NCBI RefSeq assembly: GCF_003149085.1
Contig: NZ_QGDT01000001.1
Span: 434,001-498,000 of the forward strand
DNA from: Dyadobacter jejuensis
GTDB lineage: Bacteria > Bacteroidota > Bacteroidia > Cytophagales > Spirosomataceae
Length of the DNA stretch: 64,000 nt
Reading direction: 5' to 3'
The notes below the pieces were generated by a model. That model had not been told where the DNA came from and searched no databases. It worked only from the letters and a program-made list of their open reading frames with translations. Made by a program: the position numbers and the translations under genes. The stretch's first letter is position 1. Each line of letters opens with the position of its first letter. Shown here piece by piece: positions 1 through 64,000 of this stretch.

Positions 1-2771
1 AAATTACCATAGCGAATCGTGTTGGTAAGCGAGCCCCAGCCTTTTGGACTACCGTTTCCGATAATGCTACGGTCGGCATCGGTGATTACACCGTCGCCGT
101 TTACGTCTAAGTATTTGATGTCGCCTGGCAACATGGTAAGGCCGGCACGGTAGCTGGTAAATTTGGCTGCATCATCCGCTTCTGCTTCGCTCCAGGTACC
201 TAGCCTTGTAAGTCCCCAGAAAGCACCCACCGGTTCTCCAATACGGATTACGCTGGTCTGGTTGGTAATTCCAGGGCCACCTACACCGAATATGTCGGCA
301 GGAGTAGCCAAAGAGAGTACCTTACTCTTGTTGAGAGATATGTTAAAGCTTGTATTCCAGCTAAACCTGCTGGTTTCGATGTTTACCGTATTGAGCGTAA
401 ACTCTAGACCTTTGTTTTCCATAGAACCAATGTTCTTACGGATTACAGAATAGCCACTTGTACGTGGAACGGGTGCATCCAGAAGCATATCGGTGGTTTT
501 TCTGTAATAGTAATCCGCCTCAACAGAAATACGCCCTTTCAAGAAGCTGATCTCTATACCTGCATCCGTTTGGGCTGTTTTCTCCCATTTTAGGTCATTA
601 TTGGCCAGTCTGTTGATACCAGTACCATTGAATCGGGTATCGTTGTATACCGTCGCATATGTAGAGCTCAGTAAAGAAAGCGAGGAGTAAGAAGGAATTT
701 CAGAATTACCCGTTAGTCCATAACTGGTCCTTATTTTCAAGTTAGAGATAATCGAATTTCCTTTTAGGAATTCTTCGTCAGAAACTTTCCAGGCCAAAGC
801 AGCAGAAGGAAAGAATGCGTATTTATGGTTGTTTCCAAATTTGGAGGATCCATCGGCCCGTCCCGTCACGGTCAGAAGATATTTATCTTGAAGGGTATAA
901 TTGATCCGACCGAAGTAGGAGTTAAAAGCGAAACGAGAGGCGCCTGAGGAAACAGCTGGTAAGGTCGATCCCGCCCCTAGATTATTGAACCCAAAGGCAT
1001 CGGTGGAGAAATTCCGAACACTCGCTCCGGTGGTAGCAATATTGGTTTCTTGCCATGAAATACCCAATAATGCGTTCAACGAATGAATACCACCGAAGGT
1101 TTTGTTGTAAGTCAAATAATTCTCAAATGACCAAAACTGCTCCTTAGAGTTGTTTTTGCTGGCAGTCCCAGACTCCCCGATGCGCAAGGTCCTCGTTTCC
1201 GATTGGTTAATCTCCTGGTTTAGGATGTTAACCCCTAATATTGAACGCATTTCTAAGCCAGGAGCAAGGTTGATATTCGAATAAATACTCCCTAAGGTCG
1301 TTTGCGTGTTTTGGATATACCGACGGCCCATCAGGCGATGCACAGAGCTAAATGATCCTTCGGCGCCTGGATAATCTCTGTTATTAGCATAAGATCCATC
1401 CTTATATTTTACGGGTAGGAAAGGGAAGTCTTCGACCATCTGACGAGGAACGGCGTCACTAATATCTACTAAGTTCTCCGATTGATTGTTATAGCTCAAA
1501 GTGGCCCCAATTTTCAGCCATTTTTTGACCTGATCATCAATGCTAAAGCGCGTGGAATAGCGCTTTAGATAGGAGGTTTTAAGCAGTCCCTGGTCGTCGC
1601 GGTAGTTAAGAGAAAGGGAATAGGTAGTTCGCTCGTTGCCTCCACTAAAACCCAGTTGGTGATTCTGAGAAAGTTTACTTTGTGTAGACTCTTTAAACCA
1701 ATCCGTGTCATAATTGGGTGCAAAGGTCCCGTCAGCACGAACTGTGAATATTTCAGGATATTTGGCTTGCAAGGCGGCACGTCGTACTTGTGGGTCGTGT
1801 GTCAGATACTTGCCGGCAGCCCAGCCTACTGGATCGAATTTTTCCATATTTTTATAGGAAAGGTCTTCTACATCCAGATATTCCTGAGCATTGAGCACCT
1901 TGGCTCTCTTAGGACCAGGCGTAGCCACACTGAAATCGACCCCATAGGTGATCGATCCTTCGCCTGACTTTCCCTTTTTGGTCGTTACCAGGATCACCCC
2001 GTTAGCGCCCCTCGCTCCATAAATAGCCGTTGATGAGGCATCTTTAAGTACCTCCACCGATACGATGTCGTTCGGGTTGATATAATCGATGGCCTGACTT
2101 TGTTGATTCTGATTTCCCTGAGGAAGCATCACTCCATCCACCACATATAGGGGGTTATTGGAGGAGTTGATGGAGCTAAACCCCCGTATACGTACGTTAC
2201 CGCGTCCTCCAGGACGTCCTGAGTTGACGTTAACCTGAACCCCAGAAATTTTACCCTGTAGTGCCTGGTTTAAGGATGGCGCTGGGCGTTCCTTGAGCTG
2301 ATCTTCCTTGACGGTACCCACCGCGCCCGTAAGATCGGACTTCTTGGCAGTACCATAGCCAATTACGACCACCTCACTTAAGGCCTTGGTATCGGACTCA
2401 ATAGCGAGGTTGACTACGGAACGGTTGCCTACTTGTATTTCTTTGCTTACAAAACCGACGAAGCTAAATACTAAAACCGAACTATTGTCGGCAACTTGTA
2501 TGGAATAACTGCCGTCGACATCGGTACTGGTGCCTTGGCTGGTACCTTTAACAACGACATTGACACCGGGAAGAGGGTCTCCTGTGGATACGTCGGTGAC
2601 TTTCCCCGTCACAGTCCTGTCGACTGCCTGGGACATGGGAGCTATACTCCTGGGTGGAGTAGAAGCCATAACTGCGTTGAGGGAGCTCACTGCCAATAGT
2701 AGGGCAGGAATAAGCCGATTCCGCCATAGGCGGTAGGTCCCTGCTATGGATTGCGTAAATTTTCTTTTCAT
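1..2771 (-). CDS. SusC/RagA-type TonB-dependent outer-membrane receptor, 3' end outside the window
   Basis: The minus-strand frame is open from an ATG at 2771 to base 1, giving 923 codons without a stop; the C-terminus lies beyond the window. The start (MKRKFTQS) is followed by a hydrophobic signal segment (LIPALLLAVSSLNAVMA). Then comes a carboxypeptidase-regulatory-like domain (VTGKVTDVSTGDPLPGVNVV, about residues 55-130), a plug with the SusC signature (YVVDGVMLP, IYGARGANGVILVTTKKG) and beta-barrel segments. Such proteins import oligomers across the outer membrane with a SusD lipoprotein and TonB. The substrate cannot be read here, and a SusD partner would lie beyond base 1. Confidence 0.93.
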   Translation of the reverse strand, partial: MKRKFTQSIAGTYRLWRNRLIPALLLAVSSLNAVMASTPPRSIAPMSQAVDRTVTGKVTDVSTGDPLPGVNVVVKGTSQGTSTDVDGSYSIQVADNSSVLVFSFVGFVSKEIQVGNRSVVNLAIESDTKALSEVVVIGYGTAKKSDLTGAVGTVKEDQLKERPAPSLNQALQGKISGVQVNVNSGRPGGRGNVRIRGFSSINSSNNPLYVVDGVMLPQGNQNQQSQAIDYINPNDIVSVEVLKDASSTAIYGARGANGVILVTTKKGKSGEGSITYGVDFSVATPGPKRAKVLNAQEYLDVEDLSYKNMEKFDPVGWAAGKYLTHDPQVRRAALQAKYPEIFTVRADGTFAPNYDTDWFKESTQSKLSQNHQLGFSGGNERTTYSLSLNYRDDQGLLKTSYLKRYSTRFSIDDQVKKWLKIGATLSYNNQSENLVDISDAVPRQMVEDFPFLPVKYKDGSYANNRDYPGAEGSFSSVHRLMGRRYIQNTQTTLGSIYSNINLAPGLEMRSILGVNILNQEINQSETRTLRIGESGTASKNNSKEQFWSFENYLTYNKTFGGIHSLNALLGISWQETNIATTGASVRNFSTDAFGFNNLGAGSTLPAVSSGASRFAFNSYFGRINYTLQDKYLLTVTGRADGSSKFGNNHKYAFFPSAALAWKVSDEEFLKGNSIISNLKIRTSYGLTGNSEIPSYSSLSLLSSTYATVYNDTRFNGTGINRLANNDLKWEKTAQTDAGIEISFLKGRISVEADYYYRKTTDMLLDAPVPRTSGYSVIRKNIGSMENKGLEFTLNTVNIETSRFSWNTSFNISLNKSKVLSLATPADIFGVGGPGITNQTSVIRIGEPVGAFWGLTRLGTWSEAEADDAAKFTSYRAGLTMLPGDIKYLDVNGDGVITDADRSIIGNGSPKGWGSLTNTIRYGN

Positions 2772-3389
2772 TGTTAGGAAGTAGTTAGCGATTTTTTGGA
2801 TTGGCTACTGAAATAGTAGAATTACTGTTTAGCAAAAAGGTTTTAGCATAGATAACTGTTTTAGAAATGGATGTATATATTGGTTTACTAGAATTCTTTT
2901 TGGAATGAATTTATAGGCTATTAAGCCTAATTTGACCTTTTGGGAGAATATACCGTTGTGCTATCTATACTGCATAATAGGGAGTTTTAATGGCAGTATT
3001 TTAAGTAAAATTAGAGAATAGTGCCAAATAAACTAAAATATTTTCAAAAATATTAACTTTACTTAATGGCTATAAGTGGTGACTTGTAAAGCAGTCGGCG
3101 GTTGATTGTCAATTTAACGTACTAATCAATTGATTATGAGGTGGTTTTGAGGGAGGTGTAAGTCTTTAAGGGATAGATGATTAAATTGTTAAATCATCTA
3201 GGAGTGGGCTAAGGGAATTAGCGTATGGGCTGATGTGAAATGATCTTGAAACCTTTAAGGTAAACATTTATTCCCCTGTTAAAGCTATTCCGATTTTAGA
3301 AAAAGTCCGGAAGGGCGAATCTTTTCATTAGTAGGTTATATGAAAAGAGGGAATAAGGATATGGATGGTTCCAAAAAAATGAAAATAAA
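2772..3389. other. AT-rich intergenic region upstream of the SusC-type gene
   Basis: This stretch holds no convincing ORF. It contains a perfect 6-bp inverted repeat with a 4-base spacer (TAGGCT at 2914-2919, AGCCTA at 2924-2929) and a perfect 8-bp inverted repeat (CTTTTCAT at 3321-3328, ATGAAAAG at 3340-3347). The region must carry the minus-strand promoter for the SusC-type gene, but I found no exact TAnnTTTG box in the right orientation. Confidence 0.4.
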
Positions 3390-3443
3390 AAAGCCAATCC
3401 TTACCTACGCTCGTAGCCTGAGGAGCGGGTAAGAATTGGCTTT
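3390..3443 (-). terminator. Intrinsic terminator of the Gfo/Idh oxidoreductase gene
   Basis: Arms at 3390-3405 and 3428-3443 form a 16-bp stem. The single mismatch becomes a G-U wobble in the minus-strand RNA. A further short stem (CGCTC/GAGCG) lies inside. On the minus strand the hairpin is followed by a U-rich tail (complement of the A-run before 3390), so it ends the gene that stops at 3458. Confidence 0.85.
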
Positions 3444-3457
3444 AGAGAAAGGAAGGT

Positions 3458-4549
3458 TTAGACGAGGTCTACCGTGCGGCCGGTGCGCACCGACTCGTCG
3501 CAGGCGAAGGCGATTTGTAGGCTCGTAACGGCGTCTTGCATATGGTCGGTAAGGTCTAGGTCTTCTTGTATCGCTTTTAAGAAGTAGTTCTGTTCCCGGT
3601 TGCAGAGCTCTTGGTGATCGGGCTCATCATTTAAGTTGATCCAGCTATCTTCCTGCATAAACTCATCGGCCTGGTTGAGCTTGGCATGGTGTACCCGGAT
3701 CGACTCCGTTTTGGTATGCGCCTCAACAGACGATGACTTTCCGGTCCCTCCGGCGTCTTTTGCTACGATGGATACGGAGCCTTTGGGGCCTATGACGTCT
3801 TTTATAAAAAAGGCAGTCTCGCTGATCATCGGTCCCCATCCGGCCTCATACCAACCCACGGAGCCGTCTTCAAACCAGATCTGCAATTGACCGTAATTAT
3901 AGTTCCCGGTGGGGATCTCCTCGGTAAGCCGGGCACCAATGGCATTCACCCGTAGGGGTTTCGAGCGGGTCATCTGGCACATGACGTCTATATAATGAAC
4001 GCCACAGTCTACAATAGGGCTAAGGCTATTCATTAGGTTTTTATGCACCCCCCACATATATCCGTGGCTTTGTTGGTTGAGGTTCATACGCATCACCAAC
4101 GGCTTGCCCAGCAGCTGGGCTTCTTCTACGAATCGTTCCCATGAAGGATGATGCCTGAGGATATAGCCCACTACCAATTTTTTGCCGGCTTTATTGGCGG
4201 CCTCTACCACCCGTTTGGCACCTTCGACGGTGGCGGCTAGTGGTTTCTCTATAAACACATGAGCGCCACTCTCTAAGGCCTTAATGGCATAAGCTTCGTG
4301 GGTGTCGGGATAGGTGGAGATGCAGACCGCATCGGGGAGGGTCTCCGCCAACGCCTGCTCGTAATTATTGAAAAGGGCATATCCTCCGCCCAATTTTTCG
4401 TTTAGAACTTCTTTGCTTTTTCCGGGGGTAACGATACCACATATCTCAAAGCCCGACTGGCTATGATAAGCCGCGGCATGCGAAGCGCCCATGTTTCCGG
4501 CTCCTACTACGAGCACGCGTACTGGGCTCGTAAGTTGCTGAGTTGACAT
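3458..4549 (-). CDS. Gfo/Idh/MocA family NAD(P)-dependent oxidoreductase
   Basis: This 363-residue protein has an N-terminal Rossmann motif (VLVVGAGNMGASHAAAYH, about residues 13-30), the family EKP motif in HVFIEKPLA (about 97-105) and a CGVHYIDVM segment carrying the likely catalytic His. Family members oxidise or reduce sugars, cyclitols and related compounds; the substrate cannot be predicted from sequence. It is transcribed divergently from the hydroxyproline operon with a 219-base shared promoter region, and has its own terminator. A role in the same pathway is possible from position only, because none of the known hydroxyproline steps needs this enzyme family. Confidence 0.85.
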   Translation of the reverse strand: MSTQQLTSPVRVLVVGAGNMGASHAAAYHSQSGFEICGIVTPGKSKEVLNEKLGGGYALFNNYEQALAETLPDAVCISTYPDTHEAYAIKALESGAHVFIEKPLAATVEGAKRVVEAANKAGKKLVVGYILRHHPSWERFVEEAQLLGKPLVMRMNLNQQSHGYMWGVHKNLMNSLSPIVDCGVHYIDVMCQMTRSKPLRVNAIGARLTEEIPTGNYNYGQLQIWFEDGSVGWYEAGWGPMISETAFFIKDVIGPKGSVSIVAKDAGGTGKSSSVEAHTKTESIRVHHAKLNQADEFMQEDSWINLNDEPDHQELCNREQNYFLKAIQEDLDLTDHMQDAVTSLQIAFACDESVRTGRTVDLV

Positions 4550-4602
4550 AACTTATTATTTAAAATTAGGAATAGTACCAGGTCTTCAAGAACCATTGAG
4601 CA

Positions 4603-4610
4603 CAAAAATA
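4603..4610 (-). promoter_or_regulatory. -7 promoter box for the oxidoreductase gene
   Basis: Read on the minus strand this is TATTTTTG, an exact match to the Bacteroidota consensus TAnnTTTG, about 50 bases upstream of the ATG at 4549. A matching -33 TTG is not evident. A small inverted repeat (GACCC at 4637-4641, GGGTC at 4648-4652) lies between this box and the divergent promoter and could be part of an operator. Confidence 0.5.
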
Positions 4611-4699
4611 AGGATTAATTATGATTTTGGACTCATGACCCTGTTTTGGGTCTTCGAGTGGCTTAGGTTAAAATCGGTAAAGAATTGATTAATTACAGG

Positions 4700-4731
4700 T
4701 TGGCCTGATGATGGAGATAGCGATACTTTTG
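4700..4731 (+). promoter_or_regulatory. Promoter of the hydroxyproline catabolic operon
   Basis: TTG at 4700-4702, a 21-base spacer and TACTTTTG at 4724-4731 match the Bacteroidota sigma consensus (TTG, N17-23, TAnnTTTG). The predicted transcript start lies around 4738, about 30 bases before the first gene of the operon. Confidence 0.65.
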
Positions 4732-4768
4732 TGCTGAAACATTTTATTCATTTTAAGACCAAGGAATC

Positions 4769-5683
4769 ATGCAAAAAAGTGACTGGCAAGGAATATTTCC
4801 CGCTCTACTAACCCCTTTTGACGATGCCGATGGACTCGACTTACCCATGTTTAAGAAAAACCTATTGGCGCAAGTCGAGGCGGGCATATCGGGGGTCATC
4901 GTGGCAGGGTCGTTAGGAGAAGCCAGTACACTCACCAATGAGGAGAAATTCGAATTGGTGCGTTGCGCCAAGGATTCCCTGGCCGAACTACCCGTGGTAT
5001 TATGTATTGCGGAGCAGTCTACAGCCCAGGCGGTGGCGCTAGCCCAAGAAGCAGAGCGTGTAGGGGCCGATGGCCTAATGGTACTCCCTCCCATGCGCTA
5101 CAAGGCCGATGACGACGAGACGGTACTCTATTTCAAAACCATTGCAAGGGCCAGCTCCTTGCCGATCATGGTTTACAATAATCCGATCGATTATAAGATA
5201 GAGGTTACTTTGGAGATGTTCCGGCAGTTGGCGGAGGAGGATAATATCATCGCCATCAAAGAGTCGACCCGCGATGTAAGCAATGTAACCCGGCTAGCCA
5301 ATGAATTTGGCGATCGATTCCAGATCTTTTGCGGGGTGGATACCCTCATTATGGAAGAGCTGATGCTAGGAGCCGATGGAGTAGTAGGGGGGCTTGTAGA
5401 TGCTTTCCCCAAGGAAACGGTGGCGATCTATAAGCTTGTCAAGGCGGGTAGGTATCAGGAGGCCTTGGCGATTTACCGTTGGTATCTGCCCTTGCTCGAG
5501 CTAGATATACACCCCAAACTAGTACAAAACATAAAGCTGGCAGCCCAAGCGACGGGCATAGGCAATGAAGCCGTGCGGGCTCCACGACAACCGCTGGCAG
5601 GGGCCGAAAGGGAGGCCGTGCTACAGGTCATTGAAAGGGCAATGGATACCCAGCCACAGCTACCCGACTACCTACATCTGTAG
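4769..5683 (+). CDS. Delta1-pyrroline-4-hydroxy-2-carboxylate deaminase (DHDPS/NAL family)
   Basis: This 304-residue TIM-barrel protein of the dihydrodipicolinate synthase family carries the Schiff-base lysine (IAIKEST, K164) and the conserved tyrosine (VYNNP, Y136). The phosphate-loop equivalent reads GSLGEAS rather than the GTTGE of true DapA. In hydroxyproline degradation a family member deaminates pyrroline-4-hydroxy-2-carboxylate to 2-oxoglutarate semialdehyde. The assignment to that reaction rests on the neighbours: the next genes encode a matching semialdehyde dehydrogenase, a 4-hydroxyproline epimerase and a D-amino-acid-type dehydrogenase. Other aldolase or lyase activities of the family cannot be excluded by sequence alone. 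Confidence 0.85.
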   Translation: MQKSDWQGIFPALLTPFDDADGLDLPMFKKNLLAQVEAGISGVIVAGSLGEASTLTNEEKFELVRCAKDSLAELPVVLCIAEQSTAQAVALAQEAERVGADGLMVLPPMRYKADDDETVLYFKTIARASSLPIMVYNNPIDYKIEVTLEMFRQLAEEDNIIAIKESTRDVSNVTRLANEFGDRFQIFCGVDTLIMEELMLGADGVVGGLVDAFPKETVAIYKLVKAGRYQEALAIYRWYLPLLELDIHPKLVQNIKLAAQATGIGNEAVRAPRQPLAGAEREAVLQVIERAMDTQPQLPDYLHL

Positions 5684-5702
5684 CAGGGCGATTTGTTGAG
5701 AG

Positions 5703-5779
5703 CCTGTCCATCTATAGCGATCTACAGAACGAAGCGGTAGCCCGAAACGTTAATTGATGGTACTATAAGAATGGACAGG
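5703..5779. repeat. Long-spaced inverted repeat between deaminase and dehydrogenase genes
   Basis: CCTGTCCAT (5703-5711) and ATGGACAGG (5771-5779) are perfect 9-bp arms about 59 bases apart. The next bases (CTATAG and CTATAAG) extend the pairing with small bulges. It lies in the 165-base gap within the operon and may form an mRNA structure; no U-run follows, so it is not a typical terminator. Confidence 0.4.
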
Positions 5780-5848
5780 GGATAGAAGGTAAGATGAAGC
5801 CATTTATTCCTTTTGTTCAAAAGCTCGATAATTAATACCTAAAATGAC

Positions 5849-7333
5849 ATGATGATGAATCCTAGTAAACAAGAAATAGAAGCGATCCTCGATAAGGCCC
5901 AGTTGGCTTTTGTAGAGACCAAAGCTAAGGCTATCGATGAGCGGTTGACATTGATGCATGCCGTGGCTGACGAGATAGAGGCTCTAGGGCCGGAGCTTAT
6001 CGCGGTGGCCGGTGAGGAGTCGAACCTCCCCGAAGGCAGATTGGTGGGGGAAAAAGCGCGGACGGTGTTTCAATGGAGAAGCTATGCGGAGGCCCTTAAA
6101 AGAGGGGATTCTCTCGATGCTAGCATCGATACGGCCAATGCAGAGCGTACACCTCCTAAGCCCGATTTGCGTAAGACCAATATTCCTTTGGGGCCAGTAG
6201 CCGTTTTTGGGGCGAGTAACTTCCCCTTTGCTTTCTCTACGGCTGGTGGAGATACTGCCAGTGCCTTCGCCGCTGGCTGCCCGGTGGTAGTGAAAGGGCA
6301 TCCGGGCCATCCCAAAACTTCCACGATGATGGCCCAGGCCATTGCCCGAGGTGTAGCCAAGAGTGGTTTTCCAAAAGGAATGTTTTCACATGTTTTGAGC
6401 AACTCCTATGAGGCGGGCCAATGGTTAGTAACTCACCCCGTTATTAAAGCGGTGGGCTTTACAGGCTCCTATCAAGGAGGCATGGCGCTGGTAGAGTTGG
6501 GCAATAATCGTCCAGATCCTATTCCAGTATTTGCCGAAATGGGGAGTATCAATCCGGTATTTCTGCTGGAGGAAAAATTAAAACTTTCAGGAGCTGAATT
6601 AGCTACTGCATATGTGGGGTCTCTCACCCTGGGTGTGGGACAGTTTTGTACCAATCCTGGCTTGTTAGTAGCCGTGGATGGTCCCGAGCTCGATGCCTTT
6701 ATCGAGTCGTTGACAACGGCCATTGAAGGGGCGGCTCCCGCCATGATGCTCCATGAGGGCATTGCCAAAAACTACCTTCATAACAAAGAACTGGTAACGA
6801 GCCAAGAAGGGGTAGAAATACTAGCGAGGGCCGCTAGAGAAGCGTCGGAAGGGCAAGGTTCTCCCACGGTAGCGTCGGTGATGGGTACGGAATTCTTACA
6901 TAACGAGCATCTGCAGGAAGAGGTCTTCGGGCCATTTGCATTGGTGGTAAAATGTAAGGACGCCCAAGAGATGGAGCAGGTGGCAGCACGCCTTAAAGGC
7001 CAGCTTACCTGTACCTTGCTAGGTACCGAAGCCGACCTTACCCAATATGCACGGCTTATCGCTCAAGTGCAGATAAAATGTGGACGTATACTATTCAATA
7101 ATTTCCCGACAGGGGTCGAAGTTGTTAAGTCCATGCACCACGGAGGTCCCTTTCCGGCAGCCAGCGACGGCCGCTTTACTTCTGTTGGTGCCGATGCCAT
7201 CAAGCGATTCACCAGGCCCTTTAGTTATCAAAATTGGCCCGATGCCCTGTTGCCCGATGAATTGAAAAATGCCAATCCTTTGGGGATTTATCGCATGGTC
7301 GATAACGTGCGTAGCACGGCCCCAATAGCCTAA
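5849..7333 (+). CDS. 2-oxoglutarate semialdehyde dehydrogenase (aldehyde dehydrogenase family, NADP type)
   Basis: This 494-residue aldehyde dehydrogenase has the active-site residues N124 (GASNFPFAF), E230 (FAEMGSINP) and C267 (VGQFCTNPG). The FAEMGSINP/GQFCTNPG pattern is typical of the alpha-ketoglutaric semialdehyde dehydrogenase branch. It would oxidise the product of the preceding deaminase to 2-oxoglutarate, the last step of hydroxyproline degradation. Three ATG codons stand in a row at 5849, 5852 and 5855; which is used cannot be decided. Confidence 0.9.
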   Translation: MMMNPSKQEIEAILDKAQLAFVETKAKAIDERLTLMHAVADEIEALGPELIAVAGEESNLPEGRLVGEKARTVFQWRSYAEALKRGDSLDASIDTANAERTPPKPDLRKTNIPLGPVAVFGASNFPFAFSTAGGDTASAFAAGCPVVVKGHPGHPKTSTMMAQAIARGVAKSGFPKGMFSHVLSNSYEAGQWLVTHPVIKAVGFTGSYQGGMALVELGNNRPDPIPVFAEMGSINPVFLLEEKLKLSGAELATAYVGSLTLGVGQFCTNPGLLVAVDGPELDAFIESLTTAIEGAAPAMMLHEGIAKNYLHNKELVTSQEGVEILARAAREASEGQGSPTVASVMGTEFLHNEHLQEEVFGPFALVVKCKDAQEMEQVAARLKGQLTCTLLGTEADLTQYARLIAQVQIKCGRILFNNFPTGVEVVKSMHHGGPFPAASDGRFTSVGADAIKRFTRPFSYQNWPDALLPDELKNANPLGIYRMVDNVRSTAPIA

Positions 7334-7434
7334 GGCCTGGGTCGTCTGGTGGTGCTGACGGATTGTTGGCGATCATTCCCATGGTCTCCAGAACCCTGAA
7401 TGCCACCTGAAAGTGCCTGCCTATACCTTTATAA

Positions 7435-7460
7435 GCCCCCGGTTGTAAGCAATCGGGGGC
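7435..7460 (+). other. GC-rich hairpin upstream of the epimerase gene
   Basis: Arms 7435-7445 and 7450-7460 form an 11-bp stem with one G-U pair and a TAAG loop. The hairpin ends 18 bases before the epimerase ATG, and the following bases (CATTCTT) are a poor U-run. It could be a weak terminator or a processing/stability element that sets gene dosage within the operon. Confidence 0.5.
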
Positions 7461-7478
7461 CATTCTTAAAATAGACAG

Positions 7479-8480
7479 ATGCGTAAAACTTTTTTTTGTA
7501 TCGATGCCCATACCTGTGGCAACCCCGTTAGGGTAGTAGCTGGTGGCGGACCCATGCTTCAAGGCAAGGACATGATGGAACGTCGGCTCCATTTTTTAAA
7601 AGACTTCGACTGGATCCGCAAGGGGCTGATGTTTGAGCCCCGAGGGCACGATATGATGAGTGGAAGCATCCTGCTTCCCCCAGCCGATGAGGCCAACGAT
7701 ATTGGCGTTTTGTTTATAGAAACCAGCGGCTGCCTGCCCATGTGTGGCCATGGTACCATTGGCACGGTTACCATTGCCATAGAAGAAGGGCTGGTGACCC
7801 CTAAGGTGCCAGGAAAGCTACGGCTAGAAACCCCCGCTGGGCTGGTAATGGTGGAGTATCAGCAGGAGGGCACGAAGGTAAAGTCGGTGAAATTGGTCAA
7901 CGTAAAATCCTATCTGGCCGCCGAAAATCTGTTGGTCGACTGTCCAGAGCTAGGTATCCTCACCGTTGACGTGGCCTATGGCGGTAATTTTTATGCCATT
8001 GTCGACCCTCAAAAAAATTTTACTGGAATTCAAGATTATCCCGCCGACAAGCTCATTAGCTGGAGCAGGGCGTGTCGGACCCAGATGAATGAAAAGTATA
8101 GTTTCGTGCACCCTGAGAATAGTCATATTAACGGATTGAGTCACTTTCTGTGGGCTGGAGCGGTTTTGGATCCTTCTTCTACCGCCCGCAATGCGGTATT
8201 CTATGGAGACAAAGCCCTGGATCGTTCGCCCTGTGGTACCGGCACCTCCGCTCGGATGGCCCAATGGCATGCCAAAGGTAAGCTAAAAGTCGGCGACCGG
8301 TTTATTCACGAGAGCATCATAGGTTCTCAGTTTATAGGTACCATTGAGGCCGAAACGGCAGTGGGTGATAAGGGCGCTATCGTTCCCGGCATAGAGGGCT
8401 GGGCAGTGGTAACAGGCTATAATACTATTTTTATAGATGATGAAGTCGATCCATATGCTTATGGTTTTCAAGTGCTTTAG
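7479..8480 (+). CDS. 4-hydroxyproline 2-epimerase (proline racemase family)
   Basis: This 333-residue protein of the proline racemase superfamily has both catalytic cysteines: C89 in LPMCGHGTIG and C252 in RSPCGTGTSARMA. Presence of both separates racemases and epimerases from the trans-3-hydroxyproline dehydratases, which replace one Cys by Thr. The enzyme would convert trans-4-hydroxy-L-proline to cis-4-hydroxy-D-proline, the first step of the pathway encoded around it. Proline racemase activity is the main alternative, but the neighbouring deaminase, semialdehyde dehydrogenase and FAD enzyme favour hydroxyproline. Confidence 0.9.
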   Translation: MRKTFFCIDAHTCGNPVRVVAGGGPMLQGKDMMERRLHFLKDFDWIRKGLMFEPRGHDMMSGSILLPPADEANDIGVLFIETSGCLPMCGHGTIGTVTIAIEEGLVTPKVPGKLRLETPAGLVMVEYQQEGTKVKSVKLVNVKSYLAAENLLVDCPELGILTVDVAYGGNFYAIVDPQKNFTGIQDYPADKLISWSRACRTQMNEKYSFVHPENSHINGLSHFLWAGAVLDPSSTARNAVFYGDKALDRSPCGTGTSARMAQWHAKGKLKVGDRFIHESIIGSQFIGTIEAETAVGDKGAIVPGIEGWAVVTGYNTIFIDDEVDPYAYGFQVL

Positions 8481-8520
8481 GGAGCTATAGATCGCTTAAC
8501 GTTATTAGATAATAATCAAT

Positions 8521-9777
8521 ATGGGTAAAAAAGGTACTGTTCTGGTGATCGGCGGTGGGATTATGGGTCTTAGTTCGGCTTATTATCTATTAAAAGATGG
8601 TTGGCAGGTTACGGTTTTGGACAAGGGAGACTTTACAGATAATGCCTCTCAAGGCAATGCAGGCATGCTCGTGCCGAGCCATTTTGTTCCGATGGCCGCA
8701 CCCGGGATGGTCTCCAAGGGGATAAGGTGGATGTTCGACAGCAAGAGTCCTTTTTATGTGAAACCGGCCCTGAGTTGGTCACTGGCCAGCTGGGGGCTGC
8801 AATTTATGCGCAGTGCCACCGAAGCCCAGGTGCAAAGGGCATCAGTTCCCCTGCGCGACTACCATCTTTTTAGTCAACAGCTATATAATGACCTTCAGAA
8901 CGACCCCGAATTCGACTTCAAACTCCAGCATAAAGGGATTTTGATGCTTTTTAAATCGGTAAAGGCCGGAGAAGAAGAGTGGCAGGTAGCACAAAAAGCC
9001 TCGGAGCTTGGGCTCGACGTCGCCCTTTTAAATGGAAAGGAGGTGCAGGCATTAGAACCTCATGCCCGGCTAGAGGTGTTGGGGGCGGCACATTACCGTT
9101 GCGATGCCCATCTAGATCCCTCCCTGCTCTGTAGCCAGCTGCTGCAACACCTCCGTCATAAAGGCGTCGAACTGAGGAGCCAGTCTGCAGTGACGGGCTT
9201 TAGCATTACAGAGGGTGTCGTAAGAGAGGTGGCGACCAATACCAATACATACCAGGCCGATCTGGTGGTGATGACTGCCGGTGCATGGCTGCCAGACTTG
9301 GCGCGAAAAGCAGGATTGAAAATCCCGGTGATGCCAGGGAAGGGGTACTCCATTCTCGAACCCCTTGGTAGCAAGCCGATGCTTCATCCCTCGCTTTTGG
9401 TGGAGGCCAAAGTAGCGGTGACCCCATTCGCAGGCTTCGTCCGATTCGGTGGTACCATGGAGCTCGGCGCTATGGATCGACGTATCAACATGAAGCGTGT
9501 GGAAGGCATCCTGGGAGCAGTACCAAACTATTATCCAGATTTCCGTCCGGTAATACCTCCATTAGAAAAAATATGGTTTGGGTATCGCCCCTGTTCGCCC
9601 GATGGGCTGCCGTATCTGGGATATGCCCGAGGATTGAAAAATCTGATCGTGGCTGGGGGGCATGGTATGATGGGCGTTAGCTTGGGCCTCGGCACTGGCC
9701 AGTTGGTCGCCCAATTGGCGATGGGCCAACGTCCCTCGGTCGATTTGTCCTTATATGCTCCAGATCGCTTTCAGTAG
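8521..9777 (+). CDS. FAD-dependent D-hydroxyproline dehydrogenase (DadA-like)
   Basis: This 418-residue flavoprotein begins with an FAD-binding Rossmann motif (VLVIGGGIMGLSSAYYL, GxGxxG at residues 11-16) and ends with a DAO-type segment (GLPYLGYARGLKNLIVAGGHGMMGV, broken here only for naming). It belongs to the DadA/glycine-oxidase-like family. In this operon it would oxidise cis-4-hydroxy-D-proline to pyrroline-4-hydroxy-2-carboxylate, the deaminase substrate. It follows the epimerase by 40 bases. It is a single-subunit type, without the small ferredoxin and NADH-oxidase-like subunits of the heteromeric hydroxyproline dehydrogenases. Confidence 0.85.
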   Translation: MGKKGTVLVIGGGIMGLSSAYYLLKDGWQVTVLDKGDFTDNASQGNAGMLVPSHFVPMAAPGMVSKGIRWMFDSKSPFYVKPALSWSLASWGLQFMRSATEAQVQRASVPLRDYHLFSQQLYNDLQNDPEFDFKLQHKGILMLFKSVKAGEEEWQVAQKASELGLDVALLNGKEVQALEPHARLEVLGAAHYRCDAHLDPSLLCSQLLQHLRHKGVELRSQSAVTGFSITEGVVREVATNTNTYQADLVVMTAGAWLPDLARKAGLKIPVMPGKGYSILEPLGSKPMLHPSLLVEAKVAVTPFAGFVRFGGTMELGAMDRRINMKRVEGILGAVPNYYPDFRPVIPPLEKIWFGYRPCSPDGLPYLGYARGLKNLIVAGGHGMMGVSLGLGTGQLVAQLAMGQRPSVDLSLYAPDRFQ

Positions 9778-9883
9778 GTTTTTCTAGGGTATATTGCGTT
9801 CTTTAGGAGGCTATTTACTGGTTTTACAAATAAATTCAGTAGTTTTCGAAACTCCTGATTTATAATCCCTACTAGAACTATTT

Positions 9884-11293
9884 ATGCAAGAAACTGGCCG
9901 TTCCTTCAAACCCTCTTTAGGACTATTCGATGCCACCATGCTCGTAGCGGGCAGTATGATTGGCTCCGGTATTTTTATTGTCAGTGCCGACATTGCCCGA
10001 AACTCAGGTAGCGCTGGCTGGCTTATTCTGGTATGGGTCATTACCGGATTTATGACCCTCACCGCCGCCTTAAGTTATGGTGAACTTAGTGCCATGTACC
10101 CCAAGGCGGGGGGGCAATATGTATATCTTAAGGAGGCCTATAATCCCTTGGTTAGTTTTCTGTATGGCTGGAGCTTTTTTACGGTTATTCAAACGGCCAC
10201 TATTGCGGCCGTAGGGGTGGCCTTTGCCAAGTTTACGGCCTATATCTTCCCTATTTTTAGCGAAGATCTCATCGCCCTGGATCTCGGATTGCTGCAGATA
10301 TCCGCTGCCCAGCTGCTTTCTATCGTGGTGATCGCCCTGCTGACTTATATCAATACCCGTGGTGTGCAGGGTGGCAAGGTCATCCAGACGACCTTTACCC
10401 TTACCAAAATCCTAAGTCTGCTGGGGCTTATTCTGTTTGGATTACTGTATATGAAACCAGAAATATGGGATGCCAACTGGCATAGCCAGGCGAGCTGGGA
10501 CTTGCAGGGCCTCAGTCGGGATGGTACCATTACGTCTTATACGCTTATAGCCGCTCTTGGTGCCATTGCTGCTGCCATGGTAGGCTCCATCTTTAGTAGC
10601 GATGCCTGGAATAATGTCACATTTATAGCTGGAGAGATCAAAAATCCACAAAGAAATATAGGGCTGGCCTTGGGATTGGGCACGCTCATCGTCACGGTGA
10701 TTTATGTCTTAACTAATATTACTTACACGGGTCTGTTGAGCATGACCGAAATCGCCTCTGCCAGCAAAGATCGGGTGGCCATATCGGCGGCCCATGAGAT
10801 TTTTGGTACCGCCGGAACCGTCGTTATCGCTCTCATGATCATGGTTTCTACCTTTGGTTGTAATAATGGCCTCATCATGTCGGGAGCGCGGGTGTATTAT
10901 TCCATGGCCAAAGATGGATTGTTTTTTAAAAAGGTGGGGGATCTCAACCGCAACGCCGTTCCAGGCTTTGGCCTGTGGATTCAATGTCTTATTGCCTGTG
11001 CATGGTGCCTGAGTGGAAAATATGGTGATTTGCTAGACATGATTTCTTTCGTCGTCGTATTCTTTTATATGCTTACCATTGCAGGGATTTTTATTCTGAG
11101 AAAGCAAAAACCCGACGCACCACGCCCCTACAAGGCCTTTGGCTATCCTTTCTTGCCGTTGATCTATATGCTGATGGGAACGACTTTTTGCACCCTGCTT
11201 ATTATTTATAAGCCCGAATACACCTGGCCCGGACTAATTATCGTGCTGTTGGGTATTCCAGTATACTACCTTATTCGGAAGAAAGGGTTTTAG
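9884..11293 (+). CDS. APC-superfamily amino acid permease
   Basis: This 469-residue protein has about 12 hydrophobic segments and the APC family N-terminal signature (DATMLVAGSMIGSGIFIV, about residues 20-37). It is the last gene of the hydroxyproline operon, about 100 bases behind the dehydrogenase. The likely role is inner-membrane uptake of hydroxyproline or other amino acids; the substrate is inferred from context only. Confidence 0.88.
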   Translation: MQETGRSFKPSLGLFDATMLVAGSMIGSGIFIVSADIARNSGSAGWLILVWVITGFMTLTAALSYGELSAMYPKAGGQYVYLKEAYNPLVSFLYGWSFFTVIQTATIAAVGVAFAKFTAYIFPIFSEDLIALDLGLLQISAAQLLSIVVIALLTYINTRGVQGGKVIQTTFTLTKILSLLGLILFGLLYMKPEIWDANWHSQASWDLQGLSRDGTITSYTLIAALGAIAAAMVGSIFSSDAWNNVTFIAGEIKNPQRNIGLALGLGTLIVTVIYVLTNITYTGLLSMTEIASASKDRVAISAAHEIFGTAGTVVIALMIMVSTFGCNNGLIMSGARVYYSMAKDGLFFKKVGDLNRNAVPGFGLWIQCLIACAWCLSGKYGDLLDMISFVVVFFYMLTIAGIFILRKQKPDAPRPYKAFGYPFLPLIYMLMGTTFCTLLIIYKPEYTWPGLIIVLLGIPVYYLIRKKGF

Positions 11294-11317
11294 GGGTTAG
11301 GGATTAGGTGTTAAAGG

Positions 11318-11783
11318 CGTTCCGCCGCGCGGTTAAGGGTTAAGGGTTAAGGGTTAAAGGTTAAAGGTCAAAGGTGTGCTAGTAAGACCAGGTCCAGCGT
11401 TTGCCTACCGCCTAAGGCCTACTGCCTAAGGCCTACCGCCTACTGCCTAAATACGTTCCGCCGCCCGGTTAAGGGTTAAAGGTTAAGGGTTAAAGGTCAA
11501 AGGTGTGCTAGTAAGACCAGGTCCAGCGCTCGCCTAACGCCTAAGGCCTACTGCCTATCGCCTAAAATTGGCCGCCGTCCGGTCAAAGGTGCGCTAGCAA
11601 GACCAGATCCAGCGCTCGCCTACCGCCTAAGGCTTACTGCCTAAGGCCTACCGCCTACTGCCTAAATACGTTCCGCTGCGCGGTTAAAGGCGGCCGCCGC
11701 GCGGTTAAAGGTCAAAGGTGTGCTAGTAAGACCAGGTCCAGCGCTCGCCTACCGCCTAAGGCCTACCGCCTACTGCCTAAAGC
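11318..11783. repeat. Four tandem copies of a composite heptamer-repeat unit
   Basis: Units run about 11318-11453, 11454-11567, 11568-11668 and 11669-11783. Each has a GC-rich start (CGTTCCGCCGCSCGG or a variant), a GGTTAAR heptamer array (six repeats in unit 1, fewer in units 3 and 4), a conserved core (GGTGTGCTAGTAAGACCAGG, then TCCAGCG), and an array of GCCTAnn heptamers. The repeat period of 7 is clear by eye in both arrays. There is no ORF and no long inverted repeat. A degenerate relative occurs at 45041-45240, so this is a dispersed family. Confidence 0.85.
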
Positions 11784-11927
11784 CTTTTATGAGTCTAAAA
11801 CAAAAAGATTGTCTATTATTAGCCCTGTCTTTACTATGGTACGTACTGTAGATAAAACCTAGCTGATAATACAGTGGCATCCGGGGTGTCTGGGGGGCTG
11901 TATGGCTATTACCTTAACCTACTTTTA

Positions 11928-13121
11928 ATGATGTTGACAAGAATTTTTAGAGGTGCTTTATTTTTACTGTTAAGCCTGGGATTTGCTCCTTCTAGGGGGC
12001 AAGTGGCCGATTTTTCTAGGGTTCCTGGGGTGGTGATCACCCATAGTCCAGCTTCTTCGGGAAAATATATTGGTTCGCCGAGCTTGGCCATCTTACCCAA
12101 TGGGGATTATGTGGCTTCTCACGATTTCTTTGGGCCCAAATCTACCGAGCATGTAAGTGCTGTTTCCTGTATCTTCCGTTCGTCGAATAAGGGTAAGACC
12201 TGGCAACAGGTAGCCGAAATTGACGGGCAGTTTTGGTCTAAGTTATTTGTGCATCAAGGGGCTCTTTTTCTAATGGGTACTAACCGCCACCATGGCAATA
12301 CCATCATCCGGAAGTCTACCGACCAAGGTAGTAGCTGGACTAGCCCCACAGATGCCCAGCATGGATTGTTGAAAGAGGGCGAGTACCACTGTGCTCCCAT
12401 GCAGCTGATCGTCCATGACGGTAAGTTGTGGAGGGCTATGGAGGATGCCGCCGGGCCTCCTCGTAACTGGGGGAAGCGCTACAGCCCCTTTATGATGTCG
12501 ATACCATTGGACAAGGATCCCATGATCGCTTCCAACTGGAGTTCTTCAAGTTTTATCCGCTTCGACTCTACTTACCTCAACGGGAACTTTGGTGGTATGC
12601 TAGAAGGCAATGCCGTAGTAGAGCCAAATGGGACCATTTGGGATATTTTGAGGGTGGACGATCGCTCTACGCAGGATGAAAAAGCCGCTTTTGTACGCAT
12701 TAGCTCCGACGGGAAAGTAGCCAGTTTCGATGCCGCCACGGGGTTCAGGCCTTTGCCAGGGGGGAGTAAGAAATTTATGATTCGTTACGATGAAAAATCG
12801 AAAGGGTATTGGATGATCACCAACAATATAACGGAGGAGTCTCGTGCCGCAGAGCCCAGCCGTAATCCGGCGTCTATTCGCAATACCCTTTCCCTTTATT
12901 TTTCCAAAGACCTAGCCACCTGGACTCATAAGAAGACCTTGCTTCAACATCCCGAAATTAAGCATCATGGGTTTCAGTATGTCGATTGGCTTTTTGATGG
13001 GAAGGACATCCTCTTTTTATCGAGGACGGCCTTCGACGATGGCTTAGGTGGCGCGCATAACAACCATGATGCCAATTTTATGACCTTTCACCGCATCAAA
13101 AAATTTCGAAAACTACTTTAA
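11928..13121 (+). CDS. Secreted BNR-repeat / sialidase-fold protein
   Basis: About 397 residues from the ATG at 11928. An ATG further upstream at 11874 is in frame, but the signal peptide (MLTRIFRGALFLLLSLGF) begins at 11931, so the later start is preferred. Two Asp-box motifs are visible, RSSNKGKTWQQ and KSTDQGSSWTSP, typical of sialidase/BNR beta-propellers. The remaining sequence resembles uncharacterised exo-alpha-sialidase-like proteins of Bacteroidota. The substrate is unknown, and a catalytic sialidase Arg triad was not verified. It stands alone, downstream of the repeat block and convergent with the next gene. Confidence 0.75.
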   Translation: MMLTRIFRGALFLLLSLGFAPSRGQVADFSRVPGVVITHSPASSGKYIGSPSLAILPNGDYVASHDFFGPKSTEHVSAVSCIFRSSNKGKTWQQVAEIDGQFWSKLFVHQGALFLMGTNRHHGNTIIRKSTDQGSSWTSPTDAQHGLLKEGEYHCAPMQLIVHDGKLWRAMEDAAGPPRNWGKRYSPFMMSIPLDKDPMIASNWSSSSFIRFDSTYLNGNFGGMLEGNAVVEPNGTIWDILRVDDRSTQDEKAAFVRISSDGKVASFDAATGFRPLPGGSKKFMIRYDEKSKGYWMITNNITEESRAAEPSRNPASIRNTLSLYFSKDLATWTHKKTLLQHPEIKHHGFQYVDWLFDGKDILFLSRTAFDDGLGGAHNNHDANFMTFHRIKKFRKLL

Positions 13122-13135
13122 TTAAGCGATTAGTA

Positions 13136-14086
13136 TTACAGCTTATTGGTCGGGGCTCCTTCGCTATAGGCCTTCAGGTTGCCAGCCACCATGGATAGCA
13201 GCCGTTGGCGGGCTTCGAAGGAGGCCCAGGCGTTGTGCGGGGTAATGATACAGTTGGGTGCAGTCAATAATGGGTTATCCGATTTTGGGGGCTCTTCAGA
13301 AAGGACGTCCAGGCCTGCCGCCGCAATCACCCCTTCCCGGAGTGCATCGGCCAGGGCTTTTTCATGAATCAAGGGGCCTCGTCCCGTATTGAGTAGGATG
13401 GCGTTGGACTTCATCGAGGCCAGTCGTTGCTCGTTAATAATCTCGTGTGTTTCTTCGGTAAGTGGGCAGTGAAGGCTAATGACGTCGCTGGTCTCGAAAA
13501 GCCTTTCCAAAGTTACCATTTCGATAAACTTTTTATCGGTCTTTTTTGGGTTTTTTCGGTAGGCTACTACCTTCATGCCCAGTGCATGGGCCAAGTCGGC
13601 CACTCGTGTACCAATATCGCCTAGGCCAATTAGTCCCATGGTTTTGCCATCCAGTTCTGAGAGGGGTGTTTTGGTGTAGCAAAAATCTTCGCAAGACTCC
13701 CAATCGCCCCTTTTTACGCTTTGGCTATGGAGCTCTACATGATTGGCAATGGCCAATAGTAGTCCGATGGTGTGTTGGGCCACAGAGGCAGGCCCGTAAG
13801 CCTTTACGTTGGTCACGGTGATCCCTCTTTCTTTGGCCGCTTCTAAGTCGATATTGTTATACCCTGTGGCCATAACCCCTATATATTCCAGCAAAGGAAG
13901 CTGATCAATGATTTCCTTGTTGATCACGATTTTATTGACTAGGATAGCTTTAGCACTCCTAGATCTTTCGATAATCTGGAATTTGGTACTCCTGTCATAA
14001 ACTGTTAAAGAGCCTAGGCTCTCAATGGGTGCCCAGTCCAAATCTCCTGGGTTAAGGGGGTATCCATCAAGTACGACGATGTTCAT
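13136..14086 (-). CDS. D-2-hydroxyacid dehydrogenase (glycerate/hydroxypyruvate reductase type)
   Basis: 316 residues from the ATG at 14086 (MNIVVLDGYP). The frame is open for another 160 codons upstream, but that part is antisense to the carbonic anhydrase gene and unrelated to the family. The NAD-binding motif GLIGLGDIGTRVADLA lies at about residues 151-166. The catalytic residues of the family are present: R236 (NTGRGP), E265 (LSEEPP) and H284 (TPHNAWAS). The likely reaction is NAD(P)H-dependent reduction of hydroxypyruvate or glyoxylate; other 2-oxoacids are possible. It is convergent with the BNR protein and divergent from carbonic anhydrase. Confidence 0.88.
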   Translation of the reverse strand: MNIVVLDGYPLNPGDLDWAPIESLGSLTVYDRSTKFQIIERSRSAKAILVNKIVINKEIIDQLPLLEYIGVMATGYNNIDLEAAKERGITVTNVKAYGPASVAQHTIGLLLAIANHVELHSQSVKRGDWESCEDFCYTKTPLSELDGKTMGLIGLGDIGTRVADLAHALGMKVVAYRKNPKKTDKKFIEMVTLERLFETSDVISLHCPLTEETHEIINEQRLASMKSNAILLNTGRGPLIHEKALADALREGVIAAAGLDVLSEEPPKSDNPLLTAPNCIITPHNAWASFEARQRLLSMVAGNLKAYSEGAPTNKL

Positions 14087-14353
14087 GGTATTTTGAATTT
14101 TAATAGATGATGGACCGCTTGGGAACGGTGCCATCGGAGGATTTATATTAACACATAGGGATTTAGCTCCGGAACTTGGAGTTACTTCTCTACTTAAATG
14201 CAAAGCTATATCATTTTTAAAACTGTACCAGTCATTTCTACTTTTTGAAAGAAATCTAATTAAGAAGGTATACTTAGGTACCTGAAAATGTGATTTTGAA
14301 TCGTCTATTCTTATCTTCGTTTCAAAAAAAGGACTTACTGATCTGTTAATACT

Positions 14354-15001
14354 ATGAAAACATTGACCAAAGAAGCCCAAGAAGCCTTGACCCCGAGTAC
14401 CGCCCTCGACCTCCTTGTGGCGGGAAATAAACGCTTTGTGGATAATCTTAAGATTAATCGCAACTTGCTTCAACAAGCCAATGAAACGTCGGATGGGCAG
14501 CATCCCTTTGCCGTGATATTGAGCTGTATCGATAGTAGAACCTCCGCTGAGCTCATCTTTGACCAAGGGCTTGGGGATATTTTTAGTGTTCGGATTGCTG
14601 GCAATATTGTCAATGACGATATTTTGGGCAGCTTAGAATTTGGCTGTAAACTAGCAGGTGCCAAGATTATCGTGGTGCTTGGCCATACCAACTGTGGAGC
14701 TATTAAGGGTGCCTGTGACGATGTCGAATTGGGTAATCTTACAGGCCTGCTGTCTAAGATAAAGCCAGCAGTAGAGTCTGAAGTGAGTGAACAGACCGAA
14801 CGTAACTCCAAAAACTCAGAATTTGTAGAAAAAGTGTCGACGATCAATGTGAAGCAAACCGTAGAGGCCATTATGGATCGTAGCCCTATCCTGAAGGAGA
14901 TGATTCAATCTGGTGCACTAGGTATTGTAGGAGGGATGCACGAAATAGCCAGCGGGAAAGTAACCTTTTTTAATGAAGAACATGACAGTCATGGATTATG
15001 A
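14354..15001 (+). CDS. Beta-class carbonic anhydrase
   Basis: This 215-residue protein has the zinc ligands C58, H111 and C114 (SCIDSRTSAE and GHTNCGAIKGAC) and the D60/R62 dyad of beta carbonic anhydrases. It interconverts CO2 and bicarbonate in the cytoplasm. There is no signal peptide. It is a single-gene unit followed by two hairpins at 15025-15147. The 267 bases upstream are shared with the divergent hydroxyacid dehydrogenase. Confidence 0.93.
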   Translation: MKTLTKEAQEALTPSTALDLLVAGNKRFVDNLKINRNLLQQANETSDGQHPFAVILSCIDSRTSAELIFDQGLGDIFSVRIAGNIVNDDILGSLEFGCKLAGAKIIVVLGHTNCGAIKGACDDVELGNLTGLLSKIKPAVESEVSEQTERNSKNSEFVEKVSTINVKQTVEAIMDRSPILKEMIQSGALGIVGGMHEIASGKVTFFNEEHDSHGL

Positions 15002-15024
15002 CCTAAGTCAATGGCTATAAAAAA

Positions 15025-15049
15025 AGCGGTTGTCCAAAAGACGACCGCT
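15025..15049. terminator. Hairpin downstream of the carbonic anhydrase gene
   Basis: Arms 15025-15034 and 15040-15049 form a 10-bp stem (fully paired with a G-U wobble in plus-strand RNA) and a five-base loop. The A-run just before it would give a U-tail on the minus strand. It is probably a backup terminator in the convergent gap between carbonic anhydrase and the M1 peptidase. Confidence 0.6.
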
Positions 15050-15103
15050 CCCTATTTGAAATTTAGATAATAGGACTCGATATTGTTCAATTAGAACGGT
15101 ATA

Positions 15104-15147
15104 AAAAAGAGACCGACCCATTATAGAAATGAGTCGGTCTCTTTTTT
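15104..15147. terminator. Bidirectional terminator between carbonic anhydrase and M1 peptidase
   Basis: AGACCGACCCA (15110-15120) pairs with TGAGTCGGTCT (15130-15140). The stem has an A-run on the left and a T-run on the right, so RNA from either strand ends in a U-tail. It sits between convergent genes ending at 15001 and 15171. Confidence 0.88.
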
Positions 15148-15170
15148 ATTCTGAAGTACAGTTTACAGGG

Positions 15171-17546
15171 TCAATTGCTATTGGCGTCCCCGGCCTTTCC
15201 GGCTCCCTCCATTTGCATGGGGTTCATGGGGCGTTTGTACTGCTGTTGCTTAAACAACTCGAAGCGGGTAGGTTTGGCAATTCTAGGGAACGAATTGTTT
15301 TCGGTATCGATATCCGCAATCTGGGCATAAGGGTCCAATGTCCACTGAACTACCCGTTTTTTGGTTGTGATTACCTTCGAAATCGTTTGGTTGTTGAATC
15401 TCCAAATTTCTGCAGGATAAGTAGCTACGGAATCGGTACCGTCTTCAAAGACCATCTTCACGATAACAGGCATCACCAATCCTCCTTTATTTTTGACAGA
15501 AAGGGTATAGAAATTAGTGTTTTCTGTCATCAATTCACGTTCTGTATCCGACAGGCTAGCCATATATTGTTCGTATTTCTGGCGATCGGCACTGGTTACT
15601 TTAAAGGGATCGTAGCTATTATAAAAATCAGCCATGGTCGAATCTTTCGCCACTACCGTTTCGTTCATGGTCTCTTTATCTCTTAGTTTCGAAATGGTGT
15701 TTTTGCGTTCAGCATCGGCTTTGCGGGCTAGTTCCTTTTCGATTTCAGGATTTTGAGTGTCGAGGCTGAACCAATCCACACTCACCAAGTCTTGGTCTAC
15801 AGGCTCTGTTCCGTAGAACCAGCCTTTCCAAAACCAGTCGAGGTCCATTCCAGAGGCATCTTCCATGGTGCGGAAGAAGTCGGCTGGTGTAGGGCTTTTG
15901 AACATCCAACGGTTCGAATACTCCTTAAAGGCGTGGTCGAATAGCTCCCGACCCATTATGGTCTCTCTGAGTATATTCAGGGCGGCGGCAGGTTTGGCAT
16001 AAGCATTAGGTCCTAGGCCTATCACGTTTTCGGCAGAGCTCATAATTGGAGAGAGCATAGAAGGATCGGAGGACATATAGTCGGTGATCTGATTAGGCTC
16101 TCCACGGCGGGTAGGATAATTGAAATCCCACTCTTTTTCTGCCAAATATTGCAGGAATGTGTTTAGCCCTTCGTCCATCCAGGCCCACTGGCGCTCGTCG
16201 CTATTGACGATCATGGGGAAGTAGTTGTGGCCTACCTCGTGGATAATAACGCCGATCATCCCATACTTAGTCGCTTCGCTATAGGTTCCATCGGGTTCTG
16301 GCCGGCCGCCATTAAAGCTGATCATAGGGAATTCCATACCACCACCTGCTACGGAGTGGCAAGAGATAGCCACGGGGTAGGGGTATTCGAAGGTACGGTT
16401 GCTGTACGAAACTAGGGTGTGCTCAACGGCACGGGTCGAATATTGTTCCCATAGCGGGTTGCCCTCCTTAGGGTAGTAGGACATACACCAGATCTTTCTG
16501 CCGTTTTTGTAAACGTCACTTTGCTTAGCATCCCAAATAAACTTACGACTGCTGGCAAAAGCGAAGTCCCGTACATTAGTGGCTTTAAAAATCCATGTTT
16601 TCTTGCCTGGGTTTTTATTCTCTCTTTTTTCTGCCTTTTCTACCTCTTCCTGGTTAACGATAATCACCGGAGTCGCACTAGTTTCTGCCTTTTTTAGCCG
16701 TTGTTTTTGCGTGCTGGTAAGTACTTGGTTGTAGTTTTGACACTCTCCGCTAGCCGCCAATATATGGTCGCCGGGGACGGTGATCGCTACCTTGTAATCG
16801 CCGAAGTTCAAGGCAAATTCGCCTTGTCCCAAGAACTGCTTATGGTTCCAGCCGTTTACGTCGTCGTAGGGAGCCATGCGTGGAAACCAGTGTGCTATAA
16901 AAAAGGCGTCATTACCATCTTTTGGGAAGTGCTCGAAGCCACTTCTACCGTAGTACTCGGTAATGTTATAGGCCCAGTCTACTGAAAACACCAAGTTAGT
17001 GCCTGGTTTCATAGCCGCTGGTAAGTCTATCCGCATCATGGTATTGTTGATGGTGTAAGGAAGGGCCTTACCCGCCTTGTCTTTAACGGCTTTTATTTCG
17101 TAGCCATAGGTGATGTTCGGGTCCAGCTTAGAGCCACGGCCATTGTTTAAGGAGGCCAGTTGGCTGGTACTCATGCCATTGGGATTAACCGATCCCGTGC
17201 GCGACATTCCTGCTACGCCGTCTTGCTTAAAGAGGTTTTGTTCAAGCTGTAGCCAGATGTATCGTAGGTCATCTGGGGAGTGGTTGGTGTAGGTGATGGT
17301 CTCGGTACCGATAATCCTGCGGTTTTCTTCGTCGAGTTCGGCCTTAATGTCATAGTCGGCGCGTTGTTGCCAGTATTCCTTGCCCGGTGCGCCAGAGGCC
17401 GTGCGGTAGGTGTTAGGCGTGGGCAGGGTAGTGCCGAGTTGTTCAAACTGGTCGTTGGCTTGGTAGTTTGGATTGGACGACATCCTCTGGGCAGAGGCAC
17501 TGGTCGCTATTCCAATAGCCAAAACAAAAATAAAGCATTTTTTCAT
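15171..17546 (-). CDS. Secreted M1 family zinc aminopeptidase
   Basis: 791 residues with a signal peptide (MKKCFIFVLAIGIATSASAQ). The M1 zinc site is complete: HEVGH at 436-440 and the third ligand E459 (WMDEGLNTF), matching HExxH-X18-E. The usual GAMEN exopeptidase motif appears as GGMEF, a common variant in Bacteroidota M1 enzymes. The protein would act in the periplasm or outside the cell on peptides. It lies 28 bases downstream of the HupE-like gene on the same strand, so the two are probably cotranscribed. Confidence 0.9.
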   Translation of the reverse strand: MKKCFIFVLAIGIATSASAQRMSSNPNYQANDQFEQLGTTLPTPNTYRTASGAPGKEYWQQRADYDIKAELDEENRRIIGTETITYTNHSPDDLRYIWLQLEQNLFKQDGVAGMSRTGSVNPNGMSTSQLASLNNGRGSKLDPNITYGYEIKAVKDKAGKALPYTINNTMMRIDLPAAMKPGTNLVFSVDWAYNITEYYGRSGFEHFPKDGNDAFFIAHWFPRMAPYDDVNGWNHKQFLGQGEFALNFGDYKVAITVPGDHILAASGECQNYNQVLTSTQKQRLKKAETSATPVIIVNQEEVEKAEKRENKNPGKKTWIFKATNVRDFAFASSRKFIWDAKQSDVYKNGRKIWCMSYYPKEGNPLWEQYSTRAVEHTLVSYSNRTFEYPYPVAISCHSVAGGGMEFPMISFNGGRPEPDGTYSEATKYGMIGVIIHEVGHNYFPMIVNSDERQWAWMDEGLNTFLQYLAEKEWDFNYPTRRGEPNQITDYMSSDPSMLSPIMSSAENVIGLGPNAYAKPAAALNILRETIMGRELFDHAFKEYSNRWMFKSPTPADFFRTMEDASGMDLDWFWKGWFYGTEPVDQDLVSVDWFSLDTQNPEIEKELARKADAERKNTISKLRDKETMNETVVAKDSTMADFYNSYDPFKVTSADRQKYEQYMASLSDTERELMTENTNFYTLSVKNKGGLVMPVIVKMVFEDGTDSVATYPAEIWRFNNQTISKVITTKKRVVQWTLDPYAQIADIDTENNSFPRIAKPTRFELFKQQQYKRPMNPMQMEGAGKAGDANSN

Positions 17547-17574
17547 TTTAAAATTGGTTGATGGATGATGGGGG

Positions 17575-18198
17575 TTAATTGGCGGCTGTATTAAAAAGAC
17601 TAGGAAGGTATTCGTTCTGAAAAATCAGGGAGATGGCCATTCCGGCGATAATTCCGGAGATGATCAGGTTCCAGGTTAACTTCGTTACACGGAGTATTTC
17701 TACCAATACAAAAGATAAAGATAAGAACACCACCACGATGATGAGCTGGCCTATTTCGAGCCCTAGGTTGAATCCCAGTAAGGGGTATACGATGTCGGCT
17801 TCGCCGCCCAGTAGTGCCCTGAGATAGTTAGAAAATCCCATTCCATGAATGAGCCCAAAGCCTAGAGCCACAGGATAGCGATAGTTGACTTTGGGTGATT
17901 TTTGGATGAATGAGAAAACGGGTGGCTTATAAAAAAAATTGGCGAAGGCCGTCATCAGGATCGTGATCGGAATGAGGAGCTCGATAAGATCGGGAGCGAT
18001 GCTTACGATGTTCAAGGTGGCTAGGGCCAAAGTGATAGAGTGGCCTATGGTAAAGGCAGTAACTAGGATAAAAACTTTTTTGAATTCGACTAATGTATAA
18101 ATGCTACATAATGCCATGATAAAAAGAATATGGTCATAACCATTGGCATCTGTGATATGTTCGAAACCTAGGAGAAAGTAAGCTTGGAAATCTGACAT
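17575..18198 (-). CDS. HupE/UreJ-like integral membrane protein
   Basis: This 207-residue protein has about six hydrophobic segments and the family pattern GFEHITDANGYDHILFI near the N-terminus, with FTIGHSITLALA and FGLIHGMGFSNYL further on. The His/Asp residues in these helices are typical of HupE/UreJ proteins, some of which transport nickel or cobalt. No hydrogenase or urease gene is in the window, so a nickel role is uncertain. It precedes the M1 zinc peptidase in a two-gene operon. Confidence 0.8.
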   Translation of the reverse strand: MSDFQAYFLLGFEHITDANGYDHILFIMALCSIYTLVEFKKVFILVTAFTIGHSITLALATLNIVSIAPDLIELLIPITILMTAFANFFYKPPVFSFIQKSPKVNYRYPVALGFGLIHGMGFSNYLRALLGGEADIVYPLLGFNLGLEIGQLIIVVVFLSLSFVLVEILRVTKLTWNLIISGIIAGMAISLIFQNEYLPSLFNTAAN

Positions 18199-18319
18199 TA
18201 ATTTGCGGTAGGGTTATATGAATAGGATAGGATAGTTGTTAAAACAAAAATCGATGTGCTAATATATTTTAATTCGTTCAGTAAACAAAATAAGGGCTCT
18301 GAGCGCCTGAGATAAAGCA

Positions 18320-18353
18320 AGAAAGACCGGGAGCAATTGCCCCCGGCCTTTCT
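18320..18353 (-). terminator. Hairpin downstream of the beta-helix lipoprotein gene
   Basis: Arms 18320-18331 and 18342-18353 make a 12-bp stem. The one mismatch becomes a G-U pair in minus-strand RNA, which favours that strand. It is about 180 bases after the stop of the lipoprotein gene and upstream of the HupE-like gene. The following minus-strand bases are only moderately U-rich. Confidence 0.6.
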
Positions 18354-18532
18354 AAATTCTGACACCAATTATTTAAGATTTTTATTAGACCGAATCACGA
18401 AAGGTATTTTATGAGCGTTTTCGCTGTAGTCAATGATCTACCTGGCATTTGCTGGATAATCATTTTCAGGAAAAACCTGACTGCTGAAAGCCGATTGCCG
18501 ACAGCAATACGAACCAGTCGTGATATAGTCTG

Positions 18533-19876
18533 TTATTTTTCTAATTCGTAGTCGGTATTCTGAGGATCGAAGTTAGCCCATTTCTCAGTCCAGTTGGTAG
18601 TACTGAAAGCACCTACGTAAGTATTCGCTTCAAAGCCTGCAGGAAGCGTAGTTCCACCTGTCAATAGAGGTGATCCTGTCTGAGGCAATACAGATGGAGT
18701 AGCCGTGATAGAGTTGAATCCAGTAGCCAATTTAAGGTCAGCTTGAGCCATGATAGCGTTCTTGGCATTTGAAGCAAGGAAGGCTTCTTGAGTGATTCCT
18801 TCAACGGCTCCAGCAGACTGTGTTCCAGACAAAGCCAATACCACTCCTTGCATTTGCATTGTACCATTCGTGAAGTTAGCGATGGTAAGGTCGTTTTCTA
18901 CACGAAGGCCAGTTCTAGGCCATGCACCAGTGAATACGCTGTTATAAGCAGACACGGCTGAGTTACGACGAATACGCAAGGCCGAAGCAAATTTACCGTT
19001 CACGGTTCCGTCGGCCATAGCCATGGTGATGTTAGCAAACTTGGCAGCAGTCTGAGGCGTGGCAGTAGATCCTGAACCATCGTTATCGGATTCGAAACCG
19101 TTAGAGTCACCAGCCTGATCGGCTACTGCAGGGTCGCGAAGAATCAAACCGTACTGTACCATTCCGTTATACCCGTTGTCGGTATCGAAGTCGTCGTCCA
19201 ATCCACGGTAAGCGATAAGGTGCTTGGCGTTAACGGTTCCACCGAACCATTCGAAAGAGTCGTCACCACTGTAGGAAACCTGTACGTAATCGATAGTAGT
19301 TCCGCTACCTACACCACCGAAGGTAAGGCCGTTAATCTCTTTGTCGGTTTCGAAGGCAATACCAGCGAATTCGATACGAACATATTTCAATGAACCAGAG
19401 TTATCAGCAGCGTCAGTTCCACCGAAAGTAGATACGTTTTCACCTTCTACAACGGCGTTAGGCTTGTTAACAGGGGCTTTACCCAAGATGATCAATCCAC
19501 CCCAGTCACCGGCGGCACGCTGGCCTTTGGCTTGGTTAGAAGTGAAGACAATCGGTGCGTCGGCAGTTCCTTCGGCCATTATTTTAGCACCTGGCTGAAT
19601 AATTAGGGAGCCCTTAGTAGGTTTATCTCCTTTTATTACCGTTCCTGGCTCGATAGTCAGGGTTACACCGCTTTCAACATAAACAAAACCTGAAAGCAGA
19701 TACTGGTTGTTGGCCGTCCAGGTAGTGTTCGTAGTGATTTTTCCACTCACTACTTTAGCTTCACCTACTGGTGTTACGATGATTGGATCGTCGTTATCGT
19801 CATTATTACAAGATACGAGTCCGAAAACCGAGATTCCCATTACTAACAAGCTGAATATTTTACTTGTCTTTTTCAT
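18533..19876 (-). CDS. Surface lipoprotein with parallel beta-helix-like repeats, partner of the TonB receptor
   Basis: 447 residues with a lipoprotein signal (LFALV-type core ending FGLVSC, cysteine at about residue 23) followed by an acidic NDDNDD stretch, as seen in exported surface lipoproteins of Bacteroidota. The mature part is rich in Gly, Thr and Asn with repeating segments (VESGVTLTIEPGTVIKG, LKYVRIEFAGIAF, IDYVQVSYSGDDSFEWFGG) like a pectin-lyase-type beta-helix. No enzyme signature is seen. It follows the TonB receptor gene by 44 bases, so the two are probably one operon and may work together at the outer membrane. Related proteins are known to be common beside such receptors; their function is not established to my knowledge. 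Confidence 0.75.
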   Translation of the reverse strand: MKKTSKIFSLLVMGISVFGLVSCNNDDNDDPIIVTPVGEAKVVSGKITTNTTWTANNQYLLSGFVYVESGVTLTIEPGTVIKGDKPTKGSLIIQPGAKIMAEGTADAPIVFTSNQAKGQRAAGDWGGLIILGKAPVNKPNAVVEGENVSTFGGTDAADNSGSLKYVRIEFAGIAFETDKEINGLTFGGVGSGTTIDYVQVSYSGDDSFEWFGGTVNAKHLIAYRGLDDDFDTDNGYNGMVQYGLILRDPAVADQAGDSNGFESDNDGSGSTATPQTAAKFANITMAMADGTVNGKFASALRIRRNSAVSAYNSVFTGAWPRTGLRVENDLTIANFTNGTMQMQGVVLALSGTQSAGAVEGITQEAFLASNAKNAIMAQADLKLATGFNSITATPSVLPQTGSPLLTGGTTLPAGFEANTYVGAFSTTNWTEKWANFDPQNTDYELEK

Positions 19877-19920
19877 ACTTTCGATGTGTTTAATTAACTA
19901 TTGAATTTGTAAATTGGGTA

Positions 19921-22737
19921 TTAAAACTTGTAGGTAAGACCGATGGTGGAGTAAGTTCCTTTCCGGTAGGTCTGGTAGCTTTCATCTACAGAAGTGATCT
20001 TTTTATCACCATTGCTATCTTGGATCAATCTGTAAGGCTGGTTGAGCAAATCTTGGATTCCTAACTTAATCTCCAGGTGCTCTCCAATTGACTTGATGAT
20101 GTTCAGGTCGATCACGTTACGTTGCATTTCGTATACGGTAGGTTGAAGGTCGTTGTCACCTACCAGGAAGATCCTGCGGCCCACCACGTTGTAGAGGGCA
20201 TTTACCTGCCATCCTCTGTTCAGATCGTTGAAGTATAGTCCGGCGTTGATCAGGTAGGGCGATTGTCCTTGCAATTGACGGTCGTTTTCCTGTCCTGCGA
20301 AGCCTGTCAATACATTACTCTTGATATAGGAGGCATTCAACAGCAAAGTAAGGTTGTCTACGAAGTTGCTGGTGGTGATTCCCTTCAGTGATTTACGTAC
20401 CTCTAGCTCAGCTCCGGTAGTATAAGCCGATTCGGCGTTATCCACGTAAAAGGAAATTCCTGATCCCGCATAGCGAATACGTGCTTCGATAGGGTTGGTG
20501 AAGTGCTTGTAGAAAACAGCGAAAGAGATGAGCTCACCAGCCGTTGGATAGATCTCGTAACGTAAGTCGATATTCTGGATCGAAGGGGTCTTTAGTTCCG
20601 AATTACCTACCCGCGACACGTCGAAATTAAAGTCATAATAGGTAAATGGAGCCAGTTCCCTAAATTCGGGACGGTTGACCGACATGCTATAAGCTAGGCG
20701 TAGAAGCGTCTTTTCGGTGAAGTTATAAGCGAAGTTAGCAGAAGGTAGCACCCTTAAAATCGGATTATTTACATCTATATTCGTTCCTGATCCACGTTGT
20801 CGACTCTGGAGCTTCTGAACGTTGTTCTCAACCCGAACTCCCAAGGATGCATTGAATTTATTGCTGAAGGGAATGTAGCTGCCAATATAGCCGGCTAACA
20901 GTGTATTCTGAGCATCGTAACGGTCGTCATAGTTGGTTCTTTCTGCATAGTATAGTTTATCCAAACCTATATTCTCGGAGTCGAATATTTGACTTCCAGG
21001 TTGTGATAATATTTCTTCTGGTGTATTTCCAGGGTTCGTTAAGTTAAACCATCGGGCCTTAAAGCTTCTATCCTTATATTCGCCATAGGCACCGGCACGA
21101 AGCTTAATCTCCATGTTTTCGTCGTCTTCATAGCCATTCCTTTTGATGCGATGTTCAAGGTCTACACGGAATGAGGAAGTATATTCATTGAGGGTAGAGT
21201 AAAAACGTGCCCCACGGCTCAAGCTGGCGTTGCTTCCCGGTACTATTTCTACCCGGAAAGGGTCTGTTGATCCAATCCTGCGGCTAGTCACGAATCGGCG
21301 ATAATCAGGCTCATCCCGGTGAGTCAAGCCATAAGCTCCAAGCCATTTTAAGGTAGTGGCTCCCGATAGTTCGTGCGTGCCGCCTAGCTGTCCGGAGTAA
21401 ATGCTCTTGGATTCGTAACGGAAAGCATAGCTTTGTAACTCGGTACTGTTGTCGGTGTTATATCCTTGACGGAAGTTGGTCTCTTTATTGGACAGTTGGT
21501 TAAACAAGTTTCTAAACTCTATCTTATGATTGGGATTGAGGATCAAAGCCCAGTTCGACAGGACTCCAAGTCGAACATTTTGTTTGAAAAGCTGGTCATC
21601 ATATTTCGATTGGATCTCGGATTCCCCGTTGCTAGCATCGAATTGGAGGTAACGATGCTGTGAAGTTGGTAAATATTGGTTCGTCGACGAATAGTTGATA
21701 TTGTTAAATGTCGTTAGTTTGCGATCTCCAACCTGGAACTTGGCATTATAACCCAATGAGGCACGAAGATCGGGGTTAACTGTCTTGGTTTGTAGGGTGT
21801 AATATTCTGGCAAGTTACGGAATGCATTGAGGCTGTTTTCCGACGGGCGGTTCTCGGACTGTAAGGTAGAAGTGCTCGGGAAGTTCGAAGAGAGCACTCG
21901 GCTGCTGGCTCCAAAGCCCGTCCAATCCGTGGAGGATCCTTTGTAGTCTTGTACCGAATTGAATGTCGTGTTGCCACGGATACCCGTTGAAAGGCTCAAA
22001 GTCAATCCGTTTTCATCGGGTACTGTTTTGGTATAAATCTTGATAATCCCCCCTGCAAACTCGCCAGGAAGCTCCGCCGATCCCGACTTGTAAATCAGCA
22101 TCCTGTCTATGGCCGAACTCGGAATAAGATCGAATGAGAAAGACTTAACGTCTACTTCGGATGATGGAGTAATGGCGTCGTTGAGCATTACGGTGTTGTA
22201 GCGTTCATTAAGCCCACGTATAATGACGAAGCGGTCGTCCTGAATTGATACCCCGGGAACGCGGCGTATCACCTGCGAAGCGTCTCTGTCTTGTGATTTT
22301 TGAATCTGCTGTGCCGAAATACCTACTGCTATTTGCTCAGCTTGTTTGATTTCGGTGATCACCGACACATCGGTAAAGGTTTGGCGTTGCCCTACGATTT
22401 TTACTTCGGCTAAGTTGGCTACATCCTCTTCGACGGTGGCGTTGATAAGGACCGCTTGGTTAGGATATACGGTGACATCAATTTCTTTGGGCTTGTACGA
22501 AACGTAAGAAACGATGACAGTCTGAGGGCCTGAGGGTATTCCAGTAATTTCGAAATTGCCCTCTACATCGGTGGCGGTACCTACGGGAGGAGTGCTACCC
22601 TTGAGAATTACGGTGGCACCAATCACGGCCTCTTTGTTCTGAGCGTCTACGATGGTACCTTTGATTGATCCGGTTTGTGCAAAAACTGTAGAGGCAAAAA
22701 CAAGGAAAAATAGAAGAAGAAAGTAATTTCTGGTCAT
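19921..22737 (-). CDS. TonB-dependent receptor with carboxypeptidase-regulatory-like N-terminal domain
   Basis: 938 residues with a signal peptide (MTRNYFLLLFFLVFASTVFAQ) and a beta-sandwich carboxypeptidase-regulatory-like domain (about residues 22-110). A plug domain follows (RRVPGVSIQDDRFVIIRGLN), then a long beta-barrel ending in an aromatic residue (STIGLTYKF). It lacks the SusC-type plug signature and has no SusD neighbour, so it is a stand-alone receptor of the FecA/CirA-like kind. The next gene encodes a beta-helix lipoprotein. The substrate is unknown. The promoter has two palindromes (22745-22764 and 22793-22816) that suggest control by a dedicated regulator. Confidence 0.88.
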   Translation of the reverse strand: MTRNYFLLLFFLVFASTVFAQTGSIKGTIVDAQNKEAVIGATVILKGSTPPVGTATDVEGNFEITGIPSGPQTVIVSYVSYKPKEIDVTVYPNQAVLINATVEEDVANLAEVKIVGQRQTFTDVSVITEIKQAEQIAVGISAQQIQKSQDRDASQVIRRVPGVSIQDDRFVIIRGLNERYNTVMLNDAITPSSEVDVKSFSFDLIPSSAIDRMLIYKSGSAELPGEFAGGIIKIYTKTVPDENGLTLSLSTGIRGNTTFNSVQDYKGSSTDWTGFGASSRVLSSNFPSTSTLQSENRPSENSLNAFRNLPEYYTLQTKTVNPDLRASLGYNAKFQVGDRKLTTFNNINYSSTNQYLPTSQHRYLQFDASNGESEIQSKYDDQLFKQNVRLGVLSNWALILNPNHKIEFRNLFNQLSNKETNFRQGYNTDNSTELQSYAFRYESKSIYSGQLGGTHELSGATTLKWLGAYGLTHRDEPDYRRFVTSRRIGSTDPFRVEIVPGSNASLSRGARFYSTLNEYTSSFRVDLEHRIKRNGYEDDENMEIKLRAGAYGEYKDRSFKARWFNLTNPGNTPEEILSQPGSQIFDSENIGLDKLYYAERTNYDDRYDAQNTLLAGYIGSYIPFSNKFNASLGVRVENNVQKLQSRQRGSGTNIDVNNPILRVLPSANFAYNFTEKTLLRLAYSMSVNRPEFRELAPFTYYDFNFDVSRVGNSELKTPSIQNIDLRYEIYPTAGELISFAVFYKHFTNPIEARIRYAGSGISFYVDNAESAYTTGAELEVRKSLKGITTSNFVDNLTLLLNASYIKSNVLTGFAGQENDRQLQGQSPYLINAGLYFNDLNRGWQVNALYNVVGRRIFLVGDNDLQPTVYEMQRNVIDLNIIKSIGEHLEIKLGIQDLLNQPYRLIQDSNGDKKITSVDESYQTYRKGTYSTIGLTYKF

Positions 22738-22744
22738 ATATAAG

Positions 22745-22764
22745 GTGTCATTATTTTATGACAC
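22745..22764 (-). promoter_or_regulatory. Palindrome over the predicted transcription start of the TonB receptor operon
   Basis: GTGTCAT (22745-22751) and ATGACAC (22758-22764) are perfect 7-bp inverted arms around six bases. The site begins 8 bases upstream of the receptor ATG and touches the -7 box at 22764-22771, so it would cover the transcript start. It could be a repressor operator or a 5' mRNA hairpin. Confidence 0.55.
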
Positions 22765-22771
22765 AAAAGTA
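22764..22771 (-). promoter_or_regulatory. -7 promoter box of the TonB receptor operon
   Basis: On the minus strand this reads TACTTTTG, an exact TAnnTTTG match, about 30 bases before the receptor start codon. No good -33 TTG is seen at the expected spacing, which fits a promoter that needs an activator. Confidence 0.6.
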
Positions 22772-22792
22772 GACCTTCAATGTTACCTTAAT

Positions 22793-22816
22793 ATTAAGCC
22801 AGTGTTATGGCTTAAT
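22793..22816. promoter_or_regulatory. Perfect 9-bp palindrome upstream of the -7 box
   Basis: ATTAAGCCA (22793-22801) and TGGCTTAAT (22808-22816) are perfect inverted arms around GTGTTA. The centre is about 37 bases upstream of the -7 box, a usual place for an activator or repressor site. The arms and spacing look like a dimeric regulator site; the regulator is not in the window. Confidence 0.6.
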
Positions 22817-23250
22817 TATATAAAAAAATCGTAATTATTGAAAATCAAGTATTTATAAACAATGGACTTGCTATTTGGTTCAAGTCAATAGCCTATTTCG
22901 TTCTATAGGGCGTACAAGCCCCCACTTGGGTTGATTATAGGTTAATAGCGAGTAGTTGATACTGGTTAAAGTATAAATTTTGCTAGGTAGACAATCGTTA
23001 AGGATCCGTTTCCTTATTTGTACGGGCCTATTTGTTAGTGTCCATTTTCTTGGTCTTTACTATAACGTTTATTTTTAGTACAGCGCTGCGACCGAAAGTC
23101 CTGTCTTTACAATTATATTAAAAACGAGCTAGAATGAATCCTCCGAGCGGGTATGGGTAACCAGTAATGTCAATATATTTAGGAGCGCTTACAACGTTTC
23201 AGTCCCCCCCACTGTCGTAAGAGTATCTGTCATCTTACCATTTCCGACCT
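22817..23250. other. Intergenic region upstream of the 227-residue lipoprotein gene
   Basis: This stretch lies between the divergent TonB receptor and lipoprotein genes. No ORF, repeat or convincing TAnnTTTG promoter for the plus-strand gene was found beyond the palindromes listed separately. Confidence 0.4.
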
Positions 23251-23934
23251 ATGAAAGTTCTTGTATACCTTATTGCCCTTTCTTTTATTTTTGTTATGCC
23301 TGGTTGTATTAATGACAATTCCATGGATCCTGAATTGATAACCGACCCACCCATGTCAGAGCTGATTAGCTCGGACAGTCTATCGGCCGGAAGTCACCTG
23401 GGGCTGGGTATTGGCACCGAGGCAATAAAAATTTATGAGGCTATTCAAGGCCTTAAAGCCAGCCAGGGGGTTTCTTATGTGAATGTCGTAGGGAACACTT
23501 CTTCGGACCTGGAGTCCCTTGTCCAGCGGTTGCCTCTGTACCAATATATTTTGTTGGACGAGCAAAAAGGAACCGATACTGGGGTGCAACTAACTTTGGC
23601 CGAAGGTCGGATCGCCCATATCTATCTTAATAATGGAGTAAAACTAAGCCAATGGCCTGCCAATCAGAATGGGGAGTCGGCTGTTAGGATGGGCGATAAG
23701 GCGGAGGAGTTGTACCAGAAGCTGGTGAATATCCATTCGATAAAGGGGTATGCTTCCAAATTTGAGCGGATCATGCTCCTCACCAAGAATTTGTCTACGG
23801 CCTACGACCCGGCTATGGCGGGCTCGTCTCAGTGGTACTTCGCCTATGCGCCAGCCCCTAATTTGATAGAGGAGGTGAAAATTAATTTCGATAATGGACT
23901 AGTAAGCGCTATCGTAGTGAATCGCTATCAATAG
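23251..23934 (+). CDS. Predicted lipoprotein of unknown function
   Basis: 227 residues. The N-terminus (MKVLVYLIALSFIFVMPGC) is a lipoprotein signal with the lipobox MPGC, Cys at residue 19. The mature part has no family I recognise. It seems to contain two similar halves built around LGIGTEAIKIYEAIQG and VRMGDKAEELYQKLV, each followed by beta-strand-like segments, a layout that recalls small SmpA/BLIP-like repeats, but this is speculative. It is a single gene with a strong terminator. Confidence 0.7.
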   Translation: MKVLVYLIALSFIFVMPGCINDNSMDPELITDPPMSELISSDSLSAGSHLGLGIGTEAIKIYEAIQGLKASQGVSYVNVVGNTSSDLESLVQRLPLYQYILLDEQKGTDTGVQLTLAEGRIAHIYLNNGVKLSQWPANQNGESAVRMGDKAEELYQKLVNIHSIKGYASKFERIMLLTKNLSTAYDPAMAGSSQWYFAYAPAPNLIEEVKINFDNGLVSAIVVNRYQ

Positions 23935-23943
23935 GCCAGCTTA

Positions 23944-23999
23944 ACCAAGCAAGTAGTATTGCGGCAGGGGTCGCTTACTACTTGCTTGGTCATTCTTTT
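23944..23999 (+). terminator. Intrinsic terminator of the 227-residue lipoprotein gene
   Basis: ACCAAGCAAGTAGTA (23944-23958) and its exact complement at 23976-23990 form a perfect 15-bp stem followed by CATTCTTTTT. It lies between convergent genes and overlaps the very end of the M14 peptidase region at 23999. Confidence 0.88.
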
Positions 24000-25489
24000 T
24001 ACTCTACAATACCATTTCCTGCCTTCGTTTTGAAATTAGCCAGGTCATACACGAAGCCATTCACGACGGCGTATTTCACTACTCCTCCTTTTTTTAATAG
24101 AAAAGTGGCCGTTGAGCCGAGTCTGGGGCTATCGATAGGGGCCGATTTGTTATTCCTTAGGATGTGCAAAGGGGCCGTGGTATAATATAGGCCTAGGTTA
24201 CGCCCCCCATTGTCGGCTGTAAGGCGTATGTAGGTATAGCCTTCTTTCAGTAAGTTAAGTGCATTCAGTTGACTCACCTCCCCAATGGTTTTAAAGGCCT
24301 TGGGGTATAATTTCCCTTTTTCTAGGGTGAGGCCTTTCGCATCGATTTCTTGAGTGCCAAATTGCGGATGCAGGTCTCCAAACTCTTCCACTTTACTATA
24401 ATAGAAAAACTTGGAAGCATTGGCATAGCTCACCTCATTGCGGTTAATGCCTAGGTCGGCCTCAAACGATTTGGTGCCTTGCTTCACCGTAGCATGCCGT
24501 ATGACCAGGTCGTACAGCCAACGACCATTTTCGGGGATCTCGTAATAGTCGTTTCTGTTCTCTTGCGTCAGGGAGTTATCGGCTATCTTGTCTATGGCCG
24601 ATAAGATGGCCATAAAATTCAGTCGGCGCAGATATTGCTTTTCAGGATCACCGGCCAGGCCTCCCGACTCGATGAGTACCAAGGTGGTTCCCCATTTCTG
24701 AACGTTATCTCCAAAGCCTCTGGGCTCATGGTCGTCGGCATAGCGGCCTACCTTACCGGGAATATAACGTTGAAGCTGGCGGTTCATGGCCACTATCAGC
24801 TGCATGGACCGTTCCCGGACGGGGTTTATGGACCTGGGGTAGTCGTAGGCGGTAGCCAGAAACGAAATAGCCGCGGCTTCAGCGCTTCGGCCTACCGAAT
24901 AGCGAGGGCTTTGGTCGTGCAGGTTAAAACCGAAATCTGGTTTTATTTCGTCAACGAGACGTTTCAATAAGGCTCCTTCCGGGGTTTGCAGAGCGGCAGC
25001 ATCACGGTTCATGTCTATGCCTTGTGCAGTACGCCGTTGATAGCGCTCGGCGCCATCGGGGTTGAGCATGGGTACAAAGTACAGGGTGGTTTGCTCCAGG
25101 ATCTTTTTTCTGAAGGCATCGAAGCCATCGTTATGTCGTTCCAAAAAATTGAAGATATCGAAGCTCGCCATGGTGGCGGTGGGCTCGTCTCCGTGCATCT
25201 GGGTCCACAGTAGTATTTTCTTGGGGCCTGTGCCTATCCGAACCATCTGGATATTGCGGCCTTCAAAGGATTCTCCCACCTTGGTAATGGTATAAAGTGG
25301 GTTGTTACGACGACGGTCGAGTAAGGGTAAAATGTCTTTTTGTTTGAAGCGTCGCTGACTTAGGCCTTGCTCTTTGAAGGTGTGATGCGTCTTATATAGA
25401 CTGTCAGACAAATCGGTGGATGGTGAAATACTAGTCAAAAGAATAAATAGTAAAGAGGTCGATGAAAGGCGTAAAAAGGTCGCTAACAT
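23999..25489 (-). CDS. Secreted M14 family zinc carboxypeptidase
   Basis: 496 residues with an N-terminal hydrophobic signal (STSLLFILLTSIS). The M14 zinc motif HxxE is at H99-E102 (TQMHGDEPT), with the substrate Arg/Asn motif in GIDMNRDAAAL and a further metal-site His region in FGFNLHDQSPR. The peptidase domain takes the first 330 or so residues; the C-terminal 160 residues are an extra domain of unknown type. It would trim peptides outside the cytoplasm. It is transcribed divergently from the his leader. Confidence 0.85.
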   Translation of the reverse strand: MLATFLRLSSTSLLFILLTSISPSTDLSDSLYKTHHTFKEQGLSQRRFKQKDILPLLDRRRNNPLYTITKVGESFEGRNIQMVRIGTGPKKILLWTQMHGDEPTATMASFDIFNFLERHNDGFDAFRKKILEQTTLYFVPMLNPDGAERYQRRTAQGIDMNRDAAALQTPEGALLKRLVDEIKPDFGFNLHDQSPRYSVGRSAEAAAISFLATAYDYPRSINPVRERSMQLIVAMNRQLQRYIPGKVGRYADDHEPRGFGDNVQKWGTTLVLIESGGLAGDPEKQYLRRLNFMAILSAIDKIADNSLTQENRNDYYEIPENGRWLYDLVIRHATVKQGTKSFEADLGINRNEVSYANASKFFYYSKVEEFGDLHPQFGTQEIDAKGLTLEKGKLYPKAFKTIGEVSQLNALNLLKEGYTYIRLTADNGGRNLGLYYTTAPLHILRNNKSAPIDSPRLGSTATFLLKKGGVVKYAVVNGFVYDLANFKTKAGNGIVE

Positions 25490-25773
25490 GGTTTGAAGGC
25501 TAAGATAAATGGAAAATATAGTTTTTGTTGTGTTGGATATGTTTTTTTACCTACCAAAATGTACGGTGGGGGTAGGCGCATACCCAGCATGCTGTTGGCT
25601 AGGGCCTTAAGCCTTATCGATCCTCTGGTAATCGTAAGTACAGGTTCGCCCTAAAACCCTATTTATGACCAGTTTTCATTCGTTTCGAGTTGGGAGCTGA
25701 CAAATGGGATAATTCTAAGCAAATTTTAATAAATTAATTCAATTTACGGTTTATTTTTTTCTAAAATTTTGAC

Positions 25774-25781
25774 TACATTTG
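25774..25781 (+). promoter_or_regulatory. -7 promoter box of the his operon leader
   Basis: TACATTTG is an exact TAnnTTTG match. The ATG of the candidate leader peptide (25786) lies only 4 bases after the box, so the RNA would start at or next to this codon and the leader peptide would be translated from a leaderless or nearly leaderless end. The -33 region is AT-rich with only a TTTA-like element. Confidence 0.65.
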
Positions 25782-25785
25782 CAAC

Positions 25786-25851
25786 ATGTTAAAAACTGAA
25801 ACATGTCCTCAATTACATCAAAGTCATCAGGCTTTTGGGCGTCTTGGATGA
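25786..25851 (+). CDS. Candidate his leader peptide (21 residues, two His codons)
   Basis: The ORF reads MLKTETCPQL then HQSHQAFGRLG and stops with TGA at 25849. The His codons are at 25816-25818 and 25825-25827, directly before the antiterminator arm at 25830-25839, where a stalled ribosome would matter. Only two of 21 codons are His, fewer than in enterobacterial his leaders, so this is a proposal based on position and the paired hairpins. There is no Shine-Dalgarno sequence, which is usual in Bacteroidota. Confidence 0.5.
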   Translation: MLKTETCPQLHQSHQAFGRLG

Positions 25852-25931
25852 TATGTTTTTGCAAGTAGTGTTGTAATAAGGTTGAATACATAGTATCCCA
25901 GAAGCCCGATTCTTATGAATCGGGCTTTTTT
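25830..25931 (+). promoter_or_regulatory. Transcription attenuator of the his operon (antiterminator/terminator switch)
   Basis: Terminator: AAGCCCGATTC (25902-25912), TTAT loop, GAATCGGGCTT (25917-25927), T-run to 25931. Competing antiterminator: GGCTTTTGGG (25830-25839) pairs with CCCAGAAGCC (25897-25906) over 10 bp with one G-U. The right antiterminator arm overlaps the left terminator arm, so the two folds exclude each other. The left arm lies within the leader ORF just after its His codons. The terminator sits 92 bases before the hisH ATG. Confidence 0.7.
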
Positions 25932-26022
25932 CGTTTTTATTCAAATTCGAAGGGGTTTGTTCCCCGGGTTCACTATTTTTCCCTTACTTTTATTAGTTGA
26001 ATATAAATTACTACGCCTAATC

Positions 26023-26610
26023 ATGAAGACCGTTATTATCAAATACAACGCAGGGAACGTACAATCGGTAATGTACGCACTGGACAGGTTGGGGGTTAGT
26101 TATGTCTATTCCGATGAGGAGGCCGAGATTCGTTCGGCCGATCGGGTGATATTCCCCGGTGTGGGAGAGGCCAGTACGGCCATGGCCTATCTTAAAGAGA
26201 AAAAATTGGATCTGCTCATCCCCGATCTGAAGCAGCCAGTCTTTGGTACTTGTATAGGAATGCAGCTGATGTGCAAGCATTCGGAAGAGAACGATACGAC
26301 CTGCATGGGGATATTTGATGTGGACGTGTATAAGTTTGCGGCCATTCCAGGGCTCAAAGTACCGCATATGGGATGGAATAATATCAAGGCTTATCACTCA
26401 CACCTCACCGACGGGCTACCCGATAACGCCTATGTCTATTTTGTGCATAGCTATGCTGCGCCGGTTTGCGCACAGACGGTAGCAACCTGCGACTATATCG
26501 TTCCATTTAGTGCAATGCTCAAAAAGGATAACTTCTATGCAGCACAGTTCCATTGCGAAATAAGTGGAGGTGTTGGTCAGAAAATAATGGAAAACTTTTT
26601 AAAGGAATAA
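26023..26610 (+). CDS. hisH: Imidazole glycerol phosphate synthase glutaminase subunit HisH
   Basis: 195 residues from the ATG at 26023 (MKTVIIKYNAGNVQSV). The frame extends upstream into the attenuator terminator, so the earlier ATG at 25915 is not used. The glutaminase triad is present: C77 (FGTCIGMQL), H177 and E179 (QFHCEISGG). The last motif departs from the usual FHPEKSG. HisH releases ammonia from glutamine for HisF in the sixth step of histidine synthesis. It is the first structural gene of the operon, 18 bases before hisA. Confidence 0.94.
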   Translation: MKTVIIKYNAGNVQSVMYALDRLGVSYVYSDEEAEIRSADRVIFPGVGEASTAMAYLKEKKLDLLIPDLKQPVFGTCIGMQLMCKHSEENDTTCMGIFDVDVYKFAAIPGLKVPHMGWNNIKAYHSHLTDGLPDNAYVYFVHSYAAPVCAQTVATCDYIVPFSAMLKKDNFYAAQFHCEISGGVGQKIMENFLKE

Positions 26611-26628
26611 TCGTACCTACAATTAAAT

Positions 26629-27351
26629 ATGATTGAAATAATACCCGCCATCGATATGATCGATGGGAAATGCGTAAGACTTACCCAGGGCGATTATGGT
26701 AAGAAGACCATCTATAATGAAAACCCACTCGAAGTAGCTAAGGAATTTGAAGATGCTGGTATCCGGCGTTTGCACCTGGTGGACCTCGACGGAGCCAAAG
26801 CAAAAAAGGTCGTTAACTGGAAAGTTCTCGAGCGTATCGCCTCACAAACCCGCCTACATATCGATTTTGGAGGGGGTGTGCAGTCCGAGGAGGACCTTCG
26901 AGTGGTCTTTGAAAGTGGAGCCAAACAAGTGACCGGGGGGAGTATTGCCGTCAAAAAACCAGAGCTATTCGAAAAATGGTTGAGTCAATATGGAGGCGAT
27001 AAGATCATTTTGGGTGCCGATGCCAAAAATGAAAAAGTTGCTGTAAGTGGATGGGAAGAGGGAACGGAGCTATGGGTCTACGATTTTATTGAGAATTATG
27101 TAGAAAAGGGAATCTCCTATACCATCAGTACCGATGTGGCCAAAGATGGCCTTCTGCAAGGTCCCTCTTTCGATCTATACAAGAATATTCAAGATAAATG
27201 CCCCGATTTACACATCATTGCAAGTGGAGGGGTGAGTAAGTTGGAAGATGTGGAAAAGTTGGCCGAGATGAACGTCTATGGGGTTATTATAGGGAAGGCC
27301 ATTTACGAAAACCGTATTAAGTTAAGTGAGTTGAAGCGGTTCCTAGTCTAA
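26629..27351 (+). CDS. hisA: ProFAR isomerase HisA
   Basis: 240 residues, a TIM-barrel with the N-terminal motif EIIPAIDMIDGKCVRL (catalytic Asp at residue 9) and the second Asp in ISTDVAKDGLLQGP. It isomerises ProFAR to PRFAR, the substrate of HisH/HisF. Length and motifs are normal for the family. It lies between hisH and hisF in a compact operon. Confidence 0.95.
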   Translation: MIEIIPAIDMIDGKCVRLTQGDYGKKTIYNENPLEVAKEFEDAGIRRLHLVDLDGAKAKKVVNWKVLERIASQTRLHIDFGGGVQSEEDLRVVFESGAKQVTGGSIAVKKPELFEKWLSQYGGDKIILGADAKNEKVAVSGWEEGTELWVYDFIENYVEKGISYTISTDVAKDGLLQGPSFDLYKNIQDKCPDLHIIASGGVSKLEDVEKLAEMNVYGVIIGKAIYENRIKLSELKRFLV

Positions 27352-27417
27352 TTTTTTTGGGGAGCACCCCCTTTCATAAATTTAGGGTTGTCCAATCGAC
27401 CCATCAATACATTATCT

Positions 27418-28191
27418 ATGTTGACCAAAAGAATTATTCCCTGTCTGGATGTAAAAGATGGACGCACTGTCAAAGGTATAAACTTTGTCAACTTGCGCGA
27501 TGCGGGTGATGCAGTTGCCCTAGGGGCACTATATGCAGAACATGGTGCCGATGAGTTAGTCTATTTGGATATTACGGCTACCGTCGACGGCCGATCGACG
27601 TTTATCGACCTGGTGCGTCGGGTGGCTCATACCATCAATATCCCTTTTACCGTAGGCGGGGGAATATCGACGAAGGAAGATGTATCGGCTTTGCTGCATG
27701 CCGGAGCCGACAAGGTTTCCATTAATTCTGCTGCAGTAAGGAACCCGGCCCTTATCAATGAGCTCGCCTTGGAGTTTGGGAGCCAATGCATCGTAGTGGC
27801 CATCGATACCCGCTATATAGAGACTGAAAATGGAAGGGAGCATATTGTTCATACCCATGGAGGCCGAAAGGCGACCAATCTACGTACCATTCCCTGGGCT
27901 ACCGAAGTGGAGGACCGTGGGGCAGGAGAAATTCTCCTGACCTCGATGGATACCGATGGCACAAAAGATGGGTTTGCTTTGGAACTTACCGCCTTGGTGT
28001 CGGGAGCCGCTAATATCCCCGTGATTGCCTCCGGTGGTGCCGGTAATATGGATCATTTTTATGATGTGTTCACCACGGGCAAGGCCGATGCCGGTCTTGC
28101 AGCCAGCATATTTCACTTTAAGGAAATAAGCATTCCGGATTTAAAACAATACCTTTCGATAAAAGGCCTTCCCGTTAGGCTTACCAATTAA
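27418..28191 (+). CDS. hisF: Imidazole glycerol phosphate synthase cyclase subunit HisF
   Basis: 257 residues from the ATG at 27418 ([20 protein letters not shown]), the canonical HisF start; an in-frame ATG ten codons upstream would add an unusual extension. The catalytic aspartates are in PCLDVKDG (D11) and [13 protein letters not shown]. With HisH it makes imidazole glycerol phosphate and AICAR from PRFAR and ammonia. Confidence 0.95.
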
Positions 28192-28236
28192 ATTCTTGGT
28201 GCGATTTTTTTAAAGCATTCTTTTGACATTGAAATT

Positions 28237-28875
28237 ATGAATACAATGAATAAAAATAAATCTACGATAGCATTCGATAAGTCGGCCGATGGGCTGGTGC
28301 CTGTCGTCATTCAGGATGTACACTCCGACAAAGTACTAATGCTGGGCTTTATGAATGAAGAGGCCTATGAGAAGACACTCCAGGAAGGTACCGTGACTTT
28401 TTATAGCCGCAGTAAGCAACGGCTATGGACCAAAGGTGAAACTTCTGGTAACTTCTTGCTGGTCAAGGAGGTTTTGATCGACTGTGACCAGGATACCGTG
28501 CTTATAAAAGCCGCTCCAGCAGGCCCTACCTGCCATACAGGTGCCGATACCTGCTTTGGTGAAGTGATAGAAAAAAACAGTAGCAGAGGTGAAGCGGCCT
28601 TTTTGAATTACCTGCAGAAAGCCGTTATCAGAGATCGTAAATTGAACCCTAGCGAAAGTTCCTACACGACAAGTCTTTTTAACCTAGGAATCAACAAGAT
28701 AGCTCAAAAAGTTGGCGAAGAGGCGGTGGAAGTAGTGATAGAGGCCAAAGACGATAACGACGACCTTTTTAAAGGGGAGGTATCCGATCTGCTTTTCCAC
28801 TTACTGGTACTATTAGAGCAAAAAAATATTGACTTAGATGACGTAATTAGCGTACTTCGTAGTCGACACGCCTAA
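28237..28875 (+). CDS. hisI: Bifunctional phosphoribosyl-AMP cyclohydrolase / phosphoribosyl-ATP pyrophosphatase HisIE
   Basis: 212 residues with two domains. The N-terminal HisI cyclohydrolase part has FYSRSKQRLWTKGETSGN, DCDQDTV and GPTCHTGADTCF, which supply the metal ligands. The C-terminal HisE pyrophosphatase part has GEEAVEVVIEAKDDN and the acidic helix FKGEVSDLLFHLL. It catalyses steps two and three of histidine synthesis. hisG, hisD, hisC and hisB are not in the window and must be elsewhere. Further in-frame ATGs at 28246 could also serve as the start. Confidence 0.94.
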   Translation: MNTMNKNKSTIAFDKSADGLVPVVIQDVHSDKVLMLGFMNEEAYEKTLQEGTVTFYSRSKQRLWTKGETSGNFLLVKEVLIDCDQDTVLIKAAPAGPTCHTGADTCFGEVIEKNSSRGEAAFLNYLQKAVIRDRKLNPSESSYTTSLFNLGINKIAQKVGEEAVEVVIEAKDDNDDLFKGEVSDLLFHLLVLLEQKNIDLDDVISVLRSRHA

Positions 28876-28889
28876 CCCTTTATATATTT

Positions 28890-29225
28890 ATGTCCTTAAT
28901 AATTCGGCTTTTAATCAGCACCTTGGCAGTTTTAGTTGCCGCAAATATTGTACCTGGGGTACAAGTAGATGGAACCGTAACTGCCGTCATCGTGGCGGTT
29001 GTTCTGGCGTTTCTGAATACATTTATCAGACCGGTGCTTCAAATATTGGCTCTACCCATTACCATACTGACCTTGGGCTTATTTTATTTCGTGATCAACG
29101 TGCTCATGATTTTCCTGGCCGCCTATTTGGTAGATGGTTTTGCCGTAGATGGCTTCATTGCTGCCTTGTTCTTTGGGTTGATTATGACCGTGGTTTCTTC
29201 CGTATTGGGCATGTTTTTGGATTAG
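28890..29225 (+). CDS. Small four-helix membrane protein (phage holin 4-2 / superfamily IV type)
   Basis: 111 residues, almost all hydrophobic, with about four membrane helices and the family pattern NTFIRPVLQILALPITILTLG. Databases often name this family phage holin, but such proteins are widespread chromosomal genes and no phage gene is nearby. It begins 14 bases after hisIE, so it is likely cotranscribed with the his genes. Confidence 0.8.
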   Translation: MSLIIRLLISTLAVLVAANIVPGVQVDGTVTAVIVAVVLAFLNTFIRPVLQILALPITILTLGLFYFVINVLMIFLAAYLVDGFAVDGFIAALFFGLIMTVVSSVLGMFLD

Positions 29226-29291
29226 GAGACCAGGTGAAGGGCCTCCTAACAACACTTATTCTTTTTCGCATCAGATAAACCTATACACCGT

Positions 29292-29630
29292 ATGATTAAT
29301 CAACTCGATGAAATAAAAGATACCATCATGCGCTACCTGGAGACGCGCCTCGATTTGTTCAAAATTGAAACGCGAGGCAGGATCGAACAGGCTATCGTGA
29401 TGGTCGTATATGGCATTTTACTCTACAGTATCGTGCTCGTTGGCCTCACGCTGGGAACGGTATTGTTGGCTAACTATCTCAACGAACGACTGGATAGTGC
29501 CTATCTTGGCTATGTTATAATTTTAGGCATCGTCTTGTTAAAGCTGATCGTGTGGGTAGTGTTCCGAAAGTGGACCATGCGCGTATTAGGGGGGATCATT
29601 GCCACTTTTATGTCCAAGAAGGAAGAATAA
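29292..29630 (+). CDS. Small membrane protein (holin-X / phage holin family 3-6 type)
   Basis: 112 residues: a charged amphipathic N-terminus (LDEIKDTIMRYLETRLDLFKI), two membrane helices (about residues 35-60 and 72-92) and a basic tail ending KKEE. This layout is typical of small envelope proteins called phage holin family members in Bacteroidota. It sits between another holin-like gene and a YtxH-like gene, a set probably involved in the cell envelope or stress; the role is unknown. Confidence 0.75.
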   Translation: MINQLDEIKDTIMRYLETRLDLFKIETRGRIEQAIVMVVYGILLYSIVLVGLTLGTVLLANYLNERLDSAYLGYVIILGIVLLKLIVWVVFRKWTMRVLGGIIATFMSKKEE

Positions 29631-29668
29631 TTTATCCAATCTTAGGGCATTTAGTCGGGGCTAATTGT

Positions 29669-29676
29669 TAATTTTG
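29669..29676 (+). promoter_or_regulatory. -7 promoter box before the 145-residue protein
   Basis: TAATTTTG is an exact TAnnTTTG match 47 bases upstream of the start at 29724. This suggests an additional internal promoter for the 29724 gene and the GGGPS gene. A -33 TTG is not obvious. Confidence 0.4.
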
Positions 29677-29723
29677 GCTCCCGGTACGCCAAATGTCCTG
29701 TTCATCCATAAACCAGTTTAGAG

Positions 29724-30161
29724 ATGAGTTCATCAGCAGATTTGACTTCGAAAATATCAGCAAAGCCCTTTTCGTCGGATACTCAGGCCCAGAAAGAAGA
29801 GCTAGAGTTGGAAATTGGCCTGTTTAAAGACCAATTAGACCAGCAACTCGACGGGCTTAAGACCCAGGCCACGGTGGCAGGTAAAAAGGCCTTGATTGTA
29901 GGAGGGATAGTAGCGAGCACCTATATTGTAATGAATGCCTTGCTCCCCAAAGAAAAGGAGGACAAGCCCCAAAAAATTAAGGATATCGAGGTTGACGAGG
30001 TAATCGAAATTCCTACTAAAAAGAAAAAAAATAAGGCGACGCAGGAAGTTTTGAAAGCTGCTCAAGGCATAGCTTGGACCCTTGCGGTTGGCTGGGCTCG
30101 CAAACAACTAATGAATTATATTGCGGCTGACCGAAGAGCGAATGAGAAAAATAAACTATAA
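29724..30161 (+). CDS. Small protein with one membrane segment and coiled-coil-like N-terminus
   Basis: 145 residues. The N-terminal 60 residues are polar and helical with acidic/basic heptad-like spacing (KEELELEIGLFKDQLDQQL). One hydrophobic segment follows (ALIVGGIVASTYIVMNALL), then a Lys/Glu-rich linker and a C-terminal segment (GIAWTLAVGWARKQLMNYI). It resembles YtxH-like stress or envelope proteins only in general layout. Its last 20 bases overlap the GGGPS gene, which indicates translational coupling. Confidence 0.7.
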   Translation: MSSSADLTSKISAKPFSSDTQAQKEELELEIGLFKDQLDQQLDGLKTQATVAGKKALIVGGIVASTYIVMNALLPKEKEDKPQKIKDIEVDEVIEIPTKKKKNKATQEVLKAAQGIAWTLAVGWARKQLMNYIAADRRANEKNKL

Positions 30162-30915
30162 TATTAAGGAGCAATTGCTGAAAGAGCGGGCCGACAATAG
30201 ACGCTCTTTTGCCGTATTGCTCGATCCTGACAAGATAGACTTTGAACAATTCACCGGATTTTTGGAAGTGGCTGTTCAAAATCAGGTCGATTATTTTTTC
30301 GTAGGTGGGAGTCTTATCACCGAATATTCCATCGATAAGCTCATTGCAGCGGTCCGACAATATACCCAAATTCCGGTCATTCTCTTTCCAGGAAGCAGCT
30401 TGCACATCGACGAATCGGCCGATGCAATTCTGCTTCTTTCCTTGATTTCGGGGCGTAATCCAGAGCTGCTCATTGGCCAGCATGTCATTGCCGCCCCGCT
30501 CATCAAAAGGAGTGGATTGGAGGTATTGCCTACCGGTTATATGCTCATAGAGAGCGGTAGGCTTACTACCGTTTCCTACATTAGCAACACCACGCCTATT
30601 CCGAGAGATAAACCCGCTATCGCCGCCTGTACGGCTGCCGCTGGAGAGCTTTTGGGGCTGAGTCACATATTTTTAGATGCTGGGAGCGGGGCTATATACC
30701 CGGTGCCTCCTAGGGTTATATCTGCCGTTCGCCAAGTTGTGGCTGTCCCGATTTTGGTGGGAGGTGGCATCAATTCTTACGAAAAAGCTTCTTCGGCTTT
30801 GGAAGCCGGAGCCGACGTGATCGTGGTAGGAAATGGGATCGAGGAAAATGCTAACTTACTGCCCGAAATAGCCTCTGCTGTTCGCGCATTCAACGAGCGA
30901 ACTGAAAATGTTTAA
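30142..30915 (+). CDS. Geranylgeranylglyceryl phosphate synthase family protein (PcrB/GGGPS)
   Basis: 257 residues from the ATG at 30142. Family motifs are clear: FAVLLDPDKID, DYFFVGGSLITE, ILFPGSSLHID, LIESGRLTTVSYIS, HIFLDAGSGA and VGGGINSYEKASSALEAGAD. Family members transfer a prenyl chain to sn-glycerol-1-phosphate; in archaea this makes ether lipids and many Bacteroidota carry a homologue. The prenyl length used here is not predictable by eye. The start overlaps the preceding gene by 20 bases. Confidence 0.9.
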   Translation: MRKINYNIKEQLLKERADNRRSFAVLLDPDKIDFEQFTGFLEVAVQNQVDYFFVGGSLITEYSIDKLIAAVRQYTQIPVILFPGSSLHIDESADAILLLSLISGRNPELLIGQHVIAAPLIKRSGLEVLPTGYMLIESGRLTTVSYISNTTPIPRDKPAIAACTAAAGELLGLSHIFLDAGSGAIYPVPPRVISAVRQVVAVPILVGGGINSYEKASSALEAGADVIVVGNGIEENANLLPEIASAVRAFNERTENV

Positions 30916-30961
30916 TGGGTTTTTGGTGGTATAAATTGTACTTTGCGAAGGATGTAAATAG

Positions 30962-30992
30962 TTTTCTAAGGAAATTTTAAGTTCTTAGAAAA
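30962..30992. repeat. AT-rich inverted repeat between GGGPS and the small lipoprotein gene
   Basis: TTTTCTAAG (30962-30970) and CTTAGAAAA (30984-30992) are perfect 9-bp arms separated by 13 bases. The stem is weak, and no clear U-run follows. It may be a terminator for the his/GGGPS transcript or an operator for the promoter at 31007-31040. Confidence 0.5.
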
Positions 30993-31006
30993 ATACAATC
31001 CAAAAA

Positions 31007-31040
31007 TTTGGGATTTGTCATTTCTTTGGTATTACCTTTG
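31007..31040 (+). promoter_or_regulatory. Promoter of the small acidic lipoprotein gene
   Basis: TTTG at 31007-31010, a 22-base spacer and TACCTTTG at 31033-31040 match the Bacteroidota consensus fully. The start codon is 26 bases downstream. This is one of the best promoter matches in the window. Confidence 0.72.
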
Positions 31041-31066
31041 TAGTGAACCTTAATTACACCCAAAAA

Positions 31067-31249
31067 ATGAAAAAATTCTTTGCTTTTGCTTTTGTTGCCG
31101 GGATGGTAGCATTCGCTTCTTGTACTAGCAAACCTGCTGAAGAAGCAGCTGACTCTACTGCAGTTTCTGTTGAATCTGTAGAAGTTGACACTATGGCTGT
31201 TGATACTACCATGGCTGCTGACACTACTGTTGAAGTTTCTGCTGAATAA
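31067..31249 (+). CDS. Small acidic lipoprotein
   Basis: 60 residues from the ATG at 31067 (MKKFFAFAFVAGMVAFASC): a lipoprotein signal with lipobox FASC. The mature part is about 42 residues of low complexity, rich in Ala, Thr, Val, Asp and Glu with repeats of the form VDTxxVDTTMAADTT. There is no globular domain. An in-frame ATG eight codons upstream is less likely. Such short, highly expressed lipoproteins are common in Bacteroidota but their function is unknown. It has a strong promoter and strong terminator of its own. Confidence 0.82.
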   Translation: MKKFFAFAFVAGMVAFASCTSKPAEEAADSTAVSVESVEVDTMAVDTTMAADTTVEVSAE

Positions 31250-31274
31250 TCAGAAAACTCAGGTTTTGAAATTG

Positions 31275-31305
31275 GAAAGCCCTATTTTTATAGGGCTTTC
31301 TTTTT
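31275..31305 (+). terminator. Intrinsic terminator of the small lipoprotein gene
   Basis: GAAAGCCCTAT (31275-31285) pairs with ATAGGGCTTTC (31290-31300) over 11 bp with a 4-base loop and a T5 tail. It ends just 11 bases before the SprT-like start codon at 31317. Confidence 0.92.
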
Positions 31306-31316
31306 GTTTATAGCCT

Positions 31317-31940
31317 ATGTCCTTGCCCAGCAATTTTTTTAAAGGCTTGGTGCCAGAGTCTGCCGAAGCGTATTGTCAGCAGCTATTTATGGCCCAGCCG
31401 GTTCACTTGGTTGTGAGTAGGCCACGGCGTACGCGTCTAGGCGATTTTACTGTCAAGCCAGGCAAGAGGCCTCGGGTGACGGTCAACGCCGACCTCAACC
31501 CGTATAGCTTCTTGATCACCTATCTTCACGAAATGGCCCACCTGCGGGTATACCTGCACAGAATGTCGGTGGGTGGCCTACGCGAGGCTCCGCATGGACC
31601 TCAGTGGAAGAAAACCTTCCAGGATTTACTGATTCCGGTGGCCAACGAGCAAGTTTTTCCTAAAGAAATACTGGTTCCCTTGGTCGACTATATGAAGAAT
31701 CCGCGAGCGTCCTCGTCGGCAGATATGCCTTTATATATCGCCTTACGGAATTTTGATACCCTTCAACCCAGCCATGAGAATAAAATACGGCTTCTAGACC
31801 TCAATGAAGGGGCTTCTTTCGTTTTTCAGAATAGAGTCTTTGTGAAAGAGACTATTCGCCGTACTCGGGTGCTGTGCACCCATCAGGCTTCTCAGAAACG
31901 ATACACCATCCCCGCACATGTATTGGTTGAAATATATTAA
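31317..31940 (+). CDS. SprT-like zinc-binding protein
   Basis: 207 residues with the SprT-type HExxH motif (HEMAH, H71-H75) and the third ligand in APHGPQWKK (H93), placed like the HGxxW/F motif of SprT/Spartan-like proteins. The C-terminal half is an extra region without the four-Cys zinc ribbon of E. coli SprT. There is no signal peptide, so it is cytoplasmic. Its 3' end overlaps porU by 23 bases, and both genes are probably translated together, but a functional link with secretion is not known to me. Confidence 0.85.
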   Translation: MSLPSNFFKGLVPESAEAYCQQLFMAQPVHLVVSRPRRTRLGDFTVKPGKRPRVTVNADLNPYSFLITYLHEMAHLRVYLHRMSVGGLREAPHGPQWKKTFQDLLIPVANEQVFPKEILVPLVDYMKNPRASSSADMPLYIALRNFDTLQPSHENKIRLLDLNEGASFVFQNRVFVKETIRRTRVLCTHQASQKRYTIPAHVLVEIY

Positions 31941-34900
31941 GACTTTACGACTCCTACTTGCCTCTTTCGTTGGATGTGGCTTTTTGCTCACATTCACTAC
32001 CCTTAGGGCTCAAAATACCTCCCGATTGGTGTCGGGAGCTTGGATGAAATTGGGCGTTACCAAGACGGGTATCTACAAAGTGGATCGGGACTTTATCCGG
32101 AAAATAGGCTGGGATCCTACGAGTATCGACCCGCGTACCGTCAAAATATATGGCCTTGGTGGGGCCATGCTTCCACAAGCCAATAGCCTGGCCCGCCCCG
32201 CTGAGCCCCTCGAGGGTGCCGCATGGTTCGATGGCCAGGCAGATGGCCAATGGGATGCCTCCGATGCCTTGTACTTTTATGCCGAGGGGCCGCATACCAT
32301 CTTTTATGATTCCGATACCAAACGACTGGCTCATCAACTTCATAGCTATAGCGACACCAATTACTATTTTATTACCTATGGGGGCCAAGTGGGTAGGCGT
32401 ATAGAAAGTAGTGCCTTACCCCCATGGGCTGGACAGCCTCTCCTCACTAGTTTTGTTGATTATTGGTTTCATGAAACGGAAAGGTACAACCTGTTACAAT
32501 CGGGCCGGAGGTGGTGGGGTGAATATCTTGGGGGCTCCCCTTTGGCAGTAAGCGTTCCAATGTCCGATCTTTTGCCAGGCAGTGAGGTTTCAGTCCGTTT
32601 TTCAGCCATAGCTTCTGCTCAGGTTACCACTGGCTTCACCCTTACACTGAATGGAGCTACCATAGGCACGGGGAATTTTGGTACGGTGCCTGGCCAAACC
32701 TATACCCAAAAAGGAGCCATTGCCGAAGGGAGTTATGTGAGTACCCTGAGCGGAGCTCCTGCCGATATTCAAAATATTACGGTCGCCTACCATAATAATG
32801 GTCAGCTTTCGGCTCAGGCCTTTCTTGACTACCTGACTTTGCAAGGCCTGAGGTCCTTCAAAGCCTACGACCAGCAGCAGATCTATCACTTTTTGCCTGC
32901 CAGCTCCGATACCACCAGCTACCATATAGATGGATTGAGCGGGAGTGGGCAGTTATGGGATGTAACGGTGCCCCTGTCGCCAGGGTTGTTGCTGAAGGGT
33001 ACTACGGCCAATTTTAGCCTAAAAAATAGTCGTCGTTATCGTCGGTTTATAGGCTTTGATCCTCAACAGGCCTTAGTCCCGACCAGCTATAGCCCGGTGG
33101 ACCAACCTACCGTAGAGGTCTATGCTCAGGTCGCATTGTTGATTATTACCGCCCCTGCTTTCGTAGAACAAGCTCAGAGATTAGCCGATTTTCGGCATTC
33201 TCAGGATGGCTTGCCTTCAGCGGTCGTGACCACCGATCAGATTTATAATCATCATGCCTCCGGTAAGGCCGATCCGGTGGCTATCCGCGATTATATCCGC
33301 AACGTGTACCAAAATAGTAAGCTCAAATATGTCTTGCTTTTTGGTGATGCTACTTACGATTATAAAAACAATTTGAAGAATCAAACTCCCTCTCAGTGGG
33401 CAGCGTGGGTGCCTACTTATCAAAGTAGGGAATCGCTGTTGCCGGTCTACACCTATGCTTCCGACGATTTTTTCGGCTTTATGGACGAAGATGAGGGCGC
33501 CTGGGAGGAGTCGGTGGCGGGCGACGAACTGCTCGATATTGGAGTAGGGCGGCTTCCCGTCAAAAGTCTAGAGGAAGCCGATCAGATGGTCGAAAAGCTG
33601 ATGCATTATCAGTCTCCAGGTTCTATGGGGGCATGGCATAATACGGTACGTTTTGTAGCCGACGACGGGGATGGTAATATTCATCAGTACCACGCCTCCG
33701 AACTGGCAAAACTGATAGATCATACTTTTTTGACCAAGAAGATTTTCCTCGACGAACAACCCCAGAAGGCCGTAGAGGGGGGGCAAAGGTCGCCTGCTAC
33801 CAATGGACTGATACGAGATGGCATAGAACGGGGTTCGCTTATTATGAATTATACGGGCCATGGGGGAGGGAGCGGCTGGGCTGAAGAGCAAATCCTAACC
33901 CTTTCCGATATGATAGGCATGAGAGGGTATGATAATCTGCCTATCTTGGTTACGGCCACCTGCGACTTCGGACGGTTCGATAATATGGCTCAGGTGTCGG
34001 GTGGGGAGCTGATGGTCCTAAGTCCCAAAGGAGGAGCCATAGCGGCTCTTTCAACTACCCGACCGGTATACTCTAGTACCAACTTTACCTTAAATAAAGC
34101 CCTGTATCGGGCGTTGAGCCAAAGTGATACGCTACTGAGGCTAGGGGACTTGGTTCGTGAAACCAAAAATAATTCGCTAGTTGGCAGTTTAAACCGAAAT
34201 TTTACACTCATAGGCGACCCTTCTATGCCGGTTGTCGACCAGTCGAGGACCATAAAATGGTCCGCTGTGCCCGATACTTTGAGGCCTCAGCAAAGGGTAA
34301 AGCTACAGGGACAGATACAATTGACCCGAACCGGCGAATTGGATGGGGATTTCGATGGTGTGGCTTATCTGTCTATTTATGACCAGCCGAGTAGTTTTGC
34401 TACCCTTGGCGACCAAGATGGGCCCGAAAAGTATACCGATAACCGGAATAAGCTTTATGAGGGAAGCCTGAGCGTTCAAGGAGGAGCGTTTGAGCTCGAG
34501 TTTATAGTGCCTGTCAGCACCGATACGGCTTTTCGGATAGGGCGCGCGAGTGTCTATAGTCGCTCGGGAACTGGGACTCATACGGCATCCGCTCAGCTTC
34601 CTTTGGTGATAGGAGGGAAGGCCACGGCTACTTCCAGTGCTGCCACCCAAATCAGTGCTTTTTTGAACGACGAATCTTTCCGGGATGGTGATCTTGTTGA
34701 ACCCTCTTCGCTGTTGATGGTAAGGCTGCAAGACGAGTTAGGGATTCAGCTGAGCCAACCGGGAATAATACTAAACCTCAACGATACGCTAGAAATAGGC
34801 CTTGAAGACTATTATCGAGCCGATTTGGATGATTATACTCGTGGAACGGTAGTTTATCCCTTGCAAGATTTGCCAATAGGGCACTACACCGCAACTGTAA

Positions 34901-35277
34901 AAGTTTATAATTCTTATAATAACTTATCAAAAATAACGTTCGGATTTGTGGTAGGTGCGCAGCAGGGGATTCAGGTTTCAGACCTGGTGGTGTACCCGAT
35001 GCCATTTCGAGATCAGTGGTCTTTTGACCTAAAACATAACCGGGCCGATGAAGATGTGGCGCTAGAATTGAGTGTTCTGACCCTGTCGGGAGCATTAATA
35101 GGGACCGAAAAATGGATTCTATATAATGCCCCTAAAGACATTCGGAAGAGAGTAACCGATATTGCGTTAACGACCAAATTACAGCCAAATGAAATGTATT
35201 TATACCGTCTAATCGTCAAATCATTAGCGGATCGTTCCGTTAGTAAAAGGATGGGAAGGCTTATGCGTGCTCCCTAA
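31918..35277 (+). CDS. porU: Type IX secretion system sortase PorU (C25 gingipain-like)
   Basis: 1119 residues with an N-terminal signal segment (LLLASFVGCGFLLTF). The central C25 peptidase domain carries the catalytic His in NYTGHGGGSGWAEE (H648) and Cys in TATCDFGRFDN (C682). The C-terminal about 100 residues form a CTD-like beta domain (VVYPMPFRDQWSFDL), as in PorU of Porphyromonas. PorU cuts off the sorting domains of T9SS cargo and links the cargo to the surface. It is followed by porV, its known partner, which strongly supports the call. Confidence 0.94.
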   Translation: MYWLKYIKTLRLLLASFVGCGFLLTFTTLRAQNTSRLVSGAWMKLGVTKTGIYKVDRDFIRKIGWDPTSIDPRTVKIYGLGGAMLPQANSLARPAEPLEGAAWFDGQADGQWDASDALYFYAEGPHTIFYDSDTKRLAHQLHSYSDTNYYFITYGGQVGRRIESSALPPWAGQPLLTSFVDYWFHETERYNLLQSGRRWWGEYLGGSPLAVSVPMSDLLPGSEVSVRFSAIASAQVTTGFTLTLNGATIGTGNFGTVPGQTYTQKGAIAEGSYVSTLSGAPADIQNITVAYHNNGQLSAQAFLDYLTLQGLRSFKAYDQQQIYHFLPASSDTTSYHIDGLSGSGQLWDVTVPLSPGLLLKGTTANFSLKNSRRYRRFIGFDPQQALVPTSYSPVDQPTVEVYAQVALLIITAPAFVEQAQRLADFRHSQDGLPSAVVTTDQIYNHHASGKADPVAIRDYIRNVYQNSKLKYVLLFGDATYDYKNNLKNQTPSQWAAWVPTYQSRESLLPVYTYASDDFFGFMDEDEGAWEESVAGDELLDIGVGRLPVKSLEEADQMVEKLMHYQSPGSMGAWHNTVRFVADDGDGNIHQYHASELAKLIDHTFLTKKIFLDEQPQKAVEGGQRSPATNGLIRDGIERGSLIMNYTGHGGGSGWAEEQILTLSDMIGMRGYDNLPILVTATCDFGRFDNMAQVSGGELMVLSPKGGAIAALSTTRPVYSSTNFTLNKALYRALSQSDTLLRLGDLVRETKNNSLVGSLNRNFTLIGDPSMPVVDQSRTIKWSAVPDTLRPQQRVKLQGQIQLTRTGELDGDFDGVAYLSIYDQPSSFATLGDQDGPEKYTDNRNKLYEGSLSVQGGAFELEFIVPVSTDTAFRIGRASVYSRSGTGTHTASAQLPLVIGGKATATSSAATQISAFLNDESFRDGDLVEPSSLLMVRLQDELGIQLSQPGIILNLNDTLEIGLEDYYRADLDDYTRGTVVYPLQDLPIGHYTATVKVYNSYNNLSKITFGFVVGAQQGIQVSDLVVYPMPFRDQWSFDLKHNRADEDVALELSVLTLSGALIGTEKWILYNAPKDIRKRVTDIALTTKLQPNEMYLYRLIVKSLADRSVSKRMGRLMRAP

Positions 35278-35323
35278 GAATCAATAAAACATTTATTTTT
35301 TTCATATTAACTATCTTTCATCG

Positions 35324-35331
35324 TATTTTTG
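35324..35331 (+). promoter_or_regulatory. -7 promoter box before porV
   Basis: TATTTTTG is an exact TAnnTTTG match 53 bases upstream of the porV start, in the 106-base gap after porU. It suggests that porV also has its own promoter. No -33 TTG is clear. Confidence 0.45.
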
Positions 35332-35383
35332 ACCCTTTAAAAGAAGCTGAATCAACGCACTTCCTTTCTCAAATCCAATTTAT

Positions 35384-36535
35384 ATGAGACCAAATTTTGT
35401 AAAGTTTACTCTTTTATTTCTTTTTACTTCTGGTGCAGCTCTGGTTCAGGCTCAAGACTCAACCAGGATACCACACTCCCCCTTGCAGTTTCTAACTTTC
35501 GCTCCTGATGCACGTGGAGCGGCCATGGGTGAGGCGGGTGCAGCCTCTAGTGCCGATGCTAATTCGACTTTCTATAATGCAGCAAAGTTGCCATATAACG
35601 AAAAGGACTTCGGGGTATCGGCCTCCTATACGCCTTGGTTGCGCAATTATATCGATGACATGTGGCTGGGATATATCTCCGCATTCAAGAAAATCGATGA
35701 TAAGCAGGCGGTAGCATTGTCTGTAAACTATTTTAGCAATGGGGAGCTCGATCTTAGAGATGCCGTAGGTACGCAAATGGGTTACTTTACCTCCAAAGAA
35801 TTTGCTATTAGCGGGACCTACTCCAGACAGCTAGGGAAGAATTTCTCGATGGGGCTTACCTTGAAGTGGATCAACTCGGATCTGACCGGTAACGCCATTA
35901 TTAATAATGCCTCTGTAAAACCTGCCCGTACTTTCGCTGGAGATATCAGCGCATTTTATAAGAAAGAATTCAAGAATTTCGATACCGGTGGAGAGCTGAC
36001 CTGGTCGTTGGGAGCGGTAATATCCAACCTCGGTGGTAAGGTTAATTATGGTTCTGGAACCAATACCGAAAACTTCTTACCTACCAACTTGCGTGTAGGT
36101 GGTGGACTTTCGTTCTCTGCTGATGGCCGGAGCAAATTCAACTTCGTGTTGGATGGAGTTAAATTGATGGTACCCACTCCAGATGGTACCGATATCAACT
36201 CCAAAAGTGCCCTAGCCGGAGCCTTTGGCTCGTTCGGCGATGCGCCCGATGGGTTCAAAGAAGAACTTCAGGAGGTAGCCATCCTAGCGGGTGCCGAGTA
36301 CTGGTACAATGATATTTTTGCGGTACGTGCCGGATATTTTGGAGAAAACAAAAACAAAGGCGACCGTAAGTTCTTTACCGCTGGGGCAGGGATACGCTTC
36401 CAAGATCGGTATGCGGTCGATTTCGCCTATTTGTTTCCTGTAAAGCAGAATAGCCCACTCGCACAGACGCTCCGTATTACCTTAGGGTTGTATCTGAACA
36501 AAGCCGAAAAGCTGGATATTACCGATGAGAACTGA
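35384..36535 (+). CDS. porV: Type IX secretion system outer-membrane protein PorV
   Basis: 383 residues with a signal peptide (FTLLFLFTSGAALVQAQ) and the PorV/LptO N-terminal pattern PLQFLTFAPDARGAAMGEAG. The rest is alternating beta-strand sequence of an outer-membrane barrel of the FadL-like fold. PorV shuttles T9SS cargo from the translocon to PorU. Its place directly after porU agrees. Confidence 0.94.
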   Translation: MRPNFVKFTLLFLFTSGAALVQAQDSTRIPHSPLQFLTFAPDARGAAMGEAGAASSADANSTFYNAAKLPYNEKDFGVSASYTPWLRNYIDDMWLGYISAFKKIDDKQAVALSVNYFSNGELDLRDAVGTQMGYFTSKEFAISGTYSRQLGKNFSMGLTLKWINSDLTGNAIINNASVKPARTFAGDISAFYKKEFKNFDTGGELTWSLGAVISNLGGKVNYGSGTNTENFLPTNLRVGGGLSFSADGRSKFNFVLDGVKLMVPTPDGTDINSKSALAGAFGSFGDAPDGFKEELQEVAILAGAEYWYNDIFAVRAGYFGENKNKGDRKFFTAGAGIRFQDRYAVDFAYLFPVKQNSPLAQTLRITLGLYLNKAEKLDITDEN

Positions 36536-36559
36536 GCCTAAATAATTGATTTAATAGAA

Positions 36560-36596
36560 GACGAATGGTGCCTAATCGGGTGCCATTCGTCATTTT
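36560..36596 (+). terminator. Hairpin terminator after porV
   Basis: GACGAATGGTGCC (36560-36572) pairs with GGTGCCATTCGTC (36579-36591) over 13 bp, with two G-U pairs, followed by ATTTT. It ends 12 bases before the M16 start codon. Confidence 0.75.
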
Positions 36597-36608
36597 AAAG
36601 TATATGCC

Positions 36609-37889
36609 ATGACTCCAGATCGTACCCTCGCACCTGACTTTCAGGTGATCACCAATATAGAATTGCCCCAGGTTCAGTCCACCATATTGCCGAATGGCCT
36701 GGACCTCCATGTGCTTAACTTAGGAGAACAGCCTGTCATGAGGCTCGAATGTATTTTCGATGCCGGTACTTGGTATGAGTCGGCGCCCAATGCCGCTTAT
36801 TATGCCATAAAGATGCTCACGGAAGGGACTAGCTCCCGAAGCTCTAGTCAGATCAGCGAGGCCTTTGAGCGCCTAGGCGCCTTCGTAGAGATGAGCCCCG
36901 GGGCCGATAGGGTGGGTATATTGGTCTATTGCCTGTCGCGGGTATTGCCCGATGTCCTGGAGATCGTTACGGACCTGGTTCAGTATGCCGCTTTTCCGGA
37001 ACACGAGCTGGAAGAACAAAAAAATATTACCATACAGAACCTTCGGGTCAATATGGAAAAAACGGCTTATCTGGCCAGTACAACCCTGAAAAGAGCGCTT
37101 TTTGGAAATGAACACCCTTATGGTAAGGTCCAGCTGGAGGGTGAGATCCGTGACTTAAAAAGAGAAACCATCCTGGATCATTATAATAATTATATCAAAA
37201 ATGCCCCATGCTCGGTGATTATGGCCGGGCAAGTGTCTGAGAACGACGTAGCTTTGGTGGCCCAATCGTTGGGATCTATAACTGCCGAAAAGCGAGTTGA
37301 AAAAGACGCTCAACTACTGAATGACGACTATGCGGGCAAGCAAATACTCGTAGAAAAGGCCAATACCCTGCAGTCGTCCATCAGACTGGGGAGGCGTATG
37401 TTTACCCGCAGCCACCCCGACTATTTCCCTATGTTGGTGACCAACGAGATATTTGGCGGGTATTTCGGGTCGCGACTCATGAAAAACATTCGGGAAGATA
37501 AAGGACTTACTTATGGCATATCCTCCCATTTGGTAAGTATGTCCAAGGCCGGGTATTTGATGATAGGCACCGATGCCAAAAAGGAGTTTACCCAATTGAC
37601 CATCGATGAAATCAAAAAGGAAATGCTACGACTTCAGACCGAGCTCGTAGGAGATGATGAGCTACAAACGGTCAAGAATTTTATGGCTGGCGAACTAGCC
37701 GGCTCTCTCAATACGGCTTTCGAGATAGCCGATAAACGTAAAACCATCCTTTTGGAGGGGCTTCCTGCCGACTTTTATGAACAATACCTCGACAGCATAC
37801 ATGCCACTACGGCAGAACAGGTGATGGCCATGGCCCAGCAATATCTTCGCCCTGAGGATATGCTGGAGGTAGTGGTAGGAGGTAAATAA
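36609..37889 (+). CDS. M16 family peptidase homologue lacking the HxxEH zinc site
   Basis: 426 residues of M16 (insulinase/pitrilysin) fold without signal peptide. Where active members have HxxEH, this protein reads YYAIK (residues 64-68 in NAAYYAIKMLTEGT), so it cannot bind zinc there. The second half keeps the Arg/Tyr substrate-binding pair in NIREDKGLTYGIS. This combination is typical of the inactive partner subunit of two-chain M16 enzymes. No active partner is in the window. It starts 12 bases after the porV terminator and might be transcribed by readthrough. Confidence 0.88.
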   Translation: MTPDRTLAPDFQVITNIELPQVQSTILPNGLDLHVLNLGEQPVMRLECIFDAGTWYESAPNAAYYAIKMLTEGTSSRSSSQISEAFERLGAFVEMSPGADRVGILVYCLSRVLPDVLEIVTDLVQYAAFPEHELEEQKNITIQNLRVNMEKTAYLASTTLKRALFGNEHPYGKVQLEGEIRDLKRETILDHYNNYIKNAPCSVIMAGQVSENDVALVAQSLGSITAEKRVEKDAQLLNDDYAGKQILVEKANTLQSSIRLGRRMFTRSHPDYFPMLVTNEIFGGYFGSRLMKNIREDKGLTYGISSHLVSMSKAGYLMIGTDAKKEFTQLTIDEIKKEMLRLQTELVGDDELQTVKNFMAGELAGSLNTAFEIADKRKTILLEGLPADFYEQYLDSIHATTAEQVMAMAQQYLRPEDMLEVVVGGK

Positions 37890-37895
37890 AATGGG

Positions 37896-37930
37896 GGGGT
37901 AGGCCGACGTGTACCATGACGACCTACCCC
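37896..37930 (-). terminator. Terminator between M16 homologue and photolyase
   Basis: GGGGTAGG (37896-37903) pairs with CCTACCCC (37923-37930). On the minus strand the hairpin is followed by an A/T-rich tail (complement of ATAAAAT), so it mainly ends the photolyase gene, whose stop is at 37934. Confidence 0.6.
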
Positions 37931-37933
37931 TGA

Positions 37934-39253
37934 CTACCGATCCAAAGCCTCCTTATAAATCCGTAAACAGCGTTCCCTTGCCATTTTATGGTCTACCATC
38001 GGAGCGGGGTAGGATAAGCTATTGAGTTCGGGGACCCATTTTTTGATATACTCCCCCCGGCTATCGAACTTTTGAGCCTGGGCCGTTGGGTTGAAAATGC
38101 GGAAATAAGGGGCGGCATCGGTTCCCGATCCTGCTGCCCATTGCCAGCCTCCATTATTGGCAGCAAAGTCATAATCCAAAAGCTTCTCGGCGAAGTATGC
38201 CTCTCCCCAACGCCAGTCGATAAGTAAATGCTTGACCAGAAAACTTGCCGTAACCATACGCACACGGTTGTGCATAAAACCGGTTTCGTTGAGTTGGTGC
38301 ATGCCGGCATCTACCAAGGGGTAACCTGTACGGCCCTCGCACCATCTTTTGAAATCGTCTTCGTTATTCCGCCATTGTATGAGGTCGTAGGCGGGGCGAA
38401 AGGCCTTTCCTTCGCCTACATGTGGGAAGTTGGCCAATATCTGTTGATAAAAGTCCCGCCAAATAAGTTCATTTTCGAAGGTTAGGCTACTTTCCTGTGC
38501 TTGCCGTACCAGTTTCCTGATGCTAATGGTGCCGAACCGCAGGTGGATGCCCAACAGGCTGGTCCCATCCATGGCAGGGTAGTTGCGCACCTCCTCATAT
38601 TCTTGTAGGGTCGTATTCGCTATATCGGGGTTGGGGAAGGTATATGGCGAAGCCGTAAAGTCCATCTGTGTTAAGGTGGGCAGAGGGGTGGGGGAGGTTT
38701 TGAAAAGTCGGTCTTCATACCGTTCTATGGGGTAGGACTGAACATAAAACTCCGTGCATTTGGCCCTCCACGCCTTACTATATGGGGTGAATACCGTATA
38801 GGGGGTTCCTTGTCCAGAGAGTATCTCACGCTTTTCAAATATAACATGATCTTTAAACGTGTAGAACGGGATTCGAAACTGCCCTAATATGGCAGATACC
38901 TGTTCATCTCTCTCCAAAGAGTAGGCTTCATAATCGTGATTGGTATATACGGCCTGAATATCGTATTCTTCCAGAAGCTGTAGCCATATACGATCGGGGT
39001 AGCCGTAACGCACCAAAAGGTCCGACTCTTTACTGCGAAGGGTAACTTTCAATCGCTCTATTGCTTGATAAAGGAAGGTAACTCTCTTGTCTTGACGGTC
39101 GGTGAGCTTGTCCAGTATATTCCGATCGAAAATAAACAATGGTAGTACTGGATGCTTGGCTTTTAAGGCATGATAAAGTCCAGCGTTATCTTCGAAACGG
39201 AGGTCTCGACGGTGCCAGAATAGGGCTATTTTAGGTTTATGTGTTTCATTCAT
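37934..39253 (-). CDS. Cryptochrome/DNA photolyase family protein (class I photolyase type)
   Basis: 439 residues with the N-terminal photolyase domain start (KIALFWHRRDLRFEDNAGLYHAL) and the C-terminal FAD-binding domain (ELIWRDFYQQILANFP, GYPLVDAGMHQLNETGFMHN, NNGGWQWAAGSGTDAAPYFR, IFNPTAQAQKFD). These are class I CPD photolyase motifs. It would use blue light to split pyrimidine dimers. It is a single gene, divergent from the DUF1080 gene. Confidence 0.9.
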   Translation of the reverse strand: MNETHKPKIALFWHRRDLRFEDNAGLYHALKAKHPVLPLFIFDRNILDKLTDRQDKRVTFLYQAIERLKVTLRSKESDLLVRYGYPDRIWLQLLEEYDIQAVYTNHDYEAYSLERDEQVSAILGQFRIPFYTFKDHVIFEKREILSGQGTPYTVFTPYSKAWRAKCTEFYVQSYPIERYEDRLFKTSPTPLPTLTQMDFTASPYTFPNPDIANTTLQEYEEVRNYPAMDGTSLLGIHLRFGTISIRKLVRQAQESSLTFENELIWRDFYQQILANFPHVGEGKAFRPAYDLIQWRNNEDDFKRWCEGRTGYPLVDAGMHQLNETGFMHNRVRMVTASFLVKHLLIDWRWGEAYFAEKLLDYDFAANNGGWQWAAGSGTDAAPYFRIFNPTAQAQKFDSRGEYIKKWVPELNSLSYPAPMVDHKMARERCLRIYKEALDR

Positions 39254-39409
39254 GGGTGTCAGCGAACGGCGGTACTGGGATTCATTCAGCTCAAGAAAAG
39301 TAAAGATTCCGCTGAAATCTAGATAGGGGCTGCGGACTTTACTTTAATTTATGCTTACTTCGTAAACCCAAAAATGGTACCAATAAATTCGAAATTAATT
39401 TAATCTGAC

Positions 39410-40267
39410 ATGAAAATTCTATTGAGTCTGTCATTTCTTCTGGTTTCAGTCCTTTCTTTTGGGCAAAAGAAGGCCAATAAAGAAGAGTGGAAGCAAATGT
39501 TTAATGGTAAAAATCTGGATGGTTGGGATATAAAAATCCGTGGCAACGATCTTAACGACAATTATGGCAATACCTTTAGAGTAGAGGATGGGAAGATGGT
39601 CGTTCGCTACGATCAGTACGACGATTTTGCCAGGAAGTACGGACATATTTTTTATAAAGACGAATACTCCTATTACCGGATAGCGGTGGAGTACCGATTT
39701 GTAGGTGAGCAAGCTCCACAGGGCGAAGGCTGGGCATGGCGCAACAGCGGTATTATGGTGCACGGCCAACCGGCGGCTACCATGGGCAAGGATCAGGATT
39801 TTCCGGCCTCTATTGAAGTGCAGTTGCTAGGGGGGAACGATAAGGTAAGGACCACCTGTAACCTATGTACTCCGGGGACCAATGTAGAGATGGATGGTAA
39901 GCTGGTCACGCAACATTGTGTAAACTCCACTTCTAAAACTTTTAACGGGGACCAGTGGGTGCGGGCCGAAGTATTGGTGTTGGGCGATTCGCTCATACAG
40001 CATTTTGCGAACGGTGAAATGGTGCTTTCCTATGAAAAACCCCAGCTAGGGGGCGGAAATGTTAGTGGGCATGATGCTTCCCTGTTCCAGAATGGTAAGT
40101 TACTCGACCATGGTACCATTTCCTTGCAAAGTGAAAGCCATCCGGTAGAGTTTAGGAAGGTAGAGATACTAAACTTAAAAGGCTGCATGGACCCCAAAGC
40201 CAAAAACTATAAAAGCTATTACGTAAAGGCCGACAACAGCCTCTGTACGTATAAAGGGGGTAAATAG
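39410..40267 (+). CDS. Secreted DUF1080 (3-keto-disaccharide hydrolase-like) protein
   Basis: 285 residues with a signal peptide (MKILLSLSFLLVSVLSFGQ). The DUF1080 concanavalin-like domain runs through most of the protein (MFNGKNLDGWDIKI, FRVEDGKMVVRYD, WRNSGIMVHGQ, ASIEVQLLGG). A C-terminal tail with two cysteines (GCMDPKAKNYKSYY to LCTYKGG) resembles a short Ca-binding-like extension seen in Bacteroidota secreted proteins. Some family members hydrolyse 3-keto-glycosides. No 3-keto-sugar-forming dehydrogenase is next to it; the nearest oxidoreductase of the right family is at 3458-4549, far away. Confidence 0.85.
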   Translation: MKILLSLSFLLVSVLSFGQKKANKEEWKQMFNGKNLDGWDIKIRGNDLNDNYGNTFRVEDGKMVVRYDQYDDFARKYGHIFYKDEYSYYRIAVEYRFVGEQAPQGEGWAWRNSGIMVHGQPAATMGKDQDFPASIEVQLLGGNDKVRTTCNLCTPGTNVEMDGKLVTQHCVNSTSKTFNGDQWVRAEVLVLGDSLIQHFANGEMVLSYEKPQLGGGNVSGHDASLFQNGKLLDHGTISLQSESHPVEFRKVEILNLKGCMDPKAKNYKSYYVKADNSLCTYKGGK

Positions 40268-40295
40268 CCCTGTGGCGAACTATTATTTGGAAACT

Positions 40296-40330
40296 CAGCG
40301 GCCGACTCCTACATACGGGGTCGGCCGCTG
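40296..40330. terminator. Strong GC-rich hairpin between convergent genes
   Basis: Arms at 40296-40309 and 40317-40330 form a stem of about 14 bp with one G-U pair and a small loop, based on CAGCGGCCGAC and its exact complement. There is no U-run on either strand. The place between the DUF1080 and SusD-like stop codons suggests a terminator or mRNA 3' stabiliser. Confidence 0.6.
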
Positions 40331-40343
40331 CGCTATATTGGGG

Positions 40344-41762
40344 CTATTGGTCCCACCACAGGGGTGAGTCCAACGTTATGATATTGGGGACATTATTGCT
40401 GTTTTCGGCCCGCTCCGAGCTTGGGTATCCTACTCGTCTGATAAATGTCGACAGGGCGGCATTAAGTGGTAGCTTAAAGCCAGCATATTGATAGTTGTAA
40501 CGCCGGGCATCGTTCCAAGCCTCGGGATTGAGATAGGTGACCACATATTTCTCCTTAAAAATGAGGGCCAAGCTTATCCCCGCCTCTCCAACGGCTACCT
40601 TCGGATCGGTCAAATACTTCTCCATTTGTTCGTTGGGAACGCCGAGTTTCTCCATATTGGCACGTATGCCCTGTATATAGGCGGCATAAGCCCTGGTCTT
40701 ATTATTGTTTCGAAATGCCGCTTCGGCTTCTATCATTTTTAGCTCGGCAAAACTGGCGAGGATTAGAGGGGAGTCATCACCAGTTAAAGGGGAGTTGAGC
40801 GAGATATACGATTCGTCTTTCACGGTATTGTTACCCCCTACATTGCCTTGTCCGTTGACGGTCCCTTTATATTCTCCATTCACCGTTTTATCAGTAATCT
40901 TTTCGATCCTAGGATCGTAAACTCCGCCGTTTTTTCCTAATAGCTGGTCAATCAGTTGGGTAGATAGCCATCCGTTAAGGACTAGAGCGGCGTTGTCTCG
41001 GGCCACTTGAGCCCAAGGGCTTCGCAGCAGGAATGTGCCCATCCGGGCATCGTCGTCGTTGGAGGTGTAGGACTTGTCCACTGCGCTCAAAACGGCAGTG
41101 GGGGCATAGGTGCCTTGTTTACTGAGCTTGTTGTGGAGCCTAGCTTTAAGAAGATAGGCCGTTTTTATCCAAGCCTCGGTGTCGCCCTGGTGAATCAAAT
41201 CGTCGGATCCACTCAATGCGATTTTAGAATCGGTTTTGGATAGCTCAGCTATTCCCTCGTCGATCAGTGTTAGTGATGTTTGATACAGGCTATTCTCACT
41301 GTCGTAGGCAGGCACCAAGGGGTCGCCCGTAAAGGCCCCACTAAAGGGGGCATCGCCGAAGGTGTCGGCTACCAGGCTAATATGGTAGGAGAGTAGCACA
41401 TTTGCCACGCCGACATATTCGGAGGCTCCTTCGGTAGAGGCTAGGTTTTTCATGTCCGTCAAGTCGGCCATGGCGTAGTAGAGGGCGTCCCAGGTACTGG
41501 TATAGTCGGTTTCCTGATAGGTGTCCGTGGAGCTTCCCGCACTTGGACTGGCCAAATACTGTACAAAATACGAGGTGATTCCTCCCACGCGCTGCATATT
41601 CAGAGCCGTTTTTTGGGTGGTGGTCGAGAGCAATGATTTTAGGGGTGGGTTACTCACCAGATTCGGGTTTTCGTTCAGATCGAAATAACCCTCACAACCC
41701 GATAGCCCTACTATAAGGACCAAGGTGAAATACCAGTGCAGACGTCTTGTTATATTTTTCAT
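40344..41762 (-). CDS. SusD/RagB-type outer-membrane lipoprotein
   Basis: 472 residues with a lipoprotein signal (WYFTLVLIVGLSGC, Cys at about residue 23) and a SusD-like-2 pattern: GYFDLNENPN near the N-terminus, TPR-like helices (HQGDTEAWIKTAYLLKARLHNKL) and a C-terminal ERAENSNNVPN region. It would cap the SusC receptor encoded 37 bases upstream and bind the imported glycan or peptide. Confidence 0.9.
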   Translation of the reverse strand: MKNITRRLHWYFTLVLIVGLSGCEGYFDLNENPNLVSNPPLKSLLSTTTQKTALNMQRVGGITSYFVQYLASPSAGSSTDTYQETDYTSTWDALYYAMADLTDMKNLASTEGASEYVGVANVLLSYHISLVADTFGDAPFSGAFTGDPLVPAYDSENSLYQTSLTLIDEGIAELSKTDSKIALSGSDDLIHQGDTEAWIKTAYLLKARLHNKLSKQGTYAPTAVLSAVDKSYTSNDDDARMGTFLLRSPWAQVARDNAALVLNGWLSTQLIDQLLGKNGGVYDPRIEKITDKTVNGEYKGTVNGQGNVGGNNTVKDESYISLNSPLTGDDSPLILASFAELKMIEAEAAFRNNNKTRAYAAYIQGIRANMEKLGVPNEQMEKYLTDPKVAVGEAGISLALIFKEKYVVTYLNPEAWNDARRYNYQYAGFKLPLNAALSTFIRRVGYPSSERAENSNNVPNIITLDSPLWWDQ

Positions 41763-41799
41763 CGTTTCGTGTTTCGAGGTTTTAAAAAAGATCTGGACA

Positions 41800-44700
41800 T
41801 TAGAAGCCCACGTTCAAAGAGAACAGGAAGCTCCTGACGGCGGGATAGGTGAAGCCACTAAACCCGTCCACGTTGCTCCCACTAGAATTGGAGCTGGTTT
41901 CAGGGTCATATCCTGAGTATTTGGTGCCAAGCCAAAGGTTGTTGCCTGTGACACTCAATTCTACCGTTTTTAGGATTCCTTTATCCAAAAGTGTTTTGGG
42001 AAGGCTATAGGCCAGCCGTAGGGAGCGCAGACGTACCCAGGAGGCGTCTTCTACAAAGTTCTCCGATATCCCTCTATGGACATTTCGGTAGTAGCCATTA
42101 CCATACTCCGCACCATCGGGGCCTTTCCCCTGCCCCAAAAATACCGCTTTGGTATTGGGCGTTCCATCGGCCAATACTCCTTCGAAAACCTTCGTTTCGT
42201 TACGGTTCTCCGTGTATTTGGCTATGCCAAAGGCCGAAAAGAAATTGCTCAGCTGGTTGTATCGATCCTGGCCTACCCGTGCATCGAATAGTACCGACAG
42301 ACTGAAATCCTTGTATTGAAACGCATTATTAAATCCTGCCGTCCATTTGGGTAGGGAGTTTCCTATCAGTTTCTGGTTGCTGTTACGCACCGGAAAGCCA
42401 TTGGCCCCTATTACCATCGGTAAGGACTGGTCGATATGGCGGGGGTCTTCTACCGTACCGCTGGCATAGTAGCGTTGATGGCTGGTGCCATACATATTGC
42501 CATAGGATTCGCCAGGAATTAGTCGCATGGTTACCGTCGACCCAGAGTAGCCATATTGCGAAGCATAGGTGATTTCGGTGAGTCCTTCCCGGATACTCAG
42601 TACCTTGTTGCGGTTGGCAGCGAAGTTTAGGCTGGCATTCCAGCTAAAGTGGGCCGATCGTACGGGCGATCCCTTTAGGATAAGCTCCACCCCTCGGTTC
42701 CGCATCGTTCCCGAGTTAATCGCCGCCTTTTCGTATCCGGTCGATGAGGACACGGCCACATTGATGATCTGATCCTTACTCAAGGATTGATAGAGGGTAA
42801 GGTCCAGCCCTAGTCGGTTGCCAAAGAAGCCCAATTCGAGGCCCGCCTCATAGGTTTCTGTGAACTCGGGACGTAGATTGGGGTCTCCCAGCAGGCTTCC
42901 CCGGGTAAATCCGGTGATTCCACCCGGGAGATTGGTATAAGAAGCGAACCCAGTAGTGGTAGAGTAGGGCAAGGCATCTTTACCGATTTTGGCATAGGAA
43001 GCCCTCAGCTTCCCCAGACTGATGGAAGGGGGCAGCGATAGGTGTTGCGAAAAGACGTATCCTATGCTGGCCGAGGGATAGAAGAAAGAATTATTAGGCT
43101 TCCTAAGCGACGACGTAATGTCGTTACGGCCTGTAAGGGTAAGATATAGGTAGTTTTTATAGTCTAATGTGAGCTCCCCAAAAATACCCATGAGTCTATA
43201 GTCTTCGGCACTTTGGGTGGGGGTAATGGTCTTGGCGTTGCGGAGATCGAAATAATTATAGACGGTGAGTTCATTGCCTTCGGAGCCAAAGCTGCGCGAC
43301 TGACGGTCGTAGAGGTCATGGCCTACCCGTAGTGTGCCTTTTAGGTCCTTCCCTAAATTGCTAGTAGCGCTGGCGGTGAGCGTAGAGGTGAGCGATCTGA
43401 AACTGGTGGTGTATTGGTATACAAATCCAAGGTCGTTGTCTTCATACACCCTTTCGTCGGCAAAGCCTCTTGGCCCCGGAGCGGTACGCAGGCGGTTGTC
43501 GTCGTAGGTGTCCAGCCCCACCCGATAGTTCAGGTTCAGCCATTTCCAAGGGGTATAGTTGAAGTTCATCTCCCCGATGAGTCTGTTCACATTGTCCTTG
43601 AGCTTGTTGGTAGAGGCTCCGTAAATCGGGTTGTTGTTACCGTAGGTGTTCATGGTGCCATCGGCCTTCACATAGTCCCGCACATCGTAGCGTGGCGACC
43701 AATAGCTGAGGCTTTCACTGAAACGGTCGGCATTGTACCGATCTCCTCCCGAATTGATAAAGTTGAGGTTGGTACTGGTCGTAAACTTATCGCTGAACTT
43801 CACCTGGGTATTGAGTCGTATCGAGTATTTGTCATAGTCGGTAAACGGAATGACCCCCTCGTGGTGGAGCTGAGAAAAAGAACTCATAAAGGTAACCTTG
43901 TCGGTGCCACCAGAAAATGATAGGTTATTTTGAAATTGTTGTCCCTTTTTATAGGCGTCCTTAAAGTGATTATAAAGCTTTTCGGGGTGGGTAGGGTCTA
44001 TTTTTCGTGCCTCTTCGACGGTAGGTCCCCACGAAGGGAAGAAATCTTGAGGATTGTATACTCCTGCATACCCGATGGTATATTTATCTTGTACTTCCGG
44101 GAAGTGGTTGACGGCTTCGGTACCATAGGTGCTGGAGAAGTGGGCACGCAACGCCCCCGATTTCCCCGATTTGGTGGTGATCACCACCACGCCATTGGCC
44201 CCTCTTAAACCGTATAGCGCCGTAGCGGCTCCTCCTTTTAAAATATTGATTGTCTCTACATCTTCAGGATTGATGTCGGCCGCTCGGTTAGACATCCCCC
44301 TGAGTTCGGCGCTTTGCCCCACTGTAGAGGTGCTGTTATCCATCAGAATACCATCGATGACGAATAAAGGTTGATTGTCGCGGTTGACATCTATGGAGTT
44401 GATACCTCGTATCAAAATTTGCGCTCCCTGTCCTGGGGCGCCACCCGTACTGGTTATCGTGACTCCCGCTACCTTGCCTTGTAAGGCGTTGACGATATTG
44501 GTTTGTTTGTTCTGAATGAGCTCCTCACTATTCACCGTTTGCGATGCATAGCCAAGGGCCTTCTTCTCTCGACTAATTCCCAAGGCGGTTACCACCACTT
44601 CCTCTAGGGATTTGGTGTCTTCTTCGAGGGTAATATCGAGAATTTTGCGATTTCCTACCCTTTCTTGGCGGGTTGCGAAGCCAATAGAGCTAAATACCAG

Positions 44701-44922
44701 CACGGTATTCGGGTTTGGAATCGCAAGGTGATAACGGCCATTTTGATCGGTGAGAGTGCCTTGCGTACTCCCTTGAATGGAGATGCTTACCCCCGGTAAC
44801 GGGGTGTTGTCTTTAGCGATTGTCACTGTGCCGCTTATTTCGGTTGCAACAGATTGGCTAAAGGCTATCTGGGATAATCCCAAAAAGCAGACAACCAATA
44901 TTTTAGGTAAAATTTCCTTCAT
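41800..44922 (-). CDS. SusC/RagA-type TonB-dependent receptor
   Basis: 1040 residues with signal peptide (ILVVCFLGLSQIAFSQ), carboxypeptidase-regulatory-like domain (VTIAKDNTPLPGVSISIQG, about residues 30-110), plug (LFVIDGILMD, LYGLRGANGVVVITTKSG) and barrel ending in SLNVGF. It forms a receptor complex with the SusD-like protein downstream. The substrate is unknown; no glycosidase, sulfatase or regulator is in the same operon. It is divergent from the secreted nuclease gene across a region with heptamer repeats. Confidence 0.94.
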   Translation of the reverse strand: MKEILPKILVVCFLGLSQIAFSQSVATEISGTVTIAKDNTPLPGVSISIQGSTQGTLTDQNGRYHLAIPNPNTVLVFSSIGFATRQERVGNRKILDITLEEDTKSLEEVVVTALGISREKKALGYASQTVNSEELIQNKQTNIVNALQGKVAGVTITSTGGAPGQGAQILIRGINSIDVNRDNQPLFVIDGILMDNSTSTVGQSAELRGMSNRAADINPEDVETINILKGGAATALYGLRGANGVVVITTKSGKSGALRAHFSSTYGTEAVNHFPEVQDKYTIGYAGVYNPQDFFPSWGPTVEEARKIDPTHPEKLYNHFKDAYKKGQQFQNNLSFSGGTDKVTFMSSFSQLHHEGVIPFTDYDKYSIRLNTQVKFSDKFTTSTNLNFINSGGDRYNADRFSESLSYWSPRYDVRDYVKADGTMNTYGNNNPIYGASTNKLKDNVNRLIGEMNFNYTPWKWLNLNYRVGLDTYDDNRLRTAPGPRGFADERVYEDNDLGFVYQYTTSFRSLTSTLTASATSNLGKDLKGTLRVGHDLYDRQSRSFGSEGNELTVYNYFDLRNAKTITPTQSAEDYRLMGIFGELTLDYKNYLYLTLTGRNDITSSLRKPNNSFFYPSASIGYVFSQHLSLPPSISLGKLRASYAKIGKDALPYSTTTGFASYTNLPGGITGFTRGSLLGDPNLRPEFTETYEAGLELGFFGNRLGLDLTLYQSLSKDQIINVAVSSSTGYEKAAINSGTMRNRGVELILKGSPVRSAHFSWNASLNFAANRNKVLSIREGLTEITYASQYGYSGSTVTMRLIPGESYGNMYGTSHQRYYASGTVEDPRHIDQSLPMVIGANGFPVRNSNQKLIGNSLPKWTAGFNNAFQYKDFSLSVLFDARVGQDRYNQLSNFFSAFGIAKYTENRNETKVFEGVLADGTPNTKAVFLGQGKGPDGAEYGNGYYRNVHRGISENFVEDASWVRLRSLRLAYSLPKTLLDKGILKTVELSVTGNNLWLGTKYSGYDPETSSNSSGSNVDGFSGFTYPAVRSFLFSLNVGF

Positions 44923-45040
44923 GGTCTTTAAATTTAATAGGTTGTCAATAAAAATAGAAATTTTGTAATAATTTCAATATTGTTACCAATATATACAAAT
45001 TTGATTACAACTTATTATCTCGAATAGACTTAATGGATTA

Positions 45041-45240
45041 GTTAAAGGTTAATTGTTAAAGGTTAAATGTTAATGGTTAAATGCGGTCCGCCGCCCGGTT
45101 AAAGGTGGCGCAAGCCTAACGCCTACGGCTGTTAAAAGTTAAATGTTAATGGTTAAATGTAGTCCGCCGCCCGCTTACCGCTTAAAGCCTACAGCCTACA
45201 GCCTACTGCTTATTGCTTATTGCTTACAACCTACTGCCTC
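45041..45240. repeat. Degenerate copy of the heptamer-repeat family
   Basis: Two blocks are seen. 45049-45091 has six GTTAAnn heptamers, followed by GTCCGCCGCCCGG. 45130-45160 has four GTTAAnn-type units followed by GTCCGCCGCCCG. 45187-45239 has GCCTACA, GCCTACA, GCCTACT, then GCTTATT, GCTTATT and GCTTACA, all in period 7. The order of elements (GTTAA array, GC core, GCCTA array) is the same as in 11318-11783, but the AAGACCAGG core is absent. It lies in the promoter region between SusC and the nuclease gene. Confidence 0.75.
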
Positions 45241-45432
45241 TACAAACAACTATATACGTTAGTTAGTAGCATATTTTGGCGTGGATTCGTTTTAAAAACC
45301 TTATTTATGAAGTTGTGATCTTATATTATATTAAAACTATTTTTAGTTATAAAAAGATAATATTAAATTAATTTGAAAATATTATTAATAATTTGATATT
45401 GTTGCTGTAGAGTTTATACTGTTGTTATCCTA

Positions 45433-45440
45433 TATATTTG
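45433..45440 (+). promoter_or_regulatory. -7 promoter box of the secreted nuclease gene
   Basis: TATATTTG is an exact TAnnTTTG match 27 bases upstream of the ATG at 45468. A -33 TTG at the standard spacing is not seen. Confidence 0.45.
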
Positions 45441-45467
45441 CTATATCATTTCATAGCAAAAAAATAT

Positions 45468-48400
45468 ATGGTACATCATTTACTTCGAGTTCCAATCAGA
45501 AGGGTTCTTCTTTTTGTAGTGGGTTTATCTCTTTCTATTTCGGGATACGCCCAAACCCAACCTACCGCCCAGTTGCTGCCCTATACCTTTACCGGTCAAA
45601 CGGCAGAGGTGGCTCCTGCAGGAATGGCCATACATCGGTTTGGTACTTCTTCCTCCACAATTCCAACCAGTCGTACAACGTCCGAAGGCAACGGTGACTT
45701 GCCTTACAGCACCACATCGTCTGCAGGGGGCTGGCTCAATGCAGGAACCAATGGGGCCGACGGTATTGGGCTTCTGGCGTCTGGTTCCAATGCTGCTGGA
45801 GCCGTTGTGGTATCCATAAATACTACCGGAAAGCAGGATGTTACGGTAAAATGGCTCTGCCGGGTCATTACAAGTTCATCGACCAATCGAGATAATAGCA
45901 TTGCTTTACAATATCGCATAGGCCAATCGGGCAATTTTATCGATGTTGGAACCACTTCTACCTATTCCTCAGCGGGAAAAACGGCTGGTGATGCCTCGAG
46001 CCTCTTTACCGAAATATTGCCTGCGGCGGCCAATGATCAGCCAGAGGTTCAGGTTCGTTGGGTATATTGGGAGTCATCGGAGGGACTATCGGGTGGGCGC
46101 GACCGCATCGCCGTAGACGAGATCGCCATTAACGGTGCTGCGACCGGACCTGACGTAACGGCCCCTGTGATTAGCACCCGCAACCCAGCCGATAATGCTT
46201 CTAATGTATCTTTGGGTTCCAGCTTGGTAGCCACCTTTTCAGAAAACGTGGTAAAAGGAACCGGGAATATTACCATTACCCTGGAGTCGGCTTCGACGGA
46301 TCAGGTAATCGATGTGGCCGATGCAGCGGTGGTAGTTGTTGGAAACCAGGTTACCATATCGGGCGTGAGCCTCGCCTATGGGGAGGCCTACCATGTTACC
46401 ATCGATGCAGGGGCCTTTGCCGACGCGGCGGGAAATCTTTTTGTGGGAGAGTCGGATGCTACGTTGTGGAACTTTACGGTCGTGAACGACCCTGGCGTAC
46501 CGACCCTCATTAGCTCCATACAAGGTACTGGCGAATCGGCGAGTAGCGGCACGTATACCATATCAGGAATCGTAACGGCAGTTTTTCCCAATTGGAGTCC
46601 CGCAGGTTTTTATGTGCAAGAAGAAGACGGGGAGATAGATGGAGATCCGTTGACTTCGGAAGCTATATACGTGGTTCAGGATAATCCAACCGTTTTGGTG
46701 GGAGACCTAGTGCTTGTTGCCGGCGATGTTAAAGAAGATGGAACGGCTCCTTCGTACGGTCAGGCGATTATTACCCCTACTTCAGTTTCTGTAACATCTG
46801 GGGGGAATGCCTTACCAGCGCCGGTAGCGATAAGCTTGCCAGCCACTTCGGCTACTTATCTTGAGCGGTTCGAGGGCATGTTGGTACAGTATTCTGGAAC
46901 GCTTACCGTTACCGACAATTATGATCTGGGGAGCTATGGAAGTATAAAATTGTCGCAAGGAGGTATCGTATACCAACCGACCCAGTTGATCGATCCCAAT
47001 GATGTTGATCCCAACGGGACCACTTTCAGTGGAAAATCCAATGTGACCGCCATTAATAATTTGTTGGAAGAAAATGCCCTTCGTACCCTGATCCTCGATG
47101 ATGGCCGGTCGGTGGCTCCCGTTGTCTTGCCTTACGTTAACAGTGACAATACCCTCCGGATAGGGAGTACTGTCCAGGACTTAACGGGTATTTTGGGCTA
47201 TGGCTATTCCGCTTACCGCATACAAAAACTACCTGATGGCCATCCTTTGGCGAGTACTACGAGCTTTACCTATGCCCCAAGACCCACCACGGTCCCCGCA
47301 GTAGGGGCTGCTACGGTAAAAGTGGCAAGTTTTAATGTGCTCAATTATTTTAACGGTGATGGCCTTGGTGGTGGATTTCCTACCTCCAGAGGGGCCATAA
47401 CGGAGGTGGAGTTCAACCGTCAGAGAGCTAAAATAATCACTGCCATTGGAGCGATAGATGCCGACGTGGTAGGATTATTGGAAATTGAAAATGACGGCAA
47501 CGACGCGAACTCTGCCTTGGCCGATATCGTTTCGGGGCTCAATAGCCTGTTAGGGGCCAATACCTATGCATATATTACTGAGCCTTTCGCAGGGTCGGAT
47601 GCCATACGTTGCGCCATCATATACAAGCCAGCCAAGGTTAGTCCGATGGGTGCGGCCTTGAGTAGTAACAACCCGGTTTTTAACCGTCCTCCACTCGCAC
47701 AGAATTTCCAAATCGTTAGCTCTGCGGCTAGAACTTCCTCAACGGTAGCCTTCAATTATATTATCAATCATTTTAAATCGAAAGGTTGTGGGTCTGCCTC
47801 TGGCCTTGATGCGGATCAAAACGATGGACAGGGCTGCTATAATAGTACAAGGACACAACAGTCCGCCGAACTGATCAACTTTATCAATACGGTTAAAGCG
47901 ACATCAGGTAATGATTATGTGATCTCTATGGGCGATTATAATGCCTACTACCAAGAAGACCCTCTGGATAGGCTTAGGAATTCGAATATGATGGTCTTGG
48001 CCAATTCAACGGACTATTCTTATCAGTTTGGTGGGCAGATGGGCTCTCTAGACCATGCCGTAGTAAGTTCAGAATTGAACTCCTTAGTTAGTGGTGTCGC
48101 CAAATGGAATATCAACTCCGTAGAACCCACCTATTTATCCTACAAAGATGGTATCGATAGCGGGGGCTCTGACCAGGCTAATCCTTGGTCGTCGACCTAC
48201 AGCAGCGATGCCTTCCGTTCGTCCGATCATGATGCGGTAATAGTTGGGTTGGACTTTTCCGAGGCACTTCCTGTTGAGCTCGTTGCTTTTCAGGTAGACA
48301 ATCAAACCAAACAAGTGGTTATCAATTGGGAAACGGCCTCAGAGACCAATAACGATCATTTTAGCATAGAAAAATCTGTAGATGCTATTCAGTTTTCAGA

Positions 48401-48818
48401 GATTGGCCGTGTTGATGCTTCTGGCGATCAGTCGGTAGCCAAACAGTACCAATATATAGATACAAAGCCATTTGCGGGACTATCGTACTATCGCCTTGTT
48501 CAGGTGGACCTAGACGGTACCCGTACCGTATATCGTATGAAAGGGGTTAATAGGGCAAATACTGGAAGCACTTTTACCCTGTATCCTAATCCCGTACAAT
48601 CGGAGCTGACCATTAGCGCCGTCGCGAAAACGCAGGATACAGTTTATTCATACGATCTTCTCAACAGTACTGGGCAAGTATTGTTGAAAGGCTCCGGGCT
48701 TATCGGAGCTATTGAAGCCTCGATTAACGCCCAAATTCATAGGGTTGATAGGGGGTTATATATTTTGAAACTGTATAAAAAAGACGAGGCCCAATATTTG
48801 AAATTTATAAAGGACTGA
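45468..48818 (+). CDS. ExeM/NucH-type extracellular endonuclease with T9SS type A sorting domain
   Basis: 1116 residues from the ATG at 45468, which starts the signal peptide (VPIRRVLLFVVGLSLSISGYA). Order of parts: N-terminal beta domain; Big_5/SbsA-like Ig domain (TAPVISTRNPADNASNVSLG, about residues 230-340); OB-like NucH region (about 345-600); endonuclease/exonuclease/phosphatase domain (VKVASFNVLNYFN, VVGLLEIENDGND, YVISMGDYNAY, SSDHDAVIVGL, about 615-940); FN3-like domain; C-terminal sorting domain (LYPNPVQSELTI). It would degrade extracellular DNA or RNA for nutrients, and be exported by the T9SS whose PorU/PorV are in this window. Confidence 0.92.
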   Translation: MVHHLLRVPIRRVLLFVVGLSLSISGYAQTQPTAQLLPYTFTGQTAEVAPAGMAIHRFGTSSSTIPTSRTTSEGNGDLPYSTTSSAGGWLNAGTNGADGIGLLASGSNAAGAVVVSINTTGKQDVTVKWLCRVITSSSTNRDNSIALQYRIGQSGNFIDVGTTSTYSSAGKTAGDASSLFTEILPAAANDQPEVQVRWVYWESSEGLSGGRDRIAVDEIAINGAATGPDVTAPVISTRNPADNASNVSLGSSLVATFSENVVKGTGNITITLESASTDQVIDVADAAVVVVGNQVTISGVSLAYGEAYHVTIDAGAFADAAGNLFVGESDATLWNFTVVNDPGVPTLISSIQGTGESASSGTYTISGIVTAVFPNWSPAGFYVQEEDGEIDGDPLTSEAIYVVQDNPTVLVGDLVLVAGDVKEDGTAPSYGQAIITPTSVSVTSGGNALPAPVAISLPATSATYLERFEGMLVQYSGTLTVTDNYDLGSYGSIKLSQGGIVYQPTQLIDPNDVDPNGTTFSGKSNVTAINNLLEENALRTLILDDGRSVAPVVLPYVNSDNTLRIGSTVQDLTGILGYGYSAYRIQKLPDGHPLASTTSFTYAPRPTTVPAVGAATVKVASFNVLNYFNGDGLGGGFPTSRGAITEVEFNRQRAKIITAIGAIDADVVGLLEIENDGNDANSALADIVSGLNSLLGANTYAYITEPFAGSDAIRCAIIYKPAKVSPMGAALSSNNPVFNRPPLAQNFQIVSSAARTSSTVAFNYIINHFKSKGCGSASGLDADQNDGQGCYNSTRTQQSAELINFINTVKATSGNDYVISMGDYNAYYQEDPLDRLRNSNMMVLANSTDYSYQFGGQMGSLDHAVVSSELNSLVSGVAKWNINSVEPTYLSYKDGIDSGGSDQANPWSSTYSSDAFRSSDHDAVIVGLDFSEALPVELVAFQVDNQTKQVVINWETASETNNDHFSIEKSVDAIQFSEIGRVDASGDQSVAKQYQYIDTKPFAGLSYYRLVQVDLDGTRTVYRMKGVNRANTGSTFTLYPNPVQSELTISAVAKTQDTVYSYDLLNSTGQVLLKGSGLIGAIEASINAQIHRVDRGLYILKLYKKDEAQYLKFIKD

Positions 48819-48844
48819 TTCATGTTGATCAGTTAATACAGTAC

Positions 48845-48877
48845 ACCCGGTAGCGCTTTCTACCGGGTTGTTTTTTT
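48845..48877 (+). terminator. Intrinsic terminator of the nuclease gene
   Basis: ACCCGGTAG (48845-48853) pairs with CTACCGGGT (48860-48868), followed by TG and a run of T to about 48877. Confidence 0.9.
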
Positions 48878-48963
48878 TAGAAGGGGGGTAGGATATGTTA
48901 CCGTAAGGGTTATTCATCTGAGATTTTTAGGCTAATTTGGGTCAAAATTTAGGATTCAATCTT

Positions 48964-50967
48964 ATGCGTCATATCATTATCATCACAGTGTTTCTGGTCG
49001 GAATAGGGCTCCTTCCTGCTCCAAATTGGATCAGTCCGGCACTGGCCAAGAATGAAAAGGTGGAGCTGCATTCGCCCAATGGTACCATCAAGATAGGTAT
49101 TCAGCTGGTTAAAAATCAGATTTTTTATTCTGTTTGGCTCCATGACCGACCCATTGTAGAAGCATCGGCGTTGAACTTGGAGTTCGATGAGGGGCGGTTC
49201 TCCCAGGGGCTTAAGCTGGGTAAGCCATCCTTTAGGGAAGGGAAAGAGACCTATGAGCTGGTGGTCGGCAAGAAAAAGTCTGTTCATGATTCCTATCAAG
49301 AACTACTACTTCCAATAATGGAGACACTTTCACCATTTCGTAATCTTCAGATCCGCGTACGGGTATTTGATGATGGGCTAGCCTTCCGTTATGAGTTTCC
49401 AGTACAAGCCCAGCGCAACGATATGGTGCTTCTGGACGAAAAGACCCATTTCAAATTGGCCGGCAACCCCCGAGTAATGGCCTTGGGCCTTCCTAGCTAT
49501 ACCAGTTCACATGAGGGAGTGTATACCGTGGCTCCTCTGAGTGCTATTCCAGCCGATTCATTATTCGATATGCCTGCCCTTTTCGACTTTGATGGGGAGG
49601 CTTTTTTGGGGATTACCGAAGCCGCCCTGCTGGACTATGCCGGTATGTATTTGTCCAAACAGGCTGGGGAATTCGTGAGCATGCTCTCTCCACTTCCTGG
49701 GCAAGGCGGGGTGAAGGTGAAGGCCATGCTTCCTCATAAAAGTCCATGGCGGGTAATGCTCCTGAGCGATAGGTTGGGGGCGCTCTTAGAGAGTACCATT
49801 ATCACCAGCTTGAATGAGCCCAATAGGCTTGAGGACCTCAGTTGGATCAAGCCCGGCAAAACTACCTTTCCATGGTGGAATGGGAACATCGTTCCATTGA
49901 CACTCAATGCGCCAGGAAATAATTTTGAAACGGCCCAGTATTACATAGACTTCTGTGCACGCAATGGAATAGAATACCATTCAGTGGTGGAATACGGGGT
50001 GCGGCAGTGGTATGTAGACGACGGGGTAAGGTACATGCCTGGGCCCAATGCCGACGTCACTACGCCCGTTGCCGGACTCGACATGCAGCGAATTTGTGAC
50101 TATGGAAAACAAAAAGGAGTGGGCATACGAGTTTGGGTGCACTGGGCCGCCCTCTATCCGCAGATCGATAGTGCATTTGCACTTTATGAAAAATGGGGGA
50201 TCCAGGGGATGATGATCGATTTTATGGATCGTGACGACCAGGAAATGGTCAATATTCAGACGGAAATGCTTGAAAAAGCTGCGAAACACCACTTGCATAT
50301 TCAGTTTCACGGGGCCTATAAACCCACCGGGTTAAGCCGCACCTATCCCAATGAGTTTACCCGAGAGGGCACACGCAATTATGAGGTCAATAAGTGGGAG
50401 CCGCATGGCTTGGTTCCTTTCGACGATATCAACATACCCTTTACCCGTATGCTGGCGGGCCCTACCGACTATCACTTGGGGGGCTTTCGCGCCGTCCCGG
50501 CCGACTCGTTCGTGACCCAATATATTCAACCACTCATGCTGGGGACTCGGGCACATCAATTGGCGATGTATGTGGTAATGGAGAGCTACCTTCAGATCGT
50601 GAGCGACTATCCAAAGGCTTATGAAGGGCAGCCGGGTTTCAACTTTCTAAAACAAGTGCCCACCACCTGGGACGATACCAAGGTACTTAATGCCTTGGCA
50701 GGAGAATACCTTACCTTGGTGAGGAAGCATGGAGGGGAATGGTACTTAGGAAGCATTACCAACGACCAACCAAGGGAATTTACAATTTCGTTGAGTTTCC
50801 TAGACGCTGGAACTTACCGCGCCGAAATATATGCTGATGCCTCCGATGTAGGAAAGCATCCTAACCACCTACAGGTGGCCGCCGGGTCAGTGACGAGTCA
50901 GGACTCTCTTTCCATTCACCTGGCTGCCGGAGGCGGACATGCCATCCGTTTTGTCAAGGTAGAGTAA
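48964..50967 (+). CDS. Glycoside hydrolase family 97 protein, retaining alpha-galactosidase-like
   Basis: 667 residues from the ATG at 48964 (MRHIIIITVFLVGIGLL signal). The N-terminal beta-sandwich, central TIM barrel and C-terminal beta domain follow the GH97 order. D419 in MMIDFMDRDD and E468 in FTREGTRNYE fall where the nucleophile Asp and acid/base Glu of the retaining GH97 alpha-galactosidases lie; inverting GH97 alpha-glucosidases such as SusB lack that Asp. This suggests the retaining branch. An in-frame ATG nine codons upstream is less likely. It is not clustered with SusC/SusD genes on the same strand. Confidence 0.9.
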   Translation: MRHIIIITVFLVGIGLLPAPNWISPALAKNEKVELHSPNGTIKIGIQLVKNQIFYSVWLHDRPIVEASALNLEFDEGRFSQGLKLGKPSFREGKETYELVVGKKKSVHDSYQELLLPIMETLSPFRNLQIRVRVFDDGLAFRYEFPVQAQRNDMVLLDEKTHFKLAGNPRVMALGLPSYTSSHEGVYTVAPLSAIPADSLFDMPALFDFDGEAFLGITEAALLDYAGMYLSKQAGEFVSMLSPLPGQGGVKVKAMLPHKSPWRVMLLSDRLGALLESTIITSLNEPNRLEDLSWIKPGKTTFPWWNGNIVPLTLNAPGNNFETAQYYIDFCARNGIEYHSVVEYGVRQWYVDDGVRYMPGPNADVTTPVAGLDMQRICDYGKQKGVGIRVWVHWAALYPQIDSAFALYEKWGIQGMMIDFMDRDDQEMVNIQTEMLEKAAKHHLHIQFHGAYKPTGLSRTYPNEFTREGTRNYEVNKWEPHGLVPFDDINIPFTRMLAGPTDYHLGGFRAVPADSFVTQYIQPLMLGTRAHQLAMYVVMESYLQIVSDYPKAYEGQPGFNFLKQVPTTWDDTKVLNALAGEYLTLVRKHGGEWYLGSITNDQPREFTISLSFLDAGTYRAEIYADASDVGKHPNHLQVAAGSVTSQDSLSIHLAAGGGHAIRFVKVE

Positions 50968-50983
50968 GAGAGGACTATTTTTG
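50950..50983 (+). promoter_or_regulatory. Promoter of the iorAB-type operon
   Basis: TTTG at 50950-50953, a 22-base spacer and TATTTTTG at 50976-50983 match the Bacteroidota consensus. The predicted leader before the start at 51156 is about 165 bases. Confidence 0.55.
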
Positions 50984-51155
50984 GTGTATTCCTAGTGAAT
51001 ACCCACTTTGTATGGTAAGTGCTTTGAATTCAAGGTAGTAATTCCGTATCTTGTGTTGAATAAGATCAATCTTTTTAAAATACTATATGGCCTAGGATGA
51101 ATTTCTAGGCTTTCACTCCTAAATGCTTAACGAATTCAAGCAAAAATTCTCGAAA

Positions 51156-51617
51156 ATGGCGAAATACAATCTAACTGTTAACAAAAAGAGCTATCCGGTT
51201 GAGGTAGCCGACGACACTCCCTTGTTGTGGGTTCTTCGCGACAGTATTGGGTTATTGGGTACTAAGTTTGGCTGTGGTATGGCACAGTGTGGAGCTTGTA
51301 CCGTGCACCTAGACGGAACGGCTGTTCGTTCCTGTGTGCTGCCAGTATCGGCCGTTGGAAATGCCGAGGTGACAACCATAGAAGGGCTTTCCGAAAAAGG
51401 AGACCATCCCCTTCAGGAAGCCTGGTGTGAGGTAGATGTGGCCCAATGCGGCTATTGCCAAGCCGGGCAGATCATGACTGCAGCGGCGTTTCTAAAAGAT
51501 AATCCCAAACCTACCGAGCAGGAAATTGTCGATACTATGAGTGGAAATATATGTAGATGCGGTACCTATCACCGTATCCGAGAAGCCATTCAAGTAGCAG
51601 CCTCCAAAACCCACTAA
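51156..51617 (+). CDS. iorA: Isoquinoline 1-oxidoreductase-type small subunit, two 2Fe-2S clusters
   Basis: 153 residues from the ATG at 51156 ([20 protein letters not shown]), the usual start in this family; an in-frame ATG eleven codons earlier gives a non-family extension. The plant-type ferredoxin cluster is in [15 protein letters not shown] with a further Cys in VRSCV. The second cluster is in CGYCQAGQI and [11 protein letters not shown]. It passes electrons from the Mo subunit encoded 2 bases downstream. Substrates of such enzymes are N-heterocycles or aldehydes; which one is unknown. Confidence 0.9.
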
Positions 51618-51619
51618 TC

Positions 51620-53764
51620 ATGCAGCAAATGACTACAAGTTCAAGAAGAGAATTTATGAAAGCTGCTGCCTTGACAGGCGGGGGCTTGTTTTTAGGATTT
51701 AACTGGAACCATGCAGAAGCCTCACCGGTGGTGGTATCGGGCGAGAATATAGCCAATGGCCTGGCCGATTTCAATAGCTACCTTTCCATTGGTACCGATA
51801 ATAGTATTACGATCGTATCCCCAAATCCTGAAATAGGGCAAGGTATTAAAACAGCCTTTCCGCTGGTAGTAGCCGAAGAGCTGGATGCCGACTGGAGCAA
51901 GGTGAAGACCGTACAAGGGGCTTTGGATAACAGCAAGTTCGAACGCCAGGTTACTGGTGGGAGTGGTGCTGTACCCCATTCTTGGGACCGTCTCCGGAAG
52001 GCTGGAGCTACTGCCCGTTACTTACTCATAGGCGCCGCCGCCAAGCAATGGAAAGTGCCCGCTTCGGAGTGTACCACCGATACTGGCAAAGTTTTTCACA
52101 AAGCATCAGGGCGGTCGCTCCCCTATGGCGACCTGGCTATAGCGGCTTCCAAGCTGGAGGCTCCTAAGGAGGTAACGCTAAAGGACCCTAAGGATTTTAA
52201 ACTCATAGGGACCGAAGTCGCCAACGTCGATAATCATAATATCGCTACCGGTAAGCCGATGTTTGGCATCGACTTTCATAGGGATGGAATGCTCATCGCC
52301 CAGATCCAACGCCCAAAGGCCTTTGGGCTAAAACTTAAGTCGGTAGACGCTGTGGCAGCTAAGAAAATGCCCGGTATCGTCGATGTAGTAACTTTCGAGA
52401 ATAGTGTGGCCGTGGTGGGGAAGTCTACCTGGGAAGTAAAAAAGGCACGTGAAGTGCTGAATATCGAGTATGAGAAGGGGGCCGACTTAGAAAGCAGTGC
52501 CGATCATGACCGAATATTTAAGGATTTACTGGTAAATGGTCAGCCTAAGGTACACCGCAAGGAAGGAGATATTCAGGCGGCATTCGAAGAGGCCGATAAG
52601 ATTATTACGGCCGAGTATCAATGTCCCTTTCTAGCACATAGCCCATTGGAGCCTATGAACTTCTTCGCCCATGTACGGGCCGACGGCGTTGAGCTGATTG
52701 GCCCCACCCAAACTCCCGACCGGGCAAGAGGGGAAGCGTCGAAGATTACGGGAATACCCGCCGATAAAATTACCGTGGAGATGACTCGCCAAGGTGGAGG
52801 TTTTGGAAGAAGGCTAGCAGCCGATTACGTCAGAGAGGCGGTATTTGTCTCTAAATTGGTGAAAGCCCCTGTAAAGGTAATCTGGACCCGCGAGGACGAT
52901 ATGACGGGTGGTACCTACCGCCCGGCGGTACGATACCGATTTGAAGCGGCGTTGAATCGGGCCGGGGATATGGTTGGTTATAAACTGCGCGGTGTCGGTA
53001 TGAACGCCGGTAATCCTACTCGAGAGGATAATTTCCCTTCTGGCGCGGTTCCAAACCTGCTCATTGACTCGGTCGATCATCCATCCCCTATTACCACCGG
53101 GCCTTGGCGTGCTCCTATCACCAACTTCCTAGCCTATGCCGAACAGGCATTTCTGGATGAGGTGGCCGAGGCTGCTGGGAAGGACCCCGTTCAATTCCGA
53201 ATAGAGTTACTAGAAAATGCCAAGGCTAAGCCTTATGGTGAGGTGAAGTACGATATAGACCGTATGCTGGCCGTAATCCGACTTGCTGCGGAGAAAAGTC
53301 AGTGGGGTAAGAAGAAAGGTGTACACCAAGGCTTTAGTGTTTATTTTTCGCACCGCTCCTATGTAGCGCAGGTGGGAGAAGTAGTAGCCGTCAGTGGGGC
53401 GCCAGTCTTAAAGAATGTAATTGCTGCTGTAGACTGTGGCATAGTGGTCAATAAAGGAGGTTCCTTGCAGCAAGTAAGGGGTGGGGTGGTCGATGGGACC
53501 GGCCATGCCATGTATGGCAACCTGACTTTTAAAGATGGAGCCCCCCAACAAAATAATTTCGATGGGTTCCGCATCATCAGGATGAATGAAATCCCTGAGG
53601 TAGATGTGCATTTTGTAGATAATGGGATCGCCCCCACCGGACTCGGAGAACCCGCCTTGCCTCCTACAGGTGCTGCGGTAGCCAATGCGTTCTATAAGGC
53701 CACTGGCAAACGTTTACGAAACCAGCCATTCATACTGGAAGAAGCCTTTAAAGGTATCTCGTAG
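51620..53764 (+). CDS. iorB: Isoquinoline 1-oxidoreductase-type molybdopterin-binding large subunit
   Basis: 714 residues from the ATG at 51620, 2 bases after the small-subunit stop. The N-terminus has a twin-arginine signal (SSRREFMKAAALTGGGLFLG), so the folded complex is sent to the periplasm. Mo-cofactor motifs GGGFGRRLAADYVREA and the active-site Glu in TGLGEPALPP are present. It is the single-chain xanthine-dehydrogenase-family subunit without an FAD subunit. Electrons must leave to a cytochrome or similar acceptor, not seen nearby. No maturation gene is next to it. Confidence 0.92.
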   Translation: MQQMTTSSRREFMKAAALTGGGLFLGFNWNHAEASPVVVSGENIANGLADFNSYLSIGTDNSITIVSPNPEIGQGIKTAFPLVVAEELDADWSKVKTVQGALDNSKFERQVTGGSGAVPHSWDRLRKAGATARYLLIGAAAKQWKVPASECTTDTGKVFHKASGRSLPYGDLAIAASKLEAPKEVTLKDPKDFKLIGTEVANVDNHNIATGKPMFGIDFHRDGMLIAQIQRPKAFGLKLKSVDAVAAKKMPGIVDVVTFENSVAVVGKSTWEVKKAREVLNIEYEKGADLESSADHDRIFKDLLVNGQPKVHRKEGDIQAAFEEADKIITAEYQCPFLAHSPLEPMNFFAHVRADGVELIGPTQTPDRARGEASKITGIPADKITVEMTRQGGGFGRRLAADYVREAVFVSKLVKAPVKVIWTREDDMTGGTYRPAVRYRFEAALNRAGDMVGYKLRGVGMNAGNPTREDNFPSGAVPNLLIDSVDHPSPITTGPWRAPITNFLAYAEQAFLDEVAEAAGKDPVQFRIELLENAKAKPYGEVKYDIDRMLAVIRLAAEKSQWGKKKGVHQGFSVYFSHRSYVAQVGEVVAVSGAPVLKNVIAAVDCGIVVNKGGSLQQVRGGVVDGTGHAMYGNLTFKDGAPQQNNFDGFRIIRMNEIPEVDVHFVDNGIAPTGLGEPALPPTGAAVANAFYKATGKRLRNQPFILEEAFKGIS

Positions 53765-53785
53765 GTCCCGGATCGTATATATGAG

Positions 53786-53837
53786 GCCTGACGTTGTTTT
53801 AAACCTGTGGTAAGGTGGAGCAATGTCAGGCTTTTTT
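53786..53837 (+). terminator. Intrinsic terminator of the iorAB-type operon
   Basis: GCCTGACGTTG (53786-53796) pairs with CAATGTCAGGC (53821-53831) over 11 bp with one G-U, followed by a T6 run. The 24-base loop contains a small CCT/AGG stem. Confidence 0.85.
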
Positions 53838-53991
53838 GCTTTTACAGGGGCCTCACAAATTTTTCTGATCCCATCAGTAGAAAACATAAAGAAACGTATC
53901 TTTAGGAATATCCGTTTTGGTAGGGACCAGGTGCCATCAGCAAAAATGCCGTACCTCTCTTTTATTTTGCTTACAATTTTAATGTATTGCC

Positions 53992-54627
53992 ATGAATCCG
54001 AATTTATTCTCCTGGGACCTATTTGATAAAGCGCCCATTGTAGGGATTGTCCGTAACCTGACATTAGAGGAACTAAAGATTATTTTGCCCTTATACAGGG
54101 AGGTAGGGCTTACCACCATCGAAATTACGATGAATACTCCACAGGCAGCGGAACTAATCGCCTATGCAGTGGATCATGAGTCGGAAGGCCTCAATATAGG
54201 TGCTGGTACCGTATGTACTGAGGCGGACCTTAAGGTGGCTTTGGCCGCTGGTGCCCAGTTTATTGTAACCCCCATTATTGCCCCCAAGGTCATTAAAAAG
54301 TGTGTCAAAAAGAATATCCCAGTATTCCCGGGGGCATTTACCCCTACCGAAATCTATAAGGCCTGGGACCTGGGAGCTCCCATGGTAAAAGTTTTTCCTG
54401 CCACTGCCTTGGGCCCTTCCTTTATTTCGGATCTGAAAGGACCATTGCAGCAGATTAAGCTGCTGCCTACAGGAGGGGTAAACCTAGAGAATATCCGTGA
54501 ATTTAAACGTGCCGGGGCCGATGGCTATGGCTTGGCCAGCCAGCTTTTTAATAAAACAATGATTGCACAACGGGATTGGGAAGCTCTCAAACGTCATTTT
54601 AGCCAACATCTGGAGATGTTAGCATAA
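53992..54627 (+). CDS. KDPG/KHG aldolase (2-keto-4-hydroxyglutarate / 2-dehydro-3-deoxy-6-phosphogluconate aldolase)
   Basis: 211 residues of class I aldolase TIM-barrel. The catalytic Glu is in TTIEITMNT, and the Schiff-base Lys in APMVKVFPATALG, as in Eda. GGVNLENI near the C-terminus forms the phosphate-binding loop. Candidate substrates are KDPG (Entner-Doudoroff) and KHG; sequence does not decide. There is no edd or kduD gene beside it; it appears as a single gene. Confidence 0.88.
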   Translation: MNPNLFSWDLFDKAPIVGIVRNLTLEELKIILPLYREVGLTTIEITMNTPQAAELIAYAVDHESEGLNIGAGTVCTEADLKVALAAGAQFIVTPIIAPKVIKKCVKKNIPVFPGAFTPTEIYKAWDLGAPMVKVFPATALGPSFISDLKGPLQQIKLLPTGGVNLENIREFKRAGADGYGLASQLFNKTMIAQRDWEALKRHFSQHLEMLA

Positions 54628-54681
54628 GATTCCCACCTTTATTGGGAGTGCCTTGCCTCACCGTAGAATAAAATATCCGTT

Positions 54682-54689
54682 TAACTTTG
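54682..54689 (+). promoter_or_regulatory. -7 promoter box touching the helicase start codon
   Basis: TAACTTTG is an exact TAnnTTTG match ending 3 bases before the ATG at 54693. Transcription would begin at or inside the start codon region, so the mRNA may be leaderless. A TTG at 54653-54655 is 26 bases upstream of the box, slightly further than usual. Confidence 0.45.
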
Positions 54690-54692
54690 CAT

Positions 54693-56609
54693 ATGGATTA
54701 TTTTAAAAAGTTGCAGGAACTGCTCCAACTGGAACGAGATGAGGATCGACGTAATTATGAAAAACTAGCCCTACATAGTAGTGTGGCCTCCAGAAGAGCG
54801 GAAGGGCTGGCCTGGTATCCCATAGCTATTAGAGGATCTGAGCTAGGCCGGGGCGACTACCTCACGGTAGAGCTAGAGCGCACCACGCACCAAGACCTTC
54901 CTCATCAATTGCGCTTTGGCGTGCCCGCTGTGTTATTCTCTAACCATGACCCTGCCAAGGATAAAATAGAGGGGACCATTGCCCACCAGAGCGGTAACAG
55001 GCTAAAGTTATCCCTAAAAACCGATGAGCTGCCCGACTGGGCCCGAGATGGTAAATTGGGGGTTGAACTCTTGTTTGACGACAACAGCTATGACGAAATG
55101 AAGGCCGCCCTTAAGCGCGCCGAGGGAGCCTTAGAAGATTCTGAAATATCAACCTATCTTAAGGTGTTGACCGGGCAGAAAAGTGCCACTTTTCTGCCCA
55201 ATATACCATTTTTTGATTTTCTTGGACTGAATGCCTCCCAAACCAAGGCTGCCCAGCAGATTGTATCGGCCAACGAACTAGCCATTGTACATGGTCCTCC
55301 CGGTACCGGAAAGACAACCACCCTCATTCAGGCTATCAAAGCGTTGGTGAAGTCGTCGCATCAGCGGGTATTGGTGGTGGCCCCTAGTAATACTGCCGTT
55401 GATTTGCTCAGCGAGAAACTCAGCGGCCAAGGGCTTCAGGTGCTTAGAGTTGGTAATCCGGCCAAGGTTTCGGAGGCGCTTGGTAGCCTGACCTTGGACC
55501 ATCAAATGTCGCAGCATGCACGATATAAGGATATAAAAACCCTGAAGAAACAAGCCAACGAGTTTAAGAATATGGCGCATAAATACAAACGCCATTTTGG
55601 TAAATCGGAAAGGGAACAACGTAAGGCCCTCTTCGACGAGGCCCACAAAATCATGAAGGAGGTAGGCAGGACGGAGCAGTACATTCTCGACGATCTGGTG
55701 GCGAAGGCAGAGGTGGTCACGGCTACTCTGGTGGGGGCCAACCATTATACCGTTCGGCACTTGACCTACGACACCGTGGTGATCGATGAGGCGGGCCAGG
55801 CTCTGGAGCCAGCATGCTGGATTCCGATCTTAAAGGGGAAGAAACTCGTGTTGGCCGGCGATCATTTTCAGCTCCCGCCCACCATTAAGTCGGAGCTGGC
55901 CGCAAAGGCTGGATTGGAAATGACGCTCCTAGAGAAACTGGTAGAAAGTAGCCCAGATGCCGTGACCATGTTAGAAGAGCAATATCGTATGCATACTCAT
56001 ATTATGGGTTATTCCTCAGGTGTTTTCTATCAAAACAAATTATTAGCCCATCCCACAGTCGCCCATCGCACCTTATATGCCGATGCAACAGCCTTGGCTT
56101 TTATTGATACCGCTGGCTGTGGGTTCGAGGAGAAACTGGAAGGTACCAGCTCTACCAATCCCGAAGAGGGAGCGTTTTTGGTGCGTCAGCTGTCGCTGCT
56201 GATATCCGAGTTAGAAGTCCAACAGATCGACCTAGATGCTTCGTTCCCTACGATAGGGGTCATTTCGCCCTATAAGCAGCAGGTGCATCTGCTGAAGGAA
56301 CTGGTGGACAGACATCCTGCCCTAGAACCCTACCGCCGTTTTATTAATGTCAATACCATTGATAGCTTTCAGGGGCAGGAGAGGGATGTGATTCTGATCA
56401 GTCTGACGCGCAGCAACTCAGAAGGGAGCATAGGCTTCTTGTCCGATATTCGCCGGATGAATGTGGCCATGACCCGTGCCCGAAAAAAATTGGTCATGAT
56501 CGGCGACAGTGCGACCTTAGGACAAGCGGCTTTTTATGCCAATCTGATCACTTATGCCGAGCAACAGGATGCGTATCACAGTGCATGGGAGTTTGTTGGC
56601 TCAGAGTAA
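54693..56609 (+). CDS. SF1 DNA/RNA helicase of the IGHMBP2/Upf1-like AAA type
   Basis: 638 residues from the ATG at 54693. The N-terminal 170 residues are a beta-barrel-like region. Then come Walker A (GPPGTGKTTT, residues 201-210), motif Ia (VVAPSNTAVDLL), Walker B DEAG (residues 365-368), GDHFQLPPT, EQYRMHTHIMGY, SFQGQERDVILISLTRS and MNVAMTRARKKL. This is the set of Upf1-like SF1B helicases. It unwinds nucleic acids in the cytoplasm; the exact role in bacteria is unknown. Confidence 0.92.
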   Translation: MDYFKKLQELLQLERDEDRRNYEKLALHSSVASRRAEGLAWYPIAIRGSELGRGDYLTVELERTTHQDLPHQLRFGVPAVLFSNHDPAKDKIEGTIAHQSGNRLKLSLKTDELPDWARDGKLGVELLFDDNSYDEMKAALKRAEGALEDSEISTYLKVLTGQKSATFLPNIPFFDFLGLNASQTKAAQQIVSANELAIVHGPPGTGKTTTLIQAIKALVKSSHQRVLVVAPSNTAVDLLSEKLSGQGLQVLRVGNPAKVSEALGSLTLDHQMSQHARYKDIKTLKKQANEFKNMAHKYKRHFGKSEREQRKALFDEAHKIMKEVGRTEQYILDDLVAKAEVVTATLVGANHYTVRHLTYDTVVIDEAGQALEPACWIPILKGKKLVLAGDHFQLPPTIKSELAAKAGLEMTLLEKLVESSPDAVTMLEEQYRMHTHIMGYSSGVFYQNKLLAHPTVAHRTLYADATALAFIDTAGCGFEEKLEGTSSTNPEEGAFLVRQLSLLISELEVQQIDLDASFPTIGVISPYKQQVHLLKELVDRHPALEPYRRFINVNTIDSFQGQERDVILISLTRSNSEGSIGFLSDIRRMNVAMTRARKKLVMIGDSATLGQAAFYANLITYAEQQDAYHSAWEFVGSE

Positions 56610-56747
56610 AGGGCTTGCGGGAGGGAATAATAATGACGGTTATTGCGTCGAATTTTTTCATTTAATCAGCTTTTTCAACCTTAAGGAAATACGGAACTCC
56701 CTAAATCCGTTAATGAAGTATTCCCTTTCTGGTAATGATAATTTGGC

Positions 56748-56755
56748 TAAATTTG
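56748..56755 (+). promoter_or_regulatory. -7 promoter box for the type B T9SS protein
   Basis: TAAATTTG is an exact TAnnTTTG match 81 bases upstream of the start at 56837, in the 227-base gap after the helicase gene. Confidence 0.45.
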
Positions 56756-56836
56756 TCTGATATTCAGTAATGATAGCTTTTTAGTCGATCTAGAAATATT
56801 GGATTTTTTTTTAAGATTACTAGAATATACACGCCT

Positions 56837-58774
56837 ATGTATTTAAGATTACTTTTTACTTTCTGTCTTCTTATAGGAGTTAGAGCCTCTTTCCTTCCAT
56901 ATGCCATGTCTCAAGGCTTATGCGACCGAGGAGGGGGAGGGTTCTCTTTGGATAAAACGGAAGGCTGCGCCCCATTGACGGTGACGATCACCAATGAGGT
57001 AGCCAATAGCTTTGCCGATGGGTATGTGGTGGGATATAATGGAGTGTCTACTACCAATGTGGCCTTTATAGATGGGCTCAGCTCCTTTACCTATACCTCG
57101 GCGGGAGTATATACCCTACTCCAAAAGGTGGTTACTGCAACTGGACAGTATTACGCCTGCAAAACGGTTACGGTCGCTGAAAATAGAGGTATTTGGGCCA
57201 CCTATACCTCTTGCGGAGGGTCTAAGGTAGTTTTGACCCTAATCGATAATGTGATATTACAGGCCTATGACTGGGTAGAAGTGGACTGGGGCGACGGGCA
57301 AAGTTTGACCTGGAATAAGGGTGACGACCTGACGCTCGAATATACTTATAAAGACACATCGGTAAAGCCTAGCATCCGAATAATAGGGCATTATAATGCA
57401 GGGAAATCTTGTGATAAGGGTTTGGCAAGTGTGCTTCCGGTGGTATTCCAACAGGCCCAATTACAGGATATCACCATTCATAGTATCGAGATGAAAGGGG
57501 GAGGGAGTGTCGAAATTGATTATATGGGGCTTACCGGAGTCTATACTGATCTAAAGTACAGTTCCGATGGGGGTGCTACTTATACTACCGCCGCTACCCG
57601 CTCAGGGGGCGGTACGCAGATTGCCCGAATAAATGGCTTGAATCCTGCTCAAATCTACCAAGTTAAATTAGGGTCCAGGGATTTGTGCGGTGGCGTTTTG
57701 GATAGTGATGTGATTACCTCTATGGTGTTGAATGGAAGCACTGCCAATGAAACTAATATCTTGACCTGGAACGAATACCCCTCCGGCCAGTCTTTTGAAA
57801 GCTATGAATTGTTTCGGGATGGCATCTCTATTCAGACATTTACAGATATCAAGGAAACGACTTTTACTGACGAAAATGTGGAATGTGGCGATAATTTTGA
57901 GTACCAAATCGTTACTAAAACTACAAATATTAGCTCTATTTCGGCACCTATTAGCGTTAAAACCGTGGTGAATACTCCTGGAAGTATAGAGCAGGCTTCC
58001 GTTACCGTCGACGCCGACGATCTAATCACCATCGATGTGGATGTGCCAGGAGCCAGTGGGAAGTCCAACTACGAAATAATTATTGAAAAAGCCGATGCGG
58101 GGAGTACCACATTCAAAAGGTTAGCCACGCTGTATAACGAGACCAGTTATAACGATCCGGATGTAAAAGCCAATGAACAGTCCTATTGTTATAAGGTGAG
58201 CTACCGCAATGCCTGTGGACAGACTTCCGCAGAATCCGATCCATTCTGTTCCATTCATCTCTCTTTCGATCAACCCTTGCTAAGATGGACTACTGAAAAT
58301 CCATTTTTAGATGCCCTAGACACTTATTCTCTGAACCAAAGCAGTGCGGCGGGTAGTTCTGATTTTGCTCTCAATCAGGCGAATAACTACCTTCCCAAGT
58401 TTAATACCCAGTCCGATTTGGAATATAATTTTCAGGTTACGGCTAGCTCCGCCAATGGGAATTTTATAAGTAAGTCGAACCTGCTGAGTTTAAATCGGAA
58501 TATTAATGTGTACCTCCCTAGCGCCTTTACCCCCGATGGGGATGGAGATAATGAGGTGTTTCGTGCCTATGGAACCCTAATAAAAGATTTCAGTCTGACC
58601 ATATTCAATAAATGGGGCCAGGTGATCTATTTCTCAGAAGACTCCAATGAAGGGTGGGATGGGACCATCAAAGGTGCAGAGGCCCCCGTTGGAGCCTATG
58701 TATATAAGGTGAAGGTTGTCGATATTATCGGTCAGGAAGTATTTAAGTCCGGTACCTTTATGTTGCTACGATAA
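56837..58774 (+). CDS. Secreted PKD/FN3-repeat protein with T9SS type B (CHU_C) C-terminal domain
   Basis: 645 residues. Signal peptide at residues 1-30 or so (LLFTFCLLIGVRASFLPYAMSQ). Domains: an N-terminal PKD-like domain (GCAPLTVTITNEV, TYTSAGVYTLLQKVV), a second PKD-like part (WVEVDWGDGQSLTW), fibronectin-like segments (LNPAQIYQVKLGS, YEIIIEKADAG), and the C-terminal gliding-motility-type domain (VYLPSAFTPDGDGDNEVF, LTIFNKWGQVIYF, EAPVGAYVYKVKVVD). Type B domains route proteins through the T9SS. The protein is probably a surface adhesin or structural protein; no enzyme motif is present. Confidence 0.9.
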   Translation: MYLRLLFTFCLLIGVRASFLPYAMSQGLCDRGGGGFSLDKTEGCAPLTVTITNEVANSFADGYVVGYNGVSTTNVAFIDGLSSFTYTSAGVYTLLQKVVTATGQYYACKTVTVAENRGIWATYTSCGGSKVVLTLIDNVILQAYDWVEVDWGDGQSLTWNKGDDLTLEYTYKDTSVKPSIRIIGHYNAGKSCDKGLASVLPVVFQQAQLQDITIHSIEMKGGGSVEIDYMGLTGVYTDLKYSSDGGATYTTAATRSGGGTQIARINGLNPAQIYQVKLGSRDLCGGVLDSDVITSMVLNGSTANETNILTWNEYPSGQSFESYELFRDGISIQTFTDIKETTFTDENVECGDNFEYQIVTKTTNISSISAPISVKTVVNTPGSIEQASVTVDADDLITIDVDVPGASGKSNYEIIIEKADAGSTTFKRLATLYNETSYNDPDVKANEQSYCYKVSYRNACGQTSAESDPFCSIHLSFDQPLLRWTTENPFLDALDTYSLNQSSAAGSSDFALNQANNYLPKFNTQSDLEYNFQVTASSANGNFISKSNLLSLNRNINVYLPSAFTPDGDGDNEVFRAYGTLIKDFSLTIFNKWGQVIYFSEDSNEGWDGTIKGAEAPVGAYVYKVKVVDIIGQEVFKSGTFMLLR

Positions 58775-59157
58775 CTTGCTTGGCGTAACGCTAGTTCAAA
58801 ATCGACGTTCCCTTCATCCGTATGGCCGATATTGCCTTTGTTAAAGATGCGGGTTAATTGGTGGTAAATTCTAAGGAACCTCTAATCATACCAGTTAGGT
58901 TTCTATTTATAACCATTTTTTTTTTCTGAATTTCAGCTTGTTACCATTTTCTGGTTGAAGGCCCCCTCGTGTTCGGATAGGGGGCTTTTATGGTTTTATT
59001 ATCTATGTAAATTTAAAAATAGCATTAGATTTTTTATAAAATACATTCTATTTATTACTATATAATAGTAATATTAAATATTTGAATTATGCAATTAAAT
59101 TGATAATTTTATATAAGTTTCAATTTGGTAAAATCACATAATTTAAATATTTGGATG
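58775..59157. other. Intergenic region with terminator and AT-rich SusC promoter area
   Basis: Bases 58775-58960 contain no recognisable element. After the terminator at 58961-58990 the sequence becomes strongly AT-rich up to the SusC start, as is usual for Sus promoters. No exact TAnnTTTG is present in the right position; the closest is TAAGTTTC near 59115. Confidence 0.4.
58961..58990 (+). terminator. Intrinsic terminator in the gap before the second plus-strand SusC gene
   Basis: GCCCCCT (58961-58967) pairs with AGGGGGC (58979-58985), followed by TTTTATGGTTTTATT. It is about 190 bases after the stop of the type B T9SS protein. Confidence 0.7.
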
Positions 59158-62100
59158 ATGAAAAAGCATATACTTGTCTCCTTAGGCATTTTGCTTCTTT
59201 CGAGTATGCAAGTGTTTTCTCAGGAACGGCTCGTTAGTGGTACGGTTACCACCGACGACGGCTCGGTATTACCGGGTGTAAATATTGCAATAAAGGGTAC
59301 CAACCGCGGTACCAGTACGGACGCAAGCGGTAACTATGAGCTAAAAGCTGAAAAGGAATCTATTTTGGTATTTAGTTTTATTGGCTTCTATAAGAGAGAG
59401 GTTACGGTGGGCAATCAATCGGTTATAAACGTGCTACTTCAATACGAAATAAATGAACTAGAGGAAGTAGTAGTGACCGCCTTGGGTATAACCAGAGAAC
59501 GGAAATCCCTAGGTTTTGCGGTTCAGGAAATCCAGGGAGATCAGGTTTCTGCAGTGAAGCAACAGAATTTTGTTAATTCCCTCTCTGGCAAGGTGGCCGG
59601 AATACAGATCCGCCAAAACAATACCTTTGGGGGATCAACCAACGTATTGATACGTGGGAACAATTCCCTGGCGGGCAATAACCAGCCTTTATTTGTGGTA
59701 GATGGGGTGCCCATCTCGAACTATCAGGGCAACAGTACCAACCAAACCAACGGGCGAAGGGGCTACGATTATGGTAATGCAGCCTCCGATATCAATGCGG
59801 AGGATATCGCCAGTATTTCCATTCTGAAGTCGGCCGCTGCAACGGCCCTTTATGGTTCTAGAGGGTCCAATGGGGTGGTTCTGATCACTACCAAAAGAGG
59901 ATCTAAGCGCAAAGGTTTGGGGCTTAGCGTTTCTAGTGGCGTCAACTTCGGCCAAATCGACAAGTCCACATTTATTAGGTATCAGAAAAAGTATGGAGCC
60001 GGCTACTCACCATGGTATGGTCCTACCAATCCTTACTTCGAAGATGCCGATATCAATGGAGATGGAGTTCCCGATTTGGTAAACCCCACCCGTGAAGACG
60101 GCTCCTACGGTGCCGCTTTCGATCCTAACTTGATGGTCTACCAATGGGAGTCTTTCGTTCCCGAGTCGGAGCATTACCTAAAACCCATGCCTTGGGTGGC
60201 GGCACAAAATGACCCTTCCAAGTTTTTTGAACAACAAGTCACCTGGAACCACAGTGTGGGCCTTAACGGAGGCAATGAGAACGGTACTTTTCGCTTAGCT
60301 TATACGTATTTTGATGACAAGGGTATATTACCCAACAGTTCTCAAAAACGACATAACCTGAATTTTAATGGGACCTATAATTTCAGCAGTAAACTAAAGT
60401 CCTCTATCTCGGCTAATTATGCCAATCAGGGTACTATAGGTCGGTATTCTACCGGTTATTCCGACAACTTAATGACCAATTTCAGGCAGTGGTGGCAAAC
60501 GAATGTTGATATTAAGAGACAAAAGTACTTTTATGACCTAACCGGACGGAACGTAACCTGGAACATGGATAACCCCATCGATGGTAATACGGGGCCTATC
60601 TATTGGGATAACCCTTACTGGACGCGCTGGCAGAATTATAATTCCGACGATCGGGGTCGACTATATGGAAACGTCAAGGTAGAGTATCAACTTACCGATT
60701 GGTTTGGGCTGCTGGCTCGCTCTTCCTTGGATACCTATAAGGAGCTGCGGGAAGAAAGACGGGCCGTGGGTTCTATTTCGACAGAATTTGGCCTCCAAAA
60801 TAACGAGGAGCGCTCAGGATACCAACGGACCGATATCGATTTTACGGAGCAAAATTACGACTTGATCGGTAATTTTAACAAGGATCTTGGTAATGAGCTG
60901 AATTTGAGTGGGATTGTTGGGGTGAACATACGGAAGGAAAGTCGTGAAACCATCATTCAGTCTACCTCAGGTGGGCTCGCTATTCCCGGGCTTTATGCCA
61001 TAAGCAATTCAGTAAATAATGCACCGTTGCCCAAAGAAACCCTCGAAGAGAAACAGGTAAATGGTTATTATATCAGTGCTTCGTTGGGGTACCAGGATAC
61101 CTACTTTTTAGATGTTTCCGATCGGGTAGATGTGTCCTCAGCCTTGCCCAAGGCCAATAATACCTATAACTATTATTCCTTTTCGGGATCTTATATTTTC
61201 TCCAATCATATTGACGCGGAGTGGTTACGATTCGGGAAGTTTCGGGTCGGTTATGCCGAAGTGGGCAATGATGCACCGGCCCTAAGCGTAGGGGATGTAT
61301 ACAGCCGTATCGATAACTTTGGGTCTTCTATCCTGACCTCCGTACCCTCTACCAAAAATAACCCGGATCTAAAACCCGAAAGGACCAAGAGTTGGGAGAT
61401 AGGGCTGGAACTCAACACCCTTGCGGGTAGGCTTGGCTTGGACCTTTCGGTCTATCACGTCAATACCATCAATCAGATTCTGCGGGTGACCCAGTCCTTC
61501 GCTACGGGCTTTCAGTACCGTTATGTCAATGCCGGAAACCTTACCAATAAGGGCCTTGAGCTATCGGTGATGGCGACCCCCTTAAAGACGGATGACTTCG
61601 AGTGGAAAGCGGTGGTGAACTGGTCCAAAAATGTTAATAAAGTAGGGGATCTGTACGAAGGGGTGTCCAATATTGTCCTCAATACATACCAAGGAGGAAT
61701 CACCCTCAATGCCACCAAAGGGGAGAAGTACGGTACGATCCGTGGATCGGGCTTCACCTATCTGGATGGAGAAAAAGTAGTGACCCCTGCAGGGTACTAT
61801 CAGGCCACGGCCGATCAAGTGATAGGGGTCGCCCAACCCAACTGGATGGGCGGGATCACCAATAGTTTTACCTACAAGGGAGTAAATCTGAGTTTTTTGG
61901 TGGATGTTTCTAAAGGCGGAGATGTGTATTCTCTGGATATGCATTATGGTCAAGGAACAGGACTTCCCGATTACACGGCTGCGCTCAACGACTTAGGAAA
62001 GGAGGTACGTGCTCCGGTGGCCGATGGGGGCGGGTTAATTAACCCAGGTGTGCAAGCCGATGGCACCCCCAATACCATACGTGCTCGAGCCAATGACTAC

Positions 62101-62400
62101 AGTGGTTATTATTATTGGGGCAATGCATCGAGAAATCCGTCGGCCCTCACCGTCTACGATGCTAGTTACGTAAAACTACGGGAGGCTGCACTTTCGTATC
62201 GGATCCCTCAAAAGGTCCTTGGAAAAGCCATTCAGAACGTTACTTTCTCGGTGGTCGGGCGAAATTTATGGATCATCCATAAGAATGTTCCCTTTGCCGA
62301 TCCTGAATCCGGTTTAGGTGCAGGCAACGCCCAGGGGTATTTGTCGGGTTCTTACCCTACCGTTAAGAACTTAGGTTTCAAATTGCAGCTCGATTTTTAG
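59158..62400 (+). CDS. SusC/RagA-type TonB-dependent receptor
   Basis: 1080 residues from the ATG at 59158 (MKKHILVSLGILLLSSMQVF signal); an adjacent ATG at 59155 is equally possible, and one further upstream gives a poor signal peptide. It has a carboxypeptidase-regulatory-like domain (VTTDDGSVLPGVNIAIKG, about residues 28-110), plug (LFVVDGVPISN, LYGSRGSNGVVLITTKRG) and barrel ending in KLQLDF. Together with the SusD-like gene 27 bases downstream it makes an outer-membrane uptake complex. The substrate is unknown. Confidence 0.95.
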   Translation: MKKHILVSLGILLLSSMQVFSQERLVSGTVTTDDGSVLPGVNIAIKGTNRGTSTDASGNYELKAEKESILVFSFIGFYKREVTVGNQSVINVLLQYEINELEEVVVTALGITRERKSLGFAVQEIQGDQVSAVKQQNFVNSLSGKVAGIQIRQNNTFGGSTNVLIRGNNSLAGNNQPLFVVDGVPISNYQGNSTNQTNGRRGYDYGNAASDINAEDIASISILKSAAATALYGSRGSNGVVLITTKRGSKRKGLGLSVSSGVNFGQIDKSTFIRYQKKYGAGYSPWYGPTNPYFEDADINGDGVPDLVNPTREDGSYGAAFDPNLMVYQWESFVPESEHYLKPMPWVAAQNDPSKFFEQQVTWNHSVGLNGGNENGTFRLAYTYFDDKGILPNSSQKRHNLNFNGTYNFSSKLKSSISANYANQGTIGRYSTGYSDNLMTNFRQWWQTNVDIKRQKYFYDLTGRNVTWNMDNPIDGNTGPIYWDNPYWTRWQNYNSDDRGRLYGNVKVEYQLTDWFGLLARSSLDTYKELREERRAVGSISTEFGLQNNEERSGYQRTDIDFTEQNYDLIGNFNKDLGNELNLSGIVGVNIRKESRETIIQSTSGGLAIPGLYAISNSVNNAPLPKETLEEKQVNGYYISASLGYQDTYFLDVSDRVDVSSALPKANNTYNYYSFSGSYIFSNHIDAEWLRFGKFRVGYAEVGNDAPALSVGDVYSRIDNFGSSILTSVPSTKNNPDLKPERTKSWEIGLELNTLAGRLGLDLSVYHVNTINQILRVTQSFATGFQYRYVNAGNLTNKGLELSVMATPLKTDDFEWKAVVNWSKNVNKVGDLYEGVSNIVLNTYQGGITLNATKGEKYGTIRGSGFTYLDGEKVVTPAGYYQATADQVIGVAQPNWMGGITNSFTYKGVNLSFLVDVSKGGDVYSLDMHYGQGTGLPDYTAALNDLGKEVRAPVADGGGLINPGVQADGTPNTIRARANDYSGYYYWGNASRNPSALTVYDASYVKLREAALSYRIPQKVLGKAIQNVTFSVVGRNLWIIHKNVPFADPESGLGAGNAQGYLSGSYPTVKNLGFKLQLDF

Positions 62401-62427
62401 TCCCAACATTTTCAACCGATGTCAATC

Positions 62428-63867
62428 ATGAAAAAGTTACTATATATACTGACTCTAGCGGTGGTATGGGCGTGTACCGATAATTTCGAGGCAATCAATA
62501 CCGATCAAAAGAATCCGGCTACCGTAACGGGTGAGTCTTTGTTCAATAATGCTACCGAAAGGTATCATCATATTTTGAATAATGCCGACGTCAATACCAA
62601 TGTCTTTAGGCTTTATGCCCAGTATTGGGCCCAGACCACCTATCCCGAGGAAAGCCAGTACCAACAGATACAGCGGAAAATTCCTGATAATTGGTTTGAA
62701 CGCTGCTATAGAGACGCCCTAAAGGACCTGAGTGAGGCTGAAAGAATTATCGGATCCGAAGCTGCCAATGCACTGACGGCTCCCGTGAAAAAGAACAAGC
62801 TGGCCATTATTCATATTACTCAGGTGCAGATTTTTGCCAATTTGGTCGATTTGTTTGGGAATATTCCCTACAGTGAAGCCTTGGATTTTGGCAATCCCAA
62901 TCCAAAGTACGACGATGCGAAGACAGTTTACTACGAACTCATCGCCCAGCTCGACCAGGCCATTGTGGACATGGACGTCGATGCCGCCGGTTTCGATGCC
63001 AATAGCGATTTGGTACATCAGGGAAATATGAATATGTGGTGGAAAACTGCCCATTCCTTAAAACTTCGAATGGCCATGCGGCTGGCTGATACTGATCCTG
63101 CTAAGGCCAAGGCCATGGCCGAAGAGGCCGTGCGGGCTGGGGTGTTTAGCTCGGTTGCCGAAAACCTTTCGGTAGAATATACCAGTAATGCCCCTTACAC
63201 CTATCCCGCTTATGAAGACTTGGTCCTAAGTGGTAGGAGCGATTATATTGCGGCCAATACGATTGTCGATAAAATGAATGCCCTCAACGATCCCCGTCGG
63301 CCCTATTACTTTCAAGAGAACTTGGGGGCTGGGGTCTTTAAAGGGGGAATTTATGGTTCTGGCAATGCATTCTCCTCCTTTTCTTCGCCAGGCAAATTCA
63401 TGTATACTGCCAACAGCCCTGGAATCAGCTTCTGCTATTCGGAGGTGCTTTTCTTGATGGCCGAGGCTGCCGCCAGAGGTATGGACGTAGGCGGCACGGC
63501 CGCTCAGTATTATGAACAGGGTGTTACGGCCTCTATCTTGGAATGGGGAGGAACTACAGAGGACGCTTTGGCTTATTTGAGCCAGCCAGAAGTAGCCTAT
63601 GCCACAGCCTCAGGAAATTGGAAGCAAAAAATTGGCATCCAAAAATGGTTGGCCCTCTATAATAACGGTTTGGAGGGATGGACTACGTGGAGGCTTCTCG
63701 ATTTTGAGTTGTTTAATATCCCAGCAGGGCTGACCCGTGCCGATATTCCGCTGCGTGTCGTATATCCCGTTAATGAGGCGACCCTCAATGGCGCAAATAT
63801 GAATGCAGCAGCCTCGGCCATGGGTGGCGATAAGGTTCAAACGCCCATATTCTGGGATATGCAGTAA
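62428..63867 (+). CDS. SusD/RagB-type outer-membrane lipoprotein
   Basis: 479 residues from the ATG at 62428 (MKKLLYILTLAVVWAC, lipobox VWAC); an ATG three codons upstream is also possible. SusD-like-2 features: FEAINTDQKNPATV near the N-terminus, the helical segment HQGNMNMWWKTAHSLKLRMAMRL, and the C-terminal WLALYNNGLEGWTTWRLLDFE motif, well known in this group. It is the partner of the SusC receptor encoded just upstream. Confidence 0.93.
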   Translation: MKKLLYILTLAVVWACTDNFEAINTDQKNPATVTGESLFNNATERYHHILNNADVNTNVFRLYAQYWAQTTYPEESQYQQIQRKIPDNWFERCYRDALKDLSEAERIIGSEAANALTAPVKKNKLAIIHITQVQIFANLVDLFGNIPYSEALDFGNPNPKYDDAKTVYYELIAQLDQAIVDMDVDAAGFDANSDLVHQGNMNMWWKTAHSLKLRMAMRLADTDPAKAKAMAEEAVRAGVFSSVAENLSVEYTSNAPYTYPAYEDLVLSGRSDYIAANTIVDKMNALNDPRRPYYFQENLGAGVFKGGIYGSGNAFSSFSSPGKFMYTANSPGISFCYSEVLFLMAEAAARGMDVGGTAAQYYEQGVTASILEWGGTTEDALAYLSQPEVAYATASGNWKQKIGIQKWLALYNNGLEGWTTWRLLDFELFNIPAGLTRADIPLRVVYPVNEATLNGANMNAAASAMGGDKVQTPIFWDMQ

Positions 63868-63900
63868 AGTAGAATGGAGGAGGCTCCACCCCCTCGCCCT

Positions 63901-63935
63901 AATCCGGATGCTACTGAAGTGTCCGGATTCTTTCG
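63901..63935 (+). terminator. Terminator after the SusD-like gene
   Basis: AATCCGGA (63901-63908) pairs with TCCGGATT (63922-63929), followed by CTTTCGTTTAT. The stem is 8 bp, and the U-tail is interrupted. Confidence 0.7.
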
Positions 63936-63974
63936 TTTATCGTATACCTGCTTTTTTATTTGATAACACTGAAT

Positions 63975-63988
63975 TTACCATTTGGTAA
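63975..63988. promoter_or_regulatory. Small palindrome at the window edge
   Basis: TTACCA (63975-63980) and TGGTAA (63983-63988) are perfect inverted arms around TT in AT-rich DNA just before the window ends. It may belong to the promoter of the next gene outside the window. Confidence 0.3.
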
Positions 63989-64000
63989 TATTTCATTCTT

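What the first reader, a model, noticed from the sequence alone, without database searches (positions are those of the whole stretch)
25774..25931. Candidate ribosome-mediated attenuator of the his operon with a leaderless leader peptide
Between an exact -7 box (25774-25781) and hisH (26023) lies a 21-codon ORF (25786-25851) with His codons at 25816 and 25825. Directly after these is an antiterminator arm (25830-25839) that can pair over 10 bp with 25897-25906. That partner overlaps the left arm of a perfect 11-bp terminator (25902-25927 plus T-run). The two folds exclude each other, as in classical amino-acid attenuation. Unusual points are the low number of His codons, the HQSHQ spacing, the lack of a Shine-Dalgarno, and the -7 box lying only 4 bases before the leader ATG. 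The operon starts at hisH rather than hisG. Classical attenuation is known from enteric bacteria; its presence here is inferred from the sequence.
Basis: partly seen in the sequence, partly recalled or inferred. Interest (0 to 1): 0.78.

Follow-up and report, generated by a model that had tools for sequence, protein, structure and literature searches.

The report
Leaderless histidine attenuator before hisH
A short RNA stretch ahead of a group of histidine-making genes looks like a switch that senses histidine by having a ribosome read a tiny histidine-rich peptide, apparently starting at the very first base of the message, and related bacteria carry the same switch.

Summary
Upstream of hisHAFIE in this Dyadobacter-like genome lie a TAnnTTTG box, a 21-codon ORF starting 4 nt after it, and a strong terminator. 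Of 80 related hisH loci, 70 have a short ORF with His codons behind the same box, starting exactly 4 nt after it in 66. Published F. johnsoniae promoters put the TSS 5 nt after that G (PMC6847099), so the AUG should be the 5' end: a leaderless leader peptide. His is 21.7% of leader residues, 2.3% of the operon's. The window copy, with two His codons, is a weak member. Against: no two-sided compensation within the clades counted for the helices proposed here; at equilibrium the finished terminator always wins, so the switch must be kinetic. New: a 43-nt stretch invariant in 26 distinct Dyadobacter leaders that pairing only partly explains; the attenuator sits at hisH while hisS-hisG-hisD-hisC lies elsewhere without one; His leaders with a terminator, mostly not leaderless, precede hisG in 20 of 30 class-wide loci. 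Precedents exist for each part: a new variant of a known kind.

The parts
25715..25730 (+). Conserved upstream element CTAAGCAAATTTTAAT, 70-72 nt before the leader ATG; perhaps an UP-type element or regulator site (function inferred, untested)
   Evidence: exact match to CTAANSAAATTTTAAT in 23 of 30 named Dyadobacter loci, plus the window = 24 of 31; fixed distance; only exact match in the window
25774..25781 (+). -7 box TACATTTG (Bacteroidota sigma-A type, TAnnTTTG)
   Evidence: consensus and TSS distance from PMC6847099 section 14
25786..25786 (+). Predicted transcription start, identical with the A of the leader AUG
   Evidence: Box G at 25781 plus 5; the base before ATG is a pyrimidine in 71 of 71 leaders. 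Inferred, not mapped
25786..25851 (+). Leader peptide ORF MLKTETCPQLHQSHQAFGRLG*
   Evidence: homologous ORFs in 70 of 80 loci
25816..25818 (+). Regulatory His codon 1 (CAT)
25825..25827 (+). Regulatory His codon 2 (CAT)
25798..25810 (+). Segment 1, 5' arm of the anti-antiterminator hairpin
   Evidence: fold; 96.6% of cells paired in 26 Dyadobacter leaders (12-bp version). In the window itself weak, z = -1.3
25847..25859 (+). Segment 2 as partner of segment 1 (contains the complement of CAU codons)
25835..25856 (+). Antiterminator 5' arm (segment 2)
25888..25909 (+). Antiterminator 3' arm (segment 3), reaching into the terminator 5' arm
25859..25876 (+). Small hairpin at the tip of the antiterminator (25859-25864/25871-25876)
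   Evidence: all six pairs invariant
25857..25899 (+). 43-nt block identical in 26 distinct Dyadobacter leaders; only partly explained by pairing
   Evidence: a 28-mer of it found once in 30 of 30 named Dyadobacter loci
25900..25929 (+). Intrinsic terminator hairpin, T-run to 25931
26023..26610 (+). hisH, first structural gene
   Evidence: TIGR01855
26629..27351 (+). hisA
   Evidence: TIGR00007
27421..28191 (+). hisF
   Evidence: TIGR00735
28237..28875 (+). hisIE
   Evidence: NF002747

Best explanation
It is a ribosome-mediated transcription attenuator of hisHAFIE whose leader peptide is translated from a 5'-terminal AUG. RNA polymerase starts at or next to the A of 25786 (inferred). A ribosome loads on the terminal AUG without Shine-Dalgarno or 5' UTR (inferred). 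With little charged tRNA-His it stalls at the CAU codons, covering segment 1. Segment 2 is then free to pair with segment 3 before the 3' arm of the terminator has been made, the terminator is pre-empted, and hisHAFIE is transcribed (predicted from folds). With enough His the ribosome runs to UGA 25849-25851, covers segment 2, and the terminator forms. With no ribosome, 1:2 plus the terminator is the predicted fold, so the operon stays off. Shown here: conservation of box, spacing, ORF, His codons and terminator, and pairability of the three helices. Inferred: TSS, leaderless initiation, kinetics, histidine response.
For: 70 of 80 hisH loci have a short ORF behind TAnnTTTG, and every one of the 70 has at least one His codon although the scan did not ask for any. 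66 of 70 have exactly 4 nt between box and ATG, 3 have 3, 1 has 5. His is 257 of 1187 leader residues (21.7%) against 2.3% in the window operon. All 71 leaders, window included, have an 11-13 bp terminator. Terminator-to-hisH distance varies from 4 to 127 nt, which speaks for transcription rather than translation control. With the assumed footprint, antiterminator energy is at least 5 kcal/mol better for a ribosome at the first His codon than at the stop in 71 of 71, and the terminator 5' arm is more sequestered in 71 of 71 (first His) and 65 of 71 (last His) (partly a length effect). Masking scan in the window: -29.1 kcal/mol with RNA free from 25834, -16.5 from 25840, -8.9 from 25849. 2:3 and 1:2 keep 95.4% and 96.6% of cells paired in 26 leaders, slid controls at most 50.8% and 67.3%. 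TSS rule: PMC6847099 section 14. The base before ATG is a pyrimidine in 71 of 71, and A at -3 is found in only 17 of 71.
Against: No double-sided compensatory change in the helices counted within any of the three clades; shuffling the 3' letters reached the observed covariation score in 459-500 of 500. Swap test: for 2:3 in the Dyadobacter group no native pair (0 of 28) beat every partner from other groups, and in the Flectobacillus group only 7 of 11 beat the median. Native antiterminators are below all 20 spacer shuffles in only 33 of 71 (window: yes). Folded with the complete terminator, the terminator forms at every masking position, so the switch needs co-transcriptional kinetics. 1:2 in the window is weak (z = -1.3, 18 of 200 shuffles as stable). 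Only two, non-adjacent His codons in the window. 10 of 80 loci lack the leader. Leaderless mRNAs are rare in measured Bacteroidota (5.5% in F. psychrophilum; about 3.7% under 10 nt in B. thetaiotaomicron). No transcript or expression data.
Confidence: 0.85

Rival explanations
1. Attenuator as above, but the leader peptide is not leaderless: an unseen upstream promoter gives a normal 5' UTR, and the box-ATG spacing is a by-product.
For: Most Bacteroidota transcripts are leadered. A fixed upstream element lies 70-72 nt before the ATG. His leaders at hisG in the class mostly sit 7-20 nt behind the box.
Against: Spacing of exactly 4 in 66 of 70 loci; invariant pyrimidine before ATG; no A preference at -3. 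The upstream element is missing in 7 of 31 Dyadobacter leaders and in the other groups.
Confidence: 0.12
2. Riboswitch, T-box or protein-controlled terminator; the ORF is incidental.
For: The invariant 43-nt block in Dyadobacter looks like a binding site.
Against: No Rfam family reaches its threshold in the window. The ORF and His codons persist in the Spirosoma and Flectobacillus groups, where the block is absent. In-frame 3-nt gap in the ORF. His enrichment.
Confidence: 0.04
3. A decaying, non-functional relic in this species: two His codons remain after CAT became CCT at codon 9.
For: Window and D. tibetensis have 2 His where most relatives have 3-5; weaker 1:2.
Against: Promoter, terminator, antiterminator and block are intact; the window 2:3 native energy (-25.3) is better than the group mean (-23.6).
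Confidence: 0.08
4. A plain constitutive terminator/promoter region belonging to the upstream gene.
For: Terminators between genes are common.
Against: The terminator lies on the his side of the conserved promoter, between the leader ORF and hisH; nothing else explains the His-rich ORFs.
Confidence: 0.01

Closest known systems
his operon attenuator of enteric bacteria (hisL; Rfam His leader; details recalled)
   Same: His-codon leader peptide, 1:2 / 2:3 / 3:4 helices, intrinsic terminator before the first his gene
   Different: No Rfam match; leader peptide apparently leaderless and with few His codons; sits before hisH, not hisG; Bacteroidota promoter
Leader-peptide attenuation reported upstream of amino acid operons in Flavobacterium psychrophilum, with a conserved 5' element at hisG (PMC9723704, section 19 and passages read)
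   Same: Same phylum; likely same principle; hisG leaders with His runs and terminators found here in 20 of 30 class-wide loci
   Different: Different gene (hisG); leaders there mostly 7-20 nt behind the box, so with a short 5' UTR; that paper gives no mechanism in the sections I read
Leaderless poly-Cys ORF attenuators of mycobacteria (Canestrari 2020; seen only as cited in PMC9031893)
   Same: Leaderless short ORF sensing one amino acid
   Different: Other phylum and amino acid; described as controlling translation/operonic expression rather than by a conserved terminator
ilvBNC attenuator of Corynebacterium glutamicum (PMC11857589, passages)
   Same: TSS one nucleotide from the leader start codon; three-hairpin model; no ribosome binding site
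   Different: Branched-chain amino acids; actinobacterium; tested by mutation there, not here

Membership tests
Classical ribosome-mediated amino acid attenuation | Short leader ORF with regulatory codons for the operon's amino acid | tested here: met
   70 of 80 loci; 21.7% His; window has 2 His codons
Classical ribosome-mediated amino acid attenuation | Intrinsic terminator between leader ORF and first structural gene | tested here: met
   71 of 71 leaders; window
Classical ribosome-mediated amino acid attenuation | Antiterminator excluding the terminator | tested here: met
   Pairability 95.4% of cells; overlap 25904-25909; but no double compensation and equilibrium favours the finished terminator
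Classical ribosome-mediated amino acid attenuation | Anti-antiterminator (1:2) freed or covered by ribosome position | tested here: inconclusive
   96.6% of cells in 26 Dyadobacter leaders; weak in the window; swap test mixed
Classical ribosome-mediated amino acid attenuation | Readthrough rises on starvation for that amino acid and depends on leader translation | not testable with these tools
   Needs expression experiments
Leaderless-ORF attenuators (mycobacterial / corynebacterial type) | Transcript 5' end at the leader AUG | not testable with these tools
   Predicted from box spacing 4 in 66 of 70 and F. johnsoniae TSS rule
Rfam His leader family | Covariance model match at gathering score | tested here: not met
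   0 gathering matches in the window; at E <= 10 the 21 listed matches in 25700-26030 do not include a His leader
T-box / riboswitch | Rfam model match at gathering score | tested here: not met
   0 gathering matches in the window; none at the leaders of six relatives scanned

The most novel reading that the evidence does not exclude
The 43-nt block that never changes in Dyadobacter is a second functional element built into the attenuator: the terminated leader RNA, or the block in the nascent RNA, binds a protein or pairs with another RNA. One candidate is the separate hisS-hisG-hisD-hisC operon: in this genome the block pairs with the hisS-hisG gap at -19.9 kcal/mol, against a mean of -9.0 over that 9.5-kb stretch. 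That site is not seen in the 13 other Dyadobacter hisG loci tested. So a leaderless cis attenuator might also be a trans regulator that ties the two split his operons together.
Probability: 0.12. Interest if true: 0.78.

Novelty: new variant of a known kind. Interest (0 to 1): 0.52.

Why it matters
Bacteroidota lack Shine-Dalgarno signals and leaderless mRNAs are thought rare there. A family-wide attenuator whose AUG is pinned to the promoter would give a natural, quantitative assay for leaderless initiation in this phylum. It also shows how attenuation can stay with one half of a split pathway (hisHAFIE) while hisG stands elsewhere without it, and it supplies a clear set of homologues from which an RNA family model could be built. 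The invariant 43-nt block is an open question that the set makes testable.

Tried and rejected
Second copies of the element: in 25 of 25 same-genus genomes searched there is one strong match each (E <= 5.2e-30).

Leaderless leader ORFs at other amino acid genes: scans of up to 1500 nt upstream of trpE, ilvD and pheA domain matches gave no convincing leaderless attenuator in Dyadobacter. A trp leader with WWW and 15-nt spacing appears in one genome of another family (L166). thrA loci were fetched but not scanned.

His leader at hisG in Dyadobacter: 0 of 20 genus loci. Viral contigs: the invariant motif has no exact match. Trans pairing of the block with hisG upstream regions: best in the own genome, not conserved in the 13 others tested. 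A second mini-ORF behind the leader stop was considered by eye and set aside: the bases are invariant, with no synonymous changes, and the ATG follows from complementarity to CAU codons. RNAalifold on the mixed Spirosoma-group alignment found only the terminator; narrower alignments were used instead.

Rows left out before pair counts: A1 has 26 distinct Dyadobacter leaders (L013 and L020, other genera, left out); A2 has 17 of 27 Spirosoma-group leaders; A3 has 7 of 11 Flectobacillus-group leaders. The 10 loci without a leader are not. Genome-wide leaderless genes: in the loci held, spacing 4 before ORFs of 100 aa or more has 7 cases against 0-2 at the other spacings from 0 to 15, but five look like one Larkinella gene, and larger peaks lie at 23 and 32 nt. 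So this is weak support only.

Searches scanned unnamed loci without turning the minus-strand ones and are superseded.

Full report
What is there. The window lies in a 5.76-Mb, 72-contig genome. Its hisH is 89% identical to that of Dyadobacter tibetensis. Upstream of hisH (26023) are, in order: TACATTTG (25774-25781), ATG at 25786, a 21-codon ORF ending at 25851 with CAT codons at 25816 and 25825, and a 12-13 bp terminator at 25900-25929. The operon is hisH-hisA-hisF-hisIE. hisS-hisG-hisD-hisC is on another contig of the same assembly.

Conservation. One scan of genome contigs with HisH kept the best 80 of 358 loci. An ORF of at most 45 codons behind TAnnTTTG was found in 70 of 80, and all 70 contain His, which the scan did not require. 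Examples: Rudanella MFSTKTVHHHHHSICP, Flectobacillus MNSTITHHHHHLIS, Dyadobacter koreensis MLRAETYHHFHQNHLVSGRLG. His is 257 of 1187 residues after Met in 71 leaders, against 2.3% of codons in the window operon; 33 of 71 have four His codons, 7 have two (the window among them), 1 has one. The ten without a leader are L028, L036, L043, L061, L064, L068-L071 and L076; in several the stretch before hisH is replaced by inverted repeats or deleted. All 71 leaders have a terminator of 11-13 bp.

Leaderless start. ATG follows the box by exactly 4 nt in 66 of 70 relatives, by 3 in three and by 5 in one. In F. johnsoniae the G of the box is at -5 and most probable promoters have 4 or 5 nt between box and TSS (PMC6847099 section 14), and in F. 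psychrophilum the box is at -12 to -5 (PMC9723704 passages). The A of the AUG is therefore the expected +1. The base before it is a pyrimidine in 71 of 71, as expected of a -1/+1 pyrimidine-purine start (recalled rule); A at -3 is present in only 17 of 71. Leaderless mRNAs are rare in this phylum: 5.5% in F. psychrophilum, 3.7% of B. thetaiotaomicron 5' UTRs under 10 nt (PMC7366714 passages), 13% or less in F. johnsoniae with leaders of 10 nt or less. No 5' end has been mapped here.

Structure. With RNA made up to the terminator loop, the best fold from 25828 pairs 25835-25856 with 25888-25909: 19 bp with three mismatches, plus a small tip hairpin. It takes 25904-25909 from the terminator 5' arm. 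Without ribosome the full leader folds as a 1:2 hairpin (25798-25810/25847-25859) plus the terminator. The Spirosoma group (17 of its 27 leaders aligned) has GCAGAAC just after the stop against GTTCTGC in the terminator arm, 96.2% paired. The Flectobacillus group (7 of 11) has 98.4% for 2:3 and 94.3% for 1:2. A swap test between groups (66 distinct leaders): 1:2 native means -16.8, -16.3 and -13.9 against -10.0, -12.9 and -11.2 with partners from other groups. 2:3 native means -23.6, -22.2 and -17.9 against -20.1, -15.0 and -17.7. Native beats every foreign partner for 1:2 in 17 of 28, 11 of 27 and 3 of 11, and for 2:3 in 0 of 28, 21 of 27 and 1 of 11. This is strong for the Spirosoma group, moderate or weak elsewhere.

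Ribosome positions. Assuming a 3' edge 12 nt past the first base of the A-site codon (recalled), the window antiterminator keeps -29.3 kcal/mol at the first His codon, -23.2 at the second and -5.3 at the stop (30 C). The same order between first His and stop holds in 71 of 71 leaders, partly because more free RNA always folds better. Against spacer shuffles, native is better than all 20 in 33 of 71, the window included. When the whole terminator is present it forms at every masking position in the window, so antitermination has to win in time, not in energy.

Genome-level setting. In the class, 68 of 149 sampled genomes gave a hisG match. Of the 30 best loci, 20 have a His-rich short ORF followed by a strong terminator (-16 kcal/mol or better), with the box mostly 7-20 nt before the ATG where a box was found. 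None of 20 Dyadobacter hisG loci has one. So His attenuation is widespread in Bacteroidia at hisG, usually with a short 5' UTR, and in the hisH loci examined here it sits at hisH with no 5' UTR. Whether one arose from the other was not tested.

The invariant block. 25857-25899 is identical at 43 of 43 columns in 26 distinct Dyadobacter leaders. In the same species hisH is 76% identical, its longest invariant run is 6 nt and its second codon positions average 93%. A 28-mer of it occurs once in each of the 30 named Dyadobacter loci. Arundinibacter and Rhabdobacter keep 29 of 43 columns; the Spirosoma and Flectobacillus groups do not have it. Dual pairing explains both ends but not the unpaired middle (25877-25887). 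Pairing with the hisS-hisG gap is strong in this genome (-19.9 kcal/mol) but not in 13 relatives. I leave it unexplained.

Literature. I searched the open library seven times and saw no report of a his attenuator in Dyadobacter or Spirosoma in those listings; most subscription papers are not held. A survey of his genes in the superphylum mentions attenuation once, for enterics (PMC8305728 passages). Leader-peptide attenuation and a conserved 5' element at hisG were reported for F. psychrophilum (PMC9723704 section 19). Leaderless attenuator ORFs are known from mycobacteria (cited in PMC9031893) and nearly so for ilvL of C. glutamicum (PMC11857589 passages). Vitreschak and co-workers' 2004 survey of attenuators is recalled, not read. 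Hence a new variant of a known kind.

Noticed in passing
window 25715-25730: CTAANSAAATTTTAAT element at a fixed 70-72 nt before the leader ATG in 24 of 31 Dyadobacter leaders; perhaps an UP element or a regulator site.
   Followed up: partly
L028, L064, L068, L071 just upstream of hisH: The leader is gone and inverted repeats stand there instead; in L028 and L064 a coding stretch that looks by eye like a REP-type transposase lies next to them.
   Followed up: no
L036 upstream of hisH: A deletion seems to have fused the -7 box region directly to the terminator, removing the leader ORF.
   Followed up: no
G013:C2:4391444-4391922 (near L084): Five extra partial copies of the hisH 3' end lie downstream of hisH.
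   Followed up: no
L005 5595-5639 (-): Acido-Lenti-1 RNA match (43.4 bits, over threshold) just after hisH.
   Followed up: no
L166, reverse strand, ORF at 1273: Possible trp leader peptide MNIQLHNMAWWWRIPETVV upstream of trpE in a genome of another Cytophagales family, 15 nt behind a TAnnTTTG box.
   Followed up: no
L038 and L075: Records titled Flavobacterium and Cellulophaga carry leaders like those of Rudanella and Flectobacillus; the record names may be wrong.
   Followed up: no
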